64,000 nt of DNA from Acidobacteriota bacterium (GTDB lineage: Bacteria > Acidobacteriota > Thermoanaerobaculia > Gp7-AA8). Location: assembly GCA_003223645.1 (NCBI GenBank), contig QHVT01000009.1, positions 124,001-188,000 on the forward strand, in the 5' to 3' direction. Below are positions 1 through 64,000 of this stretch, one piece after another (the stretch's first letter is position 1; every line of letters starts with the position of its first letter). Below the pieces are notes generated by a model. It made no database searches and was not told the DNA's origin. It was given only the letters and a program-made list of their open reading frames with translations. The position numbers and the translations under genes were made by a program.

Positions 1-369
1 CAGAAGGCGCTCGTCCTCATCACCGACGGCCGCGACACCAGCTCGAAATTCACGTTCGACCAGGCCGTCGAATACGCGCGCCGCGCCGGCGTGCCGATCT
101 ACGCGGTCGGCATCGGCATCCGCGGCAACGACTTGGACGTGCGCTTCAAACTCAGCAAGTTCTGCAGCGAGACCGGCGGCGCGACGTACTACATCGAACA
201 GGCGCGCGACCTCGCGCACGTCTACGATCAAATCCAGGAAGAGCTCCGCTCCCAATACGTCCTCGGCTTCTACCCCGCGCCCGACATCAAGGCCGGCAGC
301 AAGTGGCGCGAGATCGAAGTGAAGACGACCGACGGAAAAGTGAAGACCGTGCGGGGGTATTACCCATGA
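1..369 (+). CDS. C-terminal end of a VWFA-related exoprotein (partial)
   Basis: The reading frame is open from the first base, so the gene starts upstream of the window; only the last 122 codons are visible. They encode the second half of a von Willebrand factor A domain (QKALVLITDGRDTSS) and the ending RSQYVLGFYP...GYYP. The next two genes share this ending almost residue for residue. It is therefore the first visible member of a tandem family of GWxTD/VWFA-related secreted proteins. Its stop codon overlaps the next start codon as ATGA (366-369), so the genes are probably translationally coupled. Whether its unseen N-terminus carries a GWxTD domain like its neighbours is inference. Confidence 0.9.
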   Translation, partial: QKALVLITDGRDTSSKFTFDQAVEYARRAGVPIYAVGIGIRGNDLDVRFKLSKFCSETGGATYYIEQARDLAHVYDQIQEELRSQYVLGFYPAPDIKAGSKWREIEVKTTDGKVKTVRGYYP

Positions 370-2951
370 ACGGTGCTGAGTGCAGAGTGCTGAGTGCTGA
401 GATGGAACGCCGATCGCGGTGCACGTACCCGGCACCCGGCACGCGGCACCCGGCACTTCTCCGCGTCGTTGCTTTTCTCTTCCTCGCGCTCTTCACCTTC
501 TTCGCACTCGCCGCCGACAAGAAACCGGAGCTCTCGCGGCGCGAGCGCAAGGATCGCATCGCCAAACTCGCCGAGCCGTACCGGCAGTTCCTGACCGAAG
601 TCGGACCGATCATTCAAACGTTCGAGCGCGACGCGTTCCTGATGCTCGAAAGTGACGCGCAGCGCGACGCGTTCATCGACGACTTCTGGCGCCGCCGCGA
701 CATCGCGCGCGGCACGACCAACAACGCCGCGCGCAACGAGTACAACACGCGCCTCGAATACGTGCGCGAGAACTTCGAAGGCATCTCTTCCGACCGCGGC
801 ACGATCTATCTCGTGCAGGGACCGCCGCAGGGAATGATCGACGCGAAGTGCCAGCAGTACTTTCAGCCGCTGCAGATCTGGGGCTACGGCTACATCGAAG
901 GCTACGGCCACGAAGTCCGCCTCCTCTTCTACCTGCCGCGCAATCAGCGCGAGTTCCGGTTGTGGGATCCCTTCACCGAGGGAATGGCGGCGCTGCAGTC
1001 GGACGACATCATGTCCAACCACGAGCAGTTCACGATGGAGGACGTCGCCAACAACTGCCGCAACGGAGAAGAGATCGTCGCCGCGCTGGCGATCATGCAG
1101 AACAACCAGTACAAGCTCCGCGACATCTTCAAGCCGCCGGCGATCAACGAAGAAGACATCGGCAAAGTCCTGCGCGCGTCCGTCCTCCTCGACAACAGCG
1201 CGCCGAAGCTCGCCGGCGCCGAACAGAAGATCACTTACCCCGCCGCGAAAGGCGCGAAGACCGACGCGCAGCTGACGATCATGGTTCCGCGCGCGCAGCT
1301 CAAGACCACCACCGCCGGCGCGAGCACGGTGTACACGATCGACGTCGTCGGCGAAGTGTTGCGCGACGAGAAGATGTGGGAGCGCTATCGCTATCGTTTC
1401 GATTTCCCCGGCGACATCAAGGACGAGAAGCTGCCGATCGTCATCGATCGCTTCCTCAAGCCGGCCACGTATCGCTCGCGCGTGAAGATCACCGACGCCT
1501 CGTCGAGAGCGCAGACGATCATCGAGGCCGATCTCGTCGTGCCCGAGCTGGAGATGCCGAAGACCGCGGAGTCGGAGACGCTCGACGTCATTCGCGAAGA
1601 CGTCCAGTCGACGCGCGCGACGCTGCGCATCGTGCCGCTCTCCGAGAGCGTGATCAGCGGACTGACGACCATCCAGACGATCGTCAGCGGCAGCGGCATC
1701 AAGGCCGTCGAGTTCTGGCTCGACGGAAAGAAGATCGCGACGCGTCACGCGCCGCCGTACACGCTCGACCTCGACTTCGGCACCGTGCCGCGCTCGCGGA
1801 AGATCCGCGCCGTCGCGCTCGACGCGCATGACCTCCCGATCACCGGCGACGAGATCGTGATCAACACCGGCACCGATCCGTTCCGCGTGCGCATCGCGTC
1901 GCCCAGGGTCGCGCCGAAGCTCAGCGGACCGACGCGCGTGGAAGTGGAAGCGCGCGTGCCGGAAGGAAAAGAGCTGGCATCGGTCGATCTGTACTGGAAC
2001 GAGACGAAAGTCGCGACGATGTTCGATCCGCCGTTCGTGCAGACCGTGAACATCCCGTCGACTGAAGGCGTCGGCTACTTGCGCGCCGTCGCGACGCTGA
2101 AGGATCCCGACGCGGAACCGGTCGAAGACATCGTGATGGTGAACACGCCCGACTTCATGGAGGAGATCAACGTTCACCTCGTCGAGCTGCCGACGACGGT
2201 ATTGCGCGACGGCAAGCCGGTCAACGATCTGAAGCAGGACGCGTTCAAAGTCCTCGACGACGGGAAGCCGGTCTCGCTCGCGAAGTTCGAGTACGTGAAG
2301 GATCTGCCGCTCTCGATCGGCATGGCCGTCGACGCTTCGGGATCGATGGACGCGAAGATGGCCGCCGCGCGCGCTGCCGGCTCGGCGTTTTTCCAGAACG
2401 TCATGCGCAAGGGCGACAAGGCCTTCCTCGTCGCGTTCGACACGCAGCCGCACATGGTGCAGAAGTGGTCGCAGGATACGAGCGAGATCAACAGCGGCCT
2501 CGCGAAACTGCGCCCCGAAGAATCGACCGCGCTGTACGACGCCGTCGTCTACTCGCTCTACAACTTCCTCGGCGTCAAAGGGCAGAAAGCGCTCGTCCTC
2601 GTCACCGACGGCAAAGACACCTCGTCGAAATTCTCGTTCGAACAGGCGCTCGAGTACGCGCAGCGCGCGGCCGTTCCGATCTACACCATCGGCATCGGCA
2701 TCCGCGCCACCGAGCTCGAGACGCGCAGCAAGCTCAATCGCTTCTGCACCGAGACCGGCGGCACGCCGTACTACATCGACAACGCCACCGAGCTCACGAA
2801 GATCTACAACGACATTCAGAACGAGCTCCGCTCCCAATACGTCCTCGGCTTCTATCCCCCCGCGGACGTAAAAGCGGGCGGCAAGTGGCGCGAAGTGACG
2901 GTGCAGGTTGCAGACGGAAAGGTGAAGACGATACGGGGGTACTACCCGTGA
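366..2951 (+). CDS. GWxTD domain / VWFA-related domain secreted protein
   Basis: This 861-residue protein has a hydrophobic export segment (LLRVVAFLFLALFTFFALAA), then a GWxTD-type domain over about residues 50-210 (FIDDFWRRRDIARG, the DRG-x-IYLVQGPP segment, IWGYGYIEG), beta-rich Ig-like segments, and a C-terminal VWFA-related domain with a MIDAS-like DASGSMD. The likely start is the ATG at 366 in an ATGA overlap with the previous stop; an upstream in-frame codon at 303 lies inside the previous gene. Between the start codon and the export segment lie about 30 residues encoded by short-period repeats (373-459), which look like a repeat inserted in frame. An ATG at 402, just before the export segment, is an alternative start. 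The family is typical of Acidobacteriota; its function is unknown. Confidence 0.88.
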   Translation: MNGAECRVLSAEMERRSRCTYPAPGTRHPALLRVVAFLFLALFTFFALAADKKPELSRRERKDRIAKLAEPYRQFLTEVGPIIQTFERDAFLMLESDAQRDAFIDDFWRRRDIARGTTNNAARNEYNTRLEYVRENFEGISSDRGTIYLVQGPPQGMIDAKCQQYFQPLQIWGYGYIEGYGHEVRLLFYLPRNQREFRLWDPFTEGMAALQSDDIMSNHEQFTMEDVANNCRNGEEIVAALAIMQNNQYKLRDIFKPPAINEEDIGKVLRASVLLDNSAPKLAGAEQKITYPAAKGAKTDAQLTIMVPRAQLKTTTAGASTVYTIDVVGEVLRDEKMWERYRYRFDFPGDIKDEKLPIVIDRFLKPATYRSRVKITDASSRAQTIIEADLVVPELEMPKTAESETLDVIREDVQSTRATLRIVPLSESVISGLTTIQTIVSGSGIKAVEFWLDGKKIATRHAPPYTLDLDFGTVPRSRKIRAVALDAHDLPITGDEIVINTGTDPFRVRIASPRVAPKLSGPTRVEVEARVPEGKELASVDLYWNETKVATMFDPPFVQTVNIPSTEGVGYLRAVATLKDPDAEPVEDIVMVNTPDFMEEINVHLVELPTTVLRDGKPVNDLKQDAFKVLDDGKPVSLAKFEYVKDLPLSIGMAVDASGSMDAKMAAARAAGSAFFQNVMRKGDKAFLVAFDTQPHMVQKWSQDTSEINSGLAKLRPEESTALYDAVVYSLYNFLGVKGQKALVLVTDGKDTSSKFSFEQALEYAQRAAVPIYTIGIGIRATELETRSKLNRFCTETGGTPYYIDNATELTKIYNDIQNELRSQYVLGFYPPADVKAGGKWREVTVQVADGKVKTIRGYYP
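373..459. repeat. Heptad repeats at the 5' end of the GWxTD gene
   Basis: There are four imperfect copies of a 7-bp unit (TGCTGAG type, 373-402), then about four copies of a GGCACCC-type 7-bp unit (426-459). The first half matches one arm of the complete palindrome at 12133-12205. The second arm is missing here, so this looks like a half-copy. It encodes the stretch between the start codon and the signal peptide. Confidence 0.7.
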
Positions 2952-5506
2952 CCTGTCATCCCGAACGGAGTGAGGGACCTGGGCGGGCGGGGCGCGAAAT
3001 GCGTTCGCCGCAGCCCCACCCGCCCAGGTCCCTCGCTACGCTCGGGATGACATTGTGTTTGCTCGTGGCATGCACGCTGTCAGCCGCCGACGCGCCTCTC
3101 ACCCGCGCCGAACAGCAGAAGCGCTTAGCTGCCCTCTCCGAAGAACACCGGCAGTTCCTCATCGACGTCGAGCCGCTCATGCAGCCGGCCGAACGCGACG
3201 CGTTCCTGCGTCTCGAGACCGGCGCGCAGCGCGACTCCTTCATCGAAGACTTCTGGCGCCGCCGCGACATCGCGCGCGGCACCACCAATCACGCCGCGCG
3301 CGCCGAGTACACCGAGCGCCTCGACTTCGTGAAGCAGAACTTCGAGAAGGTCAACTCCGATCGCGGCAAGGTCTATCTGCTGCAGGGACCGCCGATCGAA
3401 ATTCTCGACATCAACTGCCCGTCGGAATGGCAGCCGATCCAGATCTGGCGCTATGACTACATCGAAGGACTCGGACACGACTTCTGGCTGATCTTCTATG
3501 TGCCGCGCGGGTTTCGCGAATACCGCCTCTGGCAGCCGATCAAAGGACGCCTCGCCTGGATGTCGGTCGACGATCTCCGCGCCGACCGCATGGCGAGCCT
3601 GATGCCGGGCGGCGGCGGCTGCCGCAACAGCGACATTCTCGCCAAGGCGATCGGCATCGTGATCGAAGACGCCGATCACGTTCCACGCGTAACGGAAGTG
3701 CCGCGCGTGAACGACGAAGACATGAGCCGCCTCCTGCGCGCGGCCGTGCTCAGCGATCCAAACGCCCCGCCCCTCGGATGCGCGGACATGAGCGTCGCGT
3801 ACGCGCGCGGCATCGGCCTGAAGACCGACGCGCAGATCACGATCTACATCGCGCGCGACCAGCTGAAGACCACGACCACCGGCGGCGTGTCGGTCTACAC
3901 CGTCGACGTCACCGGCGAAGTGATCCGCGACGGCAAGATGTGGGAGAAGTATCGCTATCGCTTCGATTTTCCGGGCGACATCAACGAAGACCGCCTGCCG
4001 ATCGTCATCGATCGATTGCTGCGGCCGGCGACGTATCAGTCGCGCATCAAGATCGCCGACGCGACGACGCACGCGCAGACGATTCTCGAAGACGTGCTCG
4101 TCGTCCCGCAGATCGCGACGCCGCAGAACAACGAGTCCAACACCGTCGACGCGATTCGCGAAGACATGATGTCGTCGCGCGCATCGGTGCGCATCGTGCC
4201 GCTGCCCGACGGCGTGATCTCCGGCGTCACCACGATCGCCACGATCCTCGGCGGCAGCGGCATCAGCGCCGTCGAGTTCTGGCTCGACGGAAAGAAGATC
4301 GCTACGCGCCGCCGCCCGCCCTACGCGCTCGACCTCGACTTCGGCACCATGCCGCGCGCGCGGCAGATCCGGGCCGTCGCCCTCGACTCGCACGACGCCG
4401 TCATCACCGGCGACGAGATCCTCGTCAACGGCGGAGGCGATCCGTTCCGCGTCCGCATCGTCTCGCCGCGCATCGCGCCGAAAGTCCACGGCCCGACGCG
4501 CGTCGAGATCGAGGCGCACGTCCCCGCCGGCAAGGAGCTCGGCGCGATCGAGCTCTATTACAACCAGCGCCGCGTCGCCACGATGTACGACTGGCCCTTC
4601 GTGCAGACCGTGAACATCCCCGCGACCGACGGCGTTGGATACCTGCGCGCCGTCGCCACGCTCAACGATCCCGACGCCGCGCCGATGGAAGACGTCGTAA
4701 TGATCAATACGCCGGCGTTCATGGACATCGTCGACGTGCATCTCGTCGAGCTGCCGACGACCGTGCTGCGCGGCGGGAAACCGGTGAATGATCTCAAGCA
4801 GGATGCGTTCAAAGTGCTTGACGACGGAAAGCCGGTCGAGCTGGCGAAGTTCGAGTACGTGAAGGACCTGCCGCTCTCGATCGGCATGGCCGTCGACACC
4901 TCGTCGTCGATGGATCCGAAGATGGCGATGGCGCGCGGCGCGGCGGCGGAGTTTTTCCGCAACGTCATGCGCAAGGACGACAAGGCGTTCATCGTCGCGT
5001 TCGACTCGCAGCCGCACATCGTGCAGACCTGGTCGTCGAGTCTCAACGAGATCAACGGCGGCCTGGCGAAATTGCGCGCCGAGGAGTCGACGTCGCTCTA
5101 TGACGCCGTCGTGTATTCGCTCTATCACTTTCAGAACGTGAAGGGACAGAAGGCGCTCGTGCTCGTTACCGACGGCAAAGACACGGCGTCGAAATTCACC
5201 TATGAGCAGGCGCTCGAATATGCGCAGCGCGCCGCGGTGCCGATTTACGCGGTCGGCCTCGGCATTGGCAAGCTCGAGCTCGACACGCGCGGAAAACTCG
5301 GCCGCCTCTGCGCCGAGACCGGCGGCACCGTCTACTACATCAACGAAATCCGCGACCTGATCAAAATCTACAATGACATTCAGGACGAGCTTCGCTCACA
5401 ATACCTTCTCGGCTTCTATCCGCAGGCCAAAGGCACGCGCTGGCGCGAAGTCAGCGTGAACGTCGCCGACGCGAGAGTGAAAACGATTCGCGGCTATTAC
5501 CCCTGA
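2948..5506 (+). CDS. GWxTD domain / VWFA-related domain secreted protein (paralogue)
   Basis: The protein is a paralogue of the upstream gene over its full length: a GWxTD domain (FIEDFWRRRDIARG, IWRYDYIEG), Ig-like middle, and a VWFA-related domain with MIDAS motif DTSSSMD and terminal GYYP. A GTG at 2948 overlaps the previous stop (GTGA), mirroring the ATGA junction upstream, and gives 852 residues. The next 100 bases are a dispersed palindrome read in frame (CHPERSEGPG...PPRSLATLG), then the export segment (MTLCLLVACTLSAAD). The ATG at 2999 and the ATG at 3047, both inside the palindrome, are alternative starts. LLVAC could be a short lipobox, though the N-region would lack charge. It overlaps the convergent gene at its 3' end by 10 bases. 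Confidence 0.86.
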   Translation: MTCHPERSEGPGRAGREMRSPQPHPPRSLATLGMTLCLLVACTLSAADAPLTRAEQQKRLAALSEEHRQFLIDVEPLMQPAERDAFLRLETGAQRDSFIEDFWRRRDIARGTTNHAARAEYTERLDFVKQNFEKVNSDRGKVYLLQGPPIEILDINCPSEWQPIQIWRYDYIEGLGHDFWLIFYVPRGFREYRLWQPIKGRLAWMSVDDLRADRMASLMPGGGGCRNSDILAKAIGIVIEDADHVPRVTEVPRVNDEDMSRLLRAAVLSDPNAPPLGCADMSVAYARGIGLKTDAQITIYIARDQLKTTTTGGVSVYTVDVTGEVIRDGKMWEKYRYRFDFPGDINEDRLPIVIDRLLRPATYQSRIKIADATTHAQTILEDVLVVPQIATPQNNESNTVDAIREDMMSSRASVRIVPLPDGVISGVTTIATILGGSGISAVEFWLDGKKIATRRRPPYALDLDFGTMPRARQIRAVALDSHDAVITGDEILVNGGGDPFRVRIVSPRIAPKVHGPTRVEIEAHVPAGKELGAIELYYNQRRVATMYDWPFVQTVNIPATDGVGYLRAVATLNDPDAAPMEDVVMINTPAFMDIVDVHLVELPTTVLRGGKPVNDLKQDAFKVLDDGKPVELAKFEYVKDLPLSIGMAVDTSSSMDPKMAMARGAAAEFFRNVMRKDDKAFIVAFDSQPHIVQTWSSSLNEINGGLAKLRAEESTSLYDAVVYSLYHFQNVKGQKALVLVTDGKDTASKFTYEQALEYAQRAAVPIYAVGLGIGKLELDTRGKLGRLCAETGGTVYYINEIRDLIKIYNDIQDELRSQYLLGFYPQAKGTRWREVSVNVADARVKTIRGYYP
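2954..3052. repeat. Dispersed palindrome covering the 5' end of the second GWxTD gene
   Basis: Arms of about 34 bases (TGTCATCCCGAACGGAGTGA... and its near-complement ending GGGATGACA) enclose a GC-rich loop. The second arm supplies an ATG directly before the signal peptide. The arm matches in type a palindrome (TCATCCCGAGCG...) that I recall as common in Acidobacteriota and other environmental genomes. Confidence 0.85.
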
Positions 5507-6024
5507 CCTGAAAATTCTCGTTCCCCTTCCTCTTGAGGGACAGACACCCGCGCCGGTTGCGTCCGGATCAATCTTGCGCGCGCGGCCTCCACTTCCGCGA
5601 CCACTGGAATTGACGATACCGTATCGGTCTCATTCGGAAATGCGAGATTCCGCATCGCCGCGTGAATATTGAGACGTCCGCGCAGGTCCGCGAGGCTTCC
5701 ATTACAGCGACGGATGGTGTCCGCCGTCAGCAGCAGCACGAGACTGTTGCGCGTGCGGGCGAGCACACACGGCAGAGGCTCGCTGCCGACGGCCGCCTTC
5801 ATTTCCGCGGTCAACTCGTCTTTGTGAACGTAATCGACCGGAACGCCGATCGTGTCGCGGCACGTTTTCCATTCCGCTTTTTCACCGGCCAGCGAATGCG
5901 TCAGCGCACAAAGCGGACAGCCATTGATGCTCAACAGCTTCTTGGCGGAATCGACGATCGCGGCCAGCGTCCCGGAATTTGCGTTGTAGGCAAAGTACAG
6001 ACGCGTAATCAGTTCTTTGTCCAT
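5497..6024 (-). CDS. Small CxxC protein of unknown function
   Basis: This is a 175-residue protein if it starts at the ATG at 6024; the frame is open 19 codons further upstream but that part looks non-coding. The visible features are a CPLC motif followed by THSLAGEKAEWKTC near residue 40. The motif suggests a thioredoxin-like or metal-binding cysteine pair, but I do not recognise the family. There is no signal peptide, so it is probably cytoplasmic. It converges on the VWFA-type gene and their ends overlap by 10 bases. A cysteine in the C-terminal part (RRCNGS) may also take part. Confidence 0.6.
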   Translation of the reverse strand: MDKELITRLYFAYNANSGTLAAIVDSAKKLLSINGCPLCALTHSLAGEKAEWKTCRDTIGVPVDYVHKDELTAEMKAAVGSEPLPCVLARTRNSLVLLLTADTIRRCNGSLADLRGRLNIHAAMRNLAFPNETDTVSSIPVVAEVEAARARLIRTQPARVSVPQEEGEREFSGQG

Positions 6025-6118
6025 GTGGCAAGCTATCCCCCCGCCCGCGCGTTGCAACGCCGAGGCCAGAGGGGACGCCATCTCCCCTTCCGCGCGCTAT
6101 TCGTGACGGACGGCGAGC

Positions 6119-6448
6119 CTACGGATCACAACATCCGCCCGGCGCATAGCCGGCCTTGATCGCTTCATCGCGGGTCTTGAACTTCGCCGTACAGTTCGTA
6201 CAAGACGCGTACCTGCACGTCGCACGATGAAATTTATGCGAACGCGTATTTCCGAAATACTGAGCGTCCGCATTCGGCGCAACCTTCGCTTGCGCGTCAG
6301 CCGGACCGCATGACCCGCATGGACGATTGCTGGCATCGACGGACGGGCTACGCGTAGTACCGTGAAACGGCTCGTTCGCGTGCACCAACAGAAATGCAAT
6401 TGCTGCCGCGAACCATAGGGCCGCCCAAGCTGCCTGATCCCGTCTCAT
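6119..6448 (-). CDS. Membrane-anchored Ada-like metal-binding domain protein
   Basis: The protein has 109 residues. An N-terminal hydrophobic segment (AAWAALWFAAAIAFLLVHA, about residues 6-25) should act as signal or anchor. The C-terminal 45 residues (YFGNTRSHKFHRATC ... EAIKAGYAPGGCC) follow the pattern of the small Ada-type or sunset metal-binding domain, often seen at the end of secreted nucleases and lipoproteins: Y-x-GN-x-x-SxKFH, then cysteines, then A-x-x-AGY-x-P. The Cys spacing suggests a zinc site. The role is unknown. It lies alone between the CxxC gene and a palindrome. Confidence 0.65.
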   Translation of the reverse strand: MRRDQAAWAALWFAAAIAFLLVHANEPFHGTTRSPSVDASNRPCGSCGPADAQAKVAPNADAQYFGNTRSHKFHRATCRYASCTNCTAKFKTRDEAIKAGYAPGGCCDP

Positions 6449-6537
6449 GACGATCGCCGCGCCACCTTCTTCATCGACTGGTGTGTCTACTCATACAACA
6501 CGATTCAATGCAGAAGGAGGGGTTCCGGAAAAGTTTT

Positions 6538-6670
6538 GTGGGTGCCGCTGCCCTCAGCGGCACCGCCGGCTTTGCCGGCTGGCGGCGCTTTCGTGCCGCT
6601 GCGACCGCTGAAGGCAGCGGTCGCCACATTCTCACGAAAGCAGTGGAGCGGCGGCCGCCCTCGGCCGCCG
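6538..6670. repeat. Palindrome of the CCGCTGCCCTCAGCGG family plus a half palindrome
   Basis: An inverted repeat at 6538-6629 carries GCCGCTGCCCTCAGCGGC in one arm and GACCGCTGAAGGCAGCGGTC in the other. It is followed at 6643-6670 by one arm of the GTGGAGCGG palindrome family. No credible gene lies in 6449-6699; this repeat fills the gap. Confidence 0.8.
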
Positions 6671-6699
6671 AAAAACAGGAGGGACGGGGGATTCCTCGC

Positions 6700-7647
6700 T
6701 TAATCCCCCTGCGTCACGTGCTCTTTCCGCTCCTGCGCCGCGCGTTCGCGTTCCGCTGCTTTTTCCGCGCGTCTGCGATTCGCTTCTTCTTTCAATCGCT
6801 TCGCGATCGCGGTGCCGGTCTCGGTCGTGGCGAGTCCGCCCTCGGCGGTCTCGCGCAGTCCGCGCGGGAGGGAGCGGCCGATCCGCACCATCGCCTCCAC
6901 GATCTCGTCCATCGGAATGACGGATTCGACTCCCGCGAGCGCGAGTTGCGCCGCTGTCAGGCCGTGCACGGCGAAGAGCGCGTTGCGTTTCACGCACGGC
7001 ACTTCCACCAGTCCGCCGACCGGATCGCACACGAGGCCGAGAGTGTTTTTGAGCGCGAGCGCGGCCGCGTGAATCGACTGACGCGTATTGCCGCCCATCA
7101 TGTAAGCGACGCCCGCGGCTCCCATGGACGACGCCACGCCGACTTCGTTCTGGCATCCGCCCGCCGCGCCGGAAATGTTCGCCGACAGCGCGATGATCGA
7201 GCCGATTCCGCCCGCCACCACGAGCGCGCGCACGGTCGTCTCCGGATCGACGTTACGCTCTTCTTCGAGCGCCAGCAGCATCCCCGGGACCACGCCGCCC
7301 GCGCCGGCCGTCGGCGCCGCGACGATCACGCCCATCCGCGCGTTCTCACCCATCACCGACAGCGCGTACAACTCCGCCTTGACGGTAAGAGGATCGAGGA
7401 ACGTGCGTCCTTCCTGAAACGCCCTGTTCAACAGCTGCGCTTCGTGCCCGACCAGCCGCCCCATCGACTCGCCGCTGCTGCTCTTCCCGCGCTCCACACA
7501 GTCGCGCATTACCGCGCGCCGCTTGCGCAGCGCCTCGACGATCTGCTCCGCGGGAACCGCGTGCTCCTGCTCGTCGGCTTCGAGAAAGACGTCCGCAAGA
7601 TCGCGCGTCGCGGCGATCTCTTCGAGTTGCTTGAAAGATTCGATCAT
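6700..7647 (-). CDS. sdaAA: L-serine dehydratase, iron-sulfur-dependent, alpha subunit
   Basis: This 315-residue protein is the catalytic subunit of the two-subunit iron-sulfur L-serine ammonia-lyase, which converts L-serine to pyruvate and ammonia in the cytoplasm. Family signatures are SSSGESMGR near residue 57, the glycine-rich APTAGAGGVVPG, and cysteines in GAAGGCQNE, LVCDPVGG and VEVPCVKRN, which hold the 4Fe-4S cluster. The last 40 residues are an Ala/Arg/Glu-rich helical tail, longer than usual. It is transcribed after the beta subunit (7815-8498), with a long palindrome between them. Only a weak ribosome binding site is visible before the ATG. Confidence 0.95.
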   Translation of the reverse strand: MIESFKQLEEIAATRDLADVFLEADEQEHAVPAEQIVEALRKRRAVMRDCVERGKSSSGESMGRLVGHEAQLLNRAFQEGRTFLDPLTVKAELYALSVMGENARMGVIVAAPTAGAGGVVPGMLLALEEERNVDPETTVRALVVAGGIGSIIALSANISGAAGGCQNEVGVASSMGAAGVAYMMGGNTRQSIHAAALALKNTLGLVCDPVGGLVEVPCVKRNALFAVHGLTAAQLALAGVESVIPMDEIVEAMVRIGRSLPRGLRETAEGGLATTETGTAIAKRLKEEANRRRAEKAAERERAAQERKEHVTQGD

Positions 7648-7651
7648 TTTG

Positions 7652-7808
7652 TCAGTTTATCCCGCGCGCAGACGCGGGATCTCCGGTTACACCGCGCGAA
7701 GCTCTCCTACGGGCGCAAAACACAACACCGCGGCGGTTCGATCTCTTCATTGGTGCTGCTGATCGCGGTGTCACCCGAGATCCCGCGTCTGCGCGCGGGA
7801 TAAACTGA
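7652..7808. repeat. Long inverted repeat between the two serine dehydratase genes
   Basis: Near-perfect arms of about 45 bases (7652-7696 and 7764-7808, core CAGTTTATCCCGCGCGCAG) enclose a loop of about 67 bases. The repeat ends 5 bases before the sdaAA start codon and 6 bases after the sdaAB stop codon, so it fills the whole intercistronic space. Confidence 0.9.
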
Positions 7809-7814
7809 AAAAAC

Positions 7815-8498
7815 TCACGGGATGCGGTCGAGATACCGCGCATCCTCCACGTCCTCTGCGGAACAGATGCGGCGCAGCGCCTCTTCCGATAATGGCGAGT
7901 CGACGTCGATCTGCATGAACGCGTCCTTGCCGCGCTGTTTGCGCGAACAATAGAGCGACGCGATATTGATTCCTTCTTCCGCAATCGCTTTCGTCACCTC
8001 GGAGATCATGCCCGGCCGGTCGCGATAGAACAGCAGCAGCGTCGGCGAGTCGCCTTTGAAGCGCGTCTGAAAGCCGTTGATCTTGAAGACTTCAATCACC
8101 CCGCCGCCAATCGACGACCCGACGATCTCCGCTTCGCGCCTGGGACCCTTGATCGCCACGCGCACCGTGTTTGGATGCACATCACCGAGGTCCTCCTCGG
8201 CGAACTCGATCGTCACCCCCATCTGCTCGGCGATGCGAATCGCCTCGGGGATGCGCGGATCGTCGACATTCAACCCGATCGCCCCGCCGACGAGCGCGAA
8301 GTCCGACCCATGCCCGCGATACGTCGCCGCCAGCGGCGGATGCAGAAAGAAATGCACCTCGACCGGATCCTCATCAATGATCTCGTGCGCCACGCGCCCG
8401 AGACGCGCCGTGCCGGCCGTGTGCGAGCTCGAGGGGCCGACCATCACCGGACCCATGACGTCGAGAATGCTGACTTTGCGATCGTGGCGTGTGGCCAT
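7815..8498 (-). CDS. sdaAB: L-serine dehydratase, iron-sulfur-dependent, beta subunit
   Basis: At 227 residues the protein has the usual length for this subunit when started at the ATG at 8498; the frame extends 35 codons further but that stretch is atypical. The SDH-beta domain is N-terminal (VSILDVMGPVMVGPSSSHTAG), with the SSSHTAG motif of the family, and an ACT domain is C-terminal (LLLFYRDRPGMISEVTKAIAE onward, about residues 150-227). It forms the heterodimeric enzyme with the downstream alpha subunit. The gene order beta then alpha is common for two-gene versions of this enzyme. Confidence 0.93.
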   Translation of the reverse strand: MATRHDRKVSILDVMGPVMVGPSSSHTAGTARLGRVAHEIIDEDPVEVHFFLHPPLAATYRGHGSDFALVGGAIGLNVDDPRIPEAIRIAEQMGVTIEFAEEDLGDVHPNTVRVAIKGPRREAEIVGSSIGGGVIEVFKINGFQTRFKGDSPTLLLFYRDRPGMISEVTKAIAEEGINIASLYCSRKQRGKDAFMQIDVDSPLSEEALRRICSAEDVEDARYLDRIP

Positions 8499-8700
8499 GC
8501 GGGGACGAAGTCTATCCGAGTCTGCTGCCCGGCACATCGTGCATCGCTGATGCTGCTGAGAACATGCAGAAGCCCTGTCGGAGGAGTTAGCCCGACGGAG
8601 CACGGTTCGAAAAAATGACGACGCCGCACGGGATGCGTGAAGAAGTTCACGAACCCCAGATGAACTTGCGAATCAGCCGGGTATGACTTACTATCATACT

Positions 8701-8940
8701 ATGGCACGAGCGAAGATTGCGATCACAGTCGACGAACAGGCGCTTGCGGAGATCGACCGGTTGGTGCAACAGGGTGTCTTTCCGAATCGAAGCAAAGCGA
8801 TTGAAGACGCACTCCACGAACGCATCATGCGTCTCCAGCGTTCGAGACTCGCTCGTGAATGTGCCAAGCTCGTCAAGTCCGAAGAGCAGGCGATTGCTGA
8901 TGAAGGTTATGTTGGGGAGGGCGAATGGCCCGAATATTAA
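8701..8940 (+). CDS. Ribbon-helix-helix antitoxin (CopG/ParD-like)
   Basis: This 79-residue protein starts [21 protein letters not shown], the beta strand and first helix of a ribbon-helix-helix fold, followed by [14 protein letters not shown], the second helix. The C-terminus is acidic ([19 protein letters not shown]), fitting toxin neutralisation. An in-frame start at 8683 exists, but the ATG at 8701 begins the domain exactly. It overlaps the MazF-type toxin gene by 16 bases and should repress the operon jointly with it. Confidence 0.9.
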
Positions 8941-9263
8941 GAGGCGATATCTACTGGGCTGAGCTCAACCCTGTGGTCGGCCACGAACAAGCAGGCGAGC
9001 GACGGGTCATTATTCTCAGTCACGATATTTTCAATGAACGCTCGGGGACGGTGATCGCAATTGCTGTCAGCAGTCAGGAGCCACGCGCCGGCTTTCCACT
9101 TACCCACGAAATCACGAGTGTCAGACTGCCGAAGCGATCATGGGCGAGAATCAGCCAAATCCGAACGTTATCGACCGAGCGGCTCGGCAAGAAAGTGGCT
9201 CATGTTACGCCAGAGGAACTCGAGCGCATTGTTGAAGGTCTAAACGAGATCATCGCAGGCTAA
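8925..9263 (+). CDS. MazF/PemK-family endoribonuclease toxin
   Basis: The 112-residue protein starts with the PemK/MazF strand [27 protein letters not shown]. The conserved GDIYWA and GHEQAGERR regions carry the active-site Arg of the family. The [16 protein letters not shown] segment matches the second conserved block (usually SWVLPDQIRTLD). It is predicted to be an mRNA interferase. GGAGGG lies 7 bases before the ATG, inside the antitoxin gene. The antitoxin is of ribbon-helix-helix type, a common partner for MazF homologues. Confidence 0.92.
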
Positions 9264-9406
9264 CGGCGACGCGTCGAACCGCTGCGCACTAAAACTTTGG
9301 TATGGCAAACCTATGGTCACTCGAATCGTGTCCACTAGCTCTCTTTGACGGCACACCGTGACGGTAGTCACGGTCTGGGGTACGCGAGCGGCGAAATATT
9401 GATCGG

Positions 9407-9766
9407 ATGCGGTCACTCCGGCTTGTCGCTCTCATTCCGTGCCTTCTTCTGTGTGGCTGCATGGCAACGCTTGTCGACCACATGACGGGCGAAGATGAAG
9501 CGAAAGCCATTCGCAAGACGGGAAGCGCCGCACGAGCGCGTGTTCTCCAGATCTGGGACACCGGCATGACGCTCAATCACGATCCGGTCGTCCGCTTCCG
9601 GCTGGAGGTGCACGCCGAGGGCGTCGAGCCGTTCGAGGCGACAACCAACGCTATAATCGGTCGATTGGACATTCCGCAAATCCAGCCCGGCGCGGACTTG
9701 CCGGTCAGGTACGACCCCTACGATCACACGCGCGTGGCACTCGATCTCTATACGGGCCGAACATAG
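9407..9766 (+). CDS. Small predicted lipoprotein
   Basis: The protein has 119 residues. The N-terminus MRSLRLVALIPCLLLCGC is a clear lipoprotein signal with lipobox LCGC, so the mature protein should be lipidated at Cys18. The rest (ARVLQIWDTGMTLNHDPVVRFRLEV ... IQPGADLPVRYDP) resembles the small beta-sandwich of DUF3592-like proteins, in which one segment describes a variable polarity and PG-x-x-L-x-VRYDP ends the domain. The function is unknown. The start at 9407 is the first ATG of the signal peptide. Confidence 0.75.
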   Translation: MRSLRLVALIPCLLLCGCMATLVDHMTGEDEAKAIRKTGSAARARVLQIWDTGMTLNHDPVVRFRLEVHAEGVEPFEATTNAIIGRLDIPQIQPGADLPVRYDPYDHTRVALDLYTGRT

Positions 9767-9812
9767 GGTAGGAAAGCGCGCTTCCACGGCACTCCCTGTT
9801 TGAGGAGGCAAT

Positions 9813-10007
9813 ATGGAAACGCTGGCAGTCCTGGCATCGCTGGCGGCGATCGCGATCTCGATTTACGCTTTGACGTTTCAGAAGCGGCTCGAGCACGAAA
9901 TTGCTACGCAGACGCTGATCCACAATCAATATGAGCTCTGCCGCGTGCTCGACCTTTTGAGGGTCGACCATCCCACTGCAGATCTCAAATCACCGGCCGA
10001 GGACTGA
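9813..10007 (+). CDS. Small single-pass membrane protein
   Basis: The 64-residue protein starts with a hydrophobic segment (LAVLASLAAIAISIYALTF), followed by a short charged, probably cytoplasmic tail (QKRLEHEIATQTLIHNQYELC). A strong Shine-Dalgarno sequence (GAGGAGG) precedes the ATG by 5 bases, which supports a real gene despite its size. I do not recognise a family. Confidence 0.6.
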   Translation: METLAVLASLAAIAISIYALTFQKRLEHEIATQTLIHNQYELCRVLDLLRVDHPTADLKSPAED

Positions 10008-10037
10008 TACGCCCGGTTTATACTCCCGCTCGCTCTC

Positions 10038-10400
10038 ATGGCCGAGAAGACTCGCATTCTCGTCGTCGACGACGACGCTCCGATTCGCTTGCTCATGCGC
10101 ACGGTCCTGCGCGAGTTCGGCTTTGATCCGGTCGATGCGGCCGGCGGGGTGCAGGCAATCGAAGAAGCGCGCAGGTCGACGCCCGATTTGATTCTGCTCG
10201 ACCGCAACATGCCGGGCATGTCGGGCGATGAGACACTGCGGGCGCTGCGGGCGGAGCCGGCGCTGGCGCAGGTGCCGGTCCTGATCCTCAGCGGCGCACC
10301 GATCGAGCCGGACGAGTTGCGCCTCCTCGGCGCAGACGGCGCGGTGCTCAAGCCGTTCGACGTGACGGAGTTGGTGAAGGCGATTCGCAACCTCATTTAA
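10038..10400 (+). CDS. Single-domain response regulator (CheY-like)
   Basis: The 120 residues are only a receiver domain. The acidic pocket is VVDDD near residue 10, the phospho-acceptor Asp is in LILLDRNMPGMSG (about residue 55), the conserved Ser in ILSG, and the Lys in VLKPFD (about residue 104). No output domain follows, so it acts through protein contacts with an unknown partner. No histidine kinase is adjacent. Confidence 0.92.
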   Translation: MAEKTRILVVDDDAPIRLLMRTVLREFGFDPVDAAGGVQAIEEARRSTPDLILLDRNMPGMSGDETLRALRAEPALAQVPVLILSGAPIEPDELRLLGADGAVLKPFDVTELVKAIRNLI

Positions 10401-10476
10401 CGACGGTCGGAACGCCGGGCATCCGCGCCGGCTGGAAAATCGGCGTCCCGCCCCGCCGTGCGATCACGTGAAAATG

Positions 10477-10626
10477 ACCGGCGATGGGGATAAAAACATC
10501 CAGGGATGGGATTTAAGCCATCGGCGATGGGATAAAAACCATCCGCGATGGGATAAAAGCCAGCCGCGATGAGATAAAAACCAGCTGCGATGGGATAAAA
10601 GCCAAAGGCGATCACATAAAGGCTCG
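10477..10626. repeat. 21-bp tandem repeat (about 7 copies)
   Basis: About seven imperfect copies of a 21-base unit, consensus GCGATGGGATAAAANCCANC, lie downstream of the receiver gene. Because 21 is a multiple of 3, all frames are periodic; the minus strand reads FYPIADG repeats. No real gene is apparent. A short hairpin (GCGGCGG-CGTTAG-CCGCCGC type, near 10691-10710) follows before the aldolase gene. Confidence 0.85.
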
Positions 10627-10733
10627 CAAGAGCCAATTCCCCGGTCTCGCCAGCCGAAAACCAGGGCGAACAACTGCCCCAAGCGCAAAGCGGCGGCGTT
10701 AGCCGCCGCAGTCCAAAGTGCTACAGTTTGCGC

Positions 10734-12065
10734 ATGACGCAAGCCATCAACGATCTCGTCCGCACCGCCGTCTTCGGCGACGACGATGCGAGAGCCGCGG
10801 CGCGGCGCACGATCCATCTCGAGGCGCGCAATCGCGGCGCGATTTCTTCTTCGATTCTTCCGCTCTATCGCGCGATCGGACGCAAGGAAGCCGCGCGCAG
10901 GTTCACTGTCCCCGCTTTCAATATTCGCGCGCTGACTTACGACGTCGCGCGTGCACTTTTCCGCGCGGCGATGCGCAACCACGTCGGGCCGTTCATCTTC
11001 GAGATCGCGCGGAGCGAGATCGGGTACACGGAACAACGCCCCGGCGAATACGCGGCGTGCGTGCTGGCGGCGGCGATCGCGGAAAACTATCGCGGGCCGG
11101 TATTCATCCAGGGCGATCACTTTCAGGCGAGCGCGAAGAAGTGGGCGACCGAGGACGGGAAACAATCGGAGATCAGGGCGCTGGAGTCGCTGATCGACGA
11201 GGCGCTCGCCGCCGAGTTCTTCAACATCGACATCGACACGTCCACGCTCGTCGATCTCTCCTTCCCCACGCGCGACGAACAGCAGCACACGAACTACACC
11301 TACACCTCGCACTTCACGAAGTACATCCGCGCGCGGCAGCCGAAGGGGATCGAGGTCTCGATCGGCGGCGAGATCGGCGAGGTCGGCAAGTACAACACGC
11401 AGCCCGACGAGGTCCGCGCCTACATCGACGGCGTCCGCCGCCTCCTCGGTAATCCGGGCATGGCGAAGATCTCCGTGCAGACCGGCACGTCGCACGGCGG
11501 CGTTCCGCTCGCCGACGGCTCGATCGCGCAGGCGAAGATCGACTTCGACGTGCTGCGCGAGACGACGCGCATCTGCCGCCAGGAGTACGGCATCGCGGGC
11601 TCGGTGCAGCACGGCGCGTCGACGCTGCCGGAAGAGGTGTTCAACAAGTTTCCCGAAAACGACGCCGTGGAGATCCATCTCGCGACCGGCTTCCAGAACA
11701 TGATCCTCGACGCGCCGTCGCTGCCGCACGAGATGAAGGAAGAGATCCGGCAGTTCTGCTTCGATCACTGCATGGACGAGCGAAAAGACGGCGAGACGGA
11801 CGAGCAGTTCGTCTACAAGACGCGCAAGAAAGCGATCGGCCCGTTCAAGAGGCGGATGTGGGACCTGCCGCCGGACGCGAAGCAGCCGATCATTGACGCG
11901 ATCGAAGCGAAGTTCGAGTTCCTGATGGAGAAACTCGGCGTCTTCAACACGCGCGACGTGACGAAGAAGCATATCCCGCTGCGCCCGGCCGACCTGCCGG
12001 AGTATGCGGCCGCGTCAGCGGAGCTGACGGCGGCGGCGACGGTGGATCCGAACGAAGGGGAGTAG
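10734..12065 (+). CDS. Class II fructose-bisphosphate aldolase family protein
   Basis: The protein has 443 residues. Class II, zinc-dependent aldolase signatures are VPAFNIRALTYD near residue 60, the QGDHFQAS motif (metal ligand His), EIGEVG, the phosphate-binding loop VQTGTSHGG, and SVQHGAST. It probably cleaves fructose-1,6-bisphosphate or a related ketose bisphosphate. It is longer than the classic 340-360 residue enzymes, with an N-terminal helical extension and a C-terminal extension (PADLPEYAAASAELTAAATVD). The ATG at 10734 follows a TTG in the same frame. The gene stands alone. Confidence 0.88.
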   Translation: MTQAINDLVRTAVFGDDDARAAARRTIHLEARNRGAISSSILPLYRAIGRKEAARRFTVPAFNIRALTYDVARALFRAAMRNHVGPFIFEIARSEIGYTEQRPGEYAACVLAAAIAENYRGPVFIQGDHFQASAKKWATEDGKQSEIRALESLIDEALAAEFFNIDIDTSTLVDLSFPTRDEQQHTNYTYTSHFTKYIRARQPKGIEVSIGGEIGEVGKYNTQPDEVRAYIDGVRRLLGNPGMAKISVQTGTSHGGVPLADGSIAQAKIDFDVLRETTRICRQEYGIAGSVQHGASTLPEEVFNKFPENDAVEIHLATGFQNMILDAPSLPHEMKEEIRQFCFDHCMDERKDGETDEQFVYKTRKKAIGPFKRRMWDLPPDAKQPIIDAIEAKFEFLMEKLGVFNTRDVTKKHIPLRPADLPEYAAASAELTAAATVDPNEGE

Positions 12066-12067
12066 GT

Positions 12068-12275
12068 GGGCCTCCGAGCCTCCAAGTAGAACGTCAATCT
12101 TGAAACGTTGGCCTGTGGTGCTTTCGCGTCATGTGCTGAGTGCTGGGTGCTGGGTGCTGAGTCAGAAGCGGAGCTACCCAGCACCCAGCACCCAGCACTC
12201 AGCACGCGCGGCCCACAAGTAAACAATCTTGTCGACTCTACTAAGAGGCTTGGAGGCCGGGAGGCCAGGAGGCCA
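12068..12275. repeat. Nested palindromes between convergent genes
   Basis: An outer inverted repeat (12068-12090 against 12236-12266, core GGCCTCC...CCTCCAAG) encloses a second palindrome at 12133-12205. Its arms are four 7-bp units each (TGCTGAG/TGCTGGG and complement). The arm of the inner one also occurs at 373-402. No gene lies in this gap. Confidence 0.8.
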
Positions 12276-12277
12276 TA

Positions 12278-12305
12278 GGAGCGGCGGGCCAAAGCCCGCC
12301 GCTCC
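12278..12305. terminator. GC hairpin between convergent aldolase and exoprotein genes
   Basis: A perfect stem GGAGCGGCGGGC with a 4-base CAAA loop is placed between two converging genes, a position where it could end both transcripts. There is no T-run, so factor-independent termination is uncertain; the same stem type occurs at 25381-25420 and it may simply be another repeat. Confidence 0.45.
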
Positions 12306-12312
12306 TACGTTC

Positions 12313-15300
12313 CTACATCCTCTTCACTGCCACGAACGCGAGCAGCGCCATGAGCGTGAGGAGCATCCACATCGACAGCGTCGGAACTGCCTCTCCCGGA
12401 GCGCCCGGACCACCCTGATCGACGATCACACCGTCGACCGGAGTGTCGTCGCCGATTCCGCCGTCGGTCAGCGAGAAGTCGACGCGCCGCGGGTGCAGCG
12501 AGCCCACGGTTCCGGTGCTGAACGTCGCCGGAATTCCGTACCACTGCTGCGGACCGCCCGGAGGATTGGGACCAAACTTCCGGTACACCGACGTCGCGGC
12601 GCTGCCGTAGACGAAGAGCGAGAACGTCGCCGACGAGCAGGGCGCGCGGAAAGAGATCAGGCCATGGGGATAGTGGACATGGGCGTCGGAAACTGGCTGC
12701 GCGCCCTCGGTCGTCACCGAAACCTGCTGCAGCGGACAGCTCGACTGCAACGTCAGGTAACCGGAACCGGTTGCGGCGGGAAGCGAGGCCACGGTGCTCT
12801 GCTGGTAGTCGGGGATGCCGTCGCCGTTGCCGTCGCCGCCGTTCGGCGCGGCCTGCTCGACCGCATCACCGACACCGTCTCCGTCAACATCGCCATTCGG
12901 GCCCGCGGTGCCGCCATTGCCGGTGTTGTCGGTGTTGTTCGCGGTGTTGGGATCGAAGTCCTGACCGGTGACGGTCGCGCTGTTGTCGAACGCACCGGCG
13001 GCGTTGATCACCGCCGTCACGTTGATGGTGCGCGGCTGGCCGACGAGAAGCGGAGGAACGATCGTGCATGGCAGCGACGTGCACCCGCCGCTCACATTGG
13101 TGATCGTGAGATTCGTCGGCGTATCGGTGAGCTGGACGTTCGCGGCCGGCGTCGGACTGCTGTTCAACGCCACGAGCGTGTAGCTGATCGACTGGCCGGC
13201 GGAGTACGGTCCGGCCGTGTTGAGCGTCTTGGTGATCGACAGATCGACGACCGCGGTCGAGCCGCCATTGCCGGTGTTGTCGGTGTTGTTCGCCGTGTTC
13301 GGATCGAGCTCGCTCGGCGTCGCCGTCGCGCTGTTGTCGAACGACGTCGAGGTGATGGTCGCCGTCACGGTGATGGTCGTATTCGCGCCGCTGGCGAGGC
13401 TGGCGATCGTGCAGGGCACGAGCGCGCAGCCGCTTCCGCTGACGTTCGTGATCAGCAGGTTCGTCGGCGTATCGGCGACCACAATGTTCGTCGCCGTCGA
13501 CGGGCCGGCGTTCGCCACGACCAGCGAATACTGGATGGACTGACCGACCGTATACGGGCCGGCCGTGATGAACGACTTCGTCATCGACACGTCCGCGGCC
13601 GGCACGGCCGTACCGCCGGCGGTGCTGGTGTTGTTCGCGGTGTTGGGATCGAAGTCGTTGCCGTTCGCGGTGGCGGTGTTGCTGAACGCGCCGCCGCCAT
13701 TGATCGTCGCCGTGACGGTGATGGTTCGCGTGTTGCCGATGACCATGAACGGCGGGCTGGTCATGGAGCACGGGAACGACGCGCAAGCGCCGCCGCCGCT
13801 GACGTTGAGGGTCTGAATGGTCATGTTCGTCGGCGTGTCATTGACGACCACGAATCCCGCGGGCGAGGGGCCGGCGTTGTGCACCGTGAGCGTGTAGGTG
13901 ACGGTCTCACCGGCGTAGTACGGTCCGGCGGTGGTGAACGCTTTCACGATCGACACGTCGGCCGAGGCCGTGGCCACATCCACCGCGAGACTGCTGTTGT
14001 TCGTCGAGACCGGATCGATCTGATCCTCGGTCACACTCGCGGTGTTCGTGAACTGGCCCGGATTGTCGATCAACGTCGTGACGGTGATGTTGACGGTCGC
14101 GCTCGCGGCCAGCGAGGCGATCGTGCACTGGACGTTCTGATTGTGGCCCGCCGGGACGCTCGCTCCCGTGCAACCGCCGCCGCTCATCGACTGGACGGAC
14201 AGGCCGACCGGATGATCGAGCACCACGATATTCGTGGCCGTGTCGGGACCATTGTTCGTCACCGCGACGTTGAAGGTGATCAGGTCGGCATTGCGATACG
14301 GACTCGGAGTCACGAACGTCTTCACCACGGCGAGATCGGCGGACGGACTGGTGGTGCCGCCGGCCGTGCTGGTGTTGTTGGACGTATCGGGATCGAAGTC
14401 GTTGCCGTTCGCGGTGGCGGTGTTGCTGAACGCACCGGCGGCATTGATCGTCGCCGTGACGGTGATGGTCCGCGTGTTGCCGAGGACCATGAACGGCGGA
14501 TTGGTCATCGAGCAGGGGAACGACGCGCAGGCGCCGTAGCCGCCGTTGACGGTGACGGTATGGATGGTCATGTTTGTCGGCGTGTCGTTGACCACCACGA
14601 ATCCCGCGGGCGATGGGCCGGCGTTGTGGACCGTGAGCGTGTAGGTGATGGTCTCGCCTACGTAGTACGGACCCACGGTATCGATGGTCTTGACGATCGA
14701 GACGTCCGCCGACGACGTGGCCACATCCACGGCCGTGCTGCTGTTGTCCGACGTGTCGGGATCGAACTGATCGGCCGTGGCGCTTCCCTGGTTCGTGAAC
14801 TGGCCCGGACCGTCGATCAACGCCGTGACGCTGATGTTCTCGGTCGCGCCCGACGCCAGCGAGGCAATCGTGCACTGGACATTCTGATTGTGTCCCGCCG
14901 GCACCGACGCGCCATTGCAGTTGCCGCCGCTGACGGATTGGACGGAGAGGCCGACCGGATGATCGAGCACCACGACGTTCGTGGCGGTGTCGGGACCGTT
15001 GTTCTTCACCGCGATGTCGAACGTGATCACATCGCCGTTGCGGTACGGAGCCTGGGTGACGAACGTCTTGACCACGGCGAGGTTGGACGTCACGCTCGCC
15101 GAGCTTCCCGCCGTGCTGCTGTTGTTCGACGTGTCCGCATCGAAGTCGGGACCGTTGATCGTGGCGGTGTTGCTGAACGCGCCGGCGGCATCGATCGTGG
15201 CCGTGACCGTGATCGTGCGGGTGTTGTTGATGACCATGGCCGGGATCATCGTGCAGGGGAAATTCGAGCAGGCGTTGCCGCCGCTGACGCTGACCGTTTG

Positions 15301-18300
15301 AATGGTCATGTTCGTCGGCGTGTCGTTGACGACGACGTTCGCCCCGGGCGACGGACCGGCGTTGTGAACCGTCAGCGTGTAGCTGATGGTCTGCCCGACG
15401 AAGTACGGGCCGGCCGTGCTGATGGCCTTGACGATGGAGAGATCCGCCGACGCCGTGGCGATGTCGATCGCCGTCGACGAGTTGTTCGAGGTATCGGCAT
15501 CGAACTGGTCGGAGCTGACGCTCGCCGTGTTGGTGAACTGGCCCGGATTGTCGATCAGGATTGTGACGGTGATGTTCTCAGTGACGCCCGACGCCAGCGA
15601 GGCGATGGTGCACTGCACGTTCTGATTGTGTGCTGCCGGCGTCGACGCGCCAGTGCAGTTTCCGCCGCTCACCGACTGCACGGAGAGACCGACCGGATGG
15701 TCGAGCACCACGACGTTCGTCGCCGTCGACGGACCGTTGTTCGTCACCGCGATGTTGAACTGGATCGTATCGGCGTTGCGGTACGGACTCTGGGTGATGA
15801 ACGTCTTGATCACGGATAGGTTCGCCGCAGGATTGACCGCCGTCGTCTCCGTGTCGCTGTTGTTGGTCCCATTGGGATCGGAGCTCGTGGTGGAGACGGT
15901 GGTGGTGTTGGAGATCGTCATTCCAGCGACCGACGCGTCGGGAGTGACGGTGAGCGTGAACACGGCGCTGCCGACGGCGAAGCTCGGATTGTTGCACGTG
16001 ACCGTGCCGCCCGAGCCGACCGCCGGCGTCGTGCACGACCAGCCGGCCACGTTGGGCAGCGACACGAACGTCGTGCCGCTCGGCAGCGTGTCCGTCCATT
16101 GCGCGGGCGCCGTGTCGGGGCCGCCGTTCGAGACCGTGATCGTGTACGTCAGGCTCGCGCCGATATTGACCGGATCGGGCGAGTCGTCCTTCGTCACCGA
16201 GACATCGGCAACCGCGAAGAGGCCGAGAAGCACCGGGTCGTGATCCGACGCGCGGTACGGCGAAGACGGCTGGAACACGACGCGCGGCGGAACGAGTGCG
16301 GAGCCGTCCGGCTTCTCTTCGAACGTGGACTCGCCGACGTCCTTGATTTCGTCGTTGTAGTCGAAGAGGTCCACCTCGTCGGCGTTGATGTGCCATGCAT
16401 CGGCGCCGGTGACCTGCGGAAGCATCGACGCGCTGGCGAAGCCGTAGTCGAGGTGGCCGAGCTGCGCGTCGAACAGGTACGAGTACGCGTTCGCGCCGTG
16501 GAACAAGACCTCGAGATCGGTGTAGCCGCCGGCGACGATCGTGTTCACCGGGTCTTCCTTCGCGTACGAGTTGAAGTCGCCGAGGAGGATGACGTCGGGG
16601 TCGCCCGCTGCCGGGAGCACCGTGCTGTTGATCCAGGTGAGTAGACGTGTGGCTTGCGCGTTGCGCGTGCCGTTGAAGCAGCCCTGGCCGTCGCCTGCAT
16701 CGGCATCAGCGCCAGTGCCCGGGCAGCCCTTCGATTTGAAATGGTTGATGACGACCGTGAATCGCTGGCCGAAGGCCGGATTCGCCGCGTCGACCACGTC
16801 GAACGTCTGCGCCGTCGGCGGCCGGTTGTGGATCGGATCGAGGTCGGAAAGCGGGGAGCCGACCGGGGAGACGATGCCGGTGCGGTAGATCTGCTGGACG
16901 CGGATGGCGTCCGTGCCCAGCGTGCCGCCCGTATTCACGAACGCATACGGATGGGCTCCGCCGCATTGCGTATTGACGGCGCCCAGGAGGTCAGTGATCG
17001 AGGCGCTCGGCGTCGTGTTTTCCAGTTCCGCGAAACCATAGACGTCGGCGTTCAGGCTGCAGATGACGAGCGCCGCGCGGGCGCGCTGCCGGTTGAGCTC
17101 TGCCGCGCTGTCCGCGCCGCGGCAGTCGAGCGTTCCGCCCGGACCGCACGGACCGCTGCTGTTGCTCGCGGTGGTGTCGATGGTGGTGAAGTAATTGAGG
17201 AGGTTCATGCCGACCGCCTTGATGGCGCCGCCCACCGCGGGCGGAGTTGCCGGCCGCGGATTCGCGACGGTGAACGTGGCGGGGTTGGCGGAAGTCGGCC
17301 GGATGCGCCACGTGTCGGCGCCGAAGCCGGGGAACGACCAGTGCAGCACGCCCGTGAGGCCGTTGACCAGGTCACCGCCGCGGAAGAAATCCGTGCCCTG
17401 CGTGCCGACGGAGAACCCGCCGTTGGCGCGCGGATAGAAGACGTATTGGAGACCGTCGGCCGGTCCCGGCGGCGTGGACGTGGTCAGGTACCACTCCTGC
17501 GCGTTGTTGTCGTCGTCGAGGATGACCTTGCGCCGCGAGAGGTTGTCCGCCTGCGCCGCGTTCCCCGCCACGCTCGGCGGATTCGCCTCGGTGAACTGCC
17601 GCGGGCGGCCGCCCTCGTAGAGGATGGTCTGCCCGTAGCGGCCGAGCTCGAAGTACTCCGACACCGTCAGTGTGTCGACGAAGGTGACCTTCATTCCTTC
17701 GCGAGCCTCGTAGAAGTCGTCCACGACTCCGGCGATCGGCAGATCGATCGGCGAAGGCGTCACCTGCGCCAGATTGTTGCCCGCATTCGTCACGACGACC
17801 GAGGGCGCGGTGGATGCCGTCACCTCGGTCATGTTGTTGAACTCAGACACGCTCCCCGTCACCTGCACGCGCTGTCCCTCGGCGACAGGCGTCGGACAAG
17901 CGGAGCAGAAGACGAAGATGCCTTCCGATGTAGCCGGGTTGGCGTCGGCGTCGGCGTCTTCCTCCTGGAGGAAAAAGCCGGAAAGCTGGTTTGAGTTTTG
18001 GTAGTCGCCGATGACGATGCCTTCGATCTTGACGGTCGCGCCCGGGATCGGCGTCGCCGCGCCGCTGCCCTGGACGTCGTGGATGAACGTGGTCGCGATG
18101 TCGTCGTTGGTGATCGTGCCGAGTCCCTGTACGTCACCCGCGGTCGCATTCGTGACGCCGGTGACGTTGACGAAGAACGTCTCGTTCGGTTCGACGGTGG
18201 TGTCGCCGTTCACCGTGACCGGCAGCGTCGCCGACGAGCTGCCGTTTGGAATCGTCACCGGCGTCGACGTGACCTGCACGTAGTCGTTGTCGGCGAGCGT

Positions 18301-19983
18301 CGCGGTGTTATCGGCGGTGGCCCAGTTGAAGCTCACGCCGCTCGCGCCGGCCGGCGCGGTGAGCGTCACCTGAACGTTGAATATGGTCGTTCCGGCGTCT
18401 CCCTCGGCCTGCGTGACGTCGCCGACGTTCAGCGTCGGCGTCGGGGGCGGACCTGCCGTTTCGCCGACCGTCCAATTCAATGGGAGGCCCGTAACGCTGG
18501 CGCCCGCCAGAGTTGCAGTATGCGTCCCCGTGTTAACTACGCTCGCGGGATACGATGTCGGGACTCCGCCATTGACACTGAAGACTTTGTAGGCGGCCTC
18601 GTTTCCCATGACATCGGCGTTCAGATACTCGAACGTGAGATCGGCGGTCACCGCTGGGCCACTGGAGAGGTTCCAGTAGCGCTGGAGGGACGTGGCTGCA
18701 TTCATGCCGGTTGCCGGGCTCTGCACGACAGTGCACCCAAAGTTATTCGGCGCTCCGGATGTTACGTTGACCGTAACCGGTGAATAGCCATTGGCCGTCC
18801 CGACGGGGAACGTAAAACTGCCCAGTGCGCCGAAAACCCTGACAACGGTACCGATGATATGGCCGCTGGTGCGGTTGATGACGACGCTCGATCCAAGGAA
18901 GAGCGTGTTGGATGTGGTGATGTTGCCGCTCGTAAGCTGCAGCGTGCCTAAGTTGAAAGTCGCGCCGTTGGTCAGCGTGACTCCGCTGGCGTTGTTGATG
19001 TTGATGGTCTGATTCGCGCTGTTGAGATTGAGCGTGCCGTTGTTGGTGATGCTCTGGGCGGCGCCGCCGTTCAGATGCATCGTTCCGGCGCTGCCCGGAT
19101 TGAACGTCAGGGTGGCACCGGAGGCAACGGAGACGTTCCCCTTGATCGAATGAAGGATCGTCGGCAGCCCCGTCATGCCGAGGTTCAGCGTGCCGGCGGT
19201 GACAGTCAGATTGTTGAACGAGACCGCGGCGCCGCCGGTGGCCGAGACAGTTCCGGAGACCATCTCAAAATCGGCGTAGGTCCTGCCGCTGAATGCCGCT
19301 CCGGAGCTGCTCGCCTGCCGGTAAAGACTCCCGGTCTGAAACACCACCACGGAGCTGGGCTGAGCCGCACCGAACGGATTCGATGAGCTGGCCGAGCTCA
19401 TCGTGAACTGCGAGCCGCTGGCGAAGACGATCGAGTTCAGGTTCGCCGTCCCGAAGACGTTGCCGCTGGTGCCTGTCGACTGATTGAAGACCGCACCGCT
19501 CTGAAACGTGATGCCGCTCGCATCGGCCGCCGTCAGTTTGTGCGCGGTGGTGCCGGTGTTCGTCGAGGTCGCCATCGAGCCGCCAATGCTGCCTGTCGCT
19601 CCCGTAGCGACGGCCAAGGTGATTGCATTCGCCGCGGCGGTGGCGCCGAGGTTCAGTTGGGAGCCCGCAGCGACTTGCAGATCCGTGCCCGCGAGGCCGT
19701 TGATCGTCACCGTGACGGCGCCCGCGCTCTGCAACGTCACGTTCGTGTTGTTGGAAACGAGCAGTTGCCCGATCGTCTCTGTCGGCACGCTGGTCGCCGT
19801 CGTCGTGCCGCCTCCGTTGAACACGAGCACGTCCGTGTTCGCCACGGCGCCGCGCGCCGGCGTCCAGTTCGTACTGACGTTCCAGGCGGCGGTGCCGCCA
19901 TTCCAGGTGTAGGTCACCGCCGAAGCGCTGGCGGCAAAGAGCGACGTTGCAACGATCAGAAACAATACGCGCCGAGGAAGCAT
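12313..19983 (-). CDS. Giant exoprotein with EEP-type nuclease, DUF11 repeats and IPTL-CTERM-like tail
   Basis: The protein has 2556 residues, starting at the ATG at 19983 (AGGAGA 7 bases upstream). In order: signal peptide (1-23); beta-helix-like strand repeats (25-500); Calx-beta domain (about 520-630); an ExeM/NucH-like module (635-1260) with an OB-fold-like part and an endonuclease/exonuclease/phosphatase domain (FAELENT, NHFKSKG, LLGDFNSY, ASDHDP); nine DUF11 repeats (1265-2350); a thrombospondin-3-like DVDGDGVGD; a choice-of-anchor-U-like domain; and VPTLSMWMLLTLMALLAFVAVKRM-type end, an IPTL-CTERM-like sorting signal. It is predicted to be a surface-displayed nuclease, processed at the tail. 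DUF11 repeats 2-7 form three near-identical 750-bp pairs. It diverges from another nuclease gene. Confidence 0.92.
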   Translation of the reverse strand: MLPRRVLFLIVATSLFAASASAVTYTWNGGTAAWNVSTNWTPARGAVANTDVLVFNGGGTTTATSVPTETIGQLLVSNNTNVTLQSAGAVTVTINGLAGTDLQVAAGSQLNLGATAAANAITLAVATGATGSIGGSMATSTNTGTTAHKLTAADASGITFQSGAVFNQSTGTSGNVFGTANLNSIVFASGSQFTMSSASSSNPFGAAQPSSVVVFQTGSLYRQASSSGAAFSGRTYADFEMVSGTVSATGGAAVSFNNLTVTAGTLNLGMTGLPTILHSIKGNVSVASGATLTFNPGSAGTMHLNGGAAQSITNNGTLNLNSANQTININNASGVTLTNGATFNLGTLQLTSGNITTSNTLFLGSSVVINRTSGHIIGTVVRVFGALGSFTFPVGTANGYSPVTVNVTSGAPNNFGCTVVQSPATGMNAATSLQRYWNLSSGPAVTADLTFEYLNADVMGNEAAYKVFSVNGGVPTSYPASVVNTGTHTATLAGASVTGLPLNWTVGETAGPPPTPTLNVGDVTQAEGDAGTTIFNVQVTLTAPAGASGVSFNWATADNTATLADNDYVQVTSTPVTIPNGSSSATLPVTVNGDTTVEPNETFFVNVTGVTNATAGDVQGLGTITNDDIATTFIHDVQGSGAATPIPGATVKIEGIVIGDYQNSNQLSGFFLQEEDADADANPATSEGIFVFCSACPTPVAEGQRVQVTGSVSEFNNMTEVTASTAPSVVVTNAGNNLAQVTPSPIDLPIAGVVDDFYEAREGMKVTFVDTLTVSEYFELGRYGQTILYEGGRPRQFTEANPPSVAGNAAQADNLSRRKVILDDDNNAQEWYLTTSTPPGPADGLQYVFYPRANGGFSVGTQGTDFFRGGDLVNGLTGVLHWSFPGFGADTWRIRPTSANPATFTVANPRPATPPAVGGAIKAVGMNLLNYFTTIDTTASNSSGPCGPGGTLDCRGADSAAELNRQRARAALVICSLNADVYGFAELENTTPSASITDLLGAVNTQCGGAHPYAFVNTGGTLGTDAIRVQQIYRTGIVSPVGSPLSDLDPIHNRPPTAQTFDVVDAANPAFGQRFTVVINHFKSKGCPGTGADADAGDGQGCFNGTRNAQATRLLTWINSTVLPAAGDPDVILLGDFNSYAKEDPVNTIVAGGYTDLEVLFHGANAYSYLFDAQLGHLDYGFASASMLPQVTGADAWHINADEVDLFDYNDEIKDVGESTFEEKPDGSALVPPRVVFQPSSPYRASDHDPVLLGLFAVADVSVTKDDSPDPVNIGASLTYTITVSNGGPDTAPAQWTDTLPSGTTFVSLPNVAGWSCTTPAVGSGGTVTCNNPSFAVGSAVFTLTVTPDASVAGMTISNTTTVSTTSSDPNGTNNSDTETTAVNPAANLSVIKTFITQSPYRNADTIQFNIAVTNNGPSTATNVVVLDHPVGLSVQSVSGGNCTGASTPAAHNQNVQCTIASLASGVTENITVTILIDNPGQFTNTASVSSDQFDADTSNNSSTAIDIATASADLSIVKAISTAGPYFVGQTISYTLTVHNAGPSPGANVVVNDTPTNMTIQTVSVSGGNACSNFPCTMIPAMVINNTRTITVTATIDAAGAFSNTATINGPDFDADTSNNSSTAGSSASVTSNLAVVKTFVTQAPYRNGDVITFDIAVKNNGPDTATNVVVLDHPVGLSVQSVSGGNCNGASVPAGHNQNVQCTIASLASGATENISVTALIDGPGQFTNQGSATADQFDPDTSDNSSTAVDVATSSADVSIVKTIDTVGPYYVGETITYTLTVHNAGPSPAGFVVVNDTPTNMTIHTVTVNGGYGACASFPCSMTNPPFMVLGNTRTITVTATINAAGAFSNTATANGNDFDPDTSNNTSTAGGTTSPSADLAVVKTFVTPSPYRNADLITFNVAVTNNGPDTATNIVVLDHPVGLSVQSMSGGGCTGASVPAGHNQNVQCTIASLAASATVNITVTTLIDNPGQFTNTASVTEDQIDPVSTNNSSLAVDVATASADVSIVKAFTTAGPYYAGETVTYTLTVHNAGPSPAGFVVVNDTPTNMTIQTLNVSGGGACASFPCSMTSPPFMVIGNTRTITVTATINGGGAFSNTATANGNDFDPNTANNTSTAGGTAVPAADVSMTKSFITAGPYTVGQSIQYSLVVANAGPSTATNIVVADTPTNLLITNVSGSGCALVPCTIASLASGANTTITVTATITSTSFDNSATATPSELDPNTANNTDNTGNGGSTAVVDLSITKTLNTAGPYSAGQSISYTLVALNSSPTPAANVQLTDTPTNLTITNVSGGCTSLPCTIVPPLLVGQPRTINVTAVINAAGAFDNSATVTGQDFDPNTANNTDNTGNGGTAGPNGDVDGDGVGDAVEQAAPNGGDGNGDGIPDYQQSTVASLPAATGSGYLTLQSSCPLQQVSVTTEGAQPVSDAHVHYPHGLISFRAPCSSATFSLFVYGSAATSVYRKFGPNPPGGPQQWYGIPATFSTGTVGSLHPRRVDFSLTDGGIGDDTPVDGVIVDQGGPGAPGEAVPTLSMWMLLTLMALLAFVAVKRM
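12905..16200 (-). repeat. DUF11 tandem repeat tract inside the giant exoprotein gene
   Basis: Nine DUF11 modules are encoded here. Six of them alternate as two types: VVKTF-PYRN with LDHPVGLSVQS, and IVKA-AGPYY with NDTPTNMTIQT. This makes three tandem copies of a two-domain unit of about 750 bp that remain highly similar at the DNA level, suggesting recent unequal duplication. Confidence 0.85.
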
Positions 19984-20159
19984 GGACTCTCCTGTTGGGG
20001 AACCAATCATCCAACTGCTTCACGCGCGCCCGATCGGTTCGCTTCGAATTTTGGGGTTCGGTATCCGGTGACGAAGCCGGAGGTGAGCGATTATCTCAGA
20101 AGGACGACGTAAAAAAGGTAAAAACTATTCGCCCGGGCAGAGCCGCGAGAAAAATCACA

Positions 20160-20189
20160 TTGAAATTCCTTCGCCCTTCGGTGCATTAT
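20160..20189 (+). promoter_or_regulatory. Possible promoter for the DRGHM nuclease exoprotein
   Basis: TTGAAA at 20160 is followed after 18 bases by CATTAT, in an otherwise AT-richer part of the 260-bp divergent spacer between the two giant exoprotein genes. A Shine-Dalgarno GAGGAG lies 9 bases before the ATG at 20244. The matches to the sigma-70 consensus are partial. Confidence 0.35.
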
Positions 20190-20243
20190 TGCCAGTCCAC
20201 CCACCCATCCCCCGACGACCAAACAACCGAGGAGTAACACTCG

Positions 20244-23200
20244 ATGAAGTCGCGCCCGTATTTCGTGTTTCTGCTGCTCGTGTGCAGCAGCTTCGTAGTT
20301 TCCCAGGCCTCCGCGCAGGTGAGCCTCACCGCGCTCGGCACGCCGTACACGCAGAACTTCGACTCGCTTGCGACGTCGGGGACTGCTAATGCGTGGGCGG
20401 ACAACACCACGATTCCAGGCTGGTACGCGCAGTTCTCGGCGACCCCTGCGAACCCGACGACCTATCGGGCCGATTCGGGTGGCAGCAATACCGGTGCGAT
20501 CTACAGCTGGGGTGTCGCCGGCGCGAATGCGCTCACGGAGCGCGCCTTCGGCATGCTCTCTTCGGGCACTCCCGTAAACGTGCTCACGGCCGTCCGTTTC
20601 GTGAACAACACGGGAGCGACGATCACCTCGCTCAATATCAGCTACAACGGCGAAGAGTGGCGGGACGGCGGCGCCGCGACGCCGGTCGCGCAGACGACCT
20701 TCTTCGAATACCAGATCGCGAACGCCGGAACGATCACCGACGCGAACACTCCGGGAACGGGATGGACCGCGTTCAGCAGTCTCGACATGACCACGCCGAC
20801 CTTCACCAACACCGGCTCCGGCGCAGCACTCGATGGCAACCTTCCCGCGAATCGTGTGGCGAAATCCGCGACTGTCACCGTCACCATCAATCCGGGTCAG
20901 GAGGTCTGGCTGCGCTGGCGCGACATCAATGACGCCGGGAACGATCACGGATTGGCCGTCGACGACTTGTCGGTCACGCCGCAGGGCACCGTCGTCAACA
21001 GCCCGCCGTCGATCAACGCGCCCGCGAATCCGATCACGACCGTGAATCAGGATGCGGCGCCGTTCACGGTCGGCCTCAGCGGCACCGACGACAACAACGT
21101 CTTCAACTGGTCCGCCACCGCCGGCACCGGCATCTCGTCGGTCGTCGTCAGCGCGGGACAAGGCACGGCGAACGTGACGTACAGCGTCACGCTGCAGTCG
21201 GGGTTCAGCGGCACGGCGACGTTCACGGCGTCGCTCACCGACAACGTGAACGCGCCGGTCACGCGCGCGGTCAACATCGCCGTCACGCCGACGGTCGTCA
21301 ACAATCCGCCGACGATCACCGCGCCGGCGAATCCGATCGCGACCGTCGCGCAGGACGCGGCGCCGTTCACCGTCGGCCTCAACGGCTCGGACGACAACAA
21401 CATCTTCAACTGGTCCGCGGTCGCCGTCACCGGCATTTCGTCGGTCGTCGTCAGCGCGGGACAGGGCACCGCGAACGTGACGTACAGCGTCACGCTGCAG
21501 GCGGGATTCAGCGGCACGGCGACGTTCACCGCGCGCCTCTCCGACAACGTGAACCCGATCGTCACGCGCACGGTCAACATCACCGTCACGCCCGCGCCTC
21601 CCCCGCCGCTCGATCACCTCGTGATCAGCCAGGTCTACGGCGGCGGCGGCAACTCCGGCGCGGCGCTTCGCAACGACTACGTCGAGCTGTTCAACCCGAC
21701 CACCGGCCCGATCGACACCGGCGGCTGGACGATTCAGTACGGCGCCGCCACCGGCACCACCTGGCAGATCCAGCCCCTCGGCGGCATCATCCAGCCGGGC
21801 GAGTACTACCTCGTGCAACTCGGGTCGGGCGGCGCGAACGGCGCGCTGCTCCCGGTCACGCCGAACGTCAGCGGCGACATCAACCTCAGCGCCACGACCG
21901 GCAAGGTCGCGCTGTCGAGCGCCGGCGATCCGTTCGACGGCTGCCCGGTTGGCGATCCGCTGCTCGTCGATCTCGTCGGCTTCGGCGGCACCGCGAACTG
22001 CCGCGAAGGCGCAACGAACGCGCCGGCGCCGAGCGCGACCAACGCCGACTTCCGCAAGAACGGCGGCTTCACCGACACGAACGTCAACGGCTCCGACTTC
22101 CAGACCGGCGCGCCGAACCCGCGCCGCACGGCGGTCATCACGGAGATCGGTCCGTACGTCCTCACCGTCGACCCGCGCAACAACGCCACGACCGCGGCAC
22201 GCGACGCGACCATGAACGTCACGTTCACCGAGCCCGTCACCGTCAGCGGCGCGTGGTTCAACATCAGCTGCACCAGCACCGGCTTCCACAACGACGCCAC
22301 CATCGCATCGGTCAACGGCAACCGGCTCTGGCTCATCACGCCGAACGTGAACTTCCTCACCGGCGAGACCTGCACCGTCACGATTTACAAGAACTTCGTC
22401 CACGACGACGACGTCGACGACGCGGCCCCGAACACCGACACGCTGACGAACGACTATGTCTGGTCGTTCAGCGTCGCCACCGGCACCGCGCCGCCTTACA
22501 CGCCGGACGTTCATCTCACGATGGGCAATCCGTCCAGCGCCGTCGCCGACACGAACACGCCGAACAACTACCTGATGGAGAAGCCGGAGCTCGCGATCTC
22601 GTACAACCGCGACAAAGGCACTCCGAACTGGGTGAGCTGGCATCTGACCGACGAGTGGATCGGCACGCTCACGCGCGTCGATACGTTCCGTCCCGATCCC
22701 GCCGTGCCGGCCGACTGGTATCGCGTGCTCCACACCGACTATCAGAACAGCGGCTTCGATCGCGGGCACATGACGCCGAATGCGGACCGCGACAAGGAGA
22801 CGTCGATCCCGATCAATCAGGCGACGTTCCTCATGTCCAACATGGTTCCGCAGGCGCCGGACAACAATCAGGGTCCGTGGGCGAACCTCGAGAACTCTCT
22901 CCGCACGCTCCTGCCGGCGAACGAGCTGTACATCGTCTCCGGTCCCGCGGGCGTCGGCGGCACCGGCAGCAACGGCGGCGTCACGACGACGATCGCCAAC
23001 GGACACGTCACCGTGCCGGAGAAGACGTGGAAGTGCGCGCTCGTGTTGCCGAAGCTCTCCGGCAACGACGTCCTGCGCGTGACCGCGTCGACGCAGACGA
23101 TCTGCGTGATCATGCCGAACATCCAGGGCATCCGGAACGACGACTGGCACAACTACCTGACCAGCGTCGACGCCGTCGAGACGCTGACCGGCTACGACCT

Positions 23201-25373
23201 CTTCTCCAACGTTCCGGACGCGATCGAGAACGCGATCGAGGCCGGCGTGAACGGCGTGAACCCTCCGGGCACCGCCAACTCCTCGGCCACGACCAACGAA
23301 GACTTCGCCGCCTCGATCACCCTCGACGTCGCGACGCCGAACAACAATCCGCTGACCTACACGATCACCGGTCCGTCGCACGGCACGCTGAGCGGCACGG
23401 GCAACAACCGCACGTACACGCCGGCGCCCGACTACTTCGGCGCCGACAGCTTCACGTTCAGCGTCAACGACGGCTCGCACGGGTCGAACACGTCGACCGT
23501 GGCGATCACGATCACCCCGGTCAACGACGCGCCGGCCGCCGCGAACGACAGCAAGAGCACGAACGAAGACACGACGCTGCAGTTCCCGGCGTCCGATCTC
23601 ACCGCGAATGACTCGGCGGGTCCCGCGAATGAAGCGCAGTCGCTCGTCGTCACGAGCGTGAGCGGCGCAACGCACGGCAGCGTCTCGCTCGCCGCGGGCG
23701 TCGTCACGTTCAACGCTGACGCGAACTTCAACGGCGCGGCGAGCTTCGACTACCAGGTCTGCGACAACGGCTCGCCCATCCTCTGCGCGACCGCGTCCGT
23801 CAACGTCACCGTGATCTCCGTCAACGACGCGCCGGTCGCGGCGAACGACAGCAAGAGCACGAACGAAGACACGACACTGCAGTTCGCGTCGGCCGATCTC
23901 ACCGCCAACGATTCCACCGGCCCCGCCGACGAGAGCGCACAGTCGCTCACCGTTACGAACGTGAGCGGTGCGACGCACGGCAGCGTCTCGCTCGCCGCCG
24001 GCATCGTCACGTTCAATCCCGAAGCCGATTACTTCGGCGCGGCGAGCTTCTCCTATGAAGTCTGCGACAACGGCACGCCGTCGCTCTGCGCGACCGCGTC
24101 CGTGAGCGTCAGCGTGATCTCCGTCAACGACGCGCCGACCGCGCAGAACGACACGAAGACCGCGTACGAAGACACGACGCTGCAGTTCGCGGCGTCCGAT
24201 CTCACCGCCAACGACTCGGCCGGCCCCGCGAATGAAGCGGAGTCGCTGACCGTCACGAGCGTGAGCGGCGCAACGCACGGCAGCGTCTCGCTCTCCGGCG
24301 GCATCGTCTCGTACCTCGCCGACCCGAATTACAACGGACCGGCCGGCTTCAGCTACACCGTCTGCGACAACGGCACGCCGTCGCTCTGCACGAGCGCATC
24401 CGTCAGCGTCAACGTCCTCCCCGTCAACGACGCACCGACTGCATCGATCACCGTTCCGTCGTCGACCGCGGAAGGGAGCGGCGTGACCGCGACCGTCAGC
24501 GTCAGCGACGTCGATGAGAACGAGTCGTTCACCTACGCGTGGACCGTCACCAAGAACGGCTCGCCGTACGCGAGCGGCACGAGCTCGTCGATCAGCTTCA
24601 CGCCCGACGACAACGGCTCGTATGACGTCTCCGTCACGGTGAGCGATCTCGCCAACGCCCACGGCAGCGATCTGAAGTCCGTCACGGCGACGAACGTCGC
24701 ACCGGCGATCACGTCGATCTCCGGTCCCACCGCTCCGCTGCAGCTCGGCGCGAGCGCGACCGTCAGCGCGACGTACGTCGATCCGGGTACGGCCGACACG
24801 CACACCGCGAACGTCACCTGGGATGACAGCACATCATCCACCGTCAGCTGCTCAGGCGGCATCTGCACCGCGCCGCACACGTATGCCGCGCCGGGCGTTT
24901 ACAGCGTCACGCTCGTCGTTGCCGACGATGACGGCGGCTCGGCCTCCGCGTCGTTCAGTTACGTAGTCGTCGTCGACAACAGCGGCGGCTTCGTCACCGG
25001 CGGCGGCTGGGTCGACACGCCGTCCGGCAAAGGCACGTTCAGCGCCGACGCGAAGTACCTGAAGAACCAGACCGCGCCGGCCGGCAACACGCAGTTCAAG
25101 CTCGCCGGCTTCGACTTCAAGGCCACGTCGTACGACTGGCTCGTCGTCAGCGGTTCGGCCGCGCAGTACCAGGGCAGCGGCACGATCAACAGCAGCGGCT
25201 CGTACGGCTTCCTCGTCACGCTCTATGACGGCACGCCCGACAAGTTCCGCATCCGCATCTGGAACAAGACCACGATGGCCACCGTGTACGACAACGTCCC
25301 CGGCGCTCCCGACGACATCGACACCGCCAACCCGCAGGCGCTGGGCGGCGGCAGCATCCAGATTCACCAGTAA
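20244..25373 (+). CDS. Giant exoprotein with DNA/RNA non-specific endonuclease domain
   Basis: The protein has 1709 residues. Signal peptide 1-24; N-terminal ExeM-like beta domain (PYTQNFDSLA) to about 250; two near-identical Ig-like repeats (250-450); lamin-tail domain (LVISQVYGGGGNSGA, 455-630); Ig-like BIG_5-type domain (630-750); a ββα-metal non-specific nuclease (755-1010) with catalytic motif DRGHMTP at residues 839-845 and Asn-rich NQATFLMSNMVPQ; three VCBS/cadherin-like repeats starting NEDTTLQF; a PKD-like region; and a C-terminal beta domain (GGFVTGGGWVD to the end). It should degrade extracellular DNA or RNA. It is divergent from the EEP-nuclease exoprotein, and both may answer the same need for nucleic-acid use. 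Confidence 0.93.
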   Translation: MKSRPYFVFLLLVCSSFVVSQASAQVSLTALGTPYTQNFDSLATSGTANAWADNTTIPGWYAQFSATPANPTTYRADSGGSNTGAIYSWGVAGANALTERAFGMLSSGTPVNVLTAVRFVNNTGATITSLNISYNGEEWRDGGAATPVAQTTFFEYQIANAGTITDANTPGTGWTAFSSLDMTTPTFTNTGSGAALDGNLPANRVAKSATVTVTINPGQEVWLRWRDINDAGNDHGLAVDDLSVTPQGTVVNSPPSINAPANPITTVNQDAAPFTVGLSGTDDNNVFNWSATAGTGISSVVVSAGQGTANVTYSVTLQSGFSGTATFTASLTDNVNAPVTRAVNIAVTPTVVNNPPTITAPANPIATVAQDAAPFTVGLNGSDDNNIFNWSAVAVTGISSVVVSAGQGTANVTYSVTLQAGFSGTATFTARLSDNVNPIVTRTVNITVTPAPPPPLDHLVISQVYGGGGNSGAALRNDYVELFNPTTGPIDTGGWTIQYGAATGTTWQIQPLGGIIQPGEYYLVQLGSGGANGALLPVTPNVSGDINLSATTGKVALSSAGDPFDGCPVGDPLLVDLVGFGGTANCREGATNAPAPSATNADFRKNGGFTDTNVNGSDFQTGAPNPRRTAVITEIGPYVLTVDPRNNATTAARDATMNVTFTEPVTVSGAWFNISCTSTGFHNDATIASVNGNRLWLITPNVNFLTGETCTVTIYKNFVHDDDVDDAAPNTDTLTNDYVWSFSVATGTAPPYTPDVHLTMGNPSSAVADTNTPNNYLMEKPELAISYNRDKGTPNWVSWHLTDEWIGTLTRVDTFRPDPAVPADWYRVLHTDYQNSGFDRGHMTPNADRDKETSIPINQATFLMSNMVPQAPDNNQGPWANLENSLRTLLPANELYIVSGPAGVGGTGSNGGVTTTIANGHVTVPEKTWKCALVLPKLSGNDVLRVTASTQTICVIMPNIQGIRNDDWHNYLTSVDAVETLTGYDLFSNVPDAIENAIEAGVNGVNPPGTANSSATTNEDFAASITLDVATPNNNPLTYTITGPSHGTLSGTGNNRTYTPAPDYFGADSFTFSVNDGSHGSNTSTVAITITPVNDAPAAANDSKSTNEDTTLQFPASDLTANDSAGPANEAQSLVVTSVSGATHGSVSLAAGVVTFNADANFNGAASFDYQVCDNGSPILCATASVNVTVISVNDAPVAANDSKSTNEDTTLQFASADLTANDSTGPADESAQSLTVTNVSGATHGSVSLAAGIVTFNPEADYFGAASFSYEVCDNGTPSLCATASVSVSVISVNDAPTAQNDTKTAYEDTTLQFAASDLTANDSAGPANEAESLTVTSVSGATHGSVSLSGGIVSYLADPNYNGPAGFSYTVCDNGTPSLCTSASVSVNVLPVNDAPTASITVPSSTAEGSGVTATVSVSDVDENESFTYAWTVTKNGSPYASGTSSSISFTPDDNGSYDVSVTVSDLANAHGSDLKSVTATNVAPAITSISGPTAPLQLGASATVSATYVDPGTADTHTANVTWDDSTSSTVSCSGGICTAPHTYAAPGVYSVTLVVADDDGGSASASFSYVVVVDNSGGFVTGGGWVDTPSGKGTFSADAKYLKNQTAPAGNTQFKLAGFDFKATSYDWLVVSGSAAQYQGSGTINSSGSYGFLVTLYDGTPDKFRIRIWNKTTMATVYDNVPGAPDDIDTANPQALGGGSIQIHQ

Positions 25374-25380
25374 ACTTACG

Positions 25381-25420
25381 TGAGCGAGGCGGCGGGCGAA
25401 AGCCCGCCGCCACACGCTCA
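25381..25420. repeat. Perfect hairpin between exoprotein and DUF2007-like gene
   Basis: A stem GGCGGCGGGC with a 4-base loop is flanked by TGAGCG and CGCTCA. It begins 8 bases after the nuclease gene's stop and touches the ATG of the next gene. It could act as terminator, but the same stem type lies at 12278-12305. Confidence 0.6.
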
Positions 25421-25878
25421 TGGCTGACATCCCCGAACGCCACGTCCGCCTCGCCAGCCTCCCCGACGCGGCCATCGCCAAAGCCGCCGAAGAAGAGCTC
25501 CAGAAGAACGGCATCCCCGCCTACACCGGCAGCGGCTTCCATCGCGGCCGCTCCGACCGCGAGCTCTACGTGCCGGAGTCGTACGAAGCCGAAGCGCGGG
25601 AGATCCTCACCGCCTTCGACATCGGCGAGCGGACCGATCCCAATCTCATCTGCCCGCGCTGCAGCGCGACGCGCGTCAAGGCGCAGCCGCCGGTCGCGGT
25701 GATCGTCACCCTTGCAGGTGTCGCCGCCGCGGTCCTGATCTTCCTGTTCGCCGAACCGAAGTGGCTCGGCGCGATCCTCTTCGCCGGCGCCATCATCGCC
25801 GCGGCCGTCATCGAGCGGCGCGTCGGAAATTGGAAGTGTTTGAATTGCGGAGCGGTGTGGTTGACGAAGAGATCGTGA
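25420..25878 (+). CDS. DUF2007-like membrane protein with zinc-ribbon cysteines
   Basis: The protein has 152 residues. The N-terminal 65 (VRLASLPDAAIAKAAEEEL ... ELYVPESYEAEAREIL) follow the DUF2007/putative signal-transducing fold, a small ferredoxin-like domain. It is followed by CPRC and, after two membrane helices (VAVIVTLAGVAAAVLIFLF, LGAILFAGAIIAAAVIE), by CLNC; the two cysteine pairs could form one zinc ribbon. The role is unknown. Confidence 0.75.
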   Translation: MADIPERHVRLASLPDAAIAKAAEEELQKNGIPAYTGSGFHRGRSDRELYVPESYEAEAREILTAFDIGERTDPNLICPRCSATRVKAQPPVAVIVTLAGVAAAVLIFLFAEPKWLGAILFAGAIIAAAVIERRVGNWKCLNCGAVWLTKRS

Positions 25879-25951
25879 GCCGGGGCACTGCGCGATGCCG
25901 AGAGCGAAGGTATGCTGGGACCGTCATGGAGCCAAATGCGGTTGTGACGAT

Positions 25952-26431
25952 CGACCCCTGGCTTCAATCGAGACACAGCGCCAGTTGAACACGTCAGCGG
26001 CCGGTGTTCGGTCGCATCGATGCCTCGATCGGTGTCATCAATGAGACCATTGGTGTCATCGATGAGACCATCGGTGTCATCGATGGGACCGTCGGTGTCA
26101 TCGATGAGACCATCAGTGTCATCGATGAGACCATCGGTGTCATCGATGAGACCATCGGTGTCATCGATGAGACCATCGGTGCCATCGATGGGACCGTCGG
26201 TGCCATTGATGGGTCGATCGGAGCCATCGATGCCTCGATCGGAGCCGTCGATGCGTCCATCCGAGCCATCGATGCCTCGATCGGAGCCGTCGATGCGTCC
26301 ATCCGAGCCATCGATGCGTCCATCGGAGCCGTCGATGGGACGATTGGTGTCATCGATGGGTCGATCGATGCCGTCAAAACCTTCATCGATCGCGTCGATG
26401 CGACCCCCGCTTTCAATCGGGAGACGACACC
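25952..26431. repeat. 21-bp minisatellite flanked by a direct repeat
   Basis: About sixteen copies of a 21-base unit (ATCGATGAGACCATCGGTGTC type, then ATCGATGCCTCGATCGGAGC type) span 26016-26372. Both ends carry related sequences (GACCCCTGGCTTCAATCGAG at 25952 and GACCCCCGCTTTCAATCGGG at 26402), about 27 bases each, as if the array lay between copies of a dispersed repeat. Every frame is open because 21 is a multiple of 3: the plus strand can read IDETIGV heptads and the minus strand DDTDGLI. I see no start signals or non-repeat domain, so I do not call a gene. Confidence 0.8.
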
Positions 26432-26559
26432 AGGGAACCTCTGCACAAGTCGCTGGAATCGTGGAGGACAGGCAATCCTGCCTGTCCGGGCCTCTTCTGC
26501 GAGCGATCCAAAAGGACAGGCAGGATTGCCTGTCCTCCACTTGCGCAGAGGTTTCCTGG
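26430..26559. mobile_element. MITE-like inverted repeat
   Basis: Arms of about 45 bases (CCAGGGAACCTCTGCACAAG at the left, matching complement at the right, inner part GGACAGGCAATCCTGCCTGT) enclose a short loop. There is no transposase. The ends look like insertion sequence termini, but I cannot name a family. It abuts the minisatellite. Confidence 0.5.
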
Positions 26560-26801
26560 GGTCTCTTCCAGCTCGTGATGTCGAAGTGCTACGCGCTGTT
26601 TCCTCGATGAGCTAAACCAAGTTGAGATCACTCGGCGGCTCGGTATTGATGAAGGCTATCCTGGCATTCTTCTCAAACGAGCAAAGTAGAGATTCCGCCA
26701 GATGGATGTGGAGGACGAGGCGGCGTTACGGTCGCGAATATCTACAACTGATTCCGACCACGATTCTTCCGAAGTGCGAGAGGTCGAGGTAGTCATCCAG
26801 C

Positions 26802-27020
26802 GTGCCGAAGAATCCAGGAGTCAATCATCTTGACGCCGTTCGCGCGTTGGAGAAGAGGGATTTTTCTCATTATGCGGCAAGGAAGCACATCGTAATGAGC
26901 GAGGGATCGGCGACTGTAACAATTCCACGTAACAACCCCGTAAACGCATTCACGATGGGCGGTATCGTACGGGATGCCGAGTTAGGCGCCGCTTGCCTCG
27001 CCCATCATTTTCATATCTAG
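26802..27020 (+). pseudogene. HicA-like toxin with disrupted C-terminus
   Basis: Starting at a GTG, the first 60 residues (PGVNHLDAVRALEKRDF, ARKHIVMSEGSATVTIP, NNPVNAFTMGGIVRDA) match the HicA mRNA interferase fold, a double-stranded RNA-binding-like domain whose active His lies in KHIVM. The usual ending (GLTVEQFRxLL) is replaced by ELGAACLAHHFHI, as expected after a frameshift or truncation. No intact HicB antitoxin is seen on either side; only a short unexplained frame lies at 26702-26833. It is probably a decaying, unpaired toxin gene. Confidence 0.65.
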
Positions 27021-27220
27021 AACCAACCATGTGCGCGAAGTATGGGCAGAGCCACAAGGCAAAGGCCGATCGCCACCACCAGCAGTGGCGTGGCGATGAA
27101 GTAGGGATACACAATCAGGACGAAGCCTACGACGAGAAAGAGAGCGTCGTGCTGCCGTTTTCCATAGATGACGTAGCCACTTCCCACGGCACCAAACAAT
27201 ACACCCAAAAACAGAGTCAT
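27017..27220 (-). CDS. Small two-helix membrane protein
   Basis: The protein has 67 residues with two hydrophobic segments (LFLGVLFGAVGSGYVIYG and VVGFVLIVYPYFIATPLLVV). The pattern GAVGSGYVIYGKRQHD ... PYF matches a widespread family of tiny membrane proteins in proteobacteria and acidobacteria, sometimes loosely called amino acid transport proteins; no function is established. The ATG is at 27220. Confidence 0.75.
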   Translation of the reverse strand: MTLFLGVLFGAVGSGYVIYGKRQHDALFLVVGFVLIVYPYFIATPLLVVAIGLCLVALPILRAHGWF

Positions 27221-27246
27221 TCCTTTATCGATCGAGACACGAAGAG

Positions 27247-27555
27247 TCAGGCGCCGCGCCGCGCTGCATCGGCCAGCGCTTTCGCCACAACCTTTGGTGC
27301 TTTGGATGCAACCACGAGCAGTGCACGAGCTGGACCTTCAGGATGTCGCCGCCCCTGCTCCCAATTTTGAAGAGTGGAAACACTGACGCCGATCATGCGC
27401 GCAAACTCCGATTGTGACTTATTCAGTTTCTCGCGAATTTCACGCACCTGTTCCGGTTGAAATACAAAGGTACGTGAGGCCTTGGCCTCGCCACGATGAA
27501 TTCGACCCGCTTCCTTGATACTCGACACCAGTTCGGCGAACAACTGTTTCTTCAC
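27247..27555 (-). CDS. XRE-family antitoxin (HigA-like)
   Basis: The protein has 102 residues. Residues 35-90 form a helix-turn-helix (VREIREKLNKSQSEFARMIG, VSVSTLQNWEQGRRHPEGPA), the XRE fold used by HigA-type antitoxins. The N-terminal part carries KEAGRIHRGE, typical of HigA proteins paired with toxin-first operons. The GTG start overlaps the toxin's stop by 4 bases (GTGA). It should bind and repress its own promoter upstream of the toxin gene. Confidence 0.9.
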   Translation of the reverse strand: MKKQLFAELVSSIKEAGRIHRGEAKASRTFVFQPEQVREIREKLNKSQSEFARMIGVSVSTLQNWEQGRRHPEGPARALLVVASKAPKVVAKALADAARRGA

Positions 27556-27878
27556 TTGAACTCCTCTCGCACAAGGCCTGCAAGCATTCGACGCTGCGAC
27601 GCAGACAGGTCATCGAGCTCGTCTTTTGAGTATGCCAGAAGCATATAGATCAAAGAGCCAACCACATGCCGGTAGTAGACAATTCGGATGCCACCTCGCT
27701 TGCCCCTGCCGCGACGCTGCTGACTCCATCGAAGCTTCCGTAGACCTCCGGTTTCTCGGATGAGATCACCGGCATCCAGGTTGACGATCAACGCGCCTTG
27801 TAGCTCCGCATACTCGTCACCTGACAGCAGTACCGTGATTCTCCTGGTGAAAAGATCTGTCTCACGGAACTCGAGCAC
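27552..27878 (-). CDS. RelE/HigB-type toxin
   Basis: The 108-residue protein has the RelE-fold pattern: YAELQGALIVNLDAGDLIRETGGLRKLRW, then GKRGGIRIVYYRHV, then IYMLLAYSKDELDDLSASQ and a C-terminal helix. The KRGGIRVIYY segment carries the basic residues of this superfamily. It is predicted to cleave mRNA at the ribosome. Toxin before antitoxin is the HigBA arrangement. A GTG start at 27878 is used because no ATG lies in the domain's N-terminal region. Confidence 0.9.
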   Translation of the reverse strand: MLEFRETDLFTRRITVLLSGDEYAELQGALIVNLDAGDLIRETGGLRKLRWSQQRRGRGKRGGIRIVYYRHVVGSLIYMLLAYSKDELDDLSASQRRMLAGLVREEFK

Positions 27879-28432
27879 CCAGGTAGACTATGCGCCATTG
27901 GCTGATAGGTCAACCACGCCGCCGATCTAACGATTTCACGGCCCCGCGGGTCACGGCCTGCGAGATCGCAACCGAGGAGATTCATCGTTGATAGTCTGGC
28001 TCGATCTGGTTGTTGCCGGGCACCAAGGCCGCACACGGGCATGGCGACAACGACGATGGGCGAACTGCGCTTGCAAACTACGTGATTTGGGTGAAGGCCA
28101 TCGGCTTGCTGCTAACGACCGTGCTCTCCGTGACGACGATGTCTGATGGATCGTTTCGAGTGGAGGATGTTCATGTGCACCTTAACGTTCGTCGCTTCAC
28201 CTGCGCGGCCGGGGCCCACGTGCCGGAGCCGACGCGGCACGCCGCTTGCCGCATTTGACTTTGACGCGTGTGCAGGCGGTGTGACGCCGCGATTCTAGTG
28301 AGTTGACGAGCCGGCTCGGCCGGCGGCTCGGCCGGCGGCTCGGCCGGCGGCTCGGCCGGCGGCTCGGCCGGCGGCTCGGCCGGCGGCTCGGCCGACGGGC
28401 CGAAGCCGGGCCGCGTGAGGTGCTAGCAGGAG
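27879..28432. other. Gene-poor stretch with a 12-bp tandem repeat
   Basis: No credible gene is seen on either strand. From 28311 to 28394 there are about seven copies of a 12-base unit CGGCTCGGCCGG, itself partly palindromic; in one frame it would read RRLG repeats. The rest holds no recognisable signal apart from the probable toxin-operon promoter upstream of 27878. Confidence 0.7.
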
Positions 28433-29356
28433 TTAGCCAGCCCACGCAGCGCGCACTTCTGCGAGGTTCGCGTAGATTCTTTGAAGGGCTTGTTCAGGAT
28501 GGCCTTCGCGCACTAGCCGTTGCGCGGCTTGTGCGCAGCGCGAACGCCACGCACGATCTAATGTAGCGTGCATGACGTAGGGCAAAAAGTGCACGTGCGA
28601 GAAATCAGTAATGTCCCCAGATTTAACACGTGAGGTTATGTTTGAGCGGGACTCCTCGTACACCGCCACGCCAATACTCCAGCCAGGACACGCTTCCGGC
28701 GTTTCCTTAACGAATTGAGCAAATGCTTCGTACCCGCCATCAGGTTCTGGCCATCCAAAACGCATGAACGACTTCTGAATCGCTGCGAGCCATGTTTCCG
28801 CGACGCCTCTCTTCGAGCCGTGACGCGCCCGATCCTCGTCGAGAGCTTCGGCCAGCATTGCAACGTGATCAGGTTTCTCGCCCAAATCGTCGCCAGAATC
28901 GAGAAGAGCCGAGATCTCTTCTGACAGCGTCATCCGACGAAGTGCGCCGTACAGCTTCGGTCGGAGATGTGGTACGAACTCCGACGGAATTCTTGAAAAG
29001 GTTTCCCACCACTGGTCCACATATGGATGAAGGAGACGTGGTCGCCGTCTCTCGGCAAACGCTCGGCGCGCCTCTTCAAACTCGCGCCGAGCTAAATCTG
29101 GTTGCCGGAGGAACGCGAGCGGCAGTCGCTCAAGCTCCTCTACGAGCGCTAATGCTCTCGATCGCTCAACGCCACCAGCCGCATTGCGAGGGAGCAACTC
29201 GGTGACGTTTGTGTATGTCAGAACTATGCGTGCTGGTCGGTCAGTAAGCTCTTTCGCAAACTCGCGCGCATTAACAGGGCGACCATGCTCCACCAGCGCG
29301 ATGAGATCGCGGCTGTCCAAAAAAAGGCGATCGCCGTCTACTCGTTTGAATTTCAC
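28433..29356 (-). CDS. PIN-like domain protein
   Basis: The 307-residue protein starts with LFLDSRDLIALVEHGRP, carries VLTYTNVTELLP (Glu) near residue 50, and ends with a segment SGDITDFSHVHFLPYVMHATLDR. Acidic residues in this order (D, E, D, D) and the D-x-x-H-x-x-x-LPYV pattern are seen in PIN-like nuclease domains of large hypothetical proteins. The middle is helical and rich in Arg/Glu. It sits among toxin-antitoxin genes, so a toxin or defence role is possible but unproven. The start is a GTG with no strong ribosome binding site. Confidence 0.55.
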   Translation of the reverse strand: MKFKRVDGDRLFLDSRDLIALVEHGRPVNAREFAKELTDRPARIVLTYTNVTELLPRNAAGGVERSRALALVEELERLPLAFLRQPDLARREFEEARRAFAERRRPRLLHPYVDQWWETFSRIPSEFVPHLRPKLYGALRRMTLSEEISALLDSGDDLGEKPDHVAMLAEALDEDRARHGSKRGVAETWLAAIQKSFMRFGWPEPDGGYEAFAQFVKETPEACPGWSIGVAVYEESRSNITSRVKSGDITDFSHVHFLPYVMHATLDRAWRSRCAQAAQRLVREGHPEQALQRIYANLAEVRAAWAG

Positions 29357-29494
29357 GATGGTGTAACAAAGTGCGCGGCTCGGCGCTTCGGGTCTGGCTA
29401 ACGCGCGAATTCAAGAACTAAGTGCAACGTCTCACAAAGAGACGGAGAGTGATCTGGGACACTGACGATAACTTCCGCAAGAAGGGATCGTCAA

Positions 29495-29680
29495 ATGCAA
29501 TATCACCAGATCACCCCTGAGGAGAGATATACGTTAGCCGCGCATCGAGCGCAACAGCCACGACTGTCGAACGCAGAAATCGCCCGGCGCATGGAACGGC
29601 ACGCGAGCACGATCAGTCGCGAGCTGCCAGTGTTGACGCTCCGCGTAAGCGCCACCTTCCTGCACAATGCGGCCGGTTAG
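29495..29680 (+). pseudogene. N-terminal fragment of an IS30-family transposase
   Basis: The first 44 residues (HQITPEERYTLAAHRAQQPR, LSNAEIARRMERHASTISREL) match the helix-turn-helix at the start of IS30 transposases. After ISREL the match stops and the frame runs into unrelated sequence, so the DDE catalytic part is absent. It is a remnant of a transposition event within this accessory strip. Confidence 0.8.
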
Positions 29681-29783
29681 CGCAGCCGACCAACTCCGCC
29701 ACGGCTACTTCTATTCACTGAACGCCGCTCCAGATACTCTTGCACTGTCAGCGTCGCAGTTCACCCTCGATGCCGCGCCGTGC

Positions 29784-30983
29784 TTATGTGCCGCCGAGTC
29801 TCACTGATATGCCGATAAACGGCGCGAACTTGAAGACGTCGCGGCGGGTCTGTTCAGGGTCCGCACTGCCCGGATTCTTGGGATCGATACTCTTTGATAG
29901 GCGCTTCACGTTTCCGCCGGCGACACCTATAGACCACGCCGCTGATTGTCCAAGTTTATGGCTGTATCCTGCATAGATTCGTCCGCTGGCATTGCCGCTA
30001 GCCACGCCTATGCCCAATGTAAGCGCGTTTCGATCATTTGCTCCGCGCGGAGCTATGTGCATTAGCATTGTAACTTCCGGAAACCCTGCGTCGCGCCGCT
30101 CGCGCACGACCTCGGTATTCGTAACTGCCGCGGTACCGCTGGCAGCCGGCGTCACAATAACAGTGCGTTTCGTGTAATGCTCATCCCACAAACCGGATAC
30201 CATAATACCGGTCGTTGTACGAATGGTCCAAGTTTTTGCGAGCTGGACGATGACGATAAAACGTCGCGTGGGAATCGTGAAAGGTAAATTCGACGTCTTA
30301 ACATCTACTACGAGATCAAAGTCACGGTCAATATAATGAAAAACTTGCGGCGACAATTTGCCAAGAGCAGCGGGTGCAACACCAAGGAAGGCATTCAATT
30401 TTGCCCAACGGTCTGCAAGTTCGGTAGCAGAACTACCGACCTGTGATCCTTCTGCCTTCAGTGCTGCAAGGAGCGCGGCCCCCACTGCGCCGGAGTCATC
30501 GGCGACTGGTTGCAGTGCACCAAGAAGCGCATCGCGGCTTTCGCGGACAATTTTGAGTCTGTCGGCATACAGCGGCAAGTTAGAACTGAGCGCAATTTCC
30601 AGATTCCTAAGAGCGTCGATAAGACCGTTGTAGAGATCTGTCACGGAAACCGGGGTTCCGTGGATGGTCTGATTGGGGGCTGTCGAGTTTGTTGCTGGCT
30701 TTTTTGCGGCTGACCAACCCGCAGCAGCAACAAAAGCTGCCGGAGCGGCTTCCTGGGGCTGGTCAACCTTCTGAATAGCCATGTCGAACACACCCGGAAC
30801 GGAGTTCACCACCTGTACCGAGATAATGTCGCCATCTCGAGCCTCAACGGTACACACTACGTCAGACGTTGTCTTCCCCGCGCAAGAAAGTTGAGCCGTG
30901 GACTGGTCATAAACGACCGAGATATCTGCCAGTGCACTTGAGCAGACGAGTACCATCGCAGCTACGAGAGTTAGCCACTTCAT
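29784..30983 (-). CDS. Secreted protein of unknown function, possibly outer membrane
   Basis: The 399-residue protein has a signal peptide (MKWLTLVAAMVLVCSSALA) and a strong AGGAGG 7 bases before the ATG. The N-terminal part has a small beta domain with two cysteines (QLSCAGKTTSDVVC) followed by a Gln/Ala/Pro-rich linker; the middle is helical (ALRNLEIALSSNLPLYADRL); the end consists of alternating strands typical of a beta-barrel (MHIAPRGANDRNALTLGIGV, IYAGYSHKLG, FKFAPFIGISVRLGGT). It is visibly less GC-rich than the surrounding genes, fitting horizontal transfer. I do not recognise a family. Confidence 0.7.
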   Translation of the reverse strand: MKWLTLVAAMVLVCSSALADISVVYDQSTAQLSCAGKTTSDVVCTVEARDGDIISVQVVNSVPGVFDMAIQKVDQPQEAAPAAFVAAAGWSAAKKPATNSTAPNQTIHGTPVSVTDLYNGLIDALRNLEIALSSNLPLYADRLKIVRESRDALLGALQPVADDSGAVGAALLAALKAEGSQVGSSATELADRWAKLNAFLGVAPAALGKLSPQVFHYIDRDFDLVVDVKTSNLPFTIPTRRFIVIVQLAKTWTIRTTTGIMVSGLWDEHYTKRTVIVTPAASGTAAVTNTEVVRERRDAGFPEVTMLMHIAPRGANDRNALTLGIGVASGNASGRIYAGYSHKLGQSAAWSIGVAGGNVKRLSKSIDPKNPGSADPEQTRRDVFKFAPFIGISVRLGGT

Positions 30984-31466
30984 GTTATGCCCTCCTAATC
31001 ATAGGAGTGACGCAGGGCGAGCTTTCCCTACCTCGTGACTTCGCATCGGCCCAACTCCATATTCTGGAACCGCCTCGGGCCGATAACTGATTCAACAACC
31101 CATCTCGACACTCAACGCAGGGTTCTGATAGCACCTCAGCAAGCGTGTCGTGCCATTGAGAATGCTCATTGCTGCGTAAACGCATGACATGTGAGACGCT
31201 GCCTGATTCGTTTGTCAGTGCAGGACATGCCCGATGTGCTCGAGACACATGGCCCGCGCCGAAGTCCGTATGCACTACGGGTGATGCGCGGGCGCGACTC
31301 TGTGTACTGCCCAGGGCTCCCGCCGTTCAGCAATGGAGCTCGAACGTACAGTGGGCGGGCGCATTCGTGCGAAGCTCCGGCGTCGTGATCGACCGAATCG
31401 CCGATCGGCTTCATCACGGTCTTCCCGTCGCACCGACACATTTGCTCTTACACTCGTATCTCGATC
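30984..31466. other. Gene-free stretch between secreted and GT-C-like genes
   Basis: About 480 bases with no credible frame on either strand and no clear repeat. It must carry the promoters of the two divergent flanking genes. Confidence 0.5.
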
Positions 31467-32867
31467 ATGCGTCCGCGTCTCTCGCCGATCCTCATCGCGA
31501 TCGCGGTTCTCGCCGTGCTCGCGGCATACGTCTTCTTCGCGAGCAACGGCACGATGGCGTTCCGGCGCGTGGCGTGGGATCAGAAATTCGAGCGGCCGGC
31601 CGAGGGGTACTACGCGTCGCTGGCGGAAGGATTCCGGCGCGGGCAATTGTCGATGGCGCACGAGGCGGATCCGCGGCTCAAGGCCGCGTTCGATCCGTAT
31701 CGCGCGGACGTCCGCGAGCAATATCACGCGCCGTATCTGTGGGACGCGAGCTTCTATCGCGGCAGGTACTACCTCTACTTCACCGCGCTGCCGGTCGTCC
31801 TTTTCTACCTTCCCTTTCGCGTGATTGCGGGCGCGTATCCGCTCGATGCGCTCGCCGGCGTCTTCTTCAGCGCGTGGGCATTCATCATGGCGACGCTCAC
31901 GCTGCGCCGCGCGTTCCTCGGCCGCAACCTTCATCTGCCGCTGCCGCTCTGGATCCTCGTCATCGGCCTCGGTAACGTGATCGCGTTCACGCTCTCGTTC
32001 GTGCGCACGTACGAAGTTGCGATCCTCGCGGCGACCGCGATGTCGGCAACGTGGGCGTACGCGCTCCTTCGCTTCATCGAGACGCAGTCGGCAAAACATG
32101 CGATGTGGATGGGATTGTGGCTTGCGCTGGCCGTCGTCGCGCGGCCGAACCTGATCGTGCTCACGCTCATCGTCCCGTTCACGATCGGGCTGCGCAATCG
32201 CCGCGCTTGGGTCGCATTCATCATCCCGGCGATCCTCGTCGCCGTCCTCGCCGGAACGTACAACTACCGTCGCTTCGGCAACGTCCGCCAACTCGGCTGG
32301 ACGTACCAACTCACCGGACAGCCGATGCGCAACTACCGCGCGTGCAGCCTCTGCAACGTCGCCGAGGGACTGCGGGCGGTCAACCACGCCGCGAACTACA
32401 TCGGCTTACCGCCGAAGATTCGCACGCGATTCCCGTTCGTCGAGGCGACGCTCCCGCAAGTCGACGCCAGCATTTCCCTTCCGGGAAACGAGCCGGTCGT
32501 CGGCATCCTCGCCGTGAACCCCCTCGTGATCGCCGGCAACGTTCTCGCGCTGCTGCTCCTCCCCGCCTGGCGCACCCTCGACACTACCGCCCGCGCGGGT
32601 CTGCGTCTTCTCGCCGGCGCATGGCTCGTGCTGCTCAGCCTCTCGGCCTGCTGGTACGTCGTCGCGCGCTACTCGCTCGACTTCATGTTGCTGATGTGCA
32701 TCGCGTCCGCGATCGCGATCGAGTGCGGGCTTGCGCAGCTCGCGGCGCACGGGATTTCCATTCGTGCGCTGCGCATCGGCATCGTCGCTCTTGCGGTGGG
32801 CTCGATCGTGATCGCGACGCTGCTCGGGTTCGAGGGACCGTTCGGTGCCTTTCACGGCATGCGTTGA
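31467..32867 (+). CDS. Polytopic membrane protein, GT-C glycosyltransferase-like
   Basis: The 466-residue protein has about ten predicted membrane helices. After the first helix comes a periplasmic loop (AWDQKFERPAEGYYASLAEG) and the repeated YLWDASFYRGRYYLYFTALPVVLFYLPF. Glycosyltransferases of the GT-C/PMT type share this layout: one helix, an acidic first loop, then a multi-helix core. No catalytic Asp-Asp pair is evident in loop 1, so an enzymatic role is not certain. It is a lone gene with a GC-rich palindrome behind it. Confidence 0.6.
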   Translation: MRPRLSPILIAIAVLAVLAAYVFFASNGTMAFRRVAWDQKFERPAEGYYASLAEGFRRGQLSMAHEADPRLKAAFDPYRADVREQYHAPYLWDASFYRGRYYLYFTALPVVLFYLPFRVIAGAYPLDALAGVFFSAWAFIMATLTLRRAFLGRNLHLPLPLWILVIGLGNVIAFTLSFVRTYEVAILAATAMSATWAYALLRFIETQSAKHAMWMGLWLALAVVARPNLIVLTLIVPFTIGLRNRRAWVAFIIPAILVAVLAGTYNYRRFGNVRQLGWTYQLTGQPMRNYRACSLCNVAEGLRAVNHAANYIGLPPKIRTRFPFVEATLPQVDASISLPGNEPVVGILAVNPLVIAGNVLALLLLPAWRTLDTTARAGLRLLAGAWLVLLSLSACWYVVARYSLDFMLLMCIASAIAIECGLAQLAAHGISIRALRIGIVALAVGSIVIATLLGFEGPFGAFHGMR

Positions 32868-33004
32868 CGCGCCCGAGCCCGCGCCCGCTTCCGCGCCCGG
32901 GGCGGGGGCGGAGCGAAGCCATTAACGTTAGCCACCCGCCCCGGGCGCGGAAGCGGGCTCGGGCGCGGGCTCGGGCGCGGGTCGGGGTCGGGCTCGGGCT
33001 CGGG
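32868..33004. repeat. GC-rich palindrome with a TTAACGTTAG core
   Basis: The arms are built from CGCGCCCGAGCCC-like units and GCTTCCGCGCCCGGGG and their complements; the centre is GCGAAGCCATTAACGTTAGCC. The same core, in the opposite orientation, lies at 35804-35921. The right arm is extended by further CGGGCT units. Confidence 0.8.
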
Positions 33005-33081
33005 CAAGAGCGCGCTAAATCAATCGCCTCGCGAAACGGTCGGGTTGGACCGCCGCGCACGGCTCCTGCTATACAAGCGAT

Positions 33082-33522
33082 ATGACGATCAAGAGATTGG
33101 ACCACGTCAGCATCGTCGTCGACGACCTTGCAGCCGGTATCGCTTTTTTCACCGCCCTCGGCATGACGGTCGAGGGCGAAGCGCCGGTCGAAGGCCCGTG
33201 GGTGGACCGCGTCAACGGGATCGAAGGTGTTCGAGTCGACATCGTGATGATGCGGACTCCGGATGGGCACGGGCGGCTCGAGCTGACGAAGTTCCGCAAT
33301 CCAAAACTGGTCGACATCGAACCGGCGATCGCACCGCCGAACGCGCTGGGCCTCCGGAGCGTCATGTTTGCAGTCGAAAGCCTCGACGACACGGTCGCTC
33401 GCCTGCGCGCCGACGGCGCCGAGCTCGTCGGCGAGGTGGTGCAGTACGAGGACAAGTACAGACTCTGCTACATGCGAGGCCCCGCGGGCATCATCGTCGC
33501 GCTGGCCGAGGAGCTCTTCTAA
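33082..33522 (+). CDS. VOC-family (glyoxalase-like) protein
   Basis: The 146-residue protein shows the paired beta-alpha-beta-beta-beta modules of the VOC superfamily: LDHVSIVVDDLAAGIAFFTALGMTVEG at the start and LRSVMFAVESLDDTVARLRADGAEL in the second module. Potential metal ligands are His8 and Glu residues in RLELTKF and at IVALAEEL. The substrate cannot be told; relatives include glyoxalase I, dioxygenases and resistance proteins. Its stop overlaps the convergent ABC permease gene. Confidence 0.88.
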   Translation: MTIKRLDHVSIVVDDLAAGIAFFTALGMTVEGEAPVEGPWVDRVNGIEGVRVDIVMMRTPDGHGRLELTKFRNPKLVDIEPAIAPPNALGLRSVMFAVESLDDTVARLRADGAELVGEVVQYEDKYRLCYMRGPAGIIVALAEELF

Positions 33523-34775
33523 GCCACTTCCCACCGCCGCGCCAGCCGTCTCGCGATTGCGAAGAACGCGACACCGAAGGCCAGGAGCACGAGGATGGGG
33601 ACTGCGAGCGACGAAAGCGGCTCCTCCCGCCAGAACACGCGCGTGAATCCTTCGATCGCCCAGGCGTTGAAGAGCACCAGCCCCACCTTCTGCAATCCTG
33701 CCGGCATCAGAAAGCGGGGAAACATGCTTCCGCCCAGCGCCGAGATGCTCAGCACGACCAGCGTGGAGATGGCTCCCAGTTGCTGTCTCGTGTTGGCCAG
33801 AGCTGCCAGCAGCAACCCGAACGCCGATGTTGCCACCGCGGTCGCCGCGGTCATGAGAACAAAGCCCGCCAGGTGCGAACGGAGCTCGAGCCCGAAGACG
33901 AGCGCTCCCCACAGGAACATGACGGTCAGCTGTGTGACCGCGAGCGTCCAGAGATACAGGCCTTTGCCGAGAAGGAGCTGAGTGAACGTGACGCGCGTCG
34001 AGAGGATGCGGTCGAGCGTCCCGCTCTCCGCTTCTTCGAGCAGTGCGCCGCCGGCGTTGGAGGCGGTGAAGAGAAGGAACATGACGCCGATCCCGGCCGC
34101 GTAGAACGCCACGATCGGATTCTTCTTCGACTTCCCGAGCACGTCCACGACGTCGATTCCGACGATCGTGCCGCCGCTTCCTTTCTCCGCCGCCGGCCTT
34201 TTCTCGAAGGTCGAGATGTTCTGCTCGATCGTGCTCTTCTGCTGCGCGGTCAGGCCTCCGCTCCAGCGATCGAGCTCGCGGGTCCCGGCCCGGATCATCG
34301 ATGCCGGCGCCGCGGTCATCACGACTTTCTGGAGCATCCCGGAGATGACATTCGATGCAACGGGGTCGGACGAATCCGCAAGGATCCTGAACCGCGGCCC
34401 TGCCGAAGTGCCTCCGAACCGGAATGGCGCGGCTCCGTATCCCTTCGGAATCACGATGGCCGCGGGCGCGCTCCCTTTGCGGACGTACTCATCGACGCTC
34501 CGGGCATCGAACCGAATCGCCGGCTGCTTCGAGTCGGGACCACGCCTGACCTCGAGCGACGACTCTCGCGCCAGCGCATCGATCAGTTTCTTCGATTCCG
34601 GCGAGCGATCCTCGTCCGCGATGGCGACGCGCACCTTCGACGTGCTGTTGCGCTGGCCGGCGAAAATGCCGGCGAAGATGGAGAAGAAGACCAGCGGGAC
34701 GACGAAGCTGAGGACCGCGGCGGCACGATCGCGGCGGAGATTGAGCCAGCTGGTGCGTGCAATGGAGGTGATCAT
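33519..34775 (-). CDS. ABC-2 type exporter permease
   Basis: This 418-residue protein has one N-terminal helix (AAAVLSFVVPLVFFSIFAGIFAG), a large extracytoplasmic domain of about 180 residues (VRVAIADEDRS onward), and a C-terminal block of five to six helices, the layout of ABC-2/YhgE-NatB permeases. LDRILSTRVTFTQLLLGKGLYLW is the coupling segment typical of the family. It follows the ATPase gene with a 4-base overlap and forms the exporter with it. The substrate is unknown. Confidence 0.9.
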   Translation of the reverse strand: MITSIARTSWLNLRRDRAAAVLSFVVPLVFFSIFAGIFAGQRNSTSKVRVAIADEDRSPESKKLIDALARESSLEVRRGPDSKQPAIRFDARSVDEYVRKGSAPAAIVIPKGYGAAPFRFGGTSAGPRFRILADSSDPVASNVISGMLQKVVMTAAPASMIRAGTRELDRWSGGLTAQQKSTIEQNISTFEKRPAAEKGSGGTIVGIDVVDVLGKSKKNPIVAFYAAGIGVMFLLFTASNAGGALLEEAESGTLDRILSTRVTFTQLLLGKGLYLWTLAVTQLTVMFLWGALVFGLELRSHLAGFVLMTAATAVATSAFGLLLAALANTRQQLGAISTLVVLSISALGGSMFPRFLMPAGLQKVGLVLFNAWAIEGFTRVFWREEPLSSLAVPILVLLAFGVAFFAIARRLARRWEVA

Positions 34776-35701
34776 TCGCGCAGTTCCCTTCCGGTGAGGT
34801 GAAGAAAGACATTCTCGAGCGTCGGGCGTTTCATGCTGAGATCGCGAATCGGGAGGGCGTTCTTCGCCGCGACCGCCAGGATCTCCGCCATCGTTTCCGC
34901 CGGCTTTTCCGCGCGAATCACGATCCTGGTGCCATCGATGGACGCGCCGCGATCGGCCAGTGCCGCAGCCGCGGCTGCCCCCGGCGCCATATCGCAGTCC
35001 AGCACGATCTCGCGCGCGCCGCCGATCGTCTGCGACACCAGCGCCTCCTGCGTTCCCATGGCGATGATCCGTCCGTGATCGATGATGGCGATGCGGTCGC
35101 AGAGCCGCTCGGCCTCTTCCATATAGTGAGTCGTGTAGAGGATCGACACGCCCCGCTCGCGCAGCGACTCGATCATTTCGTAGATGCGTTCGCGCGACTG
35201 CGGATCGACGCCGACAGTCGGCTCGTCCAGCAGGAGGATCCTGGGCTCGTGAAGCACACCGGCAGCGATATTCAGCCGCCGCTTCATCCCGCCGGAGAGT
35301 GTCTTCGTGACGTCCGCTGCTCGATCGGTCAGGCCGGCCCAGTGCAACGCCTTATTGACCGATTCCTCGAGTGCCGATCCGTCGAGGCCGTGATAGCGGC
35401 CGAACACGCCGAGGTTCTCGCGGACGGTCAGCAGAGGATAGAGCGCGATCTCCTGCGGAACGACCCCGACCGCCCGGCGCGATTCCGTGTCGCCCGCGGG
35501 CGCGGTCTGTCCGAAGATCCGCACGCTCCCGGAGTCGGGAGAGACGCGTCCCATCATGGTGCGGACCAGCGTGCTCTTCCCCGCGCCGTTGGGCCCGAGC
35601 ATTCCGAGGATCTCGCGCTCGCGAAGCTCGAGAGAAACGGAGTCGAGAGCGCGACGCTCCCCGAAGCTTTTGACGACATCCTCGATCTGCAGCGGTTGCA
35701 T
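34772..35701 (-). CDS. ABC-2 exporter ATP-binding protein
   Basis: The 309-residue protein has Walker A GPNGAGKST near residue 39, Q-loop VVPQEIALYP, signature LSGGMKRRL, Walker B ILLLDEPTVGVD and an H-loop at TTHYMEE. A C-terminal regulatory extension (from about residue 225) is typical of drug/sodium exporter ATPases of the DRA family. It is the first gene of a two-gene operon with the permease. Confidence 0.95.
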   Translation of the reverse strand: MQPLQIEDVVKSFGERRALDSVSLELREREILGMLGPNGAGKSTLVRTMMGRVSPDSGSVRIFGQTAPAGDTESRRAVGVVPQEIALYPLLTVRENLGVFGRYHGLDGSALEESVNKALHWAGLTDRAADVTKTLSGGMKRRLNIAAGVLHEPRILLLDEPTVGVDPQSRERIYEMIESLRERGVSILYTTHYMEEAERLCDRIAIIDHGRIIAMGTQEALVSQTIGGAREIVLDCDMAPGAAAAAALADRGASIDGTRIVIRAEKPAETMAEILAVAAKNALPIRDLSMKRPTLENVFLHLTGRELRE

Positions 35702-35803
35702 GATGAGAATGTACGTCCCGGACGTCGCGAAGGGATGTGACGAAAGTCAGGGATTGGGGATGTGACTTTCGGCTGTGAAGAACCATTCATCACATCTTTG
35801 CCC

Positions 35804-35921
35804 GCGCCCGCGCCCGCGCCCGCTTCCGCGCCCGGGGTGGGGTGGCTAACGTTAATCGCTTCGCTTGCCCCCGCCCCGGGCGCGGAAGCGGGCGCAGGCT
35901 CGGGCTGCGGACGCGGGAACC
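35804..35921. repeat. GC-rich palindrome with a TTAACGTTAG core (reversed)
   Basis: This copy of the element at 32868-33004 lies in the opposite orientation: arms with CGCTTCCGCGCCCGGGG and complement enclose GGCTAACGTTAATCGCTTCGC. It fills the space between the divergent ABC exporter and the response regulator's 3' end. Confidence 0.8.
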
Positions 35922-35925
35922 GCTA

Positions 35926-36567
35926 TCAAATCAATCCCAAATCAATCGCCCTCAACACCGCACGCGTGCGATCACGCACGCCTAACTTCGAAAGCACCGA
36001 CGAGATGTGGTTCTTCACCGTTCCGTCGGAGATGTTGAGGAGCTCGGAGATTTCGCGGTTGCTGTAGCCGCCGGCGAGGAAACGGAGAATCGTGCGTTCG
36101 CGGTCGGTGAGGGGCTCGGGGAGGTCGGCGGACTCGAACGAGACGGCGCTGCCGTCGAGGGCGCGGACGATGCGTTCGGTGATGACGGGCTCGATGCAGG
36201 TGCCTCCGGCGGCGAGAGTGCGGATGGCGTTGGTGAGGCGTTCGAGTGAAACGTCTTTGAGGAGCCAGCCTTTGGCGCCGGCGCGGACGGCGTCGAAGAG
36301 CATGGAGTCATCGTCGAAGGTCGTAAGGATGAGCGCGGGCGGCAATGTGCCGCGCTCGCGGAGTGCGCGCAGGACGCCGACGCCGTCGCGTTTGGGCATG
36401 CGCAGGTCGAGCAGCACGACGTCCGGCTTTTCGCGCTCGATGACTTCGATCGCTTCGTCGCCGTCCGCCGCTTCGGCGACGACGGAGATGTCGGGGTTCA
36501 GCTTGAGCAGCGCGCGCAGCCCTTCGCGGACGATGGTCTGGTCTTCGACGAGGCAGACGCGGATCAT
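35926..36567 (-). CDS. NarL/LuxR-type response regulator
   Basis: The 213-residue protein starts with a receiver domain (LVEDQ near residue 6, phospho-acceptor Asp in VVLLDLRMPKRDG at about residue 53, Lys in GWLLKD) and ends with a LuxR-type helix-turn-helix (LTDRERTILRFLAGGYSNREISELLN, SDGTVKNHISSVLSKLGVRDRT). It partners with the kinase encoded directly upstream (ATGA overlap) and is the last gene of a six-gene operon. Confidence 0.95.
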   Translation of the reverse strand: MIRVCLVEDQTIVREGLRALLKLNPDISVVAEAADGDEAIEVIEREKPDVVLLDLRMPKRDGVGVLRALRERGTLPPALILTTFDDDSMLFDAVRAGAKGWLLKDVSLERLTNAIRTLAAGGTCIEPVITERIVRALDGSAVSFESADLPEPLTDRERTILRFLAGGYSNREISELLNISDGTVKNHISSVLSKLGVRDRTRAVLRAIDLGLI

Positions 36568-37661
36568 GTCGCGCTCTCCATCGGCAATCGAATGTGGACT
36601 TCGAATCCGCGGCCGCGCATCGACTGCACTTCGAGCGTGCCGCCGGCGTGGGTGATGCGCTCGCGCATGCCGAGGAGACCGTTGCCGAATTGCACGCGAT
36701 CCGTGCCGACGCCGTCGTCGCGCGCGTCGATGGCGAGCGCGTGATCGACGTGGGCGACGGTCAGCCAGAGATTGCGCGCGTTGGAGTGGCGCACGGCGTT
36801 CGTGACGATCTCCTGCGCCGCGCGCAGCGCGGTCTCGGCGACCGCGGGATTCGTGACGGCGACGTCGTGCGCGTCGATCTGAATCAACGGCGACTTGACG
36901 ACATCACTCAACGAGCGCAGCGACGCGGCGAGATCGAGCGGCTCGTTCTCGCGCAGGCGGCTCACGACGTCGCGCACGTCGGCGAGGAGCAGTTTCGTGA
37001 GGGACTGACTCTTGTCGATGTGCTCGCGCGCCTCGCCGCCCGCGAGATGGCTCGCCACTTCGAGGTTGATGCTGAGCGCGGTGAGGTGATGTCCGATCAG
37101 GTCGTGCAGGTCACGCGCGATGCGCAAGCGTTCTTCCGACCGGCTGCGCAAGTCGAGCAGTCCCGTCGCCACACGCAGCTCCGCATTCGCCTCGGCGAGC
37201 GCCTGTTTCGCCTCGCGCTCTTCATGCGCCACGCGCGCGGCGAACATGCCGAAGAACTGGAACGCGAAATATCCGAGGAGCTTCAGCAGAGCATCGAGAT
37301 CCCACTTCGTGAACAACAGCGCGGCGATCGACTGCACGACGATCCAGATGATCGCGGTTGCGAGAGGCGCTCCGCCGAGCTGCCCGGCCACGATGACGAG
37401 CAGCACTTCGATGAAGCCCTGCGGCTGCAGCGCGACGCAGACCAGCGCGAGCAGCGATTGCAGGACGATGAACACGAGCTTCGAGAAATCGGAGCAGTCG
37501 TGGCGCGTTGCCAGTGCGAAGCAGAGGACGAACGCGACCATCGCCGCCATCCAGACGTATCCCGCGGTCGTGAGGAGCCGCCCGTTCTGTGCGCTCCAGA
37601 TCAGGTGAGGCACCGCGACGATCACCCACGTGAGGAGGCCGACTGCTCGAAGGGCGCGCAT
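36564..37661 (-). CDS. Membrane histidine kinase (HisKA_3 type)
   Basis: The 365-residue protein has six hydrophobic N-terminal segments (1-150), then a DesK/NarX-type dimerisation domain with the phospho-acceptor His in RIARDLHDLIGHHLTAL near residue 185, and an HATPase domain (NAVRHSNARN, ARDDGVG, GNGLLGMRERI). No extracellular sensor is obvious, so it may sense membrane state. Its start lies 1 base after the stop of the upstream outer-membrane protein gene (TGACATG), joining the kinase to the transport operon it may control. Confidence 0.93.
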   Translation of the reverse strand: MRALRAVGLLTWVIVAVPHLIWSAQNGRLLTTAGYVWMAAMVAFVLCFALATRHDCSDFSKLVFIVLQSLLALVCVALQPQGFIEVLLVIVAGQLGGAPLATAIIWIVVQSIAALLFTKWDLDALLKLLGYFAFQFFGMFAARVAHEEREAKQALAEANAELRVATGLLDLRSRSEERLRIARDLHDLIGHHLTALSINLEVASHLAGGEAREHIDKSQSLTKLLLADVRDVVSRLRENEPLDLAASLRSLSDVVKSPLIQIDAHDVAVTNPAVAETALRAAQEIVTNAVRHSNARNLWLTVAHVDHALAIDARDDGVGTDRVQFGNGLLGMRERITHAGGTLEVQSMRGRGFEVHIRLPMESAT

Positions 37662-37662
37662 G

Positions 37663-38577
37663 TCAGAAGTAATAGCGTAGCCCGACGCTCGTCAATCGCG
37701 CGACCGGTTTCTCGCGTCCGACGAATTCGGTGTCGATCAGATAGGCGCTGATGTTCGGCCGCAGCTTGCGCGTGATCGACGCGCGGAGGATCGTCGAGCG
37801 GTCGCGGATGCTGGTCAGCGCGATGAGCTCCGCGTCGATCTTTGCGTTCACGAACGGGCGATAGATTCGCGCAAGCGCATACGTTTTCTGATCGCGATAG
37901 AGCTCGAAGACGACGTTGATGTCGTTCGTGAACGTGTACTGTCCGCCCGCCAGCGCGCGATGTTGGGTCGCCTCGGCGTGCAGCTCGAGGGCGTTGCCGA
38001 AGACGCGGGCGAGCGCGATTCCCGCTGTGGAGCGGCGCCCGCTTCGGGCGCCGGAATCTCGCGAGAAATCGGCGGCCGAAGCGGCCGCCGCTCCACTACT
38101 TCTCCAGACGATCGACACGTCCGTTCCGCGGATCAAGCGATACACGCGTGCGGCGTACTGGCCGTTTTCCAGTGCGTAGAGCGACACGTTCGTGTCGCGG
38201 ACGAAGACGTCGGCGCGGATCATGTCGACGCCGCGATACGCCGAGCGGCGATCGTTCGGATCGGTCGGATCTTTCGCGGGGCCGACGAACGATGTGGGAT
38301 TCCAGCCGTAACCGGTCCCCCACTTTTCGATCACGCGTCCCGCCGTCACATCGAGCCATTTCGCGACGTGCAGCTGCGCGTACGCTTCGCCGGCATCCAA
38401 TCCCGTTGTCGCATCGGCGCGCAGTTTCACGTGCAGCTTCCACCGCTCGCTCGACAGATTGCCGAACGCGCTGACGTCGGCGACGTGCGACTGCGTCGGC
38501 ATCAGCTGCGACTCGCCGCCGCCGGAACCAAAGACGCGCAGCGTGGCCGCGATTAAGACGATGGTTGCGTTTACCAT
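37663..38577 (-). CDS. Outer-membrane beta-barrel-like protein with an in-frame palindrome
   Basis: The 304-residue protein has a start ATG (38577) overlapping the LolA-like gene's stop. An N-terminal hydrophobic segment (MVNATIVLIAATLRVF) is followed by strands ending in aromatic residues: WKLHVKLRADATTG, KWLDVTAGRVIEKWGTGYGW, a terminal LTSVGLRYYF. This fits an outer-membrane barrel of the kind found beside MacB-type and LolA-like genes. Residues 161-184 ([14 protein letters not shown] ... GRRST) are encoded exactly by a 70-bp palindrome found elsewhere in the window, so the gene took an in-frame insertion. The upstream open frame is spurious. Confidence 0.82.
   Translation of the reverse strand: MVNATIVLIAATLRVFGSGGGESQLMPTQSHVADVSAFGNLSSERWKLHVKLRADATTGLDAGEAYAQLHVAKWLDVTAGRVIEKWGTGYGWNPTSFVGPAKDPTDPNDRRSAYRGVDMIRADVFVRDTNVSLYALENGQYAARVYRLIRGTDVSIVWRSSGAAAASAADFSRDSGARSGRRSTAGIALARVFGNALELHAEATQHRALAGGQYTFTNDINVVFELYRDQKTYALARIYRPFVNAKIDAELIALTSIRDRSTILRASITRKLRPNISAYLIDTEFVGREKPVARLTSVGLRYYF
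38027..38096. repeat. GTGGAGCGG palindrome inside the outer-membrane gene
   Basis: A 70-bp element with inverted ends GTGGAGCGGCG and CGCCGCTCCAC holds two internal hairpins (GGCGCCCG-CTT-CGGGCGCC and GGCGGCCG-AA-GCGGCCGCC) and a central TCTCGCGAGA. It lies in frame in the reverse-strand gene. Other copies are at 41484-41553, 53619-53688 and, partly, 60735-60799 and 6643-6670. Confidence 0.92.
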
Positions 38578-39272
38578 TTGCCCAACGAGTCCTTCGTGAA
38601 CATCTTGTCGGGATTGGTGCGCTCGCCGAGGTTGGCGTAGTGCATCGTCGTGCGGCGTCCGGGGCGCACGAGGTCTTCGATCTCGATGTCGCTGACGACG
38701 CGGCGGCCCGACATCGTCGTGAACTTGCGATAGTGGGCGCGCTTGAGCAGCTTGCCCGACGCGACGTAGAAGTCGGCGCGTTGCGGCTCGTACGACGTGC
38801 GATCGATCCAGAGACGCACGCTCTTGTACGACAGCGACGGATCTTTCGCTTCGAGCTCGAGCACCCACGCGTCGCCGTCTTCGCTGGCCGACTTCGCGCT
38901 GTAATCAATGGTGAAGCTCGTGCGCGCGACGTCGCCGTTCGACGCCTGTCCCATCAAGCGCTGCAGCGGCGAGATGCGAATCGGGCGGCTGGCCGACGGC
39001 ATGTAGATCCACATCGCGTCGCGCAGCATCAGGAGAAACTTCCCTTTCTCCGTCGCCGGCGCGGTGAACTCGACGACGCTGCGGTCGCTCCCTTTGCCGT
39101 ACACGCGGAACTTCGACGTGTCGGAATGCGCGCCGTCATAACTCGTCAGCTCGACGTCGACGGCGAAACTGCCGAGCGGATTGCGGAACTCGTCGCTGCG
39201 CGCAAGGATCGATGCGGCGTCTTCGGCGCGGAGCGTGGTGGTGAAGAGGAGGATGAGGAGGAGCCGTTTCAT
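38571..39272 (-). CDS. LolA-like outer membrane lipoprotein-sorting protein
   Basis: The 233-residue protein has a signal peptide (MKRLLLILLFTTTLRAED). The body (ILARSDEFRNPLGSFAVDVEL, VVEFTAPATEKGKFLLMLRD, WIYMPSASRPIRISPLQRLMGQ) matches the pfam17131-type LolA-like family: an incomplete beta-barrel that binds acyl chains in the periplasm. It lies directly after a LolD/FtsX-like transporter, suggesting the three act together in moving a lipophilic substrate to the outer membrane. AAAGGA precedes the ATG. Its stop overlaps the next gene by 7 bases. Confidence 0.88.
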   Translation of the reverse strand: MKRLLLILLFTTTLRAEDAASILARSDEFRNPLGSFAVDVELTSYDGAHSDTSKFRVYGKGSDRSVVEFTAPATEKGKFLLMLRDAMWIYMPSASRPIRISPLQRLMGQASNGDVARTSFTIDYSAKSASEDGDAWVLELEAKDPSLSYKSVRLWIDRTSYEPQRADFYVASGKLLKRAHYRKFTTMSGRRVVSDIEIEDLVRPGRRTTMHYANLGERTNPDKMFTKDSLGKW

Positions 39273-39313
39273 GTTGATTCCTTTCGAGTGGAGCGGGTCG
39301 GGCGTATGGGCGC

Positions 39314-39397
39314 GCATAGGCTCATAGGCGCATAGGCTCAGAGGCTCAGAGGAAGGCCACCTTTGAGCCAGTGAGCCTATGAGCCTGTGAGCCTCTA
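39314..39397. repeat. Palindrome with GAGCCTAT-type short repeats
   Basis: The arms consist of repeated CATAGGCTC/AGAGGCTC units and their complements (GTGAGCCTATGAGCCT). It lies between the permease and the LolA-like gene and covers the permease's stop codon. A second copy is at 55157-55262. Confidence 0.8.
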
Positions 39398-40597
39398 AAT
39401 GTGTCCCAGCGCGTCGACGATCTTCATCCGCGAGGCTTTCCACGCGGGGAAAATCGCCGACAGCGTTGCGGTGATGACGGAGATGACGAACGACGTGACG
39501 AGGACGGCGGGCTGCAGGAGGATGTGCAGCGGATAGCCGCGCGTGTAGCCGGGAGGCGGCGGGAGCATGACGTTGCCGCTGTTGATGAGCTGCGCGAGGG
39601 CGACGCCGGCGAGAATGCCGAGGAGACCGCCGATGACGCCGATGAGGAAGCCTTCGGCGAAGAACATCCGCCACACTTTGCTGCGCGTCGTGCCGACGGC
39701 GAGGAGCGTGCCGATCTCGCGCGTGCGCTCGAACACCGACATCACGATCGTGTTGGCGACGCTGAAGACGACGGTCCCGAAGACGATCAGGCCGAGAAAG
39801 CCGAAGATGCCGTTGTAGAGCATCACGACCTGGTGGTAGAAGCTCGCGAGCTGCGACCAGTCCTTCGACTCGAGTGTCGTCGCGTACTTTTGTCTGATCG
39901 ACGCTTCGACCGCGGCAGTGTCCTCGGTCGTTTTCAAAAACACGAGCAGCTTCTCGATCTTCGCCGTCTGCAGCAGCTGCTGCGCGCCTTCGATCGGCAT
40001 TTTGATCGCGCGATCGTCGTACTCGCGCACGCCGGTCGTGATCACGCCGGCGACGCGGACGTCCATCGCGTTCAATGATCCCGTGACCGTCGTCGTCATC
40101 AGCGTCAGGTAGTCGCCCGGCTTCGCCTTCATCGACTTCGCGAGTCCGGCGCCGATGAGGATCGCGTCGAGCTCGTGGTCGGGCAGTTGCGTGCCGCTCA
40201 CGAGGCGGTGCGATTCCGACTCGCGGTCTTTCCGCGGCTCGACCGCGGTGGCGATGTACGTTTCCGACTTGTCGCCGTTGCTGATGAGACCCATGAGCGT
40301 GATCTGCGCGGCGGTCGTGCGCACGCGTGGATCGCGCTCGATCTCCTTGCGGATCGCGTCCGCGTTTTCGAGTCCGTACTCGAGCGGCTTCTGCGACTCC
40401 GCTTTCGCGTAGCCGGCTTTGAAGAGTTGTAGATGACCGATGCGGCGGATCGTGCTCTCGCGCAGTCCGCGGAACGTGATCGCTTTGTAGCCGCCGAAGA
40501 GGATGAGGCCGACCGCGCCGAAAACGATGACGGCGAGCGTGATCGCGGAGCGGCGGCGATTGCGGAAGATGTTGCGCAGTGCGAGTTTGGTGAACAT
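39395..40597 (-). CDS. FtsX/MacB-like ABC transporter permease
   Basis: The 400-residue protein shows the four-helix MacB/LolE layout: one N-terminal helix (ITLAVIVFGAVGLILFGGY), a periplasmic domain of about 230 residues, then three C-terminal helices (LGLIVFGTVVFSVANTIVMS, FLIGVIGGLLGILAGVALAQ, VLVTSFVISVITATLSAIFPA). FERTREIGTLLAVGTTRSKVW is the coupling motif of the family. With the LolD-like ATPase it should form a mechanotransmission-type transporter acting on periplasmic lipidic substrates. Confidence 0.92.
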   Translation of the reverse strand: MFTKLALRNIFRNRRRSAITLAVIVFGAVGLILFGGYKAITFRGLRESTIRRIGHLQLFKAGYAKAESQKPLEYGLENADAIRKEIERDPRVRTTAAQITLMGLISNGDKSETYIATAVEPRKDRESESHRLVSGTQLPDHELDAILIGAGLAKSMKAKPGDYLTLMTTTVTGSLNAMDVRVAGVITTGVREYDDRAIKMPIEGAQQLLQTAKIEKLLVFLKTTEDTAAVEASIRQKYATTLESKDWSQLASFYHQVVMLYNGIFGFLGLIVFGTVVFSVANTIVMSVFERTREIGTLLAVGTTRSKVWRMFFAEGFLIGVIGGLLGILAGVALAQLINSGNVMLPPPPGYTRGYPLHILLQPAVLVTSFVISVITATLSAIFPAWKASRMKIVDALGHI

Positions 40598-40608
40598 GGA
40601 TGCTCCTT

Positions 40609-40724
40609 AGATGGCGGATGGCAGTTAGATGGCGGATGGCAGATGGCGGATGGCGGAGGCGGAGGTGGCGGCGAGATGGTGAGCAGGCATCTGCTCCGCC
40701 ATCTGCCATCCGCCATCTGCCATC
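40609..40724. repeat. Palindrome with GATGGCA-type heptads across the LolD-like 3' end
   Basis: The arms consist of 7-bp units (GATGGCA/GATGGCG and complement) with a 45-base loop. It covers about the last 33 codons and the stop codon of the ATPase gene and the short spacer before the permease. Other copies are at 51597-51682 and 55528-55647. Confidence 0.88.
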
Positions 40725-41401
40725 CTGTCGACGCGTCCGTCCCGGATGTGCACGACTCGCCCGGCACGGGCCATCAAGGCGGGATCGTGCGTGGAGAAGA
40801 CGAACGTGCAGTTGGTGGTCGTGTTGATCTCGCCGAGGAGATCGAGGATGCGCGCGCCGGTGTCGGAGTCGAGATTCGCGGTCGGCTCGTCAGCGATCAC
40901 GAGCTTCGGATCGCCGGCCATCGCGCGCGCGATCGCCACGCGCTGGCGCTGGCCGCCGGAGAGTTGATCCGGACGCTGGCGCGCGTGATCGGCGAGGCCG
41001 ACGAGCTCGAGCCAGCGCTCGACGCGCTCGCGACGCTCGCGGCGCGGCGTCCCGCGCAGCAGCAGCGGATACTCGACGTTCTGCCACGCCGTGAGCACCG
41101 GAATCAGATTGAAGGTTTGGAAGACGAAGCCGAGGACGTCGCGACGCGTGGCGGCGAGCCGGTGCAGCGGCAGCGCGGTGACGTCGGCGCCGTCGATGAC
41201 GATCCGTCCGCGATCCGGCTTGTCGATGCAGCCGATGAGGTTGAGGAGCGTCGTTTTGCCGCTGCCCGAGGGACCGGCGAGCGCGAGGAAGTCACCGCGC
41301 GTGATGTCGAGCGAGACGTCAGCGAGCGCGCGCACCGACACGCGGCCGAGGCGGTAGGACTTATCGATCGAAGTGAGTTGAACGACAGATTGCTTGTTCA
41401 T
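40625..41401 (-). CDS. LolD-like ABC transporter ATP-binding protein
   Basis: The protein has 258 residues. Walker A GPSGSGKTT near residue 42, Q-loop VFQTFNLIP, signature LSGGQRQRVAIARAMAG, Walker B VIADEPTANLDS and H-loop FSTHDP are intact; the sequence is of LolD/MacB type. The conserved domain ends at about residue 225 (VVHIRDGRVDR); the remaining 33 residues (MADGGWQMAEQMPAHHLAAT...) are encoded by a repeat palindrome, which has replaced or extended the natural C-terminus. It heads a six-gene operon running to 35926. The ATG at 41401 is preferred to a TTG at 41410. Confidence 0.92.
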   Translation of the reverse strand: MNKQSVVQLTSIDKSYRLGRVSVRALADVSLDITRGDFLALAGPSGSGKTTLLNLIGCIDKPDRGRIVIDGADVTALPLHRLAATRRDVLGFVFQTFNLIPVLTAWQNVEYPLLLRGTPRRERRERVERWLELVGLADHARQRPDQLSGGQRQRVAIARAMAGDPKLVIADEPTANLDSDTGARILDLLGEINTTTNCTFVFSTHDPALMARAGRVVHIRDGRVDRMADGGWQMAEQMPAHHLAATSASAIRHLPSAI

Positions 41402-41483
41402 ACGCGTCAATATGGACGCGCGGGCTCAAATGCACATGTGCTGATGGGGTGAAGCGTCGAGCATGACTTTCGGCAGGGTCGAG

Positions 41484-41553
41484 TGGAGCGGCGGCCGCTT
41501 CGGCCGCCGGTTTTCGCGAGAATTCGGCGCCCGAGAGCGGGCGCCGCTCCACA
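41484..41553. repeat. GTGGAGCGG palindrome, intergenic
   Basis: A complete 70-bp copy in the orientation opposite to 38027-38096, located between the LolD-like operon start and the lmo0937-like gene. It differs by a few bases in the loops and at the centre (TTTTCGCGAGAATT). Confidence 0.9.
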
Positions 41554-41586
41554 GGTCCGGCAATGACCTTGCACTGTCCGGCCCGC

Positions 41587-41742
41587 ATGGGCAATTTACT
41601 TTGGCTGATCATCATCATCCTCATCATCCTCTGGCTCGGCGGGTTCACGCTCCATCTTGGCGGCGGGTTGATTCACATCCTGCTCGTCATCGCGCTGATC
41701 CTGGTGATCGTGCGGCTCGTCAGCGGAAGACGCGTGTTGTAA
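41587..41742 (+). CDS. lmo0937-family small membrane protein
   Basis: The 51-residue protein reads MGNLLWLIIIILIILWLGGF, a short THLGGG-like loop (TLHLGGGLIH), a second helix (ILLVIALILVIVRL) and VSGRRVL. This two-helix pattern with a central GG-x-x-IHLLLV is that of the lmo0937/DUF5670 family, found in many bacteria, often stress-linked in expression; no function is known. It is short enough to be missed by length cut-offs. Confidence 0.85.
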   Translation: MGNLLWLIIIILIILWLGGFTLHLGGGLIHILLVIALILVIVRLVSGRRVL

Positions 41743-41791
41743 CGCATCAGGCAGCTTTTGTGCAGGCCATTGCGTGCCGAAGGAGTACGCA

Positions 41792-42196
41792 ATGGCTGTT
41801 GCTGTCAGTTCCGCCTGGGCGCCGCGGATGCGCGCGCTTCTCCGCATCGTGACCGGTCTTCTGTTCCTTTTGCACGGGACGCAAAAGCTCTTCGCCTTCC
41901 CCGACCCATCGCAGGCGATGCCGCATCTTCCGCCGCTGATGATGGTGGCGGCGATCATCGAGCTGGTGTGCGGCGCGCTCCTGGCGATCGGGCTGCTGAC
42001 GCGCTTCGCGGCGTTCGTCGCCGCCGGCGAGATGGCCGTCGCTTACTTCAAGGCGCACGCGCCGCACAACTTCTGGCCGACGATGAATCAGGGAGAGCTG
42101 GCGGTGCTGTACTGCTTCGTCTTTCTCTACTTCGCGTTCGCCGGCGCGGGCGCGTGGTCGATCGACGGGCTGATCGGAAAGAATCGCGCGCGTTAG
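41792..42196 (+). CDS. DoxX-family membrane protein
   Basis: The 134-residue protein has four hydrophobic segments. The N-terminal RALLRIVTGLLFLLHGTQKLFAFPD is the DoxX signature; PPLMMVAAIIELVCGALLAIGLLTRFAAF and MAVAYFKAHAP also match. Relatives occur in thiosulfate oxidation and in a mycobacterial redox complex, but most are uncharacterised. The AAGGAG at 41780-41785 fixes the ATG at 41792 over an upstream GTG. Confidence 0.9.
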   Translation: MAVAVSSAWAPRMRALLRIVTGLLFLLHGTQKLFAFPDPSQAMPHLPPLMMVAAIIELVCGALLAIGLLTRFAAFVAAGEMAVAYFKAHAPHNFWPTMNQGELAVLYCFVFLYFAFAGAGAWSIDGLIGKNRAR

Positions 42197-42204
42197 TAGA
42201 CTGC

Positions 42205-42313
42205 CAGAAACGACGATCTCAGGCGCGTTGCGCCGCTCGAAGCCGCAGGTCGTGAGGTGGCGACAAGCATGCCGCGAGGCGGAGCAATCCACGCAGCCGG
42301 CCGTGCCGGCTTA
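42205..42313. repeat. 109-bp dispersed element ending at the BtpA stop codon
   Basis: The sequence AGGCGCGTTGCGCCGCTCGA ... GCGGAGCAATCCACGCAGCC ... CGGCT is repeated with about 90% identity at 58177-58283. It holds small hairpins but is not one long palindrome. In both places the far end includes the stop codon of a reverse-strand gene. Confidence 0.85.
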
Positions 42314-43084
42314 GCGTTTGAATGCGCGCACGAGCGCTTCGACACGCTGCGGATCGATGCGTCCGTCGTTCTTCAGCGACGTGCCGACGATCGCCGCGTC
42401 CGCGTCGGCGAACTCGCTCGCGTTCTCCGCGGTGAGCCCGCTGCCCACGAGGAGCGGCGCGTCGGGAATCGCTTCGCGCAGCATGCGCAGACGCGACGGG
42501 TCCGCCGCGGCGCCGGTGGCCGCGCCGGTGACGATGATCGCGTCGGCGAATCCGCGCTCGCGCAGATCTTTGGGCGACGGCTCGCCGAGGGGCGTCGCGT
42601 GTTTCACGAGATAGTCGGCGAAGATGAATGTGCTCGGAGTCAGCGACGCGCGCTTGCGCATCGTGGCGTATGCATCGCCTTCGATGATGCCCTGATCCGT
42701 GACCATCACGCCGGTGTGCACGTTGACGCGAATGAACGCCGCGCCCGTCGCCGCGGCGATCGCGAGCGCGGAGAGCGCATCGTTGCGCAGCACGTTCACG
42801 CCGAACGGAATGTCGATCTCGCGCTGAATCTCCGTGATGACGCGCGTCATCGCCGCGACGGTCTCCGCTTCGACGCGCCCGCGTGTGAACGGACGATCGC
42901 CGTAGTTCTCGATCACAAAGCCGTCGCAGCCGCCGGCAGCGATCGCGCGCGCATCGCGCAGCGCATCCTCGATCACCGCATCGAGCGAAGCGAAGAGCGG
43001 CGCGCCGGGAAGCGCACCGAGGTGCACCATTCCGAAGACGGCGCGCCTGGAGAAAAGCTGGGCGAATGCAGAACGATTGAGCAT
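42311..43084 (-). CDS. BtpA/SgcQ-family TIM-barrel protein
   Basis: The 257-residue protein starts with VFGMVHLGALPGAPLF, the family's first strand, then GGCDGFVIENYGDRPF, IPFGVNVLRNDALSALAIAA, FIRVNVHTGVMVTDQG and PLLVGSGLTAEN. These are the signature motifs of the BtpA family, TIM-barrel proteins first linked to photosystem I biogenesis and related to SgcQ; the enzymatic activity is unclear. It is transcribed away from cysS, with nested palindromes between. Confidence 0.92.
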   Translation of the reverse strand: MLNRSAFAQLFSRRAVFGMVHLGALPGAPLFASLDAVIEDALRDARAIAAGGCDGFVIENYGDRPFTRGRVEAETVAAMTRVITEIQREIDIPFGVNVLRNDALSALAIAAATGAAFIRVNVHTGVMVTDQGIIEGDAYATMRKRASLTPSTFIFADYLVKHATPLGEPSPKDLRERGFADAIIVTGAATGAAADPSRLRMLREAIPDAPLLVGSGLTAENASEFADADAAIVGTSLKNDGRIDPQRVEALVRAFKR

Positions 43085-43096
43085 GGATGCTTCTCG

Positions 43097-43301
43097 TCTC
43101 TCCCGAGCCCACGCCCGAGTGCGAGGAGAGCGGGCATCCTGCCCGCCTCCGGGGGCGGGCGGGACGCCCGCTCTCCTCGATGCGGGCTCGGGCTCGGGCT
43201 CGGGCTCGGGAAGAGATCGTGACCGGCAACTATAACCAAAGGCGAAGCTTCAGCTTCGCCGTGCTCATAGGCAAGCGACGGCAGCGCCGTCGCTTGCCTA
43301 T
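43097..43301. repeat. Nested palindromes and two hairpins upstream of cysS
   Basis: Outer arms of GAGCCC/GGGCTC units enclose a second palindrome at 43123-43178 (GAGGAGAGCGGGC at one end, GCCCGCTCTCCTC at the other). Two further perfect hairpins follow: 43241-43260 (GGCGAAGCTTCAGCTTCGCC) and 43267-43301 (stem ATAGGCAAGCGACGGC). The inner element also occurs at 45659-45716, inside a different family. Confidence 0.85.
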
Positions 43302-43314
43302 AATCCGGTCGCAA

Positions 43315-44724
43315 ATGTCGGATCTGAAGCTCTTCAACACCCTGACCCGCGAAAAGGAAACCTTCCTTCCCCTCCGTCCCGGAGAGGTGCGGATGTATTC
43401 GTGCGGGCCGACGGTCTACAGCTATCCGCACATCGGCAATCTGCGCACGTTTCTGTGGAGCGATCTGCTGCGCCGTTACCTGGAGTACCGCGGGTTGCGC
43501 GTCACGCAGGTCATGAACATCACCGACGTCGAGGACAAGATCATCCGCGACGCGAACAAGGCCGGACAGGACATCGGCACGTACGTCGTCCCCTTCATCG
43601 AGGCGTTCTTCGACGGTCTGAAGAAGCTGCGGGTCCGTCCCGCCGATCACTATCCGCGCGCGACGGAGTACATCCCGCAGATGATCGAGCTGGTGAAGCA
43701 GCTCGAGACGCGCGGACACACGTACACGGCCGACGGCTCCACGTACTTTCGCGTGTCGACGCTGCCCGGCTACGGCAAGCTCTCGCGCGTCGAGATCGAC
43801 ACGACGAGCGACTACAGCCGCATCGAGTCCGATGAATACGAAAAGGAATCGGCGCGCGACTTCGTGCTCTGGAAGGCGAAGAAAGAGAACGAGCCGTCGT
43901 GGGACACGCCCCTCGGCGAGGGACGCCCGGGATGGCACCTCGAGTGCTCGGCGATGTCGATGAAGCTCCTCGGCGAAACGTTCGACATTCACACCGGCGC
44001 GGTCGATCTGATCTTTCCGCATCACGAGAACGAGATCGCGCAGAGCGAAGGCGCGAGCGGCAAGCCGTTCGTCCGCTACTGGGTGCACGGCGAGCACCTC
44101 AACATCGACGCGCAGAAGATGTCGAAGTCCCTCGGCAACATCTACACGCTGCGCGAGATCGAGGAGATGAAGTTCGATCCGCTGGTGCTGCGCTACGCCC
44201 TGCTGTCCGTGCCGCATCGCACGAAGCTCAACTTCACGAACGCGTCGCTCGACGACGCGAAGAACGCGGTCGCACGCATCGAATCATTCCTGCTGCGCCT
44301 CGAAGACACGATTGCATCCGCGCCAAAAGACGCGGCGCATGCGGACGACGCGGGCGACGCGATGATCGGAAAGTTCCTCACGGATTTTCAGGAGTCGATG
44401 GACGACGATCTCAACACCGCGGGCGCACTCGGCGCGCTGTTCACGCTCATCCGCGACGCGAACACGGCGCTGGACGCGGGCAAGCTCTCGGCCGGCGATG
44501 CGAACGGAATCAAAGCGGCGCTGATGAAGATCGATCCCGTGCTCGACATCTTCCCGCGCCGCGACGAAGTGCTCGACTCCGAAGTCGAGCAGATGATCGA
44601 GGCACGCAACGCCGCGCGCAAGTCGCGCGACTTCAAAGAGAGCGACCGCCTCCGCGACGCGCTCATCGCGCGCGGAATCCTGCTCGAAGACACGCCGGGC
44701 GGCACACGGTGGAGACGGCGCTGA
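43315..44724 (+). CDS. cysS: Cysteine-tRNA ligase
   Basis: The 469-residue protein has the class I synthetase motifs: the HIGH-like PHIGN after YSCGPTVYSY, the zinc ligands Cys in YSCGPT and HLECSAM and His in FPHHENE, and KMSKSLGN. It charges tRNA-Cys. The ATG at 43315 matches the family's N-terminus (MSDLKLFNTLTREKE); an open frame upstream is repeat sequence. Its length is typical for bacterial CysS (460-500). Confidence 0.97.
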   Translation: MSDLKLFNTLTREKETFLPLRPGEVRMYSCGPTVYSYPHIGNLRTFLWSDLLRRYLEYRGLRVTQVMNITDVEDKIIRDANKAGQDIGTYVVPFIEAFFDGLKKLRVRPADHYPRATEYIPQMIELVKQLETRGHTYTADGSTYFRVSTLPGYGKLSRVEIDTTSDYSRIESDEYEKESARDFVLWKAKKENEPSWDTPLGEGRPGWHLECSAMSMKLLGETFDIHTGAVDLIFPHHENEIAQSEGASGKPFVRYWVHGEHLNIDAQKMSKSLGNIYTLREIEEMKFDPLVLRYALLSVPHRTKLNFTNASLDDAKNAVARIESFLLRLEDTIASAPKDAAHADDAGDAMIGKFLTDFQESMDDDLNTAGALGALFTLIRDANTALDAGKLSAGDANGIKAALMKIDPVLDIFPRRDEVLDSEVEQMIEARNAARKSRDFKESDRLRDALIARGILLEDTPGGTRWRRR

Positions 44725-44732
44725 CGCGCCGG

Positions 44733-45023
44733 ATTGAGGATTGAGAATTGAGAATTGAGGAATCAGAAACGATGACGGACACCCTTCCTCAATCCTCAAT
44801 CCTCAATCCGCTCCGAAGGAGCGCCCGTGATTGGTTATCTCGAAGGCACCCTGCGAGCGCTCGACGCCACGCGCGCGCTCGTCGTCGCCGGCGGCTACGA
44901 GCTGCACATCTCGCTCTCGACGTACTACAAACTGACGCCCGGATTGAGGATTGAGAATTGAGGAAACAGAAACGGTGATGGAAACGCTTCCTCAATCCTC
45001 AATCCTCAATCCTCAATCCGCTC
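44733..45023. repeat. Tandem 208-bp duplication of a palindrome plus the 5' end of ruvA
   Basis: A palindrome with GGATTGA/GAATTGA heptad arms (44733-44815) and the first 36 codons of ruvA (44827-44932) are followed by a second palindrome (44939-45023) and the intact ruvA. The unit of about 208 bp thus occurs twice head to tail, with only a few differences between copies. Confidence 0.88.
44827..44961 (+). pseudogene. Truncated duplicate of the ruvA 5' end
   Basis: From a GTG, the frame reads VIGYLEGTLRALDATRALVV, then AGGYELHISLSTYYKL, matching the start of the intact gene at 45037 with a 2-codon deletion, and then runs into repeat sequence (TPGLRIEN) and stops. A ribosome binding site (GAAGGAG) is retained, so a peptide of 44 residues may be made. 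It is a segmental duplication product. Confidence 0.85.
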
Positions 45024-45036
45024 GCACGGAGTACCG

Positions 45037-45627
45037 ATGATCGGTTACCTCGAAGGCACCCTGCGAGCGCTCGACGCCACGCGCGCGCTCGTCGTCGCCG
45101 GCGGCGTCGGCTACGAACTGCACATCTCGCTCTCGACTTACTACAAGCTCGAAGGAAAGCGCGACGTTTCGCTCGACGTCTACACGCACGTCCGCGAAGA
45201 CATGCTCGCGCTGTACGGCTTCGCCACGCCGGACGAAAAGTTCGCGTTCGAGAAACTCATCTCGATCTCCGGCATCGGCCCGACGCTCGCGCAGAAGATC
45301 CTCTCCGGCATCGACGCCAACGATCTCGCCGACGCGATCGCGCGCGCCGACGCGCGCAAGCTCTCGTCGATTCCCGGAGTCGGAAAGAAAACCGCCGAGC
45401 GCATCTGCCTCGAGCTCCGCGACAAGCTCGTCGCCAGCGTCCCCGCGACCACCACCCCGCAACCGACGCGCTACACCATTGACGACGACGTGCACTCCGC
45501 GCTCGTCAACCTCGGCTACCGCCCGAAAGACGCCGAGCTCGCAATCGACAAGGCGCACAAAGACGTCGGCGACGAAGCGGAGCTGTCGGCCCTGCTCAAG
45601 GCCGCGCTGCGGCATTTGACGCGCTAG
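45037..45627 (+). CDS. ruvA: Holliday junction branch migration protein RuvA
   Basis: The 196-residue protein has the three RuvA parts: an OB-fold (MIGYLEGTLRALDATRALVV, then GVGYELHISLSTYY), a tetramer core with two helix-hairpin-helix motifs (ISISGIGPTLAQKIL, LSSIPGVGKKTAERI), and a C-terminal domain III (DDVHSALVNLGYRPKDAELAI) that contacts RuvB. It recognises four-way DNA junctions in recombination repair. ruvB and ruvC are not adjacent. It follows cysS after a duplicated stretch. Confidence 0.96.
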   Translation: MIGYLEGTLRALDATRALVVAGGVGYELHISLSTYYKLEGKRDVSLDVYTHVREDMLALYGFATPDEKFAFEKLISISGIGPTLAQKILSGIDANDLADAIARADARKLSSIPGVGKKTAERICLELRDKLVASVPATTTPQPTRYTIDDDVHSALVNLGYRPKDAELAIDKAHKDVGDEAELSALLKAALRHLTR

Positions 45628-45823
45628 GAATCCCATCCGGCCATCTTCTCCCCGCACGGAGGAGAGCGGGCGTCCCGCCCGCCCCCCGGGAGGCGGGCAG
45701 GATGCCCGCTCTCCTCGGCAAGGGGCGAGAAGGTCGACAAAGCGCGATCCATATTTGTCGCCCCTCGCCCCGCTTGCGGGGAGAGGGTGGCGCGAAGCGC
45801 CGGGTGAGGGGCCGTTCACGCGC
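45627..45823. repeat. CTTCTCCCCGC palindrome with another palindrome inserted in its loop
   Basis: The host element (CATCCGGCC...CTTCTCCCCGC... and its complement ending GCCGGGTGAGGGG) is interrupted in the tip of its first small hairpin by the GAGGAGAGCGGGC palindrome (45659-45716). The uninterrupted version is at 49823-49950. Confidence 0.85.
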
Positions 45824-46923
45824 TAACGCAGCCGCATCACTCCCACTCCGACCAGCAATGCCACGAGTGCGGCCAGCGCGTACCACGACAACGTCGGACT
45901 GTCTTCGCCCGCGACCTGCGGTTGGACCGCGGCGACGATGATCTGTCCCGCCGCGCGCGGCTCGCAATAGGTCGGCGGCACCGGAATGGGCGGGCCGGCG
46001 GCGAGGGTGTTCGGATTGACGATCTGGAACGGACCGCCCGGACCGCCCGCACAACTGCCCATGTTGCCGAGGGTGATCACCTCGCCGTTCGTCGGATTGA
46101 CGGCGAGAGCCATGCGCGGGTCGGCGGTCAATCCCGTCACCGGACCGATCGCGGCGCCGGTCGCGGCGTCGGCGACGCCGACCGCGCCGGCCGTGTTCAA
46201 CGCATAGATGCGCGTGCCGTCAGGCGAGATGCCGACCGCGTACATGCCGCCGCTGCCGATCGTCGGCAGCACCGCGTCGTTGTTGCCGTCGATCGGAACC
46301 ACCCCGTTGATTGTCGGAACGTAGATGCGATTCAGTACCGGGTTGTACGCGATGTCGGTCAATCCGTTCGTGTCGACGATCGCGGGGATCGACGTGGTCG
46401 CATTCGTCTGAAGGTTGACGGCGAGCACGTCGACGCCGCGTCGCGCGATCCACATGCGTGTGCCGGCGCTGTTGATCGCGATGCCGATCGGCTGCCCCGG
46501 CGCCGTCACGATCGCCGGCTGCACGGTGTAGCTGTTGCCGCTGATCGTGATCGGGAAGAGCGAGAACGTCCCGATCCCGGTCATGCAGGCGAAGTAGAGG
46601 ATGTCGTTCTGCGGCCTTACGCGCACGCGCTCCGCGTCGTCGGCGAGGCATCCCGGAACGTTGATCGACGCGATTTGCGTGTGCGTCGCGGTGTCGACGA
46701 CCACGATCGTCGACGTGCCGGAGAGATAGACGCGATCGCCGGACGGCGAGACCGCGAAGCCGACCGCCGCGGGCGGCAGCGGGATGGAGTTCGGCACGAA
46801 CGTGTTCGTTGCCGTGTCGAAGACTTTCACGCCGCCGGTATAGCTGAGGCTGTACAGATACGGCTGCGCCTCCGCAGTGACAGCGACGAACATCGCAATG
46901 ATGCAGATCGACATCCTTCGCAT
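45823..46923 (-). CDS. Secreted YncE-like beta-propeller with IPTL-CTERM-like tail
   Basis: The 366-residue protein has a signal peptide (MRRMSICIIAMFVAVTAEA), then seven-bladed propeller repeats (GGVKVFDTATNTFV, VGFAVSPSGDRVYLSG, IVVVDTATHTQIASINVPG, MYAVGISPDGTRIYALNT) of the YncE/40-residue YVTN type. The C-terminus SPTLSWYALAALVALLVGVG followed by MRLR is a PTL-x-W plus helix plus basic tail, like the IPTL-CTERM sorting signal at the end of the giant exoprotein. The GGAGG before the ATG is well placed. Confidence 0.88.
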   Translation of the reverse strand: MRRMSICIIAMFVAVTAEAQPYLYSLSYTGGVKVFDTATNTFVPNSIPLPPAAVGFAVSPSGDRVYLSGTSTIVVVDTATHTQIASINVPGCLADDAERVRVRPQNDILYFACMTGIGTFSLFPITISGNSYTVQPAIVTAPGQPIGIAINSAGTRMWIARRGVDVLAVNLQTNATTSIPAIVDTNGLTDIAYNPVLNRIYVPTINGVVPIDGNNDAVLPTIGSGGMYAVGISPDGTRIYALNTAGAVGVADAATGAAIGPVTGLTADPRMALAVNPTNGEVITLGNMGSCAGGPGGPFQIVNPNTLAAGPPIPVPPTYCEPRAAGQIIVAAVQPQVAGEDSPTLSWYALAALVALLVGVGVMRLR

Positions 46924-46998
46924 AGATTTGCCTCCAATTTTTGGCTGAAGGACGTCATCGTACTCCCCGGCGGTTCAAGTTTTGAATAAGCCTGAGAC

Positions 46999-47910
46999 GT
47001 GAAGCGCTCTCGCGTTTGCCTTTTGGCTGTTCTGCTCGCAGCGAGCACTGCCTTTGCGGGCGACCGCACGGAGTCGCTGCTCGCGCGCGCGTGGCCGGCC
47101 GCACCGTATGCGAGCGTCGGCAACATCGGCACCGGCGTCGGCATCGTGTTCTCGCCCGACCTCACCGTTCCGGGCAACTGCCGCTTCTACCAGGCCCTCG
47201 GCTTCGCCTGTTTCGAGAGTGCGGACTGGCTGCAAATCGTCGGCGACATTCACAGCTGGAACATGAATCACCCGAGCAATCGCATCCGCACGCTGATCCT
47301 CGAGACGCACGGGACGAACGGCAACGGGCTGCGCGTGCAGAAGGGAAAGAAGCCGGACGACGATCGCTCGTACATCTCCGTCGGCGCGCTGCAGGAATGG
47401 GTCGAGCCGGTCGGCGTGCGCAACATCATGATCAGCGCGTGCAACTCCGGACGTCTTCTTCGTCCCGAGATCTATCTGAAATTGAATCACGACCCCGGCG
47501 ATCCTCTCTTCCTCCCCGCGACCCTCGGCATCATCGACGCGACGGACGCATTCGATCCGACGCGCACGCGCGTCACCGTGATCACGCCGGCATCGAGTCA
47601 CATCGAGAACACGCTCGTCGGATCCCTGCGCGAGCTCGCACCGGCGACGCGCAAAGCGCTCACGGCCGCGGCGAAGGATCACGGCGTGACGCTGCCGAAA
47701 CAGTTCGCCGTCTCCGAGATCCTCATCATGATGATCCTGCGCGACCCCGACCTGCAGCTCCAGTCCGGCGGCGACTTCACCGAGGTGCTGTCGAAGGAAC
47801 AGACATCCGTCGCGACGAGCGAAAAGCTCTTCAAGTCGTTCGTCGATCACCTGAACTACATCGCCGCGCGCGACGGGAAAGTGGGGAGCGCGCGGGCGGC
47901 GGCGAGATGA
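46999..47910 (+). CDS. Secreted caspase-like (clan CD) protein
   Basis: The 303-residue protein has a GTG start and a signal peptide (KRSRVCLLAVLLAASTAFA). A histidine in RTLILETHGTNGNGL (about residue 110) and a cysteine in VRNIMISACNSGRLL (about residue 150) come at the ends of hydrophobic strands, spaced about 40 residues apart. This is the His-Cys dyad pattern of clan CD peptidases (caspase, gingipain, CHAT). The order and the SACNSG motif fit (canonical DACYSG). It could be a secreted protease or a degenerate relative; no substrate is suggested by the context. Confidence 0.65.
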   Translation: MKRSRVCLLAVLLAASTAFAGDRTESLLARAWPAAPYASVGNIGTGVGIVFSPDLTVPGNCRFYQALGFACFESADWLQIVGDIHSWNMNHPSNRIRTLILETHGTNGNGLRVQKGKKPDDDRSYISVGALQEWVEPVGVRNIMISACNSGRLLRPEIYLKLNHDPGDPLFLPATLGIIDATDAFDPTRTRVTVITPASSHIENTLVGSLRELAPATRKALTAAAKDHGVTLPKQFAVSEILIMMILRDPDLQLQSGGDFTEVLSKEQTSVATSEKLFKSFVDHLNYIAARDGKVGSARAAAR

Positions 47911-47944
47911 CGGGAAGCGGGACGCTTCCGCCAACGCCATGGAA

Positions 47945-48181
47945 CGCCGGCGTCCGCCGGCTGATCGGGCCAATGGCCTTCACTTAAGCACGCACGCCCC
48001 CTCACCCGGCGCGGCGCGCCACCCTCTCCCCGCAAGCGGGGAGAGGGCAACTTTAAGAGTGCATTAATTTGTTGCCCTTCGCCCCGCTTGCGGGGAGAAG
48101 GTGGCCGAAGGCCGGATGAGGGGTTGTGCGTTCTTAAGTGAAGGCCATTGGGCTGATCGGGCGGCGTCCTCGCCGCCCTAC
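47945..48181. repeat. Composite palindrome with 19-bp outer inverted repeats
   Basis: CCAATGGCCTTCACTTAAG (47970-47988) and its exact complement (48131-48150) flank a copy of the CTTCTCCCCGC-type palindrome. GGCTGATCGGGC occurs in direct orientation outside both, like a target duplication of about 11 bases. Short hairpins GCCGGCGTCCGCCGGC and GGCGGCGTCCTCGCCGCC lie at the outer edges. No gene lies in this gap. Confidence 0.8.
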
Positions 48182-48729
48182 GACGCCGGCTTGTCCGCGA
48201 TCGCTTTCTGAATCAAATCGCCGAGGTCTTCCGCTTTCGCGAGTCCTTGCGCCTTCATCCACAAACCCGTCACATCGTTGCCGATGAGCATCGTGTTCAT
48301 GTGCGCGTCGGGGGTTTCGGCGTATTGGCCGATCTTCTTCAACGCCTGATTGATCTCTTCGCGCGAGCCGGTGAGGAAGATCCAGCCGTTTTTGGCCATG
48401 TTGCGCGCGGCGTAGGTCTTCAACTTGTCCGGCGTGTCGTGCTCGGGATCGACGGTGATGGAGACGAAGAAGAGATCGCGTCCGAGGTGATCGGCGAAGC
48501 GTTTTTGGAGCGACGTGAGCGAGTGCGCCATGAGCGGACAGGAGTTGGCGCAGTTCGCGAAAAACGAGTACATCACCACCGTGTGCCCGCGCATCACGTC
48601 GTACAGCGCGACGCGCTTTCCGTTCTGGTCGGTGAGCGTGATGCCGGAGAAATACTTCGATGCCGGCGAGTCGGCGGCCTGAGCGGTGCCGGCGGCGACG
48701 AGGGCGAGGGCGAGCAGCATCCGTTTCAT
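48178..48729 (-). CDS. SCO1/SenC-family copper/thiol protein
   Basis: The 183-residue protein has a signal peptide (MKRMLLALALVAAGTAQA) and a thioredoxin-like body with CxxxC in FFANCANSCPLM and a His in DAHMNTMLIG, the three copper ligands of SCO1. Members deliver copper to the CuA site of cytochrome oxidase or act as reductants. The start at 48729 is chosen over an upstream open frame because it begins the signal peptide. It is divergent from the BlaI-type gene. Confidence 0.9.
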   Translation of the reverse strand: MKRMLLALALVAAGTAQAADSPASKYFSGITLTDQNGKRVALYDVMRGHTVVMYSFFANCANSCPLMAHSLTSLQKRFADHLGRDLFFVSITVDPEHDTPDKLKTYAARNMAKNGWIFLTGSREEINQALKKIGQYAETPDAHMNTMLIGNDVTGLWMKAQGLAKAEDLGDLIQKAIADKPAS

Positions 48730-48770
48730 GTCGGCGGAGTGTAACGGATGAGAGCGCGCACGCATTTCCC

Positions 48771-48808
48771 TTGACTTTCGCGCGCTCGCATGTCAAAAAT
48801 TTGACATG
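48771..48808 (+). promoter_or_regulatory. Palindromic operator and promoter overlapping the BlaI-type start codon
   Basis: CATGTCAAA-AA-TTTGACATG (48789-48808) is a 9-bp perfect inverted repeat; its last three bases are the ATG of the regulator. TTGACT at 48771-48776 is a good -35 with the palindrome at the -10 position, so transcription would begin near the ATG and the message could be leaderless. This fits autorepression by the dimeric regulator. Confidence 0.6.
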
Positions 48809-49183
48809 GCAGATCCGCTGGACCTCAGCCGCCGCGAGCGGCAGATCCTCGAAGTGATTTTCCGCAATGGACGCGCGACCGCGCAGGACGTGCTCGCGCA
48901 ACTCCCCGATCCGCCGACGTACACCAGCGTGCGCGGACTCCTGCGCGTGCTGGAAACGAAAGGACACGTGCGGCACGAAGAGGAAGACGGACGATACGTC
49001 TACTTCCCGACGATGACGCGCCAGCGCGCCGCAAAGTCGGTGCTGCGCAACGTCGTGAGCACGTTCTTCGACAACTCCCCCTCCGCCGCGATGGCCGCGC
49101 TCCTCGGCGGACAGAAATCGCTCTCCGAAGAAGAGCTGGATCGCCTCCAGGAACTCGTCACCAAAGCCCGGAAAAAATCATGA
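48806..49183 (+). CDS. BlaI/MecI/CopY-family transcriptional repressor
   Basis: The 125-residue protein has a winged helix (LSRRERQILEVIFRNGRATA, QLPDPPTYTSVRGLLRVLE, KGHVRHEEEDGRYVYFP) and a C-terminal dimerisation helix (DRLQELVTKARKK), as in BlaI/MecI. Such repressors are released by proteolysis triggered by a BlaR1-type sensor peptidase, the gene that should follow here but is broken. Its stop overlaps the next start as ATGA. An operator-like palindrome covers its own start codon. Confidence 0.93.
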   Translation: MADPLDLSRRERQILEVIFRNGRATAQDVLAQLPDPPTYTSVRGLLRVLETKGHVRHEEEDGRYVYFPTMTRQRAAKSVLRNVVSTFFDNSPSAAMAALLGGQKSLSEEELDRLQELVTKARKKS

Positions 49184-49815
49184 CCCTCCTCGTCCTCGCG
49201 AAAGTCACGGTGCTGTTCGGAAGCGCGCTTGCGTTCGCGCTCTTCGCGAAACGCGCGGCCTCGGCGACGCGGCACGCCGTCCTCAGCGGCGCGCAGCTCG
49301 CTGCGCTCGCGTTGCCGTTGCTCGCGCTTGTCGTGCCGCCGCTGTCGTTTCTTCCCGCGCGCGCAGCACGCGTCGCTGTTCGCAAACACACGGCGGGACC
49401 CGGTCATCGAAACCGCGCCGATCGTCCCGCAACGATCGCGCAATCCGCTGCCGTGGATCTGGATCGCAGGCTTCTCGATCGTCGCCGCGTCGAAGCTCGT
49501 TGCGTACGCGCGTGCGTTCGCGATCGCGGGACATCGCCCTCCCTTCCGCTTGACGCCTACGCCGGCACCTACACCGACACGCTGTACGGCGACATGAACG
49601 TGAAACTCGAGAACGGAAAACTCGCGTTGTATTTCGCGGGCCACGAAGCCGCGGACCTCGAGCACTGGCACTACAACACCTTCCGCGTCCGCTGGCGCGA
49701 CCGCGCCTACGAAGACTTCGACACGCTGGCGGCGTTCTCGCTCGACGCGAGCGGAGCGGTGCGGCGGATGGAGATGAAGTTGAACCGGGATTTCGTGGAC
49801 GGGACGCGGAAGTAG
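49180..49815 (+). pseudogene. Broken BlaR1/M56-like gene fused to a DUF3471 domain
   Basis: The first 60 residues (MTLLVLAKVTVLFGSALAFA, ALALPLLALVVPPLSFLPAR) resemble the first helices of BlaR1/M56 sensor peptidases. A second frame then carries a matching continuation (RNPLPWIWIAGFSIVAASKL), so a frameshift lies near 49360-49380. The rest of BlaR1, including the HExxH zinc site, is missing. From about 49550 the first frame resumes with a DUF3471-like domain (YAGTYTDTLYGDMNV, EHWHYNTFRVRWRD), which normally ends serine beta-lactamase-like proteins. It is best read as the remnant of two genes joined by deletion. Confidence 0.7.
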
Positions 49816-49822
49816 GGACGGC

Positions 49823-49950
49823 CCTCATCCGGCCTTCGGCCACCTTCTCCCCGCACGCGGGGAGAAGGGCCACAAATCTCGATGTTCGTGTTTGTTGCCC
49901 CTCGCCCCGCTATGCGGGGAGAGGGTGGCCGAAGGCCGGGTGAGGGGCGC
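49823..49950. repeat. CTTCTCCCCGC palindrome, complete copy
   Basis: Nested inverted repeats: outer CCCTCATCCGGCCTTCGGCC against GGCCGAAGGCCGGGTGAGGG, inner hairpins CTTCTCCCCGC-ACG-CGGGGAGAAG and CTCGCCCCGC-TAT-GCGGGGAGAG. Other copies are at 45627-45823 and 47990-48122. Confidence 0.85.
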
Positions 49951-49992
49951 GCGCCGGAAGACATTCACGTCCACGGCTGTTCCGCCGCGAAC

Positions 49993-51591
49993 ATGATCTC
50001 GTTCGCCAACGTCAGCAAGCAGTACGGCAAGCAGGTCCTCTTCGTCGAAGCGTCGTTTCAGCTCAATCCCGGCGAGAAGGCCGGGCTCGTCGGGCCGAAT
50101 GGCGCCGGCAAGTCGACGCTGTTTCGGATGATCTGCGGCGAGGAATCGGCGGACGACGGCACGATCAGTGTTCCGAAGAAGCTCGCCATCGGCTATTTCC
50201 GTCAGGAAGTGGATGAGATGCGAGGGCGGCCGGTGCTCGATGAAGCGATCGCCGGCAGCGGTCGTCTCGGCGATCTGCATCACGAGCTGATCGAGCTGGA
50301 GCAGAACCTTCACGACGAAAAGGCGCTCGCTCGCTACGGCGAAGTGCAGGAGGAGTATCAGCACCTCGGCGGCTACGACCTGGAAGCGCGCGCACGCGAG
50401 GTGTTGCACGGCCTCGGCTTCTCCGATGACATGATCGACCGCGACGTCGACGCGCTCTCGGGCGGCTGGAAGATGCGCGTGTCGATGGCGAAGGTGCTGC
50501 TCGGCAGCTTCGACGTGCTGCTGCTCGACGAGCCGACGAACCATCTCGACATCGAATCGATCGTCTGGCTGGAGCGCTTTCTGAAAACTGTCCCCGCGAC
50601 GATCCTCATGACCTCGCACGATCGCGACTTCATGAATCGCATCGTCACGAAGATCATCGAGATCGACGACGGCGACATCCTCACCTACTCCGGCGACTAC
50701 GACTTCTACGTGCGCGAGCGCGAGATGCGCGACGTGAACCAGGAAGCGGCGTACGCGCGGCAGCAGGCGAAGCTGGCGAAAGAGCAACGCTTCATCGACC
50801 GCTTCACCGCGCACGCGGCGAAAGCGGCGCAGGTGCAGAGCCGCATCAAGATGCTGGAGAAGCAGGAGCGCGTGGAGCCGCCGAAGAAGCGGCGCGTGAT
50901 GAAGTTCGATTTCCGCGCGCCGCAGCGCTCGGGGGAAGACGTCGTGCAGTTGAGTGGCGTGCAGAAATCGTTCGGCGCGCGCACGGTCTACGACGGCTTC
51001 GACTTCTACATCCGCCGCGGCGAGCGGTGGTGCGTGATGGGAAAGAACGGCGCGGGAAAATCGACGCTGCTGAAGATGATCTCCGGCGCGCTGACGCCGG
51101 ACGGCGGCTCGGTCCGACTCGGCGCGAGCCTGAAGTTGGGCTACTTCGCGCAGCAGTCGCTCGATCTTCTCGATTTCGATCTCACCGTTTGGGAGCAGAT
51201 CCAGAAAGACTTTCCGCTCGAGTCGATCGGCGTCCTCCGCAGTCTCCTCGGCGCCTTCCAGTTCTCCGGCGACGACGTCGAGAAGAAAATCCGCTCGCTC
51301 TCCGGCGGCGAGAAGTCGCGTCTCGTCCTCGCGCGCATGCTCCTCGACCCGCCGAACTTCCTCGTCCTCGACGAGCCGACGAACCATCTCGACCTCGCCA
51401 CAAAAGAGATGCTCGTCGAGGCTTTGCAGGATTTCCAAGGCACGATGCTCTTCGTGTCACACGACCGCACGTTCCTGCGCGGCCTCTCGACGCGCGTCCT
51501 CGAGATCGGCGACACGCCGCGCACGTACGGCGGCTCGTACGTCGAGTACGTGGAAAGCACCGGCGCGGAAGCACCGGGCGTGCACACGTAG
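49993..51591 (+). CDS. ABC-F family ATPase (YbiT-like)
   Basis: The 532-residue protein has two ABC domains: Walker A GPNGAGKST, signature LSGGWKMRVSMAK, Walker [13 protein letters not shown]; and [34 protein letters not shown] linker of about 80 residues rich in Lys/Gln (YARQQAKLAKEQRFIDRFT) is the P-site tRNA interaction motif of ABC-F proteins. It has no membrane segments and acts on the ribosome, in translation or antibiotic protection. The ATG at 49993 begins the domain; the upstream frame is repeat sequence. Confidence 0.94.
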   Translation: MISFANVSKQYGKQVLFVEASFQLNPGEKAGLVGPNGAGKSTLFRMICGEESADDGTISVPKKLAIGYFRQEVDEMRGRPVLDEAIAGSGRLGDLHHELIELEQNLHDEKALARYGEVQEEYQHLGGYDLEARAREVLHGLGFSDDMIDRDVDALSGGWKMRVSMAKVLLGSFDVLLLDEPTNHLDIESIVWLERFLKTVPATILMTSHDRDFMNRIVTKIIEIDDGDILTYSGDYDFYVREREMRDVNQEAAYARQQAKLAKEQRFIDRFTAHAAKAAQVQSRIKMLEKQERVEPPKKRRVMKFDFRAPQRSGEDVVQLSGVQKSFGARTVYDGFDFYIRRGERWCVMGKNGAGKSTLLKMISGALTPDGGSVRLGASLKLGYFAQQSLDLLDFDLTVWEQIQKDFPLESIGVLRSLLGAFQFSGDDVEKKIRSLSGGEKSRLVLARMLLDPPNFLVLDEPTNHLDLATKEMLVEALQDFQGTMLFVSHDRTFLRGLSTRVLEIGDTPRTYGGSYVEYVESTGAEAPGVHT

Positions 51592-51596
51592 TGTTG

Positions 51597-51682
51597 CAGA
51601 TGGCAGATGACAGATGGCGGATGGCCCCGCCACCCGGGTCAGCCATCTGCCATTCGCCATCTGCCATCAGCATCCGCCATCC
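51597..51682. repeat. GATGGCA-heptad palindrome, intergenic
   Basis: The arms consist of 7-bp units (GGCAGAT/GGCGGAT and complement) around a CCCCGCCACCCGGGTC loop. It starts 6 bases after the ABC-F stop codon. Confidence 0.85.
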
Positions 51683-51690
51683 ACCAGGCG

Positions 51691-51696
51691 TACAAT
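51691..51696 (+). promoter_or_regulatory. Possible -10 element of a leaderless transcript
   Basis: TACAAT lies 8 bases before the ATG at 51704, which would place transcription start at or next to the start codon. The -35 region falls within the end of the palindrome and is weak. Confidence 0.3.
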
Positions 51697-51703
51697 CCAG
51701 CTC

Positions 51704-52171
51704 ATGGATGCTGGCCGTGCTTTCAAATGGATCATCATTCTCGCGCTCGCCTTCGCCGTCTGGAAGTACGTCATTCCGTGGGTGAAGAACGAGGCCAATG
51801 GCATCGGCCGGTCGTCGAATATGTCGTCGGCGAGCGGCAATTCGCCGTGCGTCAGCGCCGCCGATAACGCGTCGAGCACGTGGGGGGGCGGGATCGGGCG
51901 CTACGTGAATCCGCCGTACGACCTCAACGCGTGGTCGGGCTTCAAGAGCAATGTCGACGGAAAGATCAGCAACGCGGAGTCGGAGTGCTCGTGCTCGGAG
52001 GACTCGTGCCGCACGGCGCGCAGCGCGATGAGCGATCTCCGCGGACTCGTCGCGGATCTCGACAGCGCGATTCGCGGCGGCGCTTCGCCGGGGCAGGACA
52101 TCGTGCAGCGGCAGGAAGCGATCGACAACAAAATCAACGACGCCCGCGGGCTCGTCCAGTCGGGGAAGTGA
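51704..52171 (+). CDS. Membrane-anchored protein of unknown function
   Basis: The 155-residue protein has an N-terminal membrane anchor (FKWIIILALAFAVWKYVIPWV), a low-complexity Ser/Asn/Gly stretch, cysteines in SECSCSEDSCRTAR, and a helical C-terminus (MSDLRGLVADLDSAIRGG, QDIVQRQEAIDNKINDARGL). It is probably extracytoplasmic with one or two disulfides. I do not recognise a family. Confidence 0.7.
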   Translation: MDAGRAFKWIIILALAFAVWKYVIPWVKNEANGIGRSSNMSSASGNSPCVSAADNASSTWGGGIGRYVNPPYDLNAWSGFKSNVDGKISNAESECSCSEDSCRTARSAMSDLRGLVADLDSAIRGGASPGQDIVQRQEAIDNKINDARGLVQSGK

Positions 52172-52218
52172 CTCGCAGAGAATAACTTCCGGCCGAATTG
52201 GGTTCTGTCAGTCACACT

Positions 52219-53499
52219 ATGCCGTTTCGTAAACTAGAGCTCTGTCCGCAAATTCTTCAGTCCGTCAGCAATGCCGGCTACACCACTCCGACTCCGATTC
52301 AGAGCGCGGCGATTCCGCGCGTGCTCGCCGGCCGCGACCTGATCGGCATCGCACAGACCGGCACCGGCAAGACTGCCGCATTCGTGCTGCCGATCCTCGA
52401 ACTGCTTTCGCGCAAACCCGCACATGGACGCGGTCCACGCGCCCTCGTCGTCGCGCCGACGCGCGAGCTCGCCGCGCAGATCGACGAGAACGTCCGCCTC
52501 CTTGGCAAGACGATGCGCATCCGCTGCGCCACCATTTTCGGCGGCGTCGGCGAGAGACCGCAGATCGATGCCGTGCGCCGCGGCGTCGACATCATCGTCG
52601 CGACTCCGGGACGTCTGCTCGACCTGATGGGCGCCGGTCACGTCTCGCTGCGCAATGTCGAGATCGCGGTGCTCGATGAAGCCGACCGCATGCTCGATAT
52701 GGGATTCCTCCCGCAAATCCGCCGCGTCGTCCACGCCCTTCCGAAAGAGCGCCAGACGCTGCTCTTCTCGGCGACGTTGTCGCCGGACATCGAGAAGATC
52801 ACCAGCGAGTTCCTTCGCTCGCCGGAGACGATCGAGATCGGCCGCCGGGCGAATCCCGCCGAGACGGTCGCGCAGTTTCTCTACCCGGTGCCGAAGAGCC
52901 GCAAGATCGATCTGCTTCTGCATCTCCTCCGCGACCCCTCGCTCGATTCGGTGCTGGTCTTCTCGCGCACGAAACACGGCGCCGACAAGATCACCCGCCG
53001 GCTGAAGCAGGCGGGCGTGGACGCGGCCGCGATTCATTCGAACCGCAGCCAGAGCCAGCGCATCCAGGCGCTCGACGCGTTCAAGCGCGGACACGCGCGC
53101 GTCCTCGTCGCAACCGACATCGCCTCGCGCGGGATCGACGTCGAGGGCATCTCGCACGTCGTCAACTTCGATTTCCCCATGCATCCGGAGGATTACGTGC
53201 ACCGCATCGGACGCACGGGACGCGCGGCGGCTACGGGAGACGCGGTGAGCTTCGTGACGCCCGATGACGAGGAGTACGTGCGGCTGCTGGAGAAGATGAT
53301 CAAGAAGACGATCGCGCGGAAGAAGGTGACGGGATTCGATTACAGCGATCACGCGCCGCTCGTTGCCTATCACGCACCCAGGGCTAAGCCAGCTTCGCTT
53401 CCAGCTCGGCCCACCGCGCGTAAAGTCGATCCACCGCGCCCTGCGCTGCGTTCAGCTCCGCGTACCGCTGCTGCAAAGCCTGCGCGTCGGTGGCGATGA
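52219..53499 (+). CDS. DEAD-box RNA helicase (RhlE-like)
   Basis: The 426-residue protein has the complete motif set: Q motif [10 protein letters not shown], motif I AQTGTGKT, Ia PTRELAAQ, Ib [25 protein letters not shown], and in the second domain [24 protein letters not shown] and HRIGRTGR. The short basic tail ([12 protein letters not shown]) is RhlE-like. The last 116 bases overlap, antisense, the 3' end of the following ABC-F gene, so the tail may be an accident of run-on. The ATG at 52219 begins the core. Confidence 0.95.
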
Positions 53500-55162
53500 G
53501 CGGATCTTCCGCTTTGCGTTTCGCTTCGCTCAAGCGCTCCTCGGCTTCGAGCAACGCGGCTTCCATCTGATCGAACTCGCGCTGTTCCAGGTACGACAGC
53601 CGCTTCGGTTTCTCGCTTGTGGAGCGGCGCCCGCTTCGGGCGCCGGGATCTCGCGAGAAATCGGCGGCCGAAGCGGCCGCCGCTCCACTCGCTTGTTCGT
53701 AATCGGCGAAGTATTCGGCGTTACCACGCCCATCTAACGAAAGCACCCGCGTCGCGACGCGATCGAGCAAGTACCGATCGTGCGTGACGAGGACGAGCGC
53801 GCCAGGAAACTCGAGGAGCGATTCTTCGAGGACGTCGAGCGTCGGGATGTCGAGGTCGTTCGTCGGCTCGTCCATCACCAGCAAGTCCGCCGGCTGCAGC
53901 ATCAGTCGCGCGAGGACGATGCGTGCCTTCTCGCCGCCCGACAATTTCGACACCGGCGTCTCGAGTTGTTCGGCGCGGAAGAGAAATCGCTTCGCCCAGC
54001 CGGCGACGTGCACCGCTCGTCCCTGATGCATCACGCTGTCGCCTTCCGGCGCGAGCGCGCGCTTGAGCGTGAGCGCCGGATCGAGGCTCTCGCGGTTTTG
54101 CTCGAAGTAGACGACGCGCAATCCGTCAACACGCTCGATCGTGCCGGCGTCCGGCGCGAGCTCGCCGACGATGATGCGCAGCAGCGTCGTTTTCCCTGAG
54201 CCGTTGGGACCGACGACGCCGAGGCGGGAGCCGGGAGTGAGAAGGACATCGAGGTTCGAGAAGAGCGGAGACTTCGTCAGGCCGCGCGCGGACCAGAGGC
54301 GTTTCGTTTTTCGCTGCGACGCCGCGAATTCGATCTCCGCCGATGACGTCGCGCTGCGCGTGCGGCTCTCGTCCAGCTCCTCGATCAAACGATCGGCGTT
54401 CTGAATGCGCGCCTTCGCCTTCGTCGAGCGCGCCTTCGGACCGCGGCGCAGCCACTCCATCTCCCGGCGCACGAGATTCGCGAGCGTCTCCTGATACGCC
54501 GCCTCGTTGCGCAGCACTTCATCGCGCTTCTCCAGCAAATCACTGTACGTACCGCTCACTTGCAGGAGTCCGCCCGCGTACGCGCGATTCAGCTCCAGCA
54601 TCCGCTTGGTGATGTTCTCGAGGAAATAGCGGTCGTGGCTGACGACCACGAACGCCTTCGGCTCCTCGCGCAGCAGCTCTTCGAGCCACAAAATTGCTGC
54701 AATGTCGAGATGATTCGTCGGCTCGTCGAGCAGCAGCACATCCGGCTCGCGCACCAGCTCGCGCGCGATCGCGAGGCGCTTCCGCCATCCTCCCGAAAGC
54801 GTGTCCGTCTTCGTGTCGCGGTCGCTGAAGCGCGCTTTGCCTAACGCGAGGGCAACGTGCGCGAACTTCTCGTGCTCCTCCCCTTCGAGCGCGTCGAGCA
54901 GCACTTCTTCGACGGATTTCCCCGGCGCGAAGACGGGATCCTGCGGCACGTAGCCGACGCGCACGCCTTTGCGCACCACGCGCGCGCCCGCGTCGGGATC
55001 GTCGATGCCGGCGAGAATCTTCAGCAGCGTCGACTTGCCCGACCCGTTCGGACCGACGAGTCCGACGTGATCTCCGTCATTCAACGCGAACGACAAATTC
55101 GCGAACAACGGCCGCGCGCCGAACGACTTCGTCAGATTCTCAGCCGAAAGAAGAAGGCTCAT
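53384..55162 (-). CDS. ABC-F family ATPase (Uup-like) with an in-frame palindrome
   Basis: The 592-residue protein has two ABC domains ([71 protein letters not shown]) and a C-terminal coiled coil ([20 protein letters not shown] ... AALAAQ-like end), the Uup layout. Uup acts in ribosome or DNA-transposition-linked processes. Residues 492-515 ([14 protein letters not shown] ... GRRST) between the second ABC domain and the coiled coil are encoded by a 70-bp palindrome, the same peptide found in the outer-membrane protein at 37663-38577. The start codon touches another palindrome. Confidence 0.93.
53619..53688. repeat. GTGGAGCGG palindrome inside the Uup-like gene
   Basis: A complete 70-bp copy, differing from 38027-38096 at a single position (GGGATC versus GGAATC), in the same orientation relative to its gene and in the same reading frame. 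Confidence 0.93.
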
Positions 55163-55262
55163 AGGCGCACAGGCTCATGGGCTCACAGGCTCATGGGCTC
55201 ACAGCGGCTTCTCTGAGCCTGTGAGCCTTTGAGCCTTTGAGCCTTGATCCCCGTGAGCCTAT
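55157..55262. repeat. GAGCCTAT palindrome spanning from a stop codon to a start codon
   Basis: The arms are repeats of GGCTCAT/GGCTCAC and complement GTGAGCCTTTGAGCC. One edge contains the ATG of the Uup-like gene (55160-55162) and the other the TAG stop of the upstream gene (55259-55261), so the palindrome forms the entire spacer. Confidence 0.85.
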
Positions 55263-55498
55263 CCCAACGCGCGTAACTCGTTCTCGAGATGCGCCAGCGC
55301 ATTCTTCAACGCCGCCCGATGCACCTCGGACTTCGCACTCGCCAGCTCGTTCATCACGCGCCGCTTCGAGAGCTCGAGACTCTCCCGCTTCGTGCGAAGT
55401 TCGAGCTCTTCACGACTGGGCTGATCCGTGCGTCTGACGGACCGGCGCTCATCGAGCTGCTGCGATTCGACGGACTTGCTTTCGAACCCGCGTGCCAT
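55259..55498 (-). CDS. Small conserved hypothetical protein (MARGFESKSVE type)
   Basis: The 79-residue protein starts MARGFESKSVESQQLDE and continues with a charged helical stretch (EELELRTKRESLELSKRRVM, SAKSEVHRAALKNALAHLE), likely a coiled coil. I recall this start as shared by a small hypothetical family in Acidobacteriota. An open frame upstream is repeat DNA. It precedes the Uup-like gene and may be cotranscribed. Confidence 0.7.
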   Translation of the reverse strand: MARGFESKSVESQQLDERRSVRRTDQPSREELELRTKRESLELSKRRVMNELASAKSEVHRAALKNALAHLENELRALG

Positions 55499-55527
55499 GG
55501 TGATTTGCGCGTGCATCATACGTTCCC

Positions 55528-55647
55528 GATGGCAGATGGCAGATGGCGGATGGCAGATGGCAGATGGCAGATGGCAGAAGCGGGGGTCCGGGCCATCCGC
55601 CATCTGCCATCTGCCATCTGCCATCCGCCATCCGCCATCTGCCATCC
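55528..55647. repeat. GATGGCA-heptad palindrome between divergent genes
   Basis: The left arm has seven GATGGCA/GATGGCG-type heptads, the right arm the complement; the loop is AGCGGGGGTCCGGGC. It lies between the small MARGF gene and the sigma factor gene. Confidence 0.88.
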
Positions 55648-55685
55648 CCGAACGAAACGAGAGTTGGACGTGTTAGTAGAGAGGC

Positions 55686-56300
55686 ATGAAGAACTCGTGG
55701 ACAGGTGAGGCCGTGTGGCGCTCCGAGCCCGCCGAAGAAAATCTGGCGGTCGCCGTCCACCGTTGTGAAACGGGCGCGCTGGAGCGGCTGATCGATCGCT
55801 ACGAGCGCGCGCTCTACAGCTACGCGTACGGCATTCTGCAGAATGCCTTCGACGCGCAAGAGGTCGTTCAGGACGCGATGCTGCGCGCGCATCGCGCTCT
55901 CACGCGGCAGTACAACGAGCAGCGTTGCATCGACTTGGCGCTGCGGCCGTGGCTGTTTCGCATGACGCGCAATCTTTGTCTCAACAAACGCCGCTCGAAA
56001 ACGCGCGCGCTGGAGCAGCCGCTCGAGACGTTCGACGACGGCCGCCTCGGTCCGTTCGTCCGCCATCACGGCGAGGACGCGGAGCGCCGCGAGGATGCCG
56101 AGCTGCTCCGCCGCGCGATGGGCGCCCTGCCCGTCGAAGCGCGCGAGCTGATCGTCCTTCGATTCATGGAAGACATGTCCTACGGAGAAATCGCCAGGAC
56201 CGTCGGCGCGACCGAGTCCGCGCTGCGCGGAAAAGTCTTTCGCTCCCTGAAGCTCCTGAGGGATGCGCTGGAGAAAAAAGGAGTCACCCATGCGGTGTAG
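55686..56300 (+). CDS. ECF-type RNA polymerase sigma factor
   Basis: The 204-residue protein has region 2 (ALERLIDRYERALYSYAYGI, NAFDAQEVVQDAMLRAHRAL) and region 4 (LPVEARELIVLRFMEDMSYG, EIARTVGATESALRGKVFRS), separated by a short linker; there is no region 1 or 3, as in the extracytoplasmic function class. The last codons overlap by 11 bases the start of a gene whose product carries a zinc anti-sigma motif, the typical sigma/anti-sigma arrangement. The final GGAG in its coding sequence serves as ribosome binding site for that gene. Confidence 0.94.
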   Translation: MKNSWTGEAVWRSEPAEENLAVAVHRCETGALERLIDRYERALYSYAYGILQNAFDAQEVVQDAMLRAHRALTRQYNEQRCIDLALRPWLFRMTRNLCLNKRRSKTRALEQPLETFDDGRLGPFVRHHGEDAERREDAELLRRAMGALPVEARELIVLRFMEDMSYGEIARTVGATESALRGKVFRSLKLLRDALEKKGVTHAV

Positions 56301-57222
56301 ATCGGTTCTGACTCGCATCGATGCCATGCGCACCGGCGAGCTCGCCTCAACGGATCGCGACGAGATCCACGAGCACATCGGCGATTGCCGGAGCTGCAAC
56401 GAGTCCGTCGCCGACGTCGACGTCTTCGCACAAACCATCAAGTCGCTCGCCGCCGCGCCGCCACGCTCGTGCCGCGATGCAGTGACGGGCAAATGCAGTG
56501 ATTCATACGCGCGCATCACCGCGAGCGGAGAAACGGTGTGGGTCGCGTTCACCGATCGGGGCCTGCGCATGATCCATCGCGGCGGCACGCTCGAAGATGT
56601 GCGCGAGCGTTACGCGAACAGACACGCGCGCACGCTCACCGAGGCGAAGCTGCCGGAGAAGTTCCGCAAGCAGGTCGAGGCGGCGTTGCGCGGCGAAGGA
56701 GTCGACGATCCGCAGATCGACTGGGACGACGACTTCTCCGGCATCGAGCGCGACGTGCTGAAGATGCTGACGCGCATTCCGCGCGGCGAAGTGCGCACCT
56801 ACTCATGGATCGCGCAACAGGTCGGACGGCCGGGAGCGGTGCGCGCGGTCGGCAACATCTGCGCGCGCAACGTCGTCCCGTTCGTCGTGCCGTGTCACCG
56901 CGTCGTGCCCGCGTCGGGCGGAGTCGGCCAGTACGCGTTCGGCAGCGCGCTCAAACGCGAGCTGCTGAAACGCGAAGGCGTCGACGTCGACGCGCTCGAG
57001 GCACTGGCCAGGAAAAACGTCCGCTTCATCGGATCGAAGACCACGAAAATCGTCTGCTTCCCGACCTGTCGCGATGCGCGTCGCATTCGCGAGGAGAACC
57101 GCGTCCCTTTTCAGGACGCCGCGGCGGCAGAACAGAAAGGGTTCCGTCCATGCAGGAAATGCCAGCCGTTCGCGGCGCGAACAACGTCGTCCAAATCCCG
57201 CTCTTCCCGCGTCTCGTCATAA
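56290..57222 (+). CDS. Anti-sigma (ZAS) / O6-alkylguanine-DNA alkyltransferase / Ada-type metal-binding fusion
   Basis: The 310-residue protein has three parts. Residues 1-60 carry HIGDCRSC (His29, Cys33, Cys36), the HxxxCxxC motif of zinc-binding anti-sigma factors. Residues 70-232 are an alkyltransferase: a ribonuclease-like first half, then RGEVRTYSWIAQQVGRPGAV, the active PCHRVV with Cys202, and QYAFGSALKRELLKREG. Residues 240-293 resemble the Ada methyl-phosphotriester domain: FIGSKTTKIVCFPTC, then GFRPCRKC, giving Cys256, Cys260, Cys288, Cys291 with Ada-like spacing. In classical Ada this domain is N-terminal. The start at 56290 overlaps the sigma gene; GGAG is 9 bases upstream. It probably senses DNA methylation damage and controls the sigma factor. 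Confidence 0.9.
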   Translation: MRCRSVLTRIDAMRTGELASTDRDEIHEHIGDCRSCNESVADVDVFAQTIKSLAAAPPRSCRDAVTGKCSDSYARITASGETVWVAFTDRGLRMIHRGGTLEDVRERYANRHARTLTEAKLPEKFRKQVEAALRGEGVDDPQIDWDDDFSGIERDVLKMLTRIPRGEVRTYSWIAQQVGRPGAVRAVGNICARNVVPFVVPCHRVVPASGGVGQYAFGSALKRELLKREGVDVDALEALARKNVRFIGSKTTKIVCFPTCRDARRIREENRVPFQDAAAAEQKGFRPCRKCQPFAARTTSSKSRSSRVSS

Positions 57223-57887
57223 ACCATGTGAGTGCCGCTGCCCCCAGCGGCACCGCGACCGCTGAGGGCAGCGGTCGCCACATCGCAGAAGTAACCGCGC
57301 TCTCGCGTCCCGCACGCACGTTCACCGGCGACTTCTACTTCACGCATCGCGAGCGCGATCGTCTCTGGCTCGCACACGGCGACGTCGCGGGCAAGGGACT
57401 GCCGGCCGCGATCGTGATGGCGATGATCCAGGAAGAGCTCGAGCATCGCATCACCGCCTGCGCGGCGACGCAATGCGATCCCGCGGTGACGATGCAGCGG
57501 CTGCACGAGTTCCTCCGTCCGCTGCTGCCGCAGAATCGCTTCGCCACCGGCGTGATCGGAACGCTGCGCGAAGACGGCATGCTGACGATTGCTAACGGCG
57601 GTCACTGCCCGCCGCTGATCATCCGCCGCGACGGATCGATCGACGAGATCGGCTCGACCGGCCCACTCCTCGGCATCCTCCATCACGCCGAATGGCGCTC
57701 CACGACGACGCGCCTCGGCCGCGGCGAAACGCTCGTCCTCTACAGCGACGGCGTCACCGAGTCATGCGCCGACCTCGGCGTCGCCGGACTGAAGGAAGTG
57801 CTGAAAACCGCGCGCACGCCGGAAGAAGTCGTCGCAAAGATCGGCAAGCCGATGGACGACGTGACGCTGGTAATGGTCCGGCGCTAA
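57150..57887 (+). CDS. SpoIIE/RsbU-type PP2C serine phosphatase with an in-frame palindrome
   Basis: The 245-residue protein shows the SpoIIE-type PP2C pattern: VQIPLFPR at the start, SRPARTFTGDFYF, GDVAGKGLPAAIVMAMIQ, GVIGTLREDGMLTIANGGHC, GETLVLYSDGVTES and MDDVTLVMV. The metal-binding Asp residues are in GDFYF, GDVAGKG and SDGVTE. Residues 26-45 (NHVSAAAPSGTATAEGSGRH) are encoded by a palindrome of the CCGCTGCCC family. The gene overlaps the alkyltransferase fusion by 73 bases. A GTG at 57228 within the palindrome is an alternative start, but VQxxLFPR argues for the ATG at 57150. It may act on an anti-sigma antagonist, which is not seen here. Confidence 0.87.
   Translation: MQEMPAVRGANNVVQIPLFPRLVINHVSAAAPSGTATAEGSGRHIAEVTALSRPARTFTGDFYFTHRERDRLWLAHGDVAGKGLPAAIVMAMIQEELEHRITACAATQCDPAVTMQRLHEFLRPLLPQNRFATGVIGTLREDGMLTIANGGHCPPLIIRRDGSIDEIGSTGPLLGILHHAEWRSTTTRLGRGETLVLYSDGVTESCADLGVAGLKEVLKTARTPEEVVAKIGKPMDDVTLVMVRR
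57226..57283. repeat. CCGCTGCCC palindrome inside the PP2C gene
   Basis: Inverted arms GTGCCGCTGCCCCCAGCGGC and GACCGCTGAGGGCAGCGGTC have ATGTG and CACAT at the ends. It begins 4 bases after the stop codon of the alkyltransferase fusion and lies in frame in the overlapping phosphatase gene. Relatives are at 6538-6629 and 58031-58127. Confidence 0.88.
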
Positions 57888-57894
57888 CGTTTCG

Positions 57895-58044
57895 TTGTGG
57901 TGACCGCTGTTGTGGTGACCGCTGTTGTGGTGACCGCTGTTGTGGTGACCGCTGTTGTGGTGACCGCTGTTGTGGTGACCGCTGTTGTGGTGACCGCTGT
58001 TGTGGTGACCGCTGTTGTGGTGACCGCTGTTGTGGTGACCGCTG
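57895..58044. repeat. 15-bp tandem repeat, about 9.5 copies
   Basis: Nine exact copies of TGACCGCTGTTGTGG (57901-58035) start just after the PP2C stop codon and run into a palindrome whose own arm begins with the same GTGGTGACCGCTG. The array appears to be an expansion of one arm of that palindrome. Confidence 0.95.
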
Positions 58045-58127
58045 CCCTCAGCGGTCACCGCGCCGCCTATGGCGGCGCCAGCGGCGCTGCGCGCCGCCGC
58101 GACCGCTGAGGGCAGCGGTCGCCACAT
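58031..58127. repeat. CCGCTGCCC palindrome at the end of the 15-bp array
   Basis: Arms GTGACCGCTGCCCTCAGCGG and CCGCTGAGGGCAGCGGTCGC with nested GGCGGCGCC hairpins in between. Confidence 0.85.
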
Positions 58128-58176
58128 AGCGCAGCGAAACAGGATGTCCCTCGCTCAGTGCTAGGAGCTTGCGCGG

Positions 58177-58283
58177 CAGAAACCGCGATCTCAGGCGCGT
58201 TGCGCCGCTCGAAGCCGCAGTCGTGACGTGGCGGCAAGCAGGCCGCAAGGCGGAGCAATCCACGCAGCCGCCCGTGGCGGCTA
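58177..58283. repeat. 107-bp dispersed element ending at a stop codon (second copy)
   Basis: This is about 90% identical to 42205-42313. Its end includes the TAG stop codon of the reverse-strand secreted protein, as the first copy includes the stop codon of the BtpA-family gene. Confidence 0.85.
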
Positions 58284-60590
58284 GTGCCGCGCCGAGCGCG
58301 TTCGCGTGCTCGGTGCGGCCGGCTGCGAGTACGCACCCGCGCCCGCGTCGTTCCACGCGCGCACGCGCAACTCGATCGATGATCCAGCCGGCAGCGCTGT
58401 CGAATACGTTCGCTGTTCGGGATCGAACCATTGATCGACTTCGGTCCACGCGCCGTTGTTCACGCGCGTCTCGACGCGATAGCCGTTGACGCGTTGCGGC
58501 GGCGGCGACCATCCGAGGATGAGCGTGTTGCCGTCCTGCTTCAGCGAGGTGCGCGGCGCGTCGGGCAGCGGCGGCAGACCGAACGACGCGATCTCCATCA
58601 TCACGTGATTCGTTCCGTACAGCGGCACCGCGTTCTGCGCGGTCGAGTAGAGAATCGCGAGCTCGCCGCCGGGCAGCGGCGCGAGTTGCAGGAACGGACT
58701 GTTGTCATCCTGATAGACGATCGCCGATGTGCTGTCGCCGAGGAGCGCGACGCGAGACTCGAGGATCGGCGACGAATAGCGGGAAGTCGTCCAACTGATC
58801 GCGACGCGGCCCGCGAACGGCGCGAGGCGGACATTGAATCCGCTGCTCGAGGAGATGATCGAAGTGGCCCCCGCTCCATCGAGCCGCGAGGCAACAACGT
58901 TCCCAGTGCTCCACGCCACGACGTATTCCGTCCCGCTCCACGTCACATCCGCGCTGTAGAGGTTTTGACCGTTCACGAACGTCAGCGGCGACGCGTCGAT
59001 CGGGCTCAGATTCGCATCGAGATGAATTCCGGCCAGGCCGTCCGGAAAGCAGATCGGCTCCGCGAAGGGTGAGCACGTTTGCAACACCGCCCAGATCACG
59101 AAGAAGCCCGCGCCGTTCGATGCGATCCGCGGTCGCAGGACCGTGCCGTTCGCAGAGTAAGGAAGCACGACCGGATCGGAAATGCTTCCGCCGGGCGAGA
59201 GCAGCGCGACGACCGGCGCGTTGTCTTTCATGCCCGCGATCGCGTAGTTGCGCCCGTTCCAGGCGATGCTCTCCGCAAAGAACGCGGTGATGCGCGTTCC
59301 CGTCGTGGTGCGCAATTCGGAATCGATCGCGACCGGCAGGTCGTCGAGAACCACCAGGAAATCGCGGCCGTCGCTCGCGGCGCTCACGCGCACTGCGCTC
59401 GACGCGATCTCGCGCTCGCGCCACCGTCCATCACGCGTGCGGATCCCCGCGCGGATCGCCGAGCGGCCGCCGCCGGTGTCGCTCCACACGACGAGCATCG
59501 CGTCCGATGACGTGGCCGTCGCGAGGAGTAGCTGCGATGTCGCCGCGAACGAAACAGGCTCGCCGTTGACTGCCGGAAGCTCCGCCGCGCGAATGGATCC
59601 GCCGATGCCGATCCACGACACCACCACGCGCGGACCGACGGCGACGATCGTTCCCTCGGGGCTCTCGACCGTGCGCCGCGACGTGATGAATCGCGCATCC
59701 GCATCCGCCTCGGCCACGATCGTTCCGCGTCCGTTCGGATCGCGATACGCGAACACCCAACGCGATCCGTTCCACACGACCTCGGGCGCAAAGAAGAACG
59801 TGCTCGGCGCGACTTCGAGCGTCGACGTCGTGCCGATGCTGCCGTCCGCCGCGATGAGCGTCGTACGAATGACGTTGTCGACCGCCTCCGCGAACAGGAA
59901 GCGGTTGCCGTCGCTGGCGAGCGCAATGCGTCCGCCGAAAACATCGCTGAGATTGCGCTGCGAAAGAAGACGTCCTTCGGCGTCGAACATCGACAGCACC
60001 GGCCCGCTGCTCATCGGGATGACGACGGCGAATCCGTTTCCGTTCGATGCGACGAGCGGAGGACCTTGCGTGATGCGGCGCTCGAACACGACCGGCGGTG
60101 CGGCCTGCACTCCGTCCGGCGTGAGCAATATCGATGTGCCGTCGATGATCAGCAGCACGTTCCTGCCGTTGAACGCCATGCGCGGCCACAGCGCGTGCTC
60201 CGCGCCCTCGATCGAAAACGCGTCGCCGGCCGGTGCACCGCTCGCATCGACCAGCCGCGCCGACATGCGATAGAAGTCGACCCGATGCGTTGCCGCGGCG
60301 AGGAAATGCGAACCGGTCCACACCGCATCGAAGTACTGGCGATCGATGACGTCGAAGTCGAAGACAGGACGGCCCACGGTACTGTCGGGCTGTCCGAGGC
60401 GCGTCACGCGGAGCTTCGTGCCCGTCCAGAAGAGAAACGCGTCGCGGCCGTTCGTGCGCAGCGCCGGCGTGCCGCCGGTCGTTCCGTAACGCGTGTTCGT
60501 CAGCGCGAACGGCTGCCCGATCGGCGGCAGCTGCGCGCCAAGCGTCGCGGTGATGAATAGAAGCGGAAGGACCCGGCGACCGCACTTCAT
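58281..60590 (-). CDS. Secreted beta-propeller protein with a C-terminal fibronectin III domain
   Basis: The 769-residue protein has a signal peptide (MKCGRRVLPLLFITATLGA). Propeller-like repeats follow (VWTGSHFLAAATHRVDFYRM, RIALASDGNRFLFAEAVD, VVWNGSRWVFAYRDP, IASNGAGFFVIWAV), each with a W/F-aromatic strand and a variable hairpin. The last 90 residues form a fibronectin III domain (SPPPQRVNGYRVETRVN, SSIELRVRAWNDAGAGAYSQ). The final residues (STRTRSARH) run to a stop codon inside a dispersed repeat. A role in surface binding is likely; no catalytic motif is seen. Confidence 0.85.
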   Translation of the reverse strand: MKCGRRVLPLLFITATLGAQLPPIGQPFALTNTRYGTTGGTPALRTNGRDAFLFWTGTKLRVTRLGQPDSTVGRPVFDFDVIDRQYFDAVWTGSHFLAAATHRVDFYRMSARLVDASGAPAGDAFSIEGAEHALWPRMAFNGRNVLLIIDGTSILLTPDGVQAAPPVVFERRITQGPPLVASNGNGFAVVIPMSSGPVLSMFDAEGRLLSQRNLSDVFGGRIALASDGNRFLFAEAVDNVIRTTLIAADGSIGTTSTLEVAPSTFFFAPEVVWNGSRWVFAYRDPNGRGTIVAEADADARFITSRRTVESPEGTIVAVGPRVVVSWIGIGGSIRAAELPAVNGEPVSFAATSQLLLATATSSDAMLVVWSDTGGGRSAIRAGIRTRDGRWREREIASSAVRVSAASDGRDFLVVLDDLPVAIDSELRTTTGTRITAFFAESIAWNGRNYAIAGMKDNAPVVALLSPGGSISDPVVLPYSANGTVLRPRIASNGAGFFVIWAVLQTCSPFAEPICFPDGLAGIHLDANLSPIDASPLTFVNGQNLYSADVTWSGTEYVVAWSTGNVVASRLDGAGATSIISSSSGFNVRLAPFAGRVAISWTTSRYSSPILESRVALLGDSTSAIVYQDDNSPFLQLAPLPGGELAILYSTAQNAVPLYGTNHVMMEIASFGLPPLPDAPRTSLKQDGNTLILGWSPPPQRVNGYRVETRVNNGAWTEVDQWFDPEQRTYSTALPAGSSIELRVRAWNDAGAGAYSQPAAPSTRTRSARH

Positions 60591-60599
60591 TGAACGAAG

Positions 60600-60629
60600 A
60601 TCATGTTCGTGATCGCTGTGCTTGTCAAT
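60600..60629 (-). promoter_or_regulatory. Possible promoter for the propeller/FN3 gene
   Basis: On the minus strand, TTGACA (60629-60624) and CATGAT (60605-60600) are separated by 18 bases. Transcription would start about 3 bases before the ATG at 60590, so the message would be nearly leaderless. No Shine-Dalgarno sequence is visible. Confidence 0.4.
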
Positions 60630-60699
60630 GTTATTGTGATCTTATAAATGGCGGTCCTTGTGGAGCGGTTGTAGAGCGGCTGTGGAGCGGCTGTGGAGC

Positions 60700-60799
60700 G
60701 CGCGGTGTGGGGCAGGTTTTCTAACCTGCCCCCCGGGCGCCCGCTCCCGGGCGCCGGGATCTCGCGAGAAATTGGCGGCCGAAGCGGCCGCCGCTCCAC
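60700..60799. repeat. Damaged GTGGAGCGG palindrome containing another hairpin
   Basis: 60735-60799 matches the body and right arm of the 70-bp family. The left arm is interrupted by a hairpin GGGGCAGG-TTTTCTAA-CCTGCCCC (60710-60733), itself palindromic. Upstream, GTGGAGCGGCT is repeated, suggesting arm expansion. Confidence 0.8.
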
Positions 60800-60815
60800 A
60801 AGAGCCGTCCGCGCC

Positions 60816-63800
60816 TTACCGATCCCGCACCACCACCCGCACCTCCTCCCCGTTCGCCCGCACGTCCGGCACGTACATCGCGTGGCCCAACAGCGGCAGC
60901 GCGTGAAATTCGCCCGGCGTTTCCGCTCGCAGCGTGTAGCGGATCGTCCATGTGCCCTGGATGAGCCGGTCGGCGAACATCGCGACTTTGCGGTCGCGGA
61001 GCTCCTGGTAGATCCACTGCGAGACGCCGTCTTTGTTCGTCGCGTAGAGCGACTGGCCGCTCTGCAGCTCGACGGCTTCGAGGCCGGCGGGCTTGAGGTC
61101 TTCGAACAGCAGGTACTCGTAGTCGTTCTTGGTCTCGATCGTGTCGACGACTTCGACGCGCTCGCCGCTGATCACGGCGTCGCCGTCGCCGAGGGGGATG
61201 CGGTCGTAGACGACGCCTTTGAGCAGCGTCGGCTTCGGCGCGAGGCGGAAGTACTCGCGCTTCACGAACAGCTCGTTGCCCGCCGCCTTCACCGGCTCTT
61301 CGAGCGACACGAACCGCGCCTCGGCCGAGAAGTACACCGGCGCGTTCGCGCGGATGCGAATTTCCTGGTCGGTGTCGCGGAGGATCGACGGATCGACGGA
61401 GAAGCGGCTCGGCGCGTCGAGGAGCTGTTTCGCGGTCACCGTCTTCGTGGCGATCGGCTTCCCGTTCACGGTCACTTCATAGGTCACGTCGCGCACCGTC
61501 TCGCCGCTCGCGCGGAGGTAGTCATTGAGCGCGAGCACGGTGATCGCGGTATCGCGCGTGTTCGTCCACTGCGCGCCGCGGCGGTTCTTCACCAGCCAGT
61601 TCATCGCCGGCTCGACGAGCTTGTGCTTCGGATCGCTGGCGACCAATGCCTGCAGCACGAACGCCGTCGACTCGATCGGCCCGTCGTGCCAGCGCCACCA
61701 GAAGCGATCCGCTCCCCAATGAGCGGTTGCCATCGTCTCGGCAGTCGACGAGCCGCCATGAACGAGCACGCTCTGATCGGGCGTGCGATCGATCTTCACG
61801 CCGTTTTCGAGATTGCGCACGAGCACGGCCTCGCGCTCCTTCGCGCCGTAGCGATGCGCGGTCAGCGCGAGCAGCGCGCGCGAGTACGACGTGAGGCGCT
61901 CGCGATGCTCCCACGCGTCGTCGAACGCATCCTGCGAGTTCTTCGACGGCCGGTTGTTCCACGCCGACATCGCGTGCACGATCCACGCGTCCGTCTCCCA
62001 GTCGCCTTCGTTTTCTTTCAGATGTTCGTTGAGCCACGTGAACGCGCGCTGCACGCGCTCCGTGTCGACGTCCATCCCCGCGTCGCGCGCGATCGAGAAG
62101 CCCCACACGACGTATGCCGTCATGTAGGTGCTGCCCTGGTCTTCTTTCCACCACCCCCACCCGCCGTCGCCGTGCTGGAAGTCGTAGAGCCGCGCGATCG
62201 ACGCCTTCGTGACGTCGTCGAGCCTCGGGATGCGCTTCTTCGCGTCGAGTCCCATCTGCGAGAGCGTCTTCGCGACGACCGCGGCGGGGAGAAAGCGGCT
62301 CATCGTCTGTTCGGTGCAGCCGTACGGATAGTCGATGAGGTACGGCAGCGCATCGAGCATCGTGACGGCCAGACTCGGCGCGACCTGCACGACGAGATCG
62401 GTCGCGCGGCGCTCGCGCGGAAGTGCGAGCGTGATGACCGCTTCAGCCATTGATGACGCGCTATCGCCCGCGCGCAACTTTCCGGAGCGCGCGATCAGTT
62501 TGTCGATGCCGTGCTCGTAGACGACGAACGATTTTTGCATGGCGTCGGCATATTGCGGAGTGGTGCGCGCCTCCGGCGCGCCTTGGGGGGACGGAGGCGC
62601 GCCGGAGGCGCGCACCACTCCCCGAGACACTGCCGACACGCGCAGCTTCGCGTTGCCAGGACGATCGGCGACGACGCTCCAGTCCGCGCGCGCTTCTCCA
62701 TGCGCGGGCACGTTGATCGGCGCGTTCGTCGTCATGTTGAGCGTCAAGCCTTCGACTTCGAGCTTCGGCTCGATGCGCATCGCTTCATCGGTGTTGTTGT
62801 TGATGACCCCCGAGACGGTCGAGTGATCGCCGGCGACGAAAAACCGCGGCGCCTGCAGCCGCACGATGAGCGGCATGTTCGTGCGCGACGTCGACGTGCC
62901 GATGCCGAACTGCGCCGCCGTCGTCGCCGCCCGCGCCGTCGCTCTCCACGTCGTCAGCCCCTCGGGGAACTTGAACGCGACTCGCGCGATGCCGTTCGCG
63001 TCCGTGACGATGTCGGACTTCCAGAACGCGGTCGTGCGGAAATCGCTGCGCACTTCGACTTCGACTGAAGTCCCATCTTTTTTCATTGCGGCCATCGCCG
63101 TTTTCTGCACTTCGGGCGCAGGCGCCTGCGACGTCACCGTAATGGCCTCCGCCATGGGCGGCGGCGCAGGAGCGGGAGCAGCCGCCGCGTCGCGAGCTCC
63201 GCCGAGCACGCCGCCGACGACACCATTCACCTCGAAACGGTCCATGTCTACGTAGCCGGCTTGTTTCTGGGCTGCCGCGTCTTCGCGATCCTTCAGCCGA
63301 TCATCGATCAGCACCTTGTTCTTGTTCTCGACGAGCCGCACGTACTGCTGCGTCTGCGCGCTACCCGTGACCTGCAGCGTCGCGCTCCGCTCGTTCCCGT
63401 AGAAGAACTCGCGCGGATCGCCGGCGAGATCCTGCTGAATCGCCGTCACCGCTTCGTCCGAAACCGCGAGCGCGACTTCCGCCGCGACCGGTTTCCCTTC
63501 GACGTCGCGCGTCGTGATGGTGATGGTTCCTTCGTCGCGCGGCTGATACTCCTCGCGATCGCTCTTCACGCCGACGTCGATGAACTGCTCGGCCGGCGGC
63601 ACGACGATGACCTTGTTGTCGGTCGCGATCGCGCGATCGAATACCGACGTCGCATTGACCGTGAAGCTCGGCTCGTGCCGCGCGTCGACCGTCATCTGCA
63701 CGAGCTTCACCGTGCCGTCGAGATGGACGACGCGCGTGTCGAGGATGTCGTCGCCGGTCGCGTTGACGACGACCCATTGCCCGCTCGCCGGCGCTACCAC

Positions 63801-64000
63801 CATCACCGACGCGGTCTCGCCCGCGCGCAGCGTTTCCTTGTCGACGATCAACTGCAAGCCGCCCGTGTAGTACGAGAGGTCCGTCGTCGCGCGGTCGGCC
63901 ACCCATACCATCGTCTCCGCCGTCACGACGTCGCGCGCGCGCAGCGGCCGGTTCGGATCGCCGTCCTCGCTCGACCAGCGCACGGTGTAATACCCATCGC
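60816..64000 (-). CDS. Alpha-2-macroglobulin family protein (N-terminus beyond the window)
   Basis: The frame is open to the end of the window, so the N-terminal part is missing; about 1060 residues are visible. The thioester motif YPYGCTEQTMS, followed by ALPYLIDYPYG-type alpha-helical toroid repeats (GGWGWWKEDQGSTYMTAYVVWG), and preceding macroglobulin domains (VRLQAPRFFVAGDHSTVSGV) mark a bacterial alpha-2-macroglobulin, a periplasmic or surface trap for proteases. A stretch before the MG part (GVVGGVLGG, AEAITVTSQAP) looks like a flexible linker. Residues encoded by 62557-62621 (VVRASGAPPSPQGAPEARTT) come from a palindrome inserted in frame between macroglobulin segments. Confidence 0.92.
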   Translation of the reverse strand, partial: DGYYTVRWSSEDGDPNRPLRARDVVTAETMVWVADRATTDLSYYTGGLQLIVDKETLRAGETASVMVVAPASGQWVVVNATGDDILDTRVVHLDGTVKLVQMTVDARHEPSFTVNATSVFDRAIATDNKVIVVPPAEQFIDVGVKSDREEYQPRDEGTITITTRDVEGKPVAAEVALAVSDEAVTAIQQDLAGDPREFFYGNERSATLQVTGSAQTQQYVRLVENKNKVLIDDRLKDREDAAAQKQAGYVDMDRFEVNGVVGGVLGGARDAAAAPAPAPPPMAEAITVTSQAPAPEVQKTAMAAMKKDGTSVEVEVRSDFRTTAFWKSDIVTDANGIARVAFKFPEGLTTWRATARAATTAAQFGIGTSTSRTNMPLIVRLQAPRFFVAGDHSTVSGVINNNTDEAMRIEPKLEVEGLTLNMTTNAPINVPAHGEARADWSVVADRPGNAKLRVSAVSRGVVRASGAPPSPQGAPEARTTPQYADAMQKSFVVYEHGIDKLIARSGKLRAGDSASSMAEAVITLALPRERRATDLVVQVAPSLAVTMLDALPYLIDYPYGCTEQTMSRFLPAAVVAKTLSQMGLDAKKRIPRLDDVTKASIARLYDFQHGDGGWGWWKEDQGSTYMTAYVVWGFSIARDAGMDVDTERVQRAFTWLNEHLKENEGDWETDAWIVHAMSAWNNRPSKNSQDAFDDAWEHRERLTSYSRALLALTAHRYGAKEREAVLVRNLENGVKIDRTPDQSVLVHGGSSTAETMATAHWGADRFWWRWHDGPIESTAFVLQALVASDPKHKLVEPAMNWLVKNRRGAQWTNTRDTAITVLALNDYLRASGETVRDVTYEVTVNGKPIATKTVTAKQLLDAPSRFSVDPSILRDTDQEIRIRANAPVYFSAEARFVSLEEPVKAAGNELFVKREYFRLAPKPTLLKGVVYDRIPLGDGDAVISGERVEVVDTIETKNDYEYLLFEDLKPAGLEAVELQSGQSLYATNKDGVSQWIYQELRDRKVAMFADRLIQGTWTIRYTLRAETPGEFHALPLLGHAMYVPDVRANGEEVRVVVRDR
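62557..62621. repeat. Perfect 26-bp-arm palindrome inside the macroglobulin gene
   Basis: GGAGTGGTGCGCGCCTCCGG at the left and its exact complement at the right, with 26-bp arms and a 13-base loop. It lies in frame and encodes a Gly/Ala/Pro-rich segment. Confidence 0.93.

Follow-up and report, generated by a model that had tools for sequence, protein, structure and literature searches.

A soil lineage of Acidobacteriota encodes, directly behind an ECF sigma factor gene, a DNA-methylation repair protein that carries a predicted sigma-factor-holding domain at its N-terminus, which suggests that repair of methylated DNA directly switches genes on by a route different from the classic Ada response. 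The operon was found in a window of 64,000 nucleotides (GenBank assembly GCA_003223645.1, contig QHVT01000009.1, positions 124,001 to 188,000 of the forward strand). It comprises an ECF sigma gene, a gene for a 310-residue fusion (class I zinc anti-sigma domain, O6-methylguanine methyltransferase and Ada-type Cys4 domain) and a gene for a SpoIIE/PP2C phosphatase, which overlap end to end. A sequence-only reading had previously described these three overlapping genes and proposed that DNA methylation changes the shape of the fusion and frees or holds the sigma factor, with the phosphatase as a second input. We confirm what it observed at the locus, including its coordinates and residue numbers, whereas its interpretation received only partial support.

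The operon and its recurrence

In order to verify the gene assignments, we compared the three products with Pfam. The sigma factor matched Sigma70_r2 (E 9e-13) and r4_2 (E 6e-11). The fusion matched DNA_binding_1 (E 3e-28) and Ada_Zn_binding (E 2e-12), and also zf-HC2 at E 0.0024, which is below the curated cut-off of that family for this one sequence. The phosphatase matched SpoIIE (E 4e-34) and carries the GD, GDVAGKG, SDG and DD motifs. The sigma and fusion genes overlap by 11 nt, and the fusion and phosphatase genes by up to 73 nt, depending on the start codon of the latter. The features are collected in the table below. An Rfam search of positions 55000-58400 returned no match.

Features of the operon in the 64,000-nucleotide window
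Feature	Positions	Strand	Length or residues	Details
Promoter-like element, predicted self-recognition site of the ECF sigma	55649..55674	+		CGAACG-N14-CGTGTT; -35 at 55649-55654, -10 at 55669-55674; ends 11 nt before the ATG
ECF sigma factor	55686..56300	+	204 aa	regions 2 and 4
Fusion protein	56290..57222	+	310 aa	predicted anti-sigma domain, O6-methylguanine methyltransferase, Ada Cys4 domain
Predicted class I zinc anti-sigma domain	56290..56499	+	residues 1-70	Cys3, His29, Cys33, Cys36; helices 3-14, 20-32, 34-53, 61-69
Methyltransferase domain	56494..56985	+	residues 69-232	PCHRV acceptor Cys202 (PCHRVV in this protein)
Codon of acceptor Cys202	56893..56895	+		PCHRV
Ada-type Cys4 zinc domain	57025..57168	+	residues 246-293	Cys256, Cys260, Cys288, Cys291
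Codon of Cys256	57055..57057	+		equivalent of E. coli Ada Cys38, the methylphosphotriester acceptor
SpoIIE/PP2C-type phosphatase	57150..57887	+	245 aa	start codon uncertain; positions given for the ATG at 57150

The layout is more than a chance arrangement, as it recurs in other genera and in another family with invariant key residues. We found 20 full fusions, each located behind an ECF gene: 17 in a first survey, one at a further locus (L149) and two in the profile survey of the phylum described below. Linkage to sigma factors in relatives had been set in advance as a point on which the proposal could fail, and it held in 20 of 20 full loci. The phosphatase gene was found in 19 of these 20 loci, one of them only as a partial match, and its catalytic motifs are conserved in the complete copies; one intact zinc-domain operon (genome G016) lacks it. 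By contrast, it was found in 0 of 24 loci without the zinc domain, within the flanks examined. In 11 of 18 family genomes the fusion is the only Ada-type (Ada_Zn) match.

Relatives in other phyla keep the ECF gene and the methyltransferase-Ada protein without the zinc domain, so the association does not need this domain. An ECF gene next to methyltransferase-Ada recurs in Actinomycetota, Chloroflexota, Rokubacteria and other Acidobacteriota; among relatives without the zinc domain, the ECF neighbour is present in 16 of 21 loci of one survey and in 3 of 3 loci of a further family (f10). Three loci (L168, L169 and L170) have the methyltransferase-Ada order but no ECF hit, although L169 is cut by the contig end about 590 nt upstream. 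A search of viral contigs gave 8 pattern matches, none of them a relative.

The predicted anti-sigma domain and the methyl-acceptor sites

As the zf-HC2 match is weak in the window protein, we asked whether it could be a chance hit. This was rejected: 16 of 17 orthologues match zf-HC2 at E<=0.1, the best at 5.5e-7. The sequence-only reading had named the absence of an anti-sigma-like fold in residues 1-60 as grounds for abandoning its proposal; the domain passed this test. A profile of residues 1-58 searched against the PDB gave as its three best hits RsiW (E 0.004), DdvA (0.01) and RslA (3hug, 0.04). A structure search with the model of the whole fusion (VIA) spanned mainly residues 67-235, and residues 1-70 were consequently modelled alone. 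They form the four helices of a class I anti-sigma domain, a three-helix bundle plus helix 4, with a pLDDT of 87. The top 17 Foldseek rows obtained with this model are all anti-sigma domains, but at weak E-values (0.13-3.2), none reaching 0.001. VIA rows 1-9 are also all anti-sigma domains, at modest Z values, the best being RsiW (Z 7.7, rmsd 5.6, 68 residues aligned) and MucA (Z 6.6, rmsd 2.0, 53 aligned). As a control, the profile of residues 1-70 was run over 199 genomes of the phylum and gave 30 weaker rows besides 6 fusions; we fetched 18 of the 30, and all 18 lie directly behind an ECF gene.

Cys3, His29, Cys33 and Cys36 are invariant in the 17 aligned fusions. The Hx3Cx2C zinc signature spans helices 2 and 3, with His29 in helix 20-32 and Cys36 in helix 34-53. 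The spacing C-x25-H-x3-C-x2-C, the four-helix domain and the position of the gene directly behind its ECF gene are shared with class I zinc anti-sigma factors (RsrA, ChrR, RsiW, RslA), and as in ChrR a sensor domain would lie C-terminal to it. In these factors the sensor is a cupin, membrane or disulfide device, whereas here it would be a DNA-repair suicide enzyme. Binding and inhibition of the sigma factor were neither assayed nor modelled by co-folding.

Both acceptor sites look competent. Cys202, His203, Arg185, Asn194, Tyr171, Glu229 and the four Ada cysteines are invariant in 41 of 41 aligned rows, and Cys38/42/69/72 of E. coli Ada align to 256/260/288/291. The methyltransferase domain superimposes on the C-domain of E. 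coli Ada (1sfe) with Z 16.6 and rmsd 2.5 over 161 aligned residues. The fusion and E. coli Ada thus share two suicide domains in one protein, and self-induction is predicted here. However, the domain order is reversed (methyltransferase, then Cys4), no AraC-type HTH is found among the Pfam families matched at E<=0.1 by the 17 members, and Arg45 of Ada, which contacts the A-box, is replaced by an alanine (Ala263) in all 17 aligned fusions. The output is predicted to pass through an ECF sigma factor instead of DNA binding.

The promoter-like element and its other possible targets

A promoter-like element and a link to DUF1203, neither of which figured in the sequence-only reading, were observed. 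The element CGAACG-N14-YGTGTT stands before 17 of 17 ECF genes with the zinc-domain fusion, and GAACG-N14-CGTGTT before three more, so that GAACG-N14-YGTGTT precedes 20 of 20 operons. It also precedes 7 of 7 close DUF1203 homologues in 18 family genomes (6 exact, one with a mismatch), with a chance probability of about 1e-28 for 6 exact of 7, although this target was picked after seeing the hits. An eighth, distant DUF1203 (31% identical), in genome G018 which also has the fusion, lies divergent from a classical Ada but has no such element in the upstream stretch scanned. DUF1203 neighbourhoods on four plasmids showed no ada annotated within 4 kb, and a literature search on DUF1203 found one paper, on fungi.

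The raw number of motif hits does not support a large regulon. The backwards control gave 5 hits against 59, but wrong-spacing controls gave 115 (N13) and 21 (N15) against 59 for N14; the number is not clearly enriched, and we therefore considered recurrent targets only. A second hit in genome G000, GAACGNNA-N11-CGTGTT, before a long open frame taken by eye for an LptC-like gene, is probably due to chance. The second copy in genome G008 lies on a contig that looks like an inverted join. A methyltransferase of G008 has homologues at E<=1e-15 in 2 of 19 genomes, and both carry the motif; DUF4440 in 2 genomes and DinB-like in 2 genomes stay unproven. Among the other motif hits, inspected by eye and, for 12 chosen proteins, by Pfam, no alkylation-repair gene was recognised, unlike in the E. 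coli Ada regulon.

Possible control of the sigma factor by methylation

We propose, with a probability of roughly 0.6, that the fusion is the cognate anti-sigma factor of the ECF sigma factor and that its two suicide methyl-acceptor domains are the input. In this view residues 1-70 of the unmethylated protein hold sigma, and the hold is lost when Cys256 takes a methyl from a DNA methylphosphotriester (or from a methylating agent directly), and/or Cys202 takes one from O6-methylguanine. Sigma would then transcribe its own operon, making fresh repair/sensor protein, and a few further genes, chiefly DUF1203. Each fusion molecule reacts once, so damage would titrate the anti-sigma, and newly made unmethylated fusion would shut the system off. 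Sequence and predicted structure show the domains, the anti-sigma fold, the ECF linkage, the shared promoter-like element and the DUF1203 link; that the fusion binds sigma, that methylation is the trigger, which cysteine matters and that the system shuts off are inferences. Methyl-triggered release is likely, but the present analysis includes no binding, release or expression data, and neither a change of shape nor the freeing of sigma upon methylation was shown. The role of the phosphatase as a second input is only suggested by its co-occurrence with the zinc-domain form; it is likely an accessory of this form, with no substrate assigned. In contrast to the SpoIIE/RsbU phosphatases, which share its catalytic domain, it has no kinase or STAS partner among the three genes; the rest of the genome was not searched for one.

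Other mechanisms could account for the same arrangement. The least unlikely is a redox-sensing anti-sigma factor whose zinc site (Cys3-His29-Cys33-Cys36) opens by disulfide formation as in RsrA, the methyltransferase-Ada part being simply a repair enzyme whose synthesis is raised. The ligand spacing fits, since the RsrA model TIGR03988 aligns to residues 2-43 with equal length (profile 1-42, E 4e-4), and RsrA uses Cys11 and Cys44 as trigger. Soluble zinc anti-sigma domains are often linked to redox sensing (PMC7406223). However, the ECF neighbour persists in relatives without the zinc domain while the methyl-acceptor cysteines are kept in all 41 rows: the constant partner is the alkylation module, not the zinc site. 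It is also possible, but doubtful, that the methylated fusion is a positive partner whose Ada domain contacts sigma region 4 or promoter DNA and helps transcription, the zinc domain only tethering it to its sigma. Methylated E. coli Ada activates transcription and an Ada-sigma subunit interaction is reported (PMC4437013), and the association survives without the zinc domain; but the Arg45 replacement, the lack of an AraC-type HTH match and the promoter-like element of the ECF gene itself speak against this reading.

We consider it less likely still that the phosphatase is the main trigger, by dephosphorylating the sigma, the fusion or an unlinked protein, while the alkylation domains only repair. 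Its near-constant presence in zinc-domain loci and its conserved motifs favour this view, but the operon of G016 lacks it, none of the three genes is a kinase or STAS partner, and the co-occurrence may reflect lineage only. Least likely is an operon of convenience, in which the anti-sigma of a standard ECF/anti-sigma pair became fused to repair domains with no regulatory meaning. The absence of functional data and a predicted regulon otherwise not recognisable as DNA repair leave room for it, but the recurrence of ECF next to methyltransferase-Ada in several phyla, and a like neighbour in the published ECF122, argue against it.

The sequence-only reading held that no system with this layout had been described, which requires a qualifier. 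ECF122 sigma factors are described as having a conserved 6-O-methylguanine methyltransferase neighbour, an unknown mechanism and no anti-sigma factor (PMC8999054). The methyltransferase neighbour is present here too, but it carries itself a predicted anti-sigma domain; the sigma factor was not compared with the ECF122 group profile, so membership in that group was not assessed. Our literature searches found no report of the anti-sigma fusion. A broader, tentative reading is that a suicide DNA-repair methyltransferase is itself the anti-sigma factor, each methyl removed from DNA destroying one sigma-holding molecule, so that damage is counted stoichiometrically. The zinc-less methyltransferase-Ada proteins beside ECF genes in Actinomycetota, Chloroflexota, Rokubacteria and other Acidobacteriota were not shown to have an anti-sigma domain, but 14 of 24 keep a P-x-x-L-x-x-x-V segment aligned with anti-sigma helix 4. 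They would work the same way, which would supply the missing mechanism of an ECF122-like group, and in one acidobacterial lineage this system would have replaced classical Ada in most genomes.

The proposed control would be a second way to turn DNA methylation damage into transcription, through release of a sigma factor rather than Ada-type DNA binding, and it gives a concrete, cheap test for a sigma group whose control is described as unknown (PMC8999054). It also gives DUF1203, a Pfam family of unknown function, a predicted regulator and stress.

Gene order and conservation of the fusion

The three genes reported by the sequence-only reading, encoding an ECF sigma factor, a fusion protein and a SpoIIE-type phosphatase, are present as described, and its observation holds. 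Their positions, together with the Pfam matches of the fusion and the repeats found around the operon, are collected in the table below. The 27-mer is part of a longer interspersed repeat, and one of its copies lies inside the start region of the phosphatase gene, where the window protein has residues not seen in the aligned orthologues. The 7-base arrays were not seen in the 90 nt upstream of the 16 orthologous ECF genes.

Features of the three-gene locus and its surroundings
Feature	Position	Observation
Two arrays of 7-base units	55528-55647	Read as reverse complements of each other; end just before the promoter-like element
ECF sigma gene	55686-56300	
Fusion gene	56290-57222	
zf-HC2 match	residues 3-36 of the fusion	E 0.0024, weak, below cut-off
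O6-methylguanine methyltransferase DNA-binding domain	residues 153-231 of the fusion	E 3e-28
Ada_Zn_binding	residues 246-293 of the fusion	E 2e-12
SpoIIE-type phosphatase gene	57150-57887	
GC-rich 27-mer	57257-57283 and 58101-58127	43 exact copies in the genome
15-base unit (GTTGTGGTGACCGCT)	57894-58044	Ten perfect copies directly behind the phosphatase gene
DUF1203 gene (locus L103)	G000:C21:218694-219201 (genome G000, contig C21; outside the window)	Same promoter-like element as the operon

In order to assess the conservation of this layout, 60 genomes, the genome itself included, were searched with the fusion. Full-length homologues were found in 15 of 17 other genomes of the same family, in the one genome of the same order and in the genome itself, giving 17 full loci, while the two remaining family genomes (G002 and G010) hold fragments at contig ends. 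All 17 loci have the ECF gene directly upstream. A phosphatase follows in 16 of the 17, one of these being a partial match (genome G012), and genome G016 has none. A wider scan of genome contigs returned 15 of these loci again plus one more record (L149, not shared with any other locus of the set), with both ECF and phosphatase, and a search of 199 genomes of the phylum added two full systems in another family, again with ECF and phosphatase. In total, 20 of 20 full fusions lie behind an ECF gene and 19 of 20 have a phosphatase match. Cys3, His29, Cys33, Cys36, Cys202, Cys256, Cys260, Cys288 and Cys291 never vary in the 17 aligned fusions, an alignment that did not contain the three found later.

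Predicted anti-sigma domain and methyl-acceptor domains

AlphaFold2 run on the 17-row alignment gave a model with pLDDT 84, in which helices 3-14, 20-32, 34-53 and 61-69 stand ahead of the methyltransferase. Residues 1-70 modelled alone gave pLDDT 87 and the same helices. When this model was compared with the PDB, the top 17 of 47 Foldseek rows were RslA, MucA, RskA, RsiW, ChrR and DdvA and the first unrelated row was at rank 18, but none reached E 0.001 (E 0.13 to 3.2, probability 0.99 to 0.21). The first nine VIA rows were all anti-sigma domains, with modest Z values (7.7 at best) that could not carry the case alone. The sequence-only reading had stated that it would fall if a profile search found no anti-sigma-like fold at the N-terminus or if the fusion proved unlinked to sigma factors in relatives. 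Neither was the case: a profile of residues 1-58 hit RsiW, DdvA and RslA first, with E 0.004 to 0.04, and the ECF gene was found at every full locus. As an independent control, the profile of residues 1-70 gave 30 weaker rows in the phylum, and all 18 of the 18 that we retrieved lie directly behind an ECF gene on the same strand. We take the anti-sigma assignment as nearly certain and sigma binding, which was not measured, as very likely.

We then examined the methyl-acceptor domains across 41 rows (17 with the zinc domain, 3 of family f10 of the same class and 21 from the genome contig scan). The acceptor cysteines and the neighbouring residues tested (Tyr171, Arg185, Asn194, His203 and Glu229) are conserved in 41 of 41. 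E. coli Ada Cys38 aligns with Cys256, whereas Ada Arg45, a promoter A-box contact (PMC4437013), is Ala263 in all 17 fusions, and no AraC-type HTH is matched. The chemistry looks kept while Ada's DNA-binding output looks lost. In 11 of 18 family genomes, the genome itself included, the fusion is the only Ada_Zn match. Strong matches in separate, longer frames (E 2.8e-27 or better), which we took as classical Ada, exist in G004, G011, G015 and, in the same order, G018; weaker extra matches exist in G005, G006 and G013, and in G010 the only match is weak and lies elsewhere.

Wider family, promoter-like element and predicted regulon

The single scan of genome contigs (200 relatives, of which the best 80 were kept, giving 79 loci) yielded 21 loci with a methyltransferase followed by an Ada domain but without the zinc domain, in Pseudonocardia, Frankiales, Chloroflexota, Rokubacteria, a Methylomirabilis, a Nostoc and a Holophagae bin. 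An ECF gene is directly upstream in 16 of the 21; of the others, two are cut by a contig start (L162 and L173) and three show no ECF (L168-L170). Family f10 adds 3 of 3 with ECF. In a tree of the methyltransferase-Ada part, rooted at the midpoint only, the 17 zinc-domain rows form one clade (support 98/90), but its place among the zinc-less rows is less sure (neighbouring forks 81-89). Of the 24 zinc-less proteins, 14 keep a P-x-x-L-x-x-x-V segment near the start that aligns with anti-sigma helix 4; that they are also anti-sigma factors is inference. The phosphatase was not found in 24 of 24 zinc-less loci within the flanks examined, some of them short, so that it seems to travel with the zinc form.

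The element CGAACG-N14-YGTGTT stands before all 17 ECF genes of the first set, 9-11 nt before the start codon, and GAACG-N14-CGTGTT before the other three. The f10 operons carry CAAC-N15-CGTGTT. Of 16 other zinc-less ECF genes, 5 have a regular-expression match to a relaxed form, against 0.009 expected per region, and by eye nine of the 16 look similar. In 18 family genomes the strict pattern occurs 59 times, but wrong-spacing controls showed that isolated hits are background. Close homologues of a DUF1203 protein (PF06718, E 4e-31) occur in 7 of these 18 genomes; 6 of the 7 have the exact element close before the start and the seventh has one mismatch. The probability of 6 of 7 by chance is about 1e-28, although the target was picked after seeing the hits. 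The DUF1203 gene of locus L103 is the clearest second member of the predicted regulon. In G018, a relative of the same order, a distant DUF1203 gene (locus L131, G018:C8) lies divergent from a classical Ada gene and lacks the element in the stretch scanned. A methyltransferase found in two genomes has the element in both. DinB-like genes (two genomes) and DUF4440/SnoaL-like genes (two genomes), at loci L086, L089, L067 and L111, lie downstream of exact copies and may be further targets or chance. We recognised no alkylation-repair gene among the hits, most of which were inspected by eye only.

Proposed mode of action and relation to described systems

In the most likely mode of action, the fusion holds sigma, methyl transfer to its acceptor cysteines ends the hold, sigma makes more fusion and DUF1203, and unmethylated fusion then re-captures sigma. 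The step from methylation to release is inferred. The earlier interpretation is supported only in part: that DNA methylation changes the fusion's shape or frees the sigma factor was not shown. Redox release through the RsrA-like zinc site is the main alternative.

A 2022 review (PMC8999054) lists ECF122 as having 6-O-methylguanine methyltransferase neighbours and an unknown mechanism without an anti-sigma. A literature search on ECF122 returned this review only, and searches on anti-sigma factors with O6-methylguanine and ECF sigma, and on alkyltransferases with anti-sigma factors, returned nothing. Searches on extracytoplasmic function terms with methylguanine, on the Ada response with sigma terms and on methylated DNA with ECF sigma factors showed no description of the fusion among the papers inspected, and most subscription journals were not covered. 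What differs from the anti-sigma factors already described is the sensor: we regard the fusion as an anti-sigma factor with a new type of sensor.
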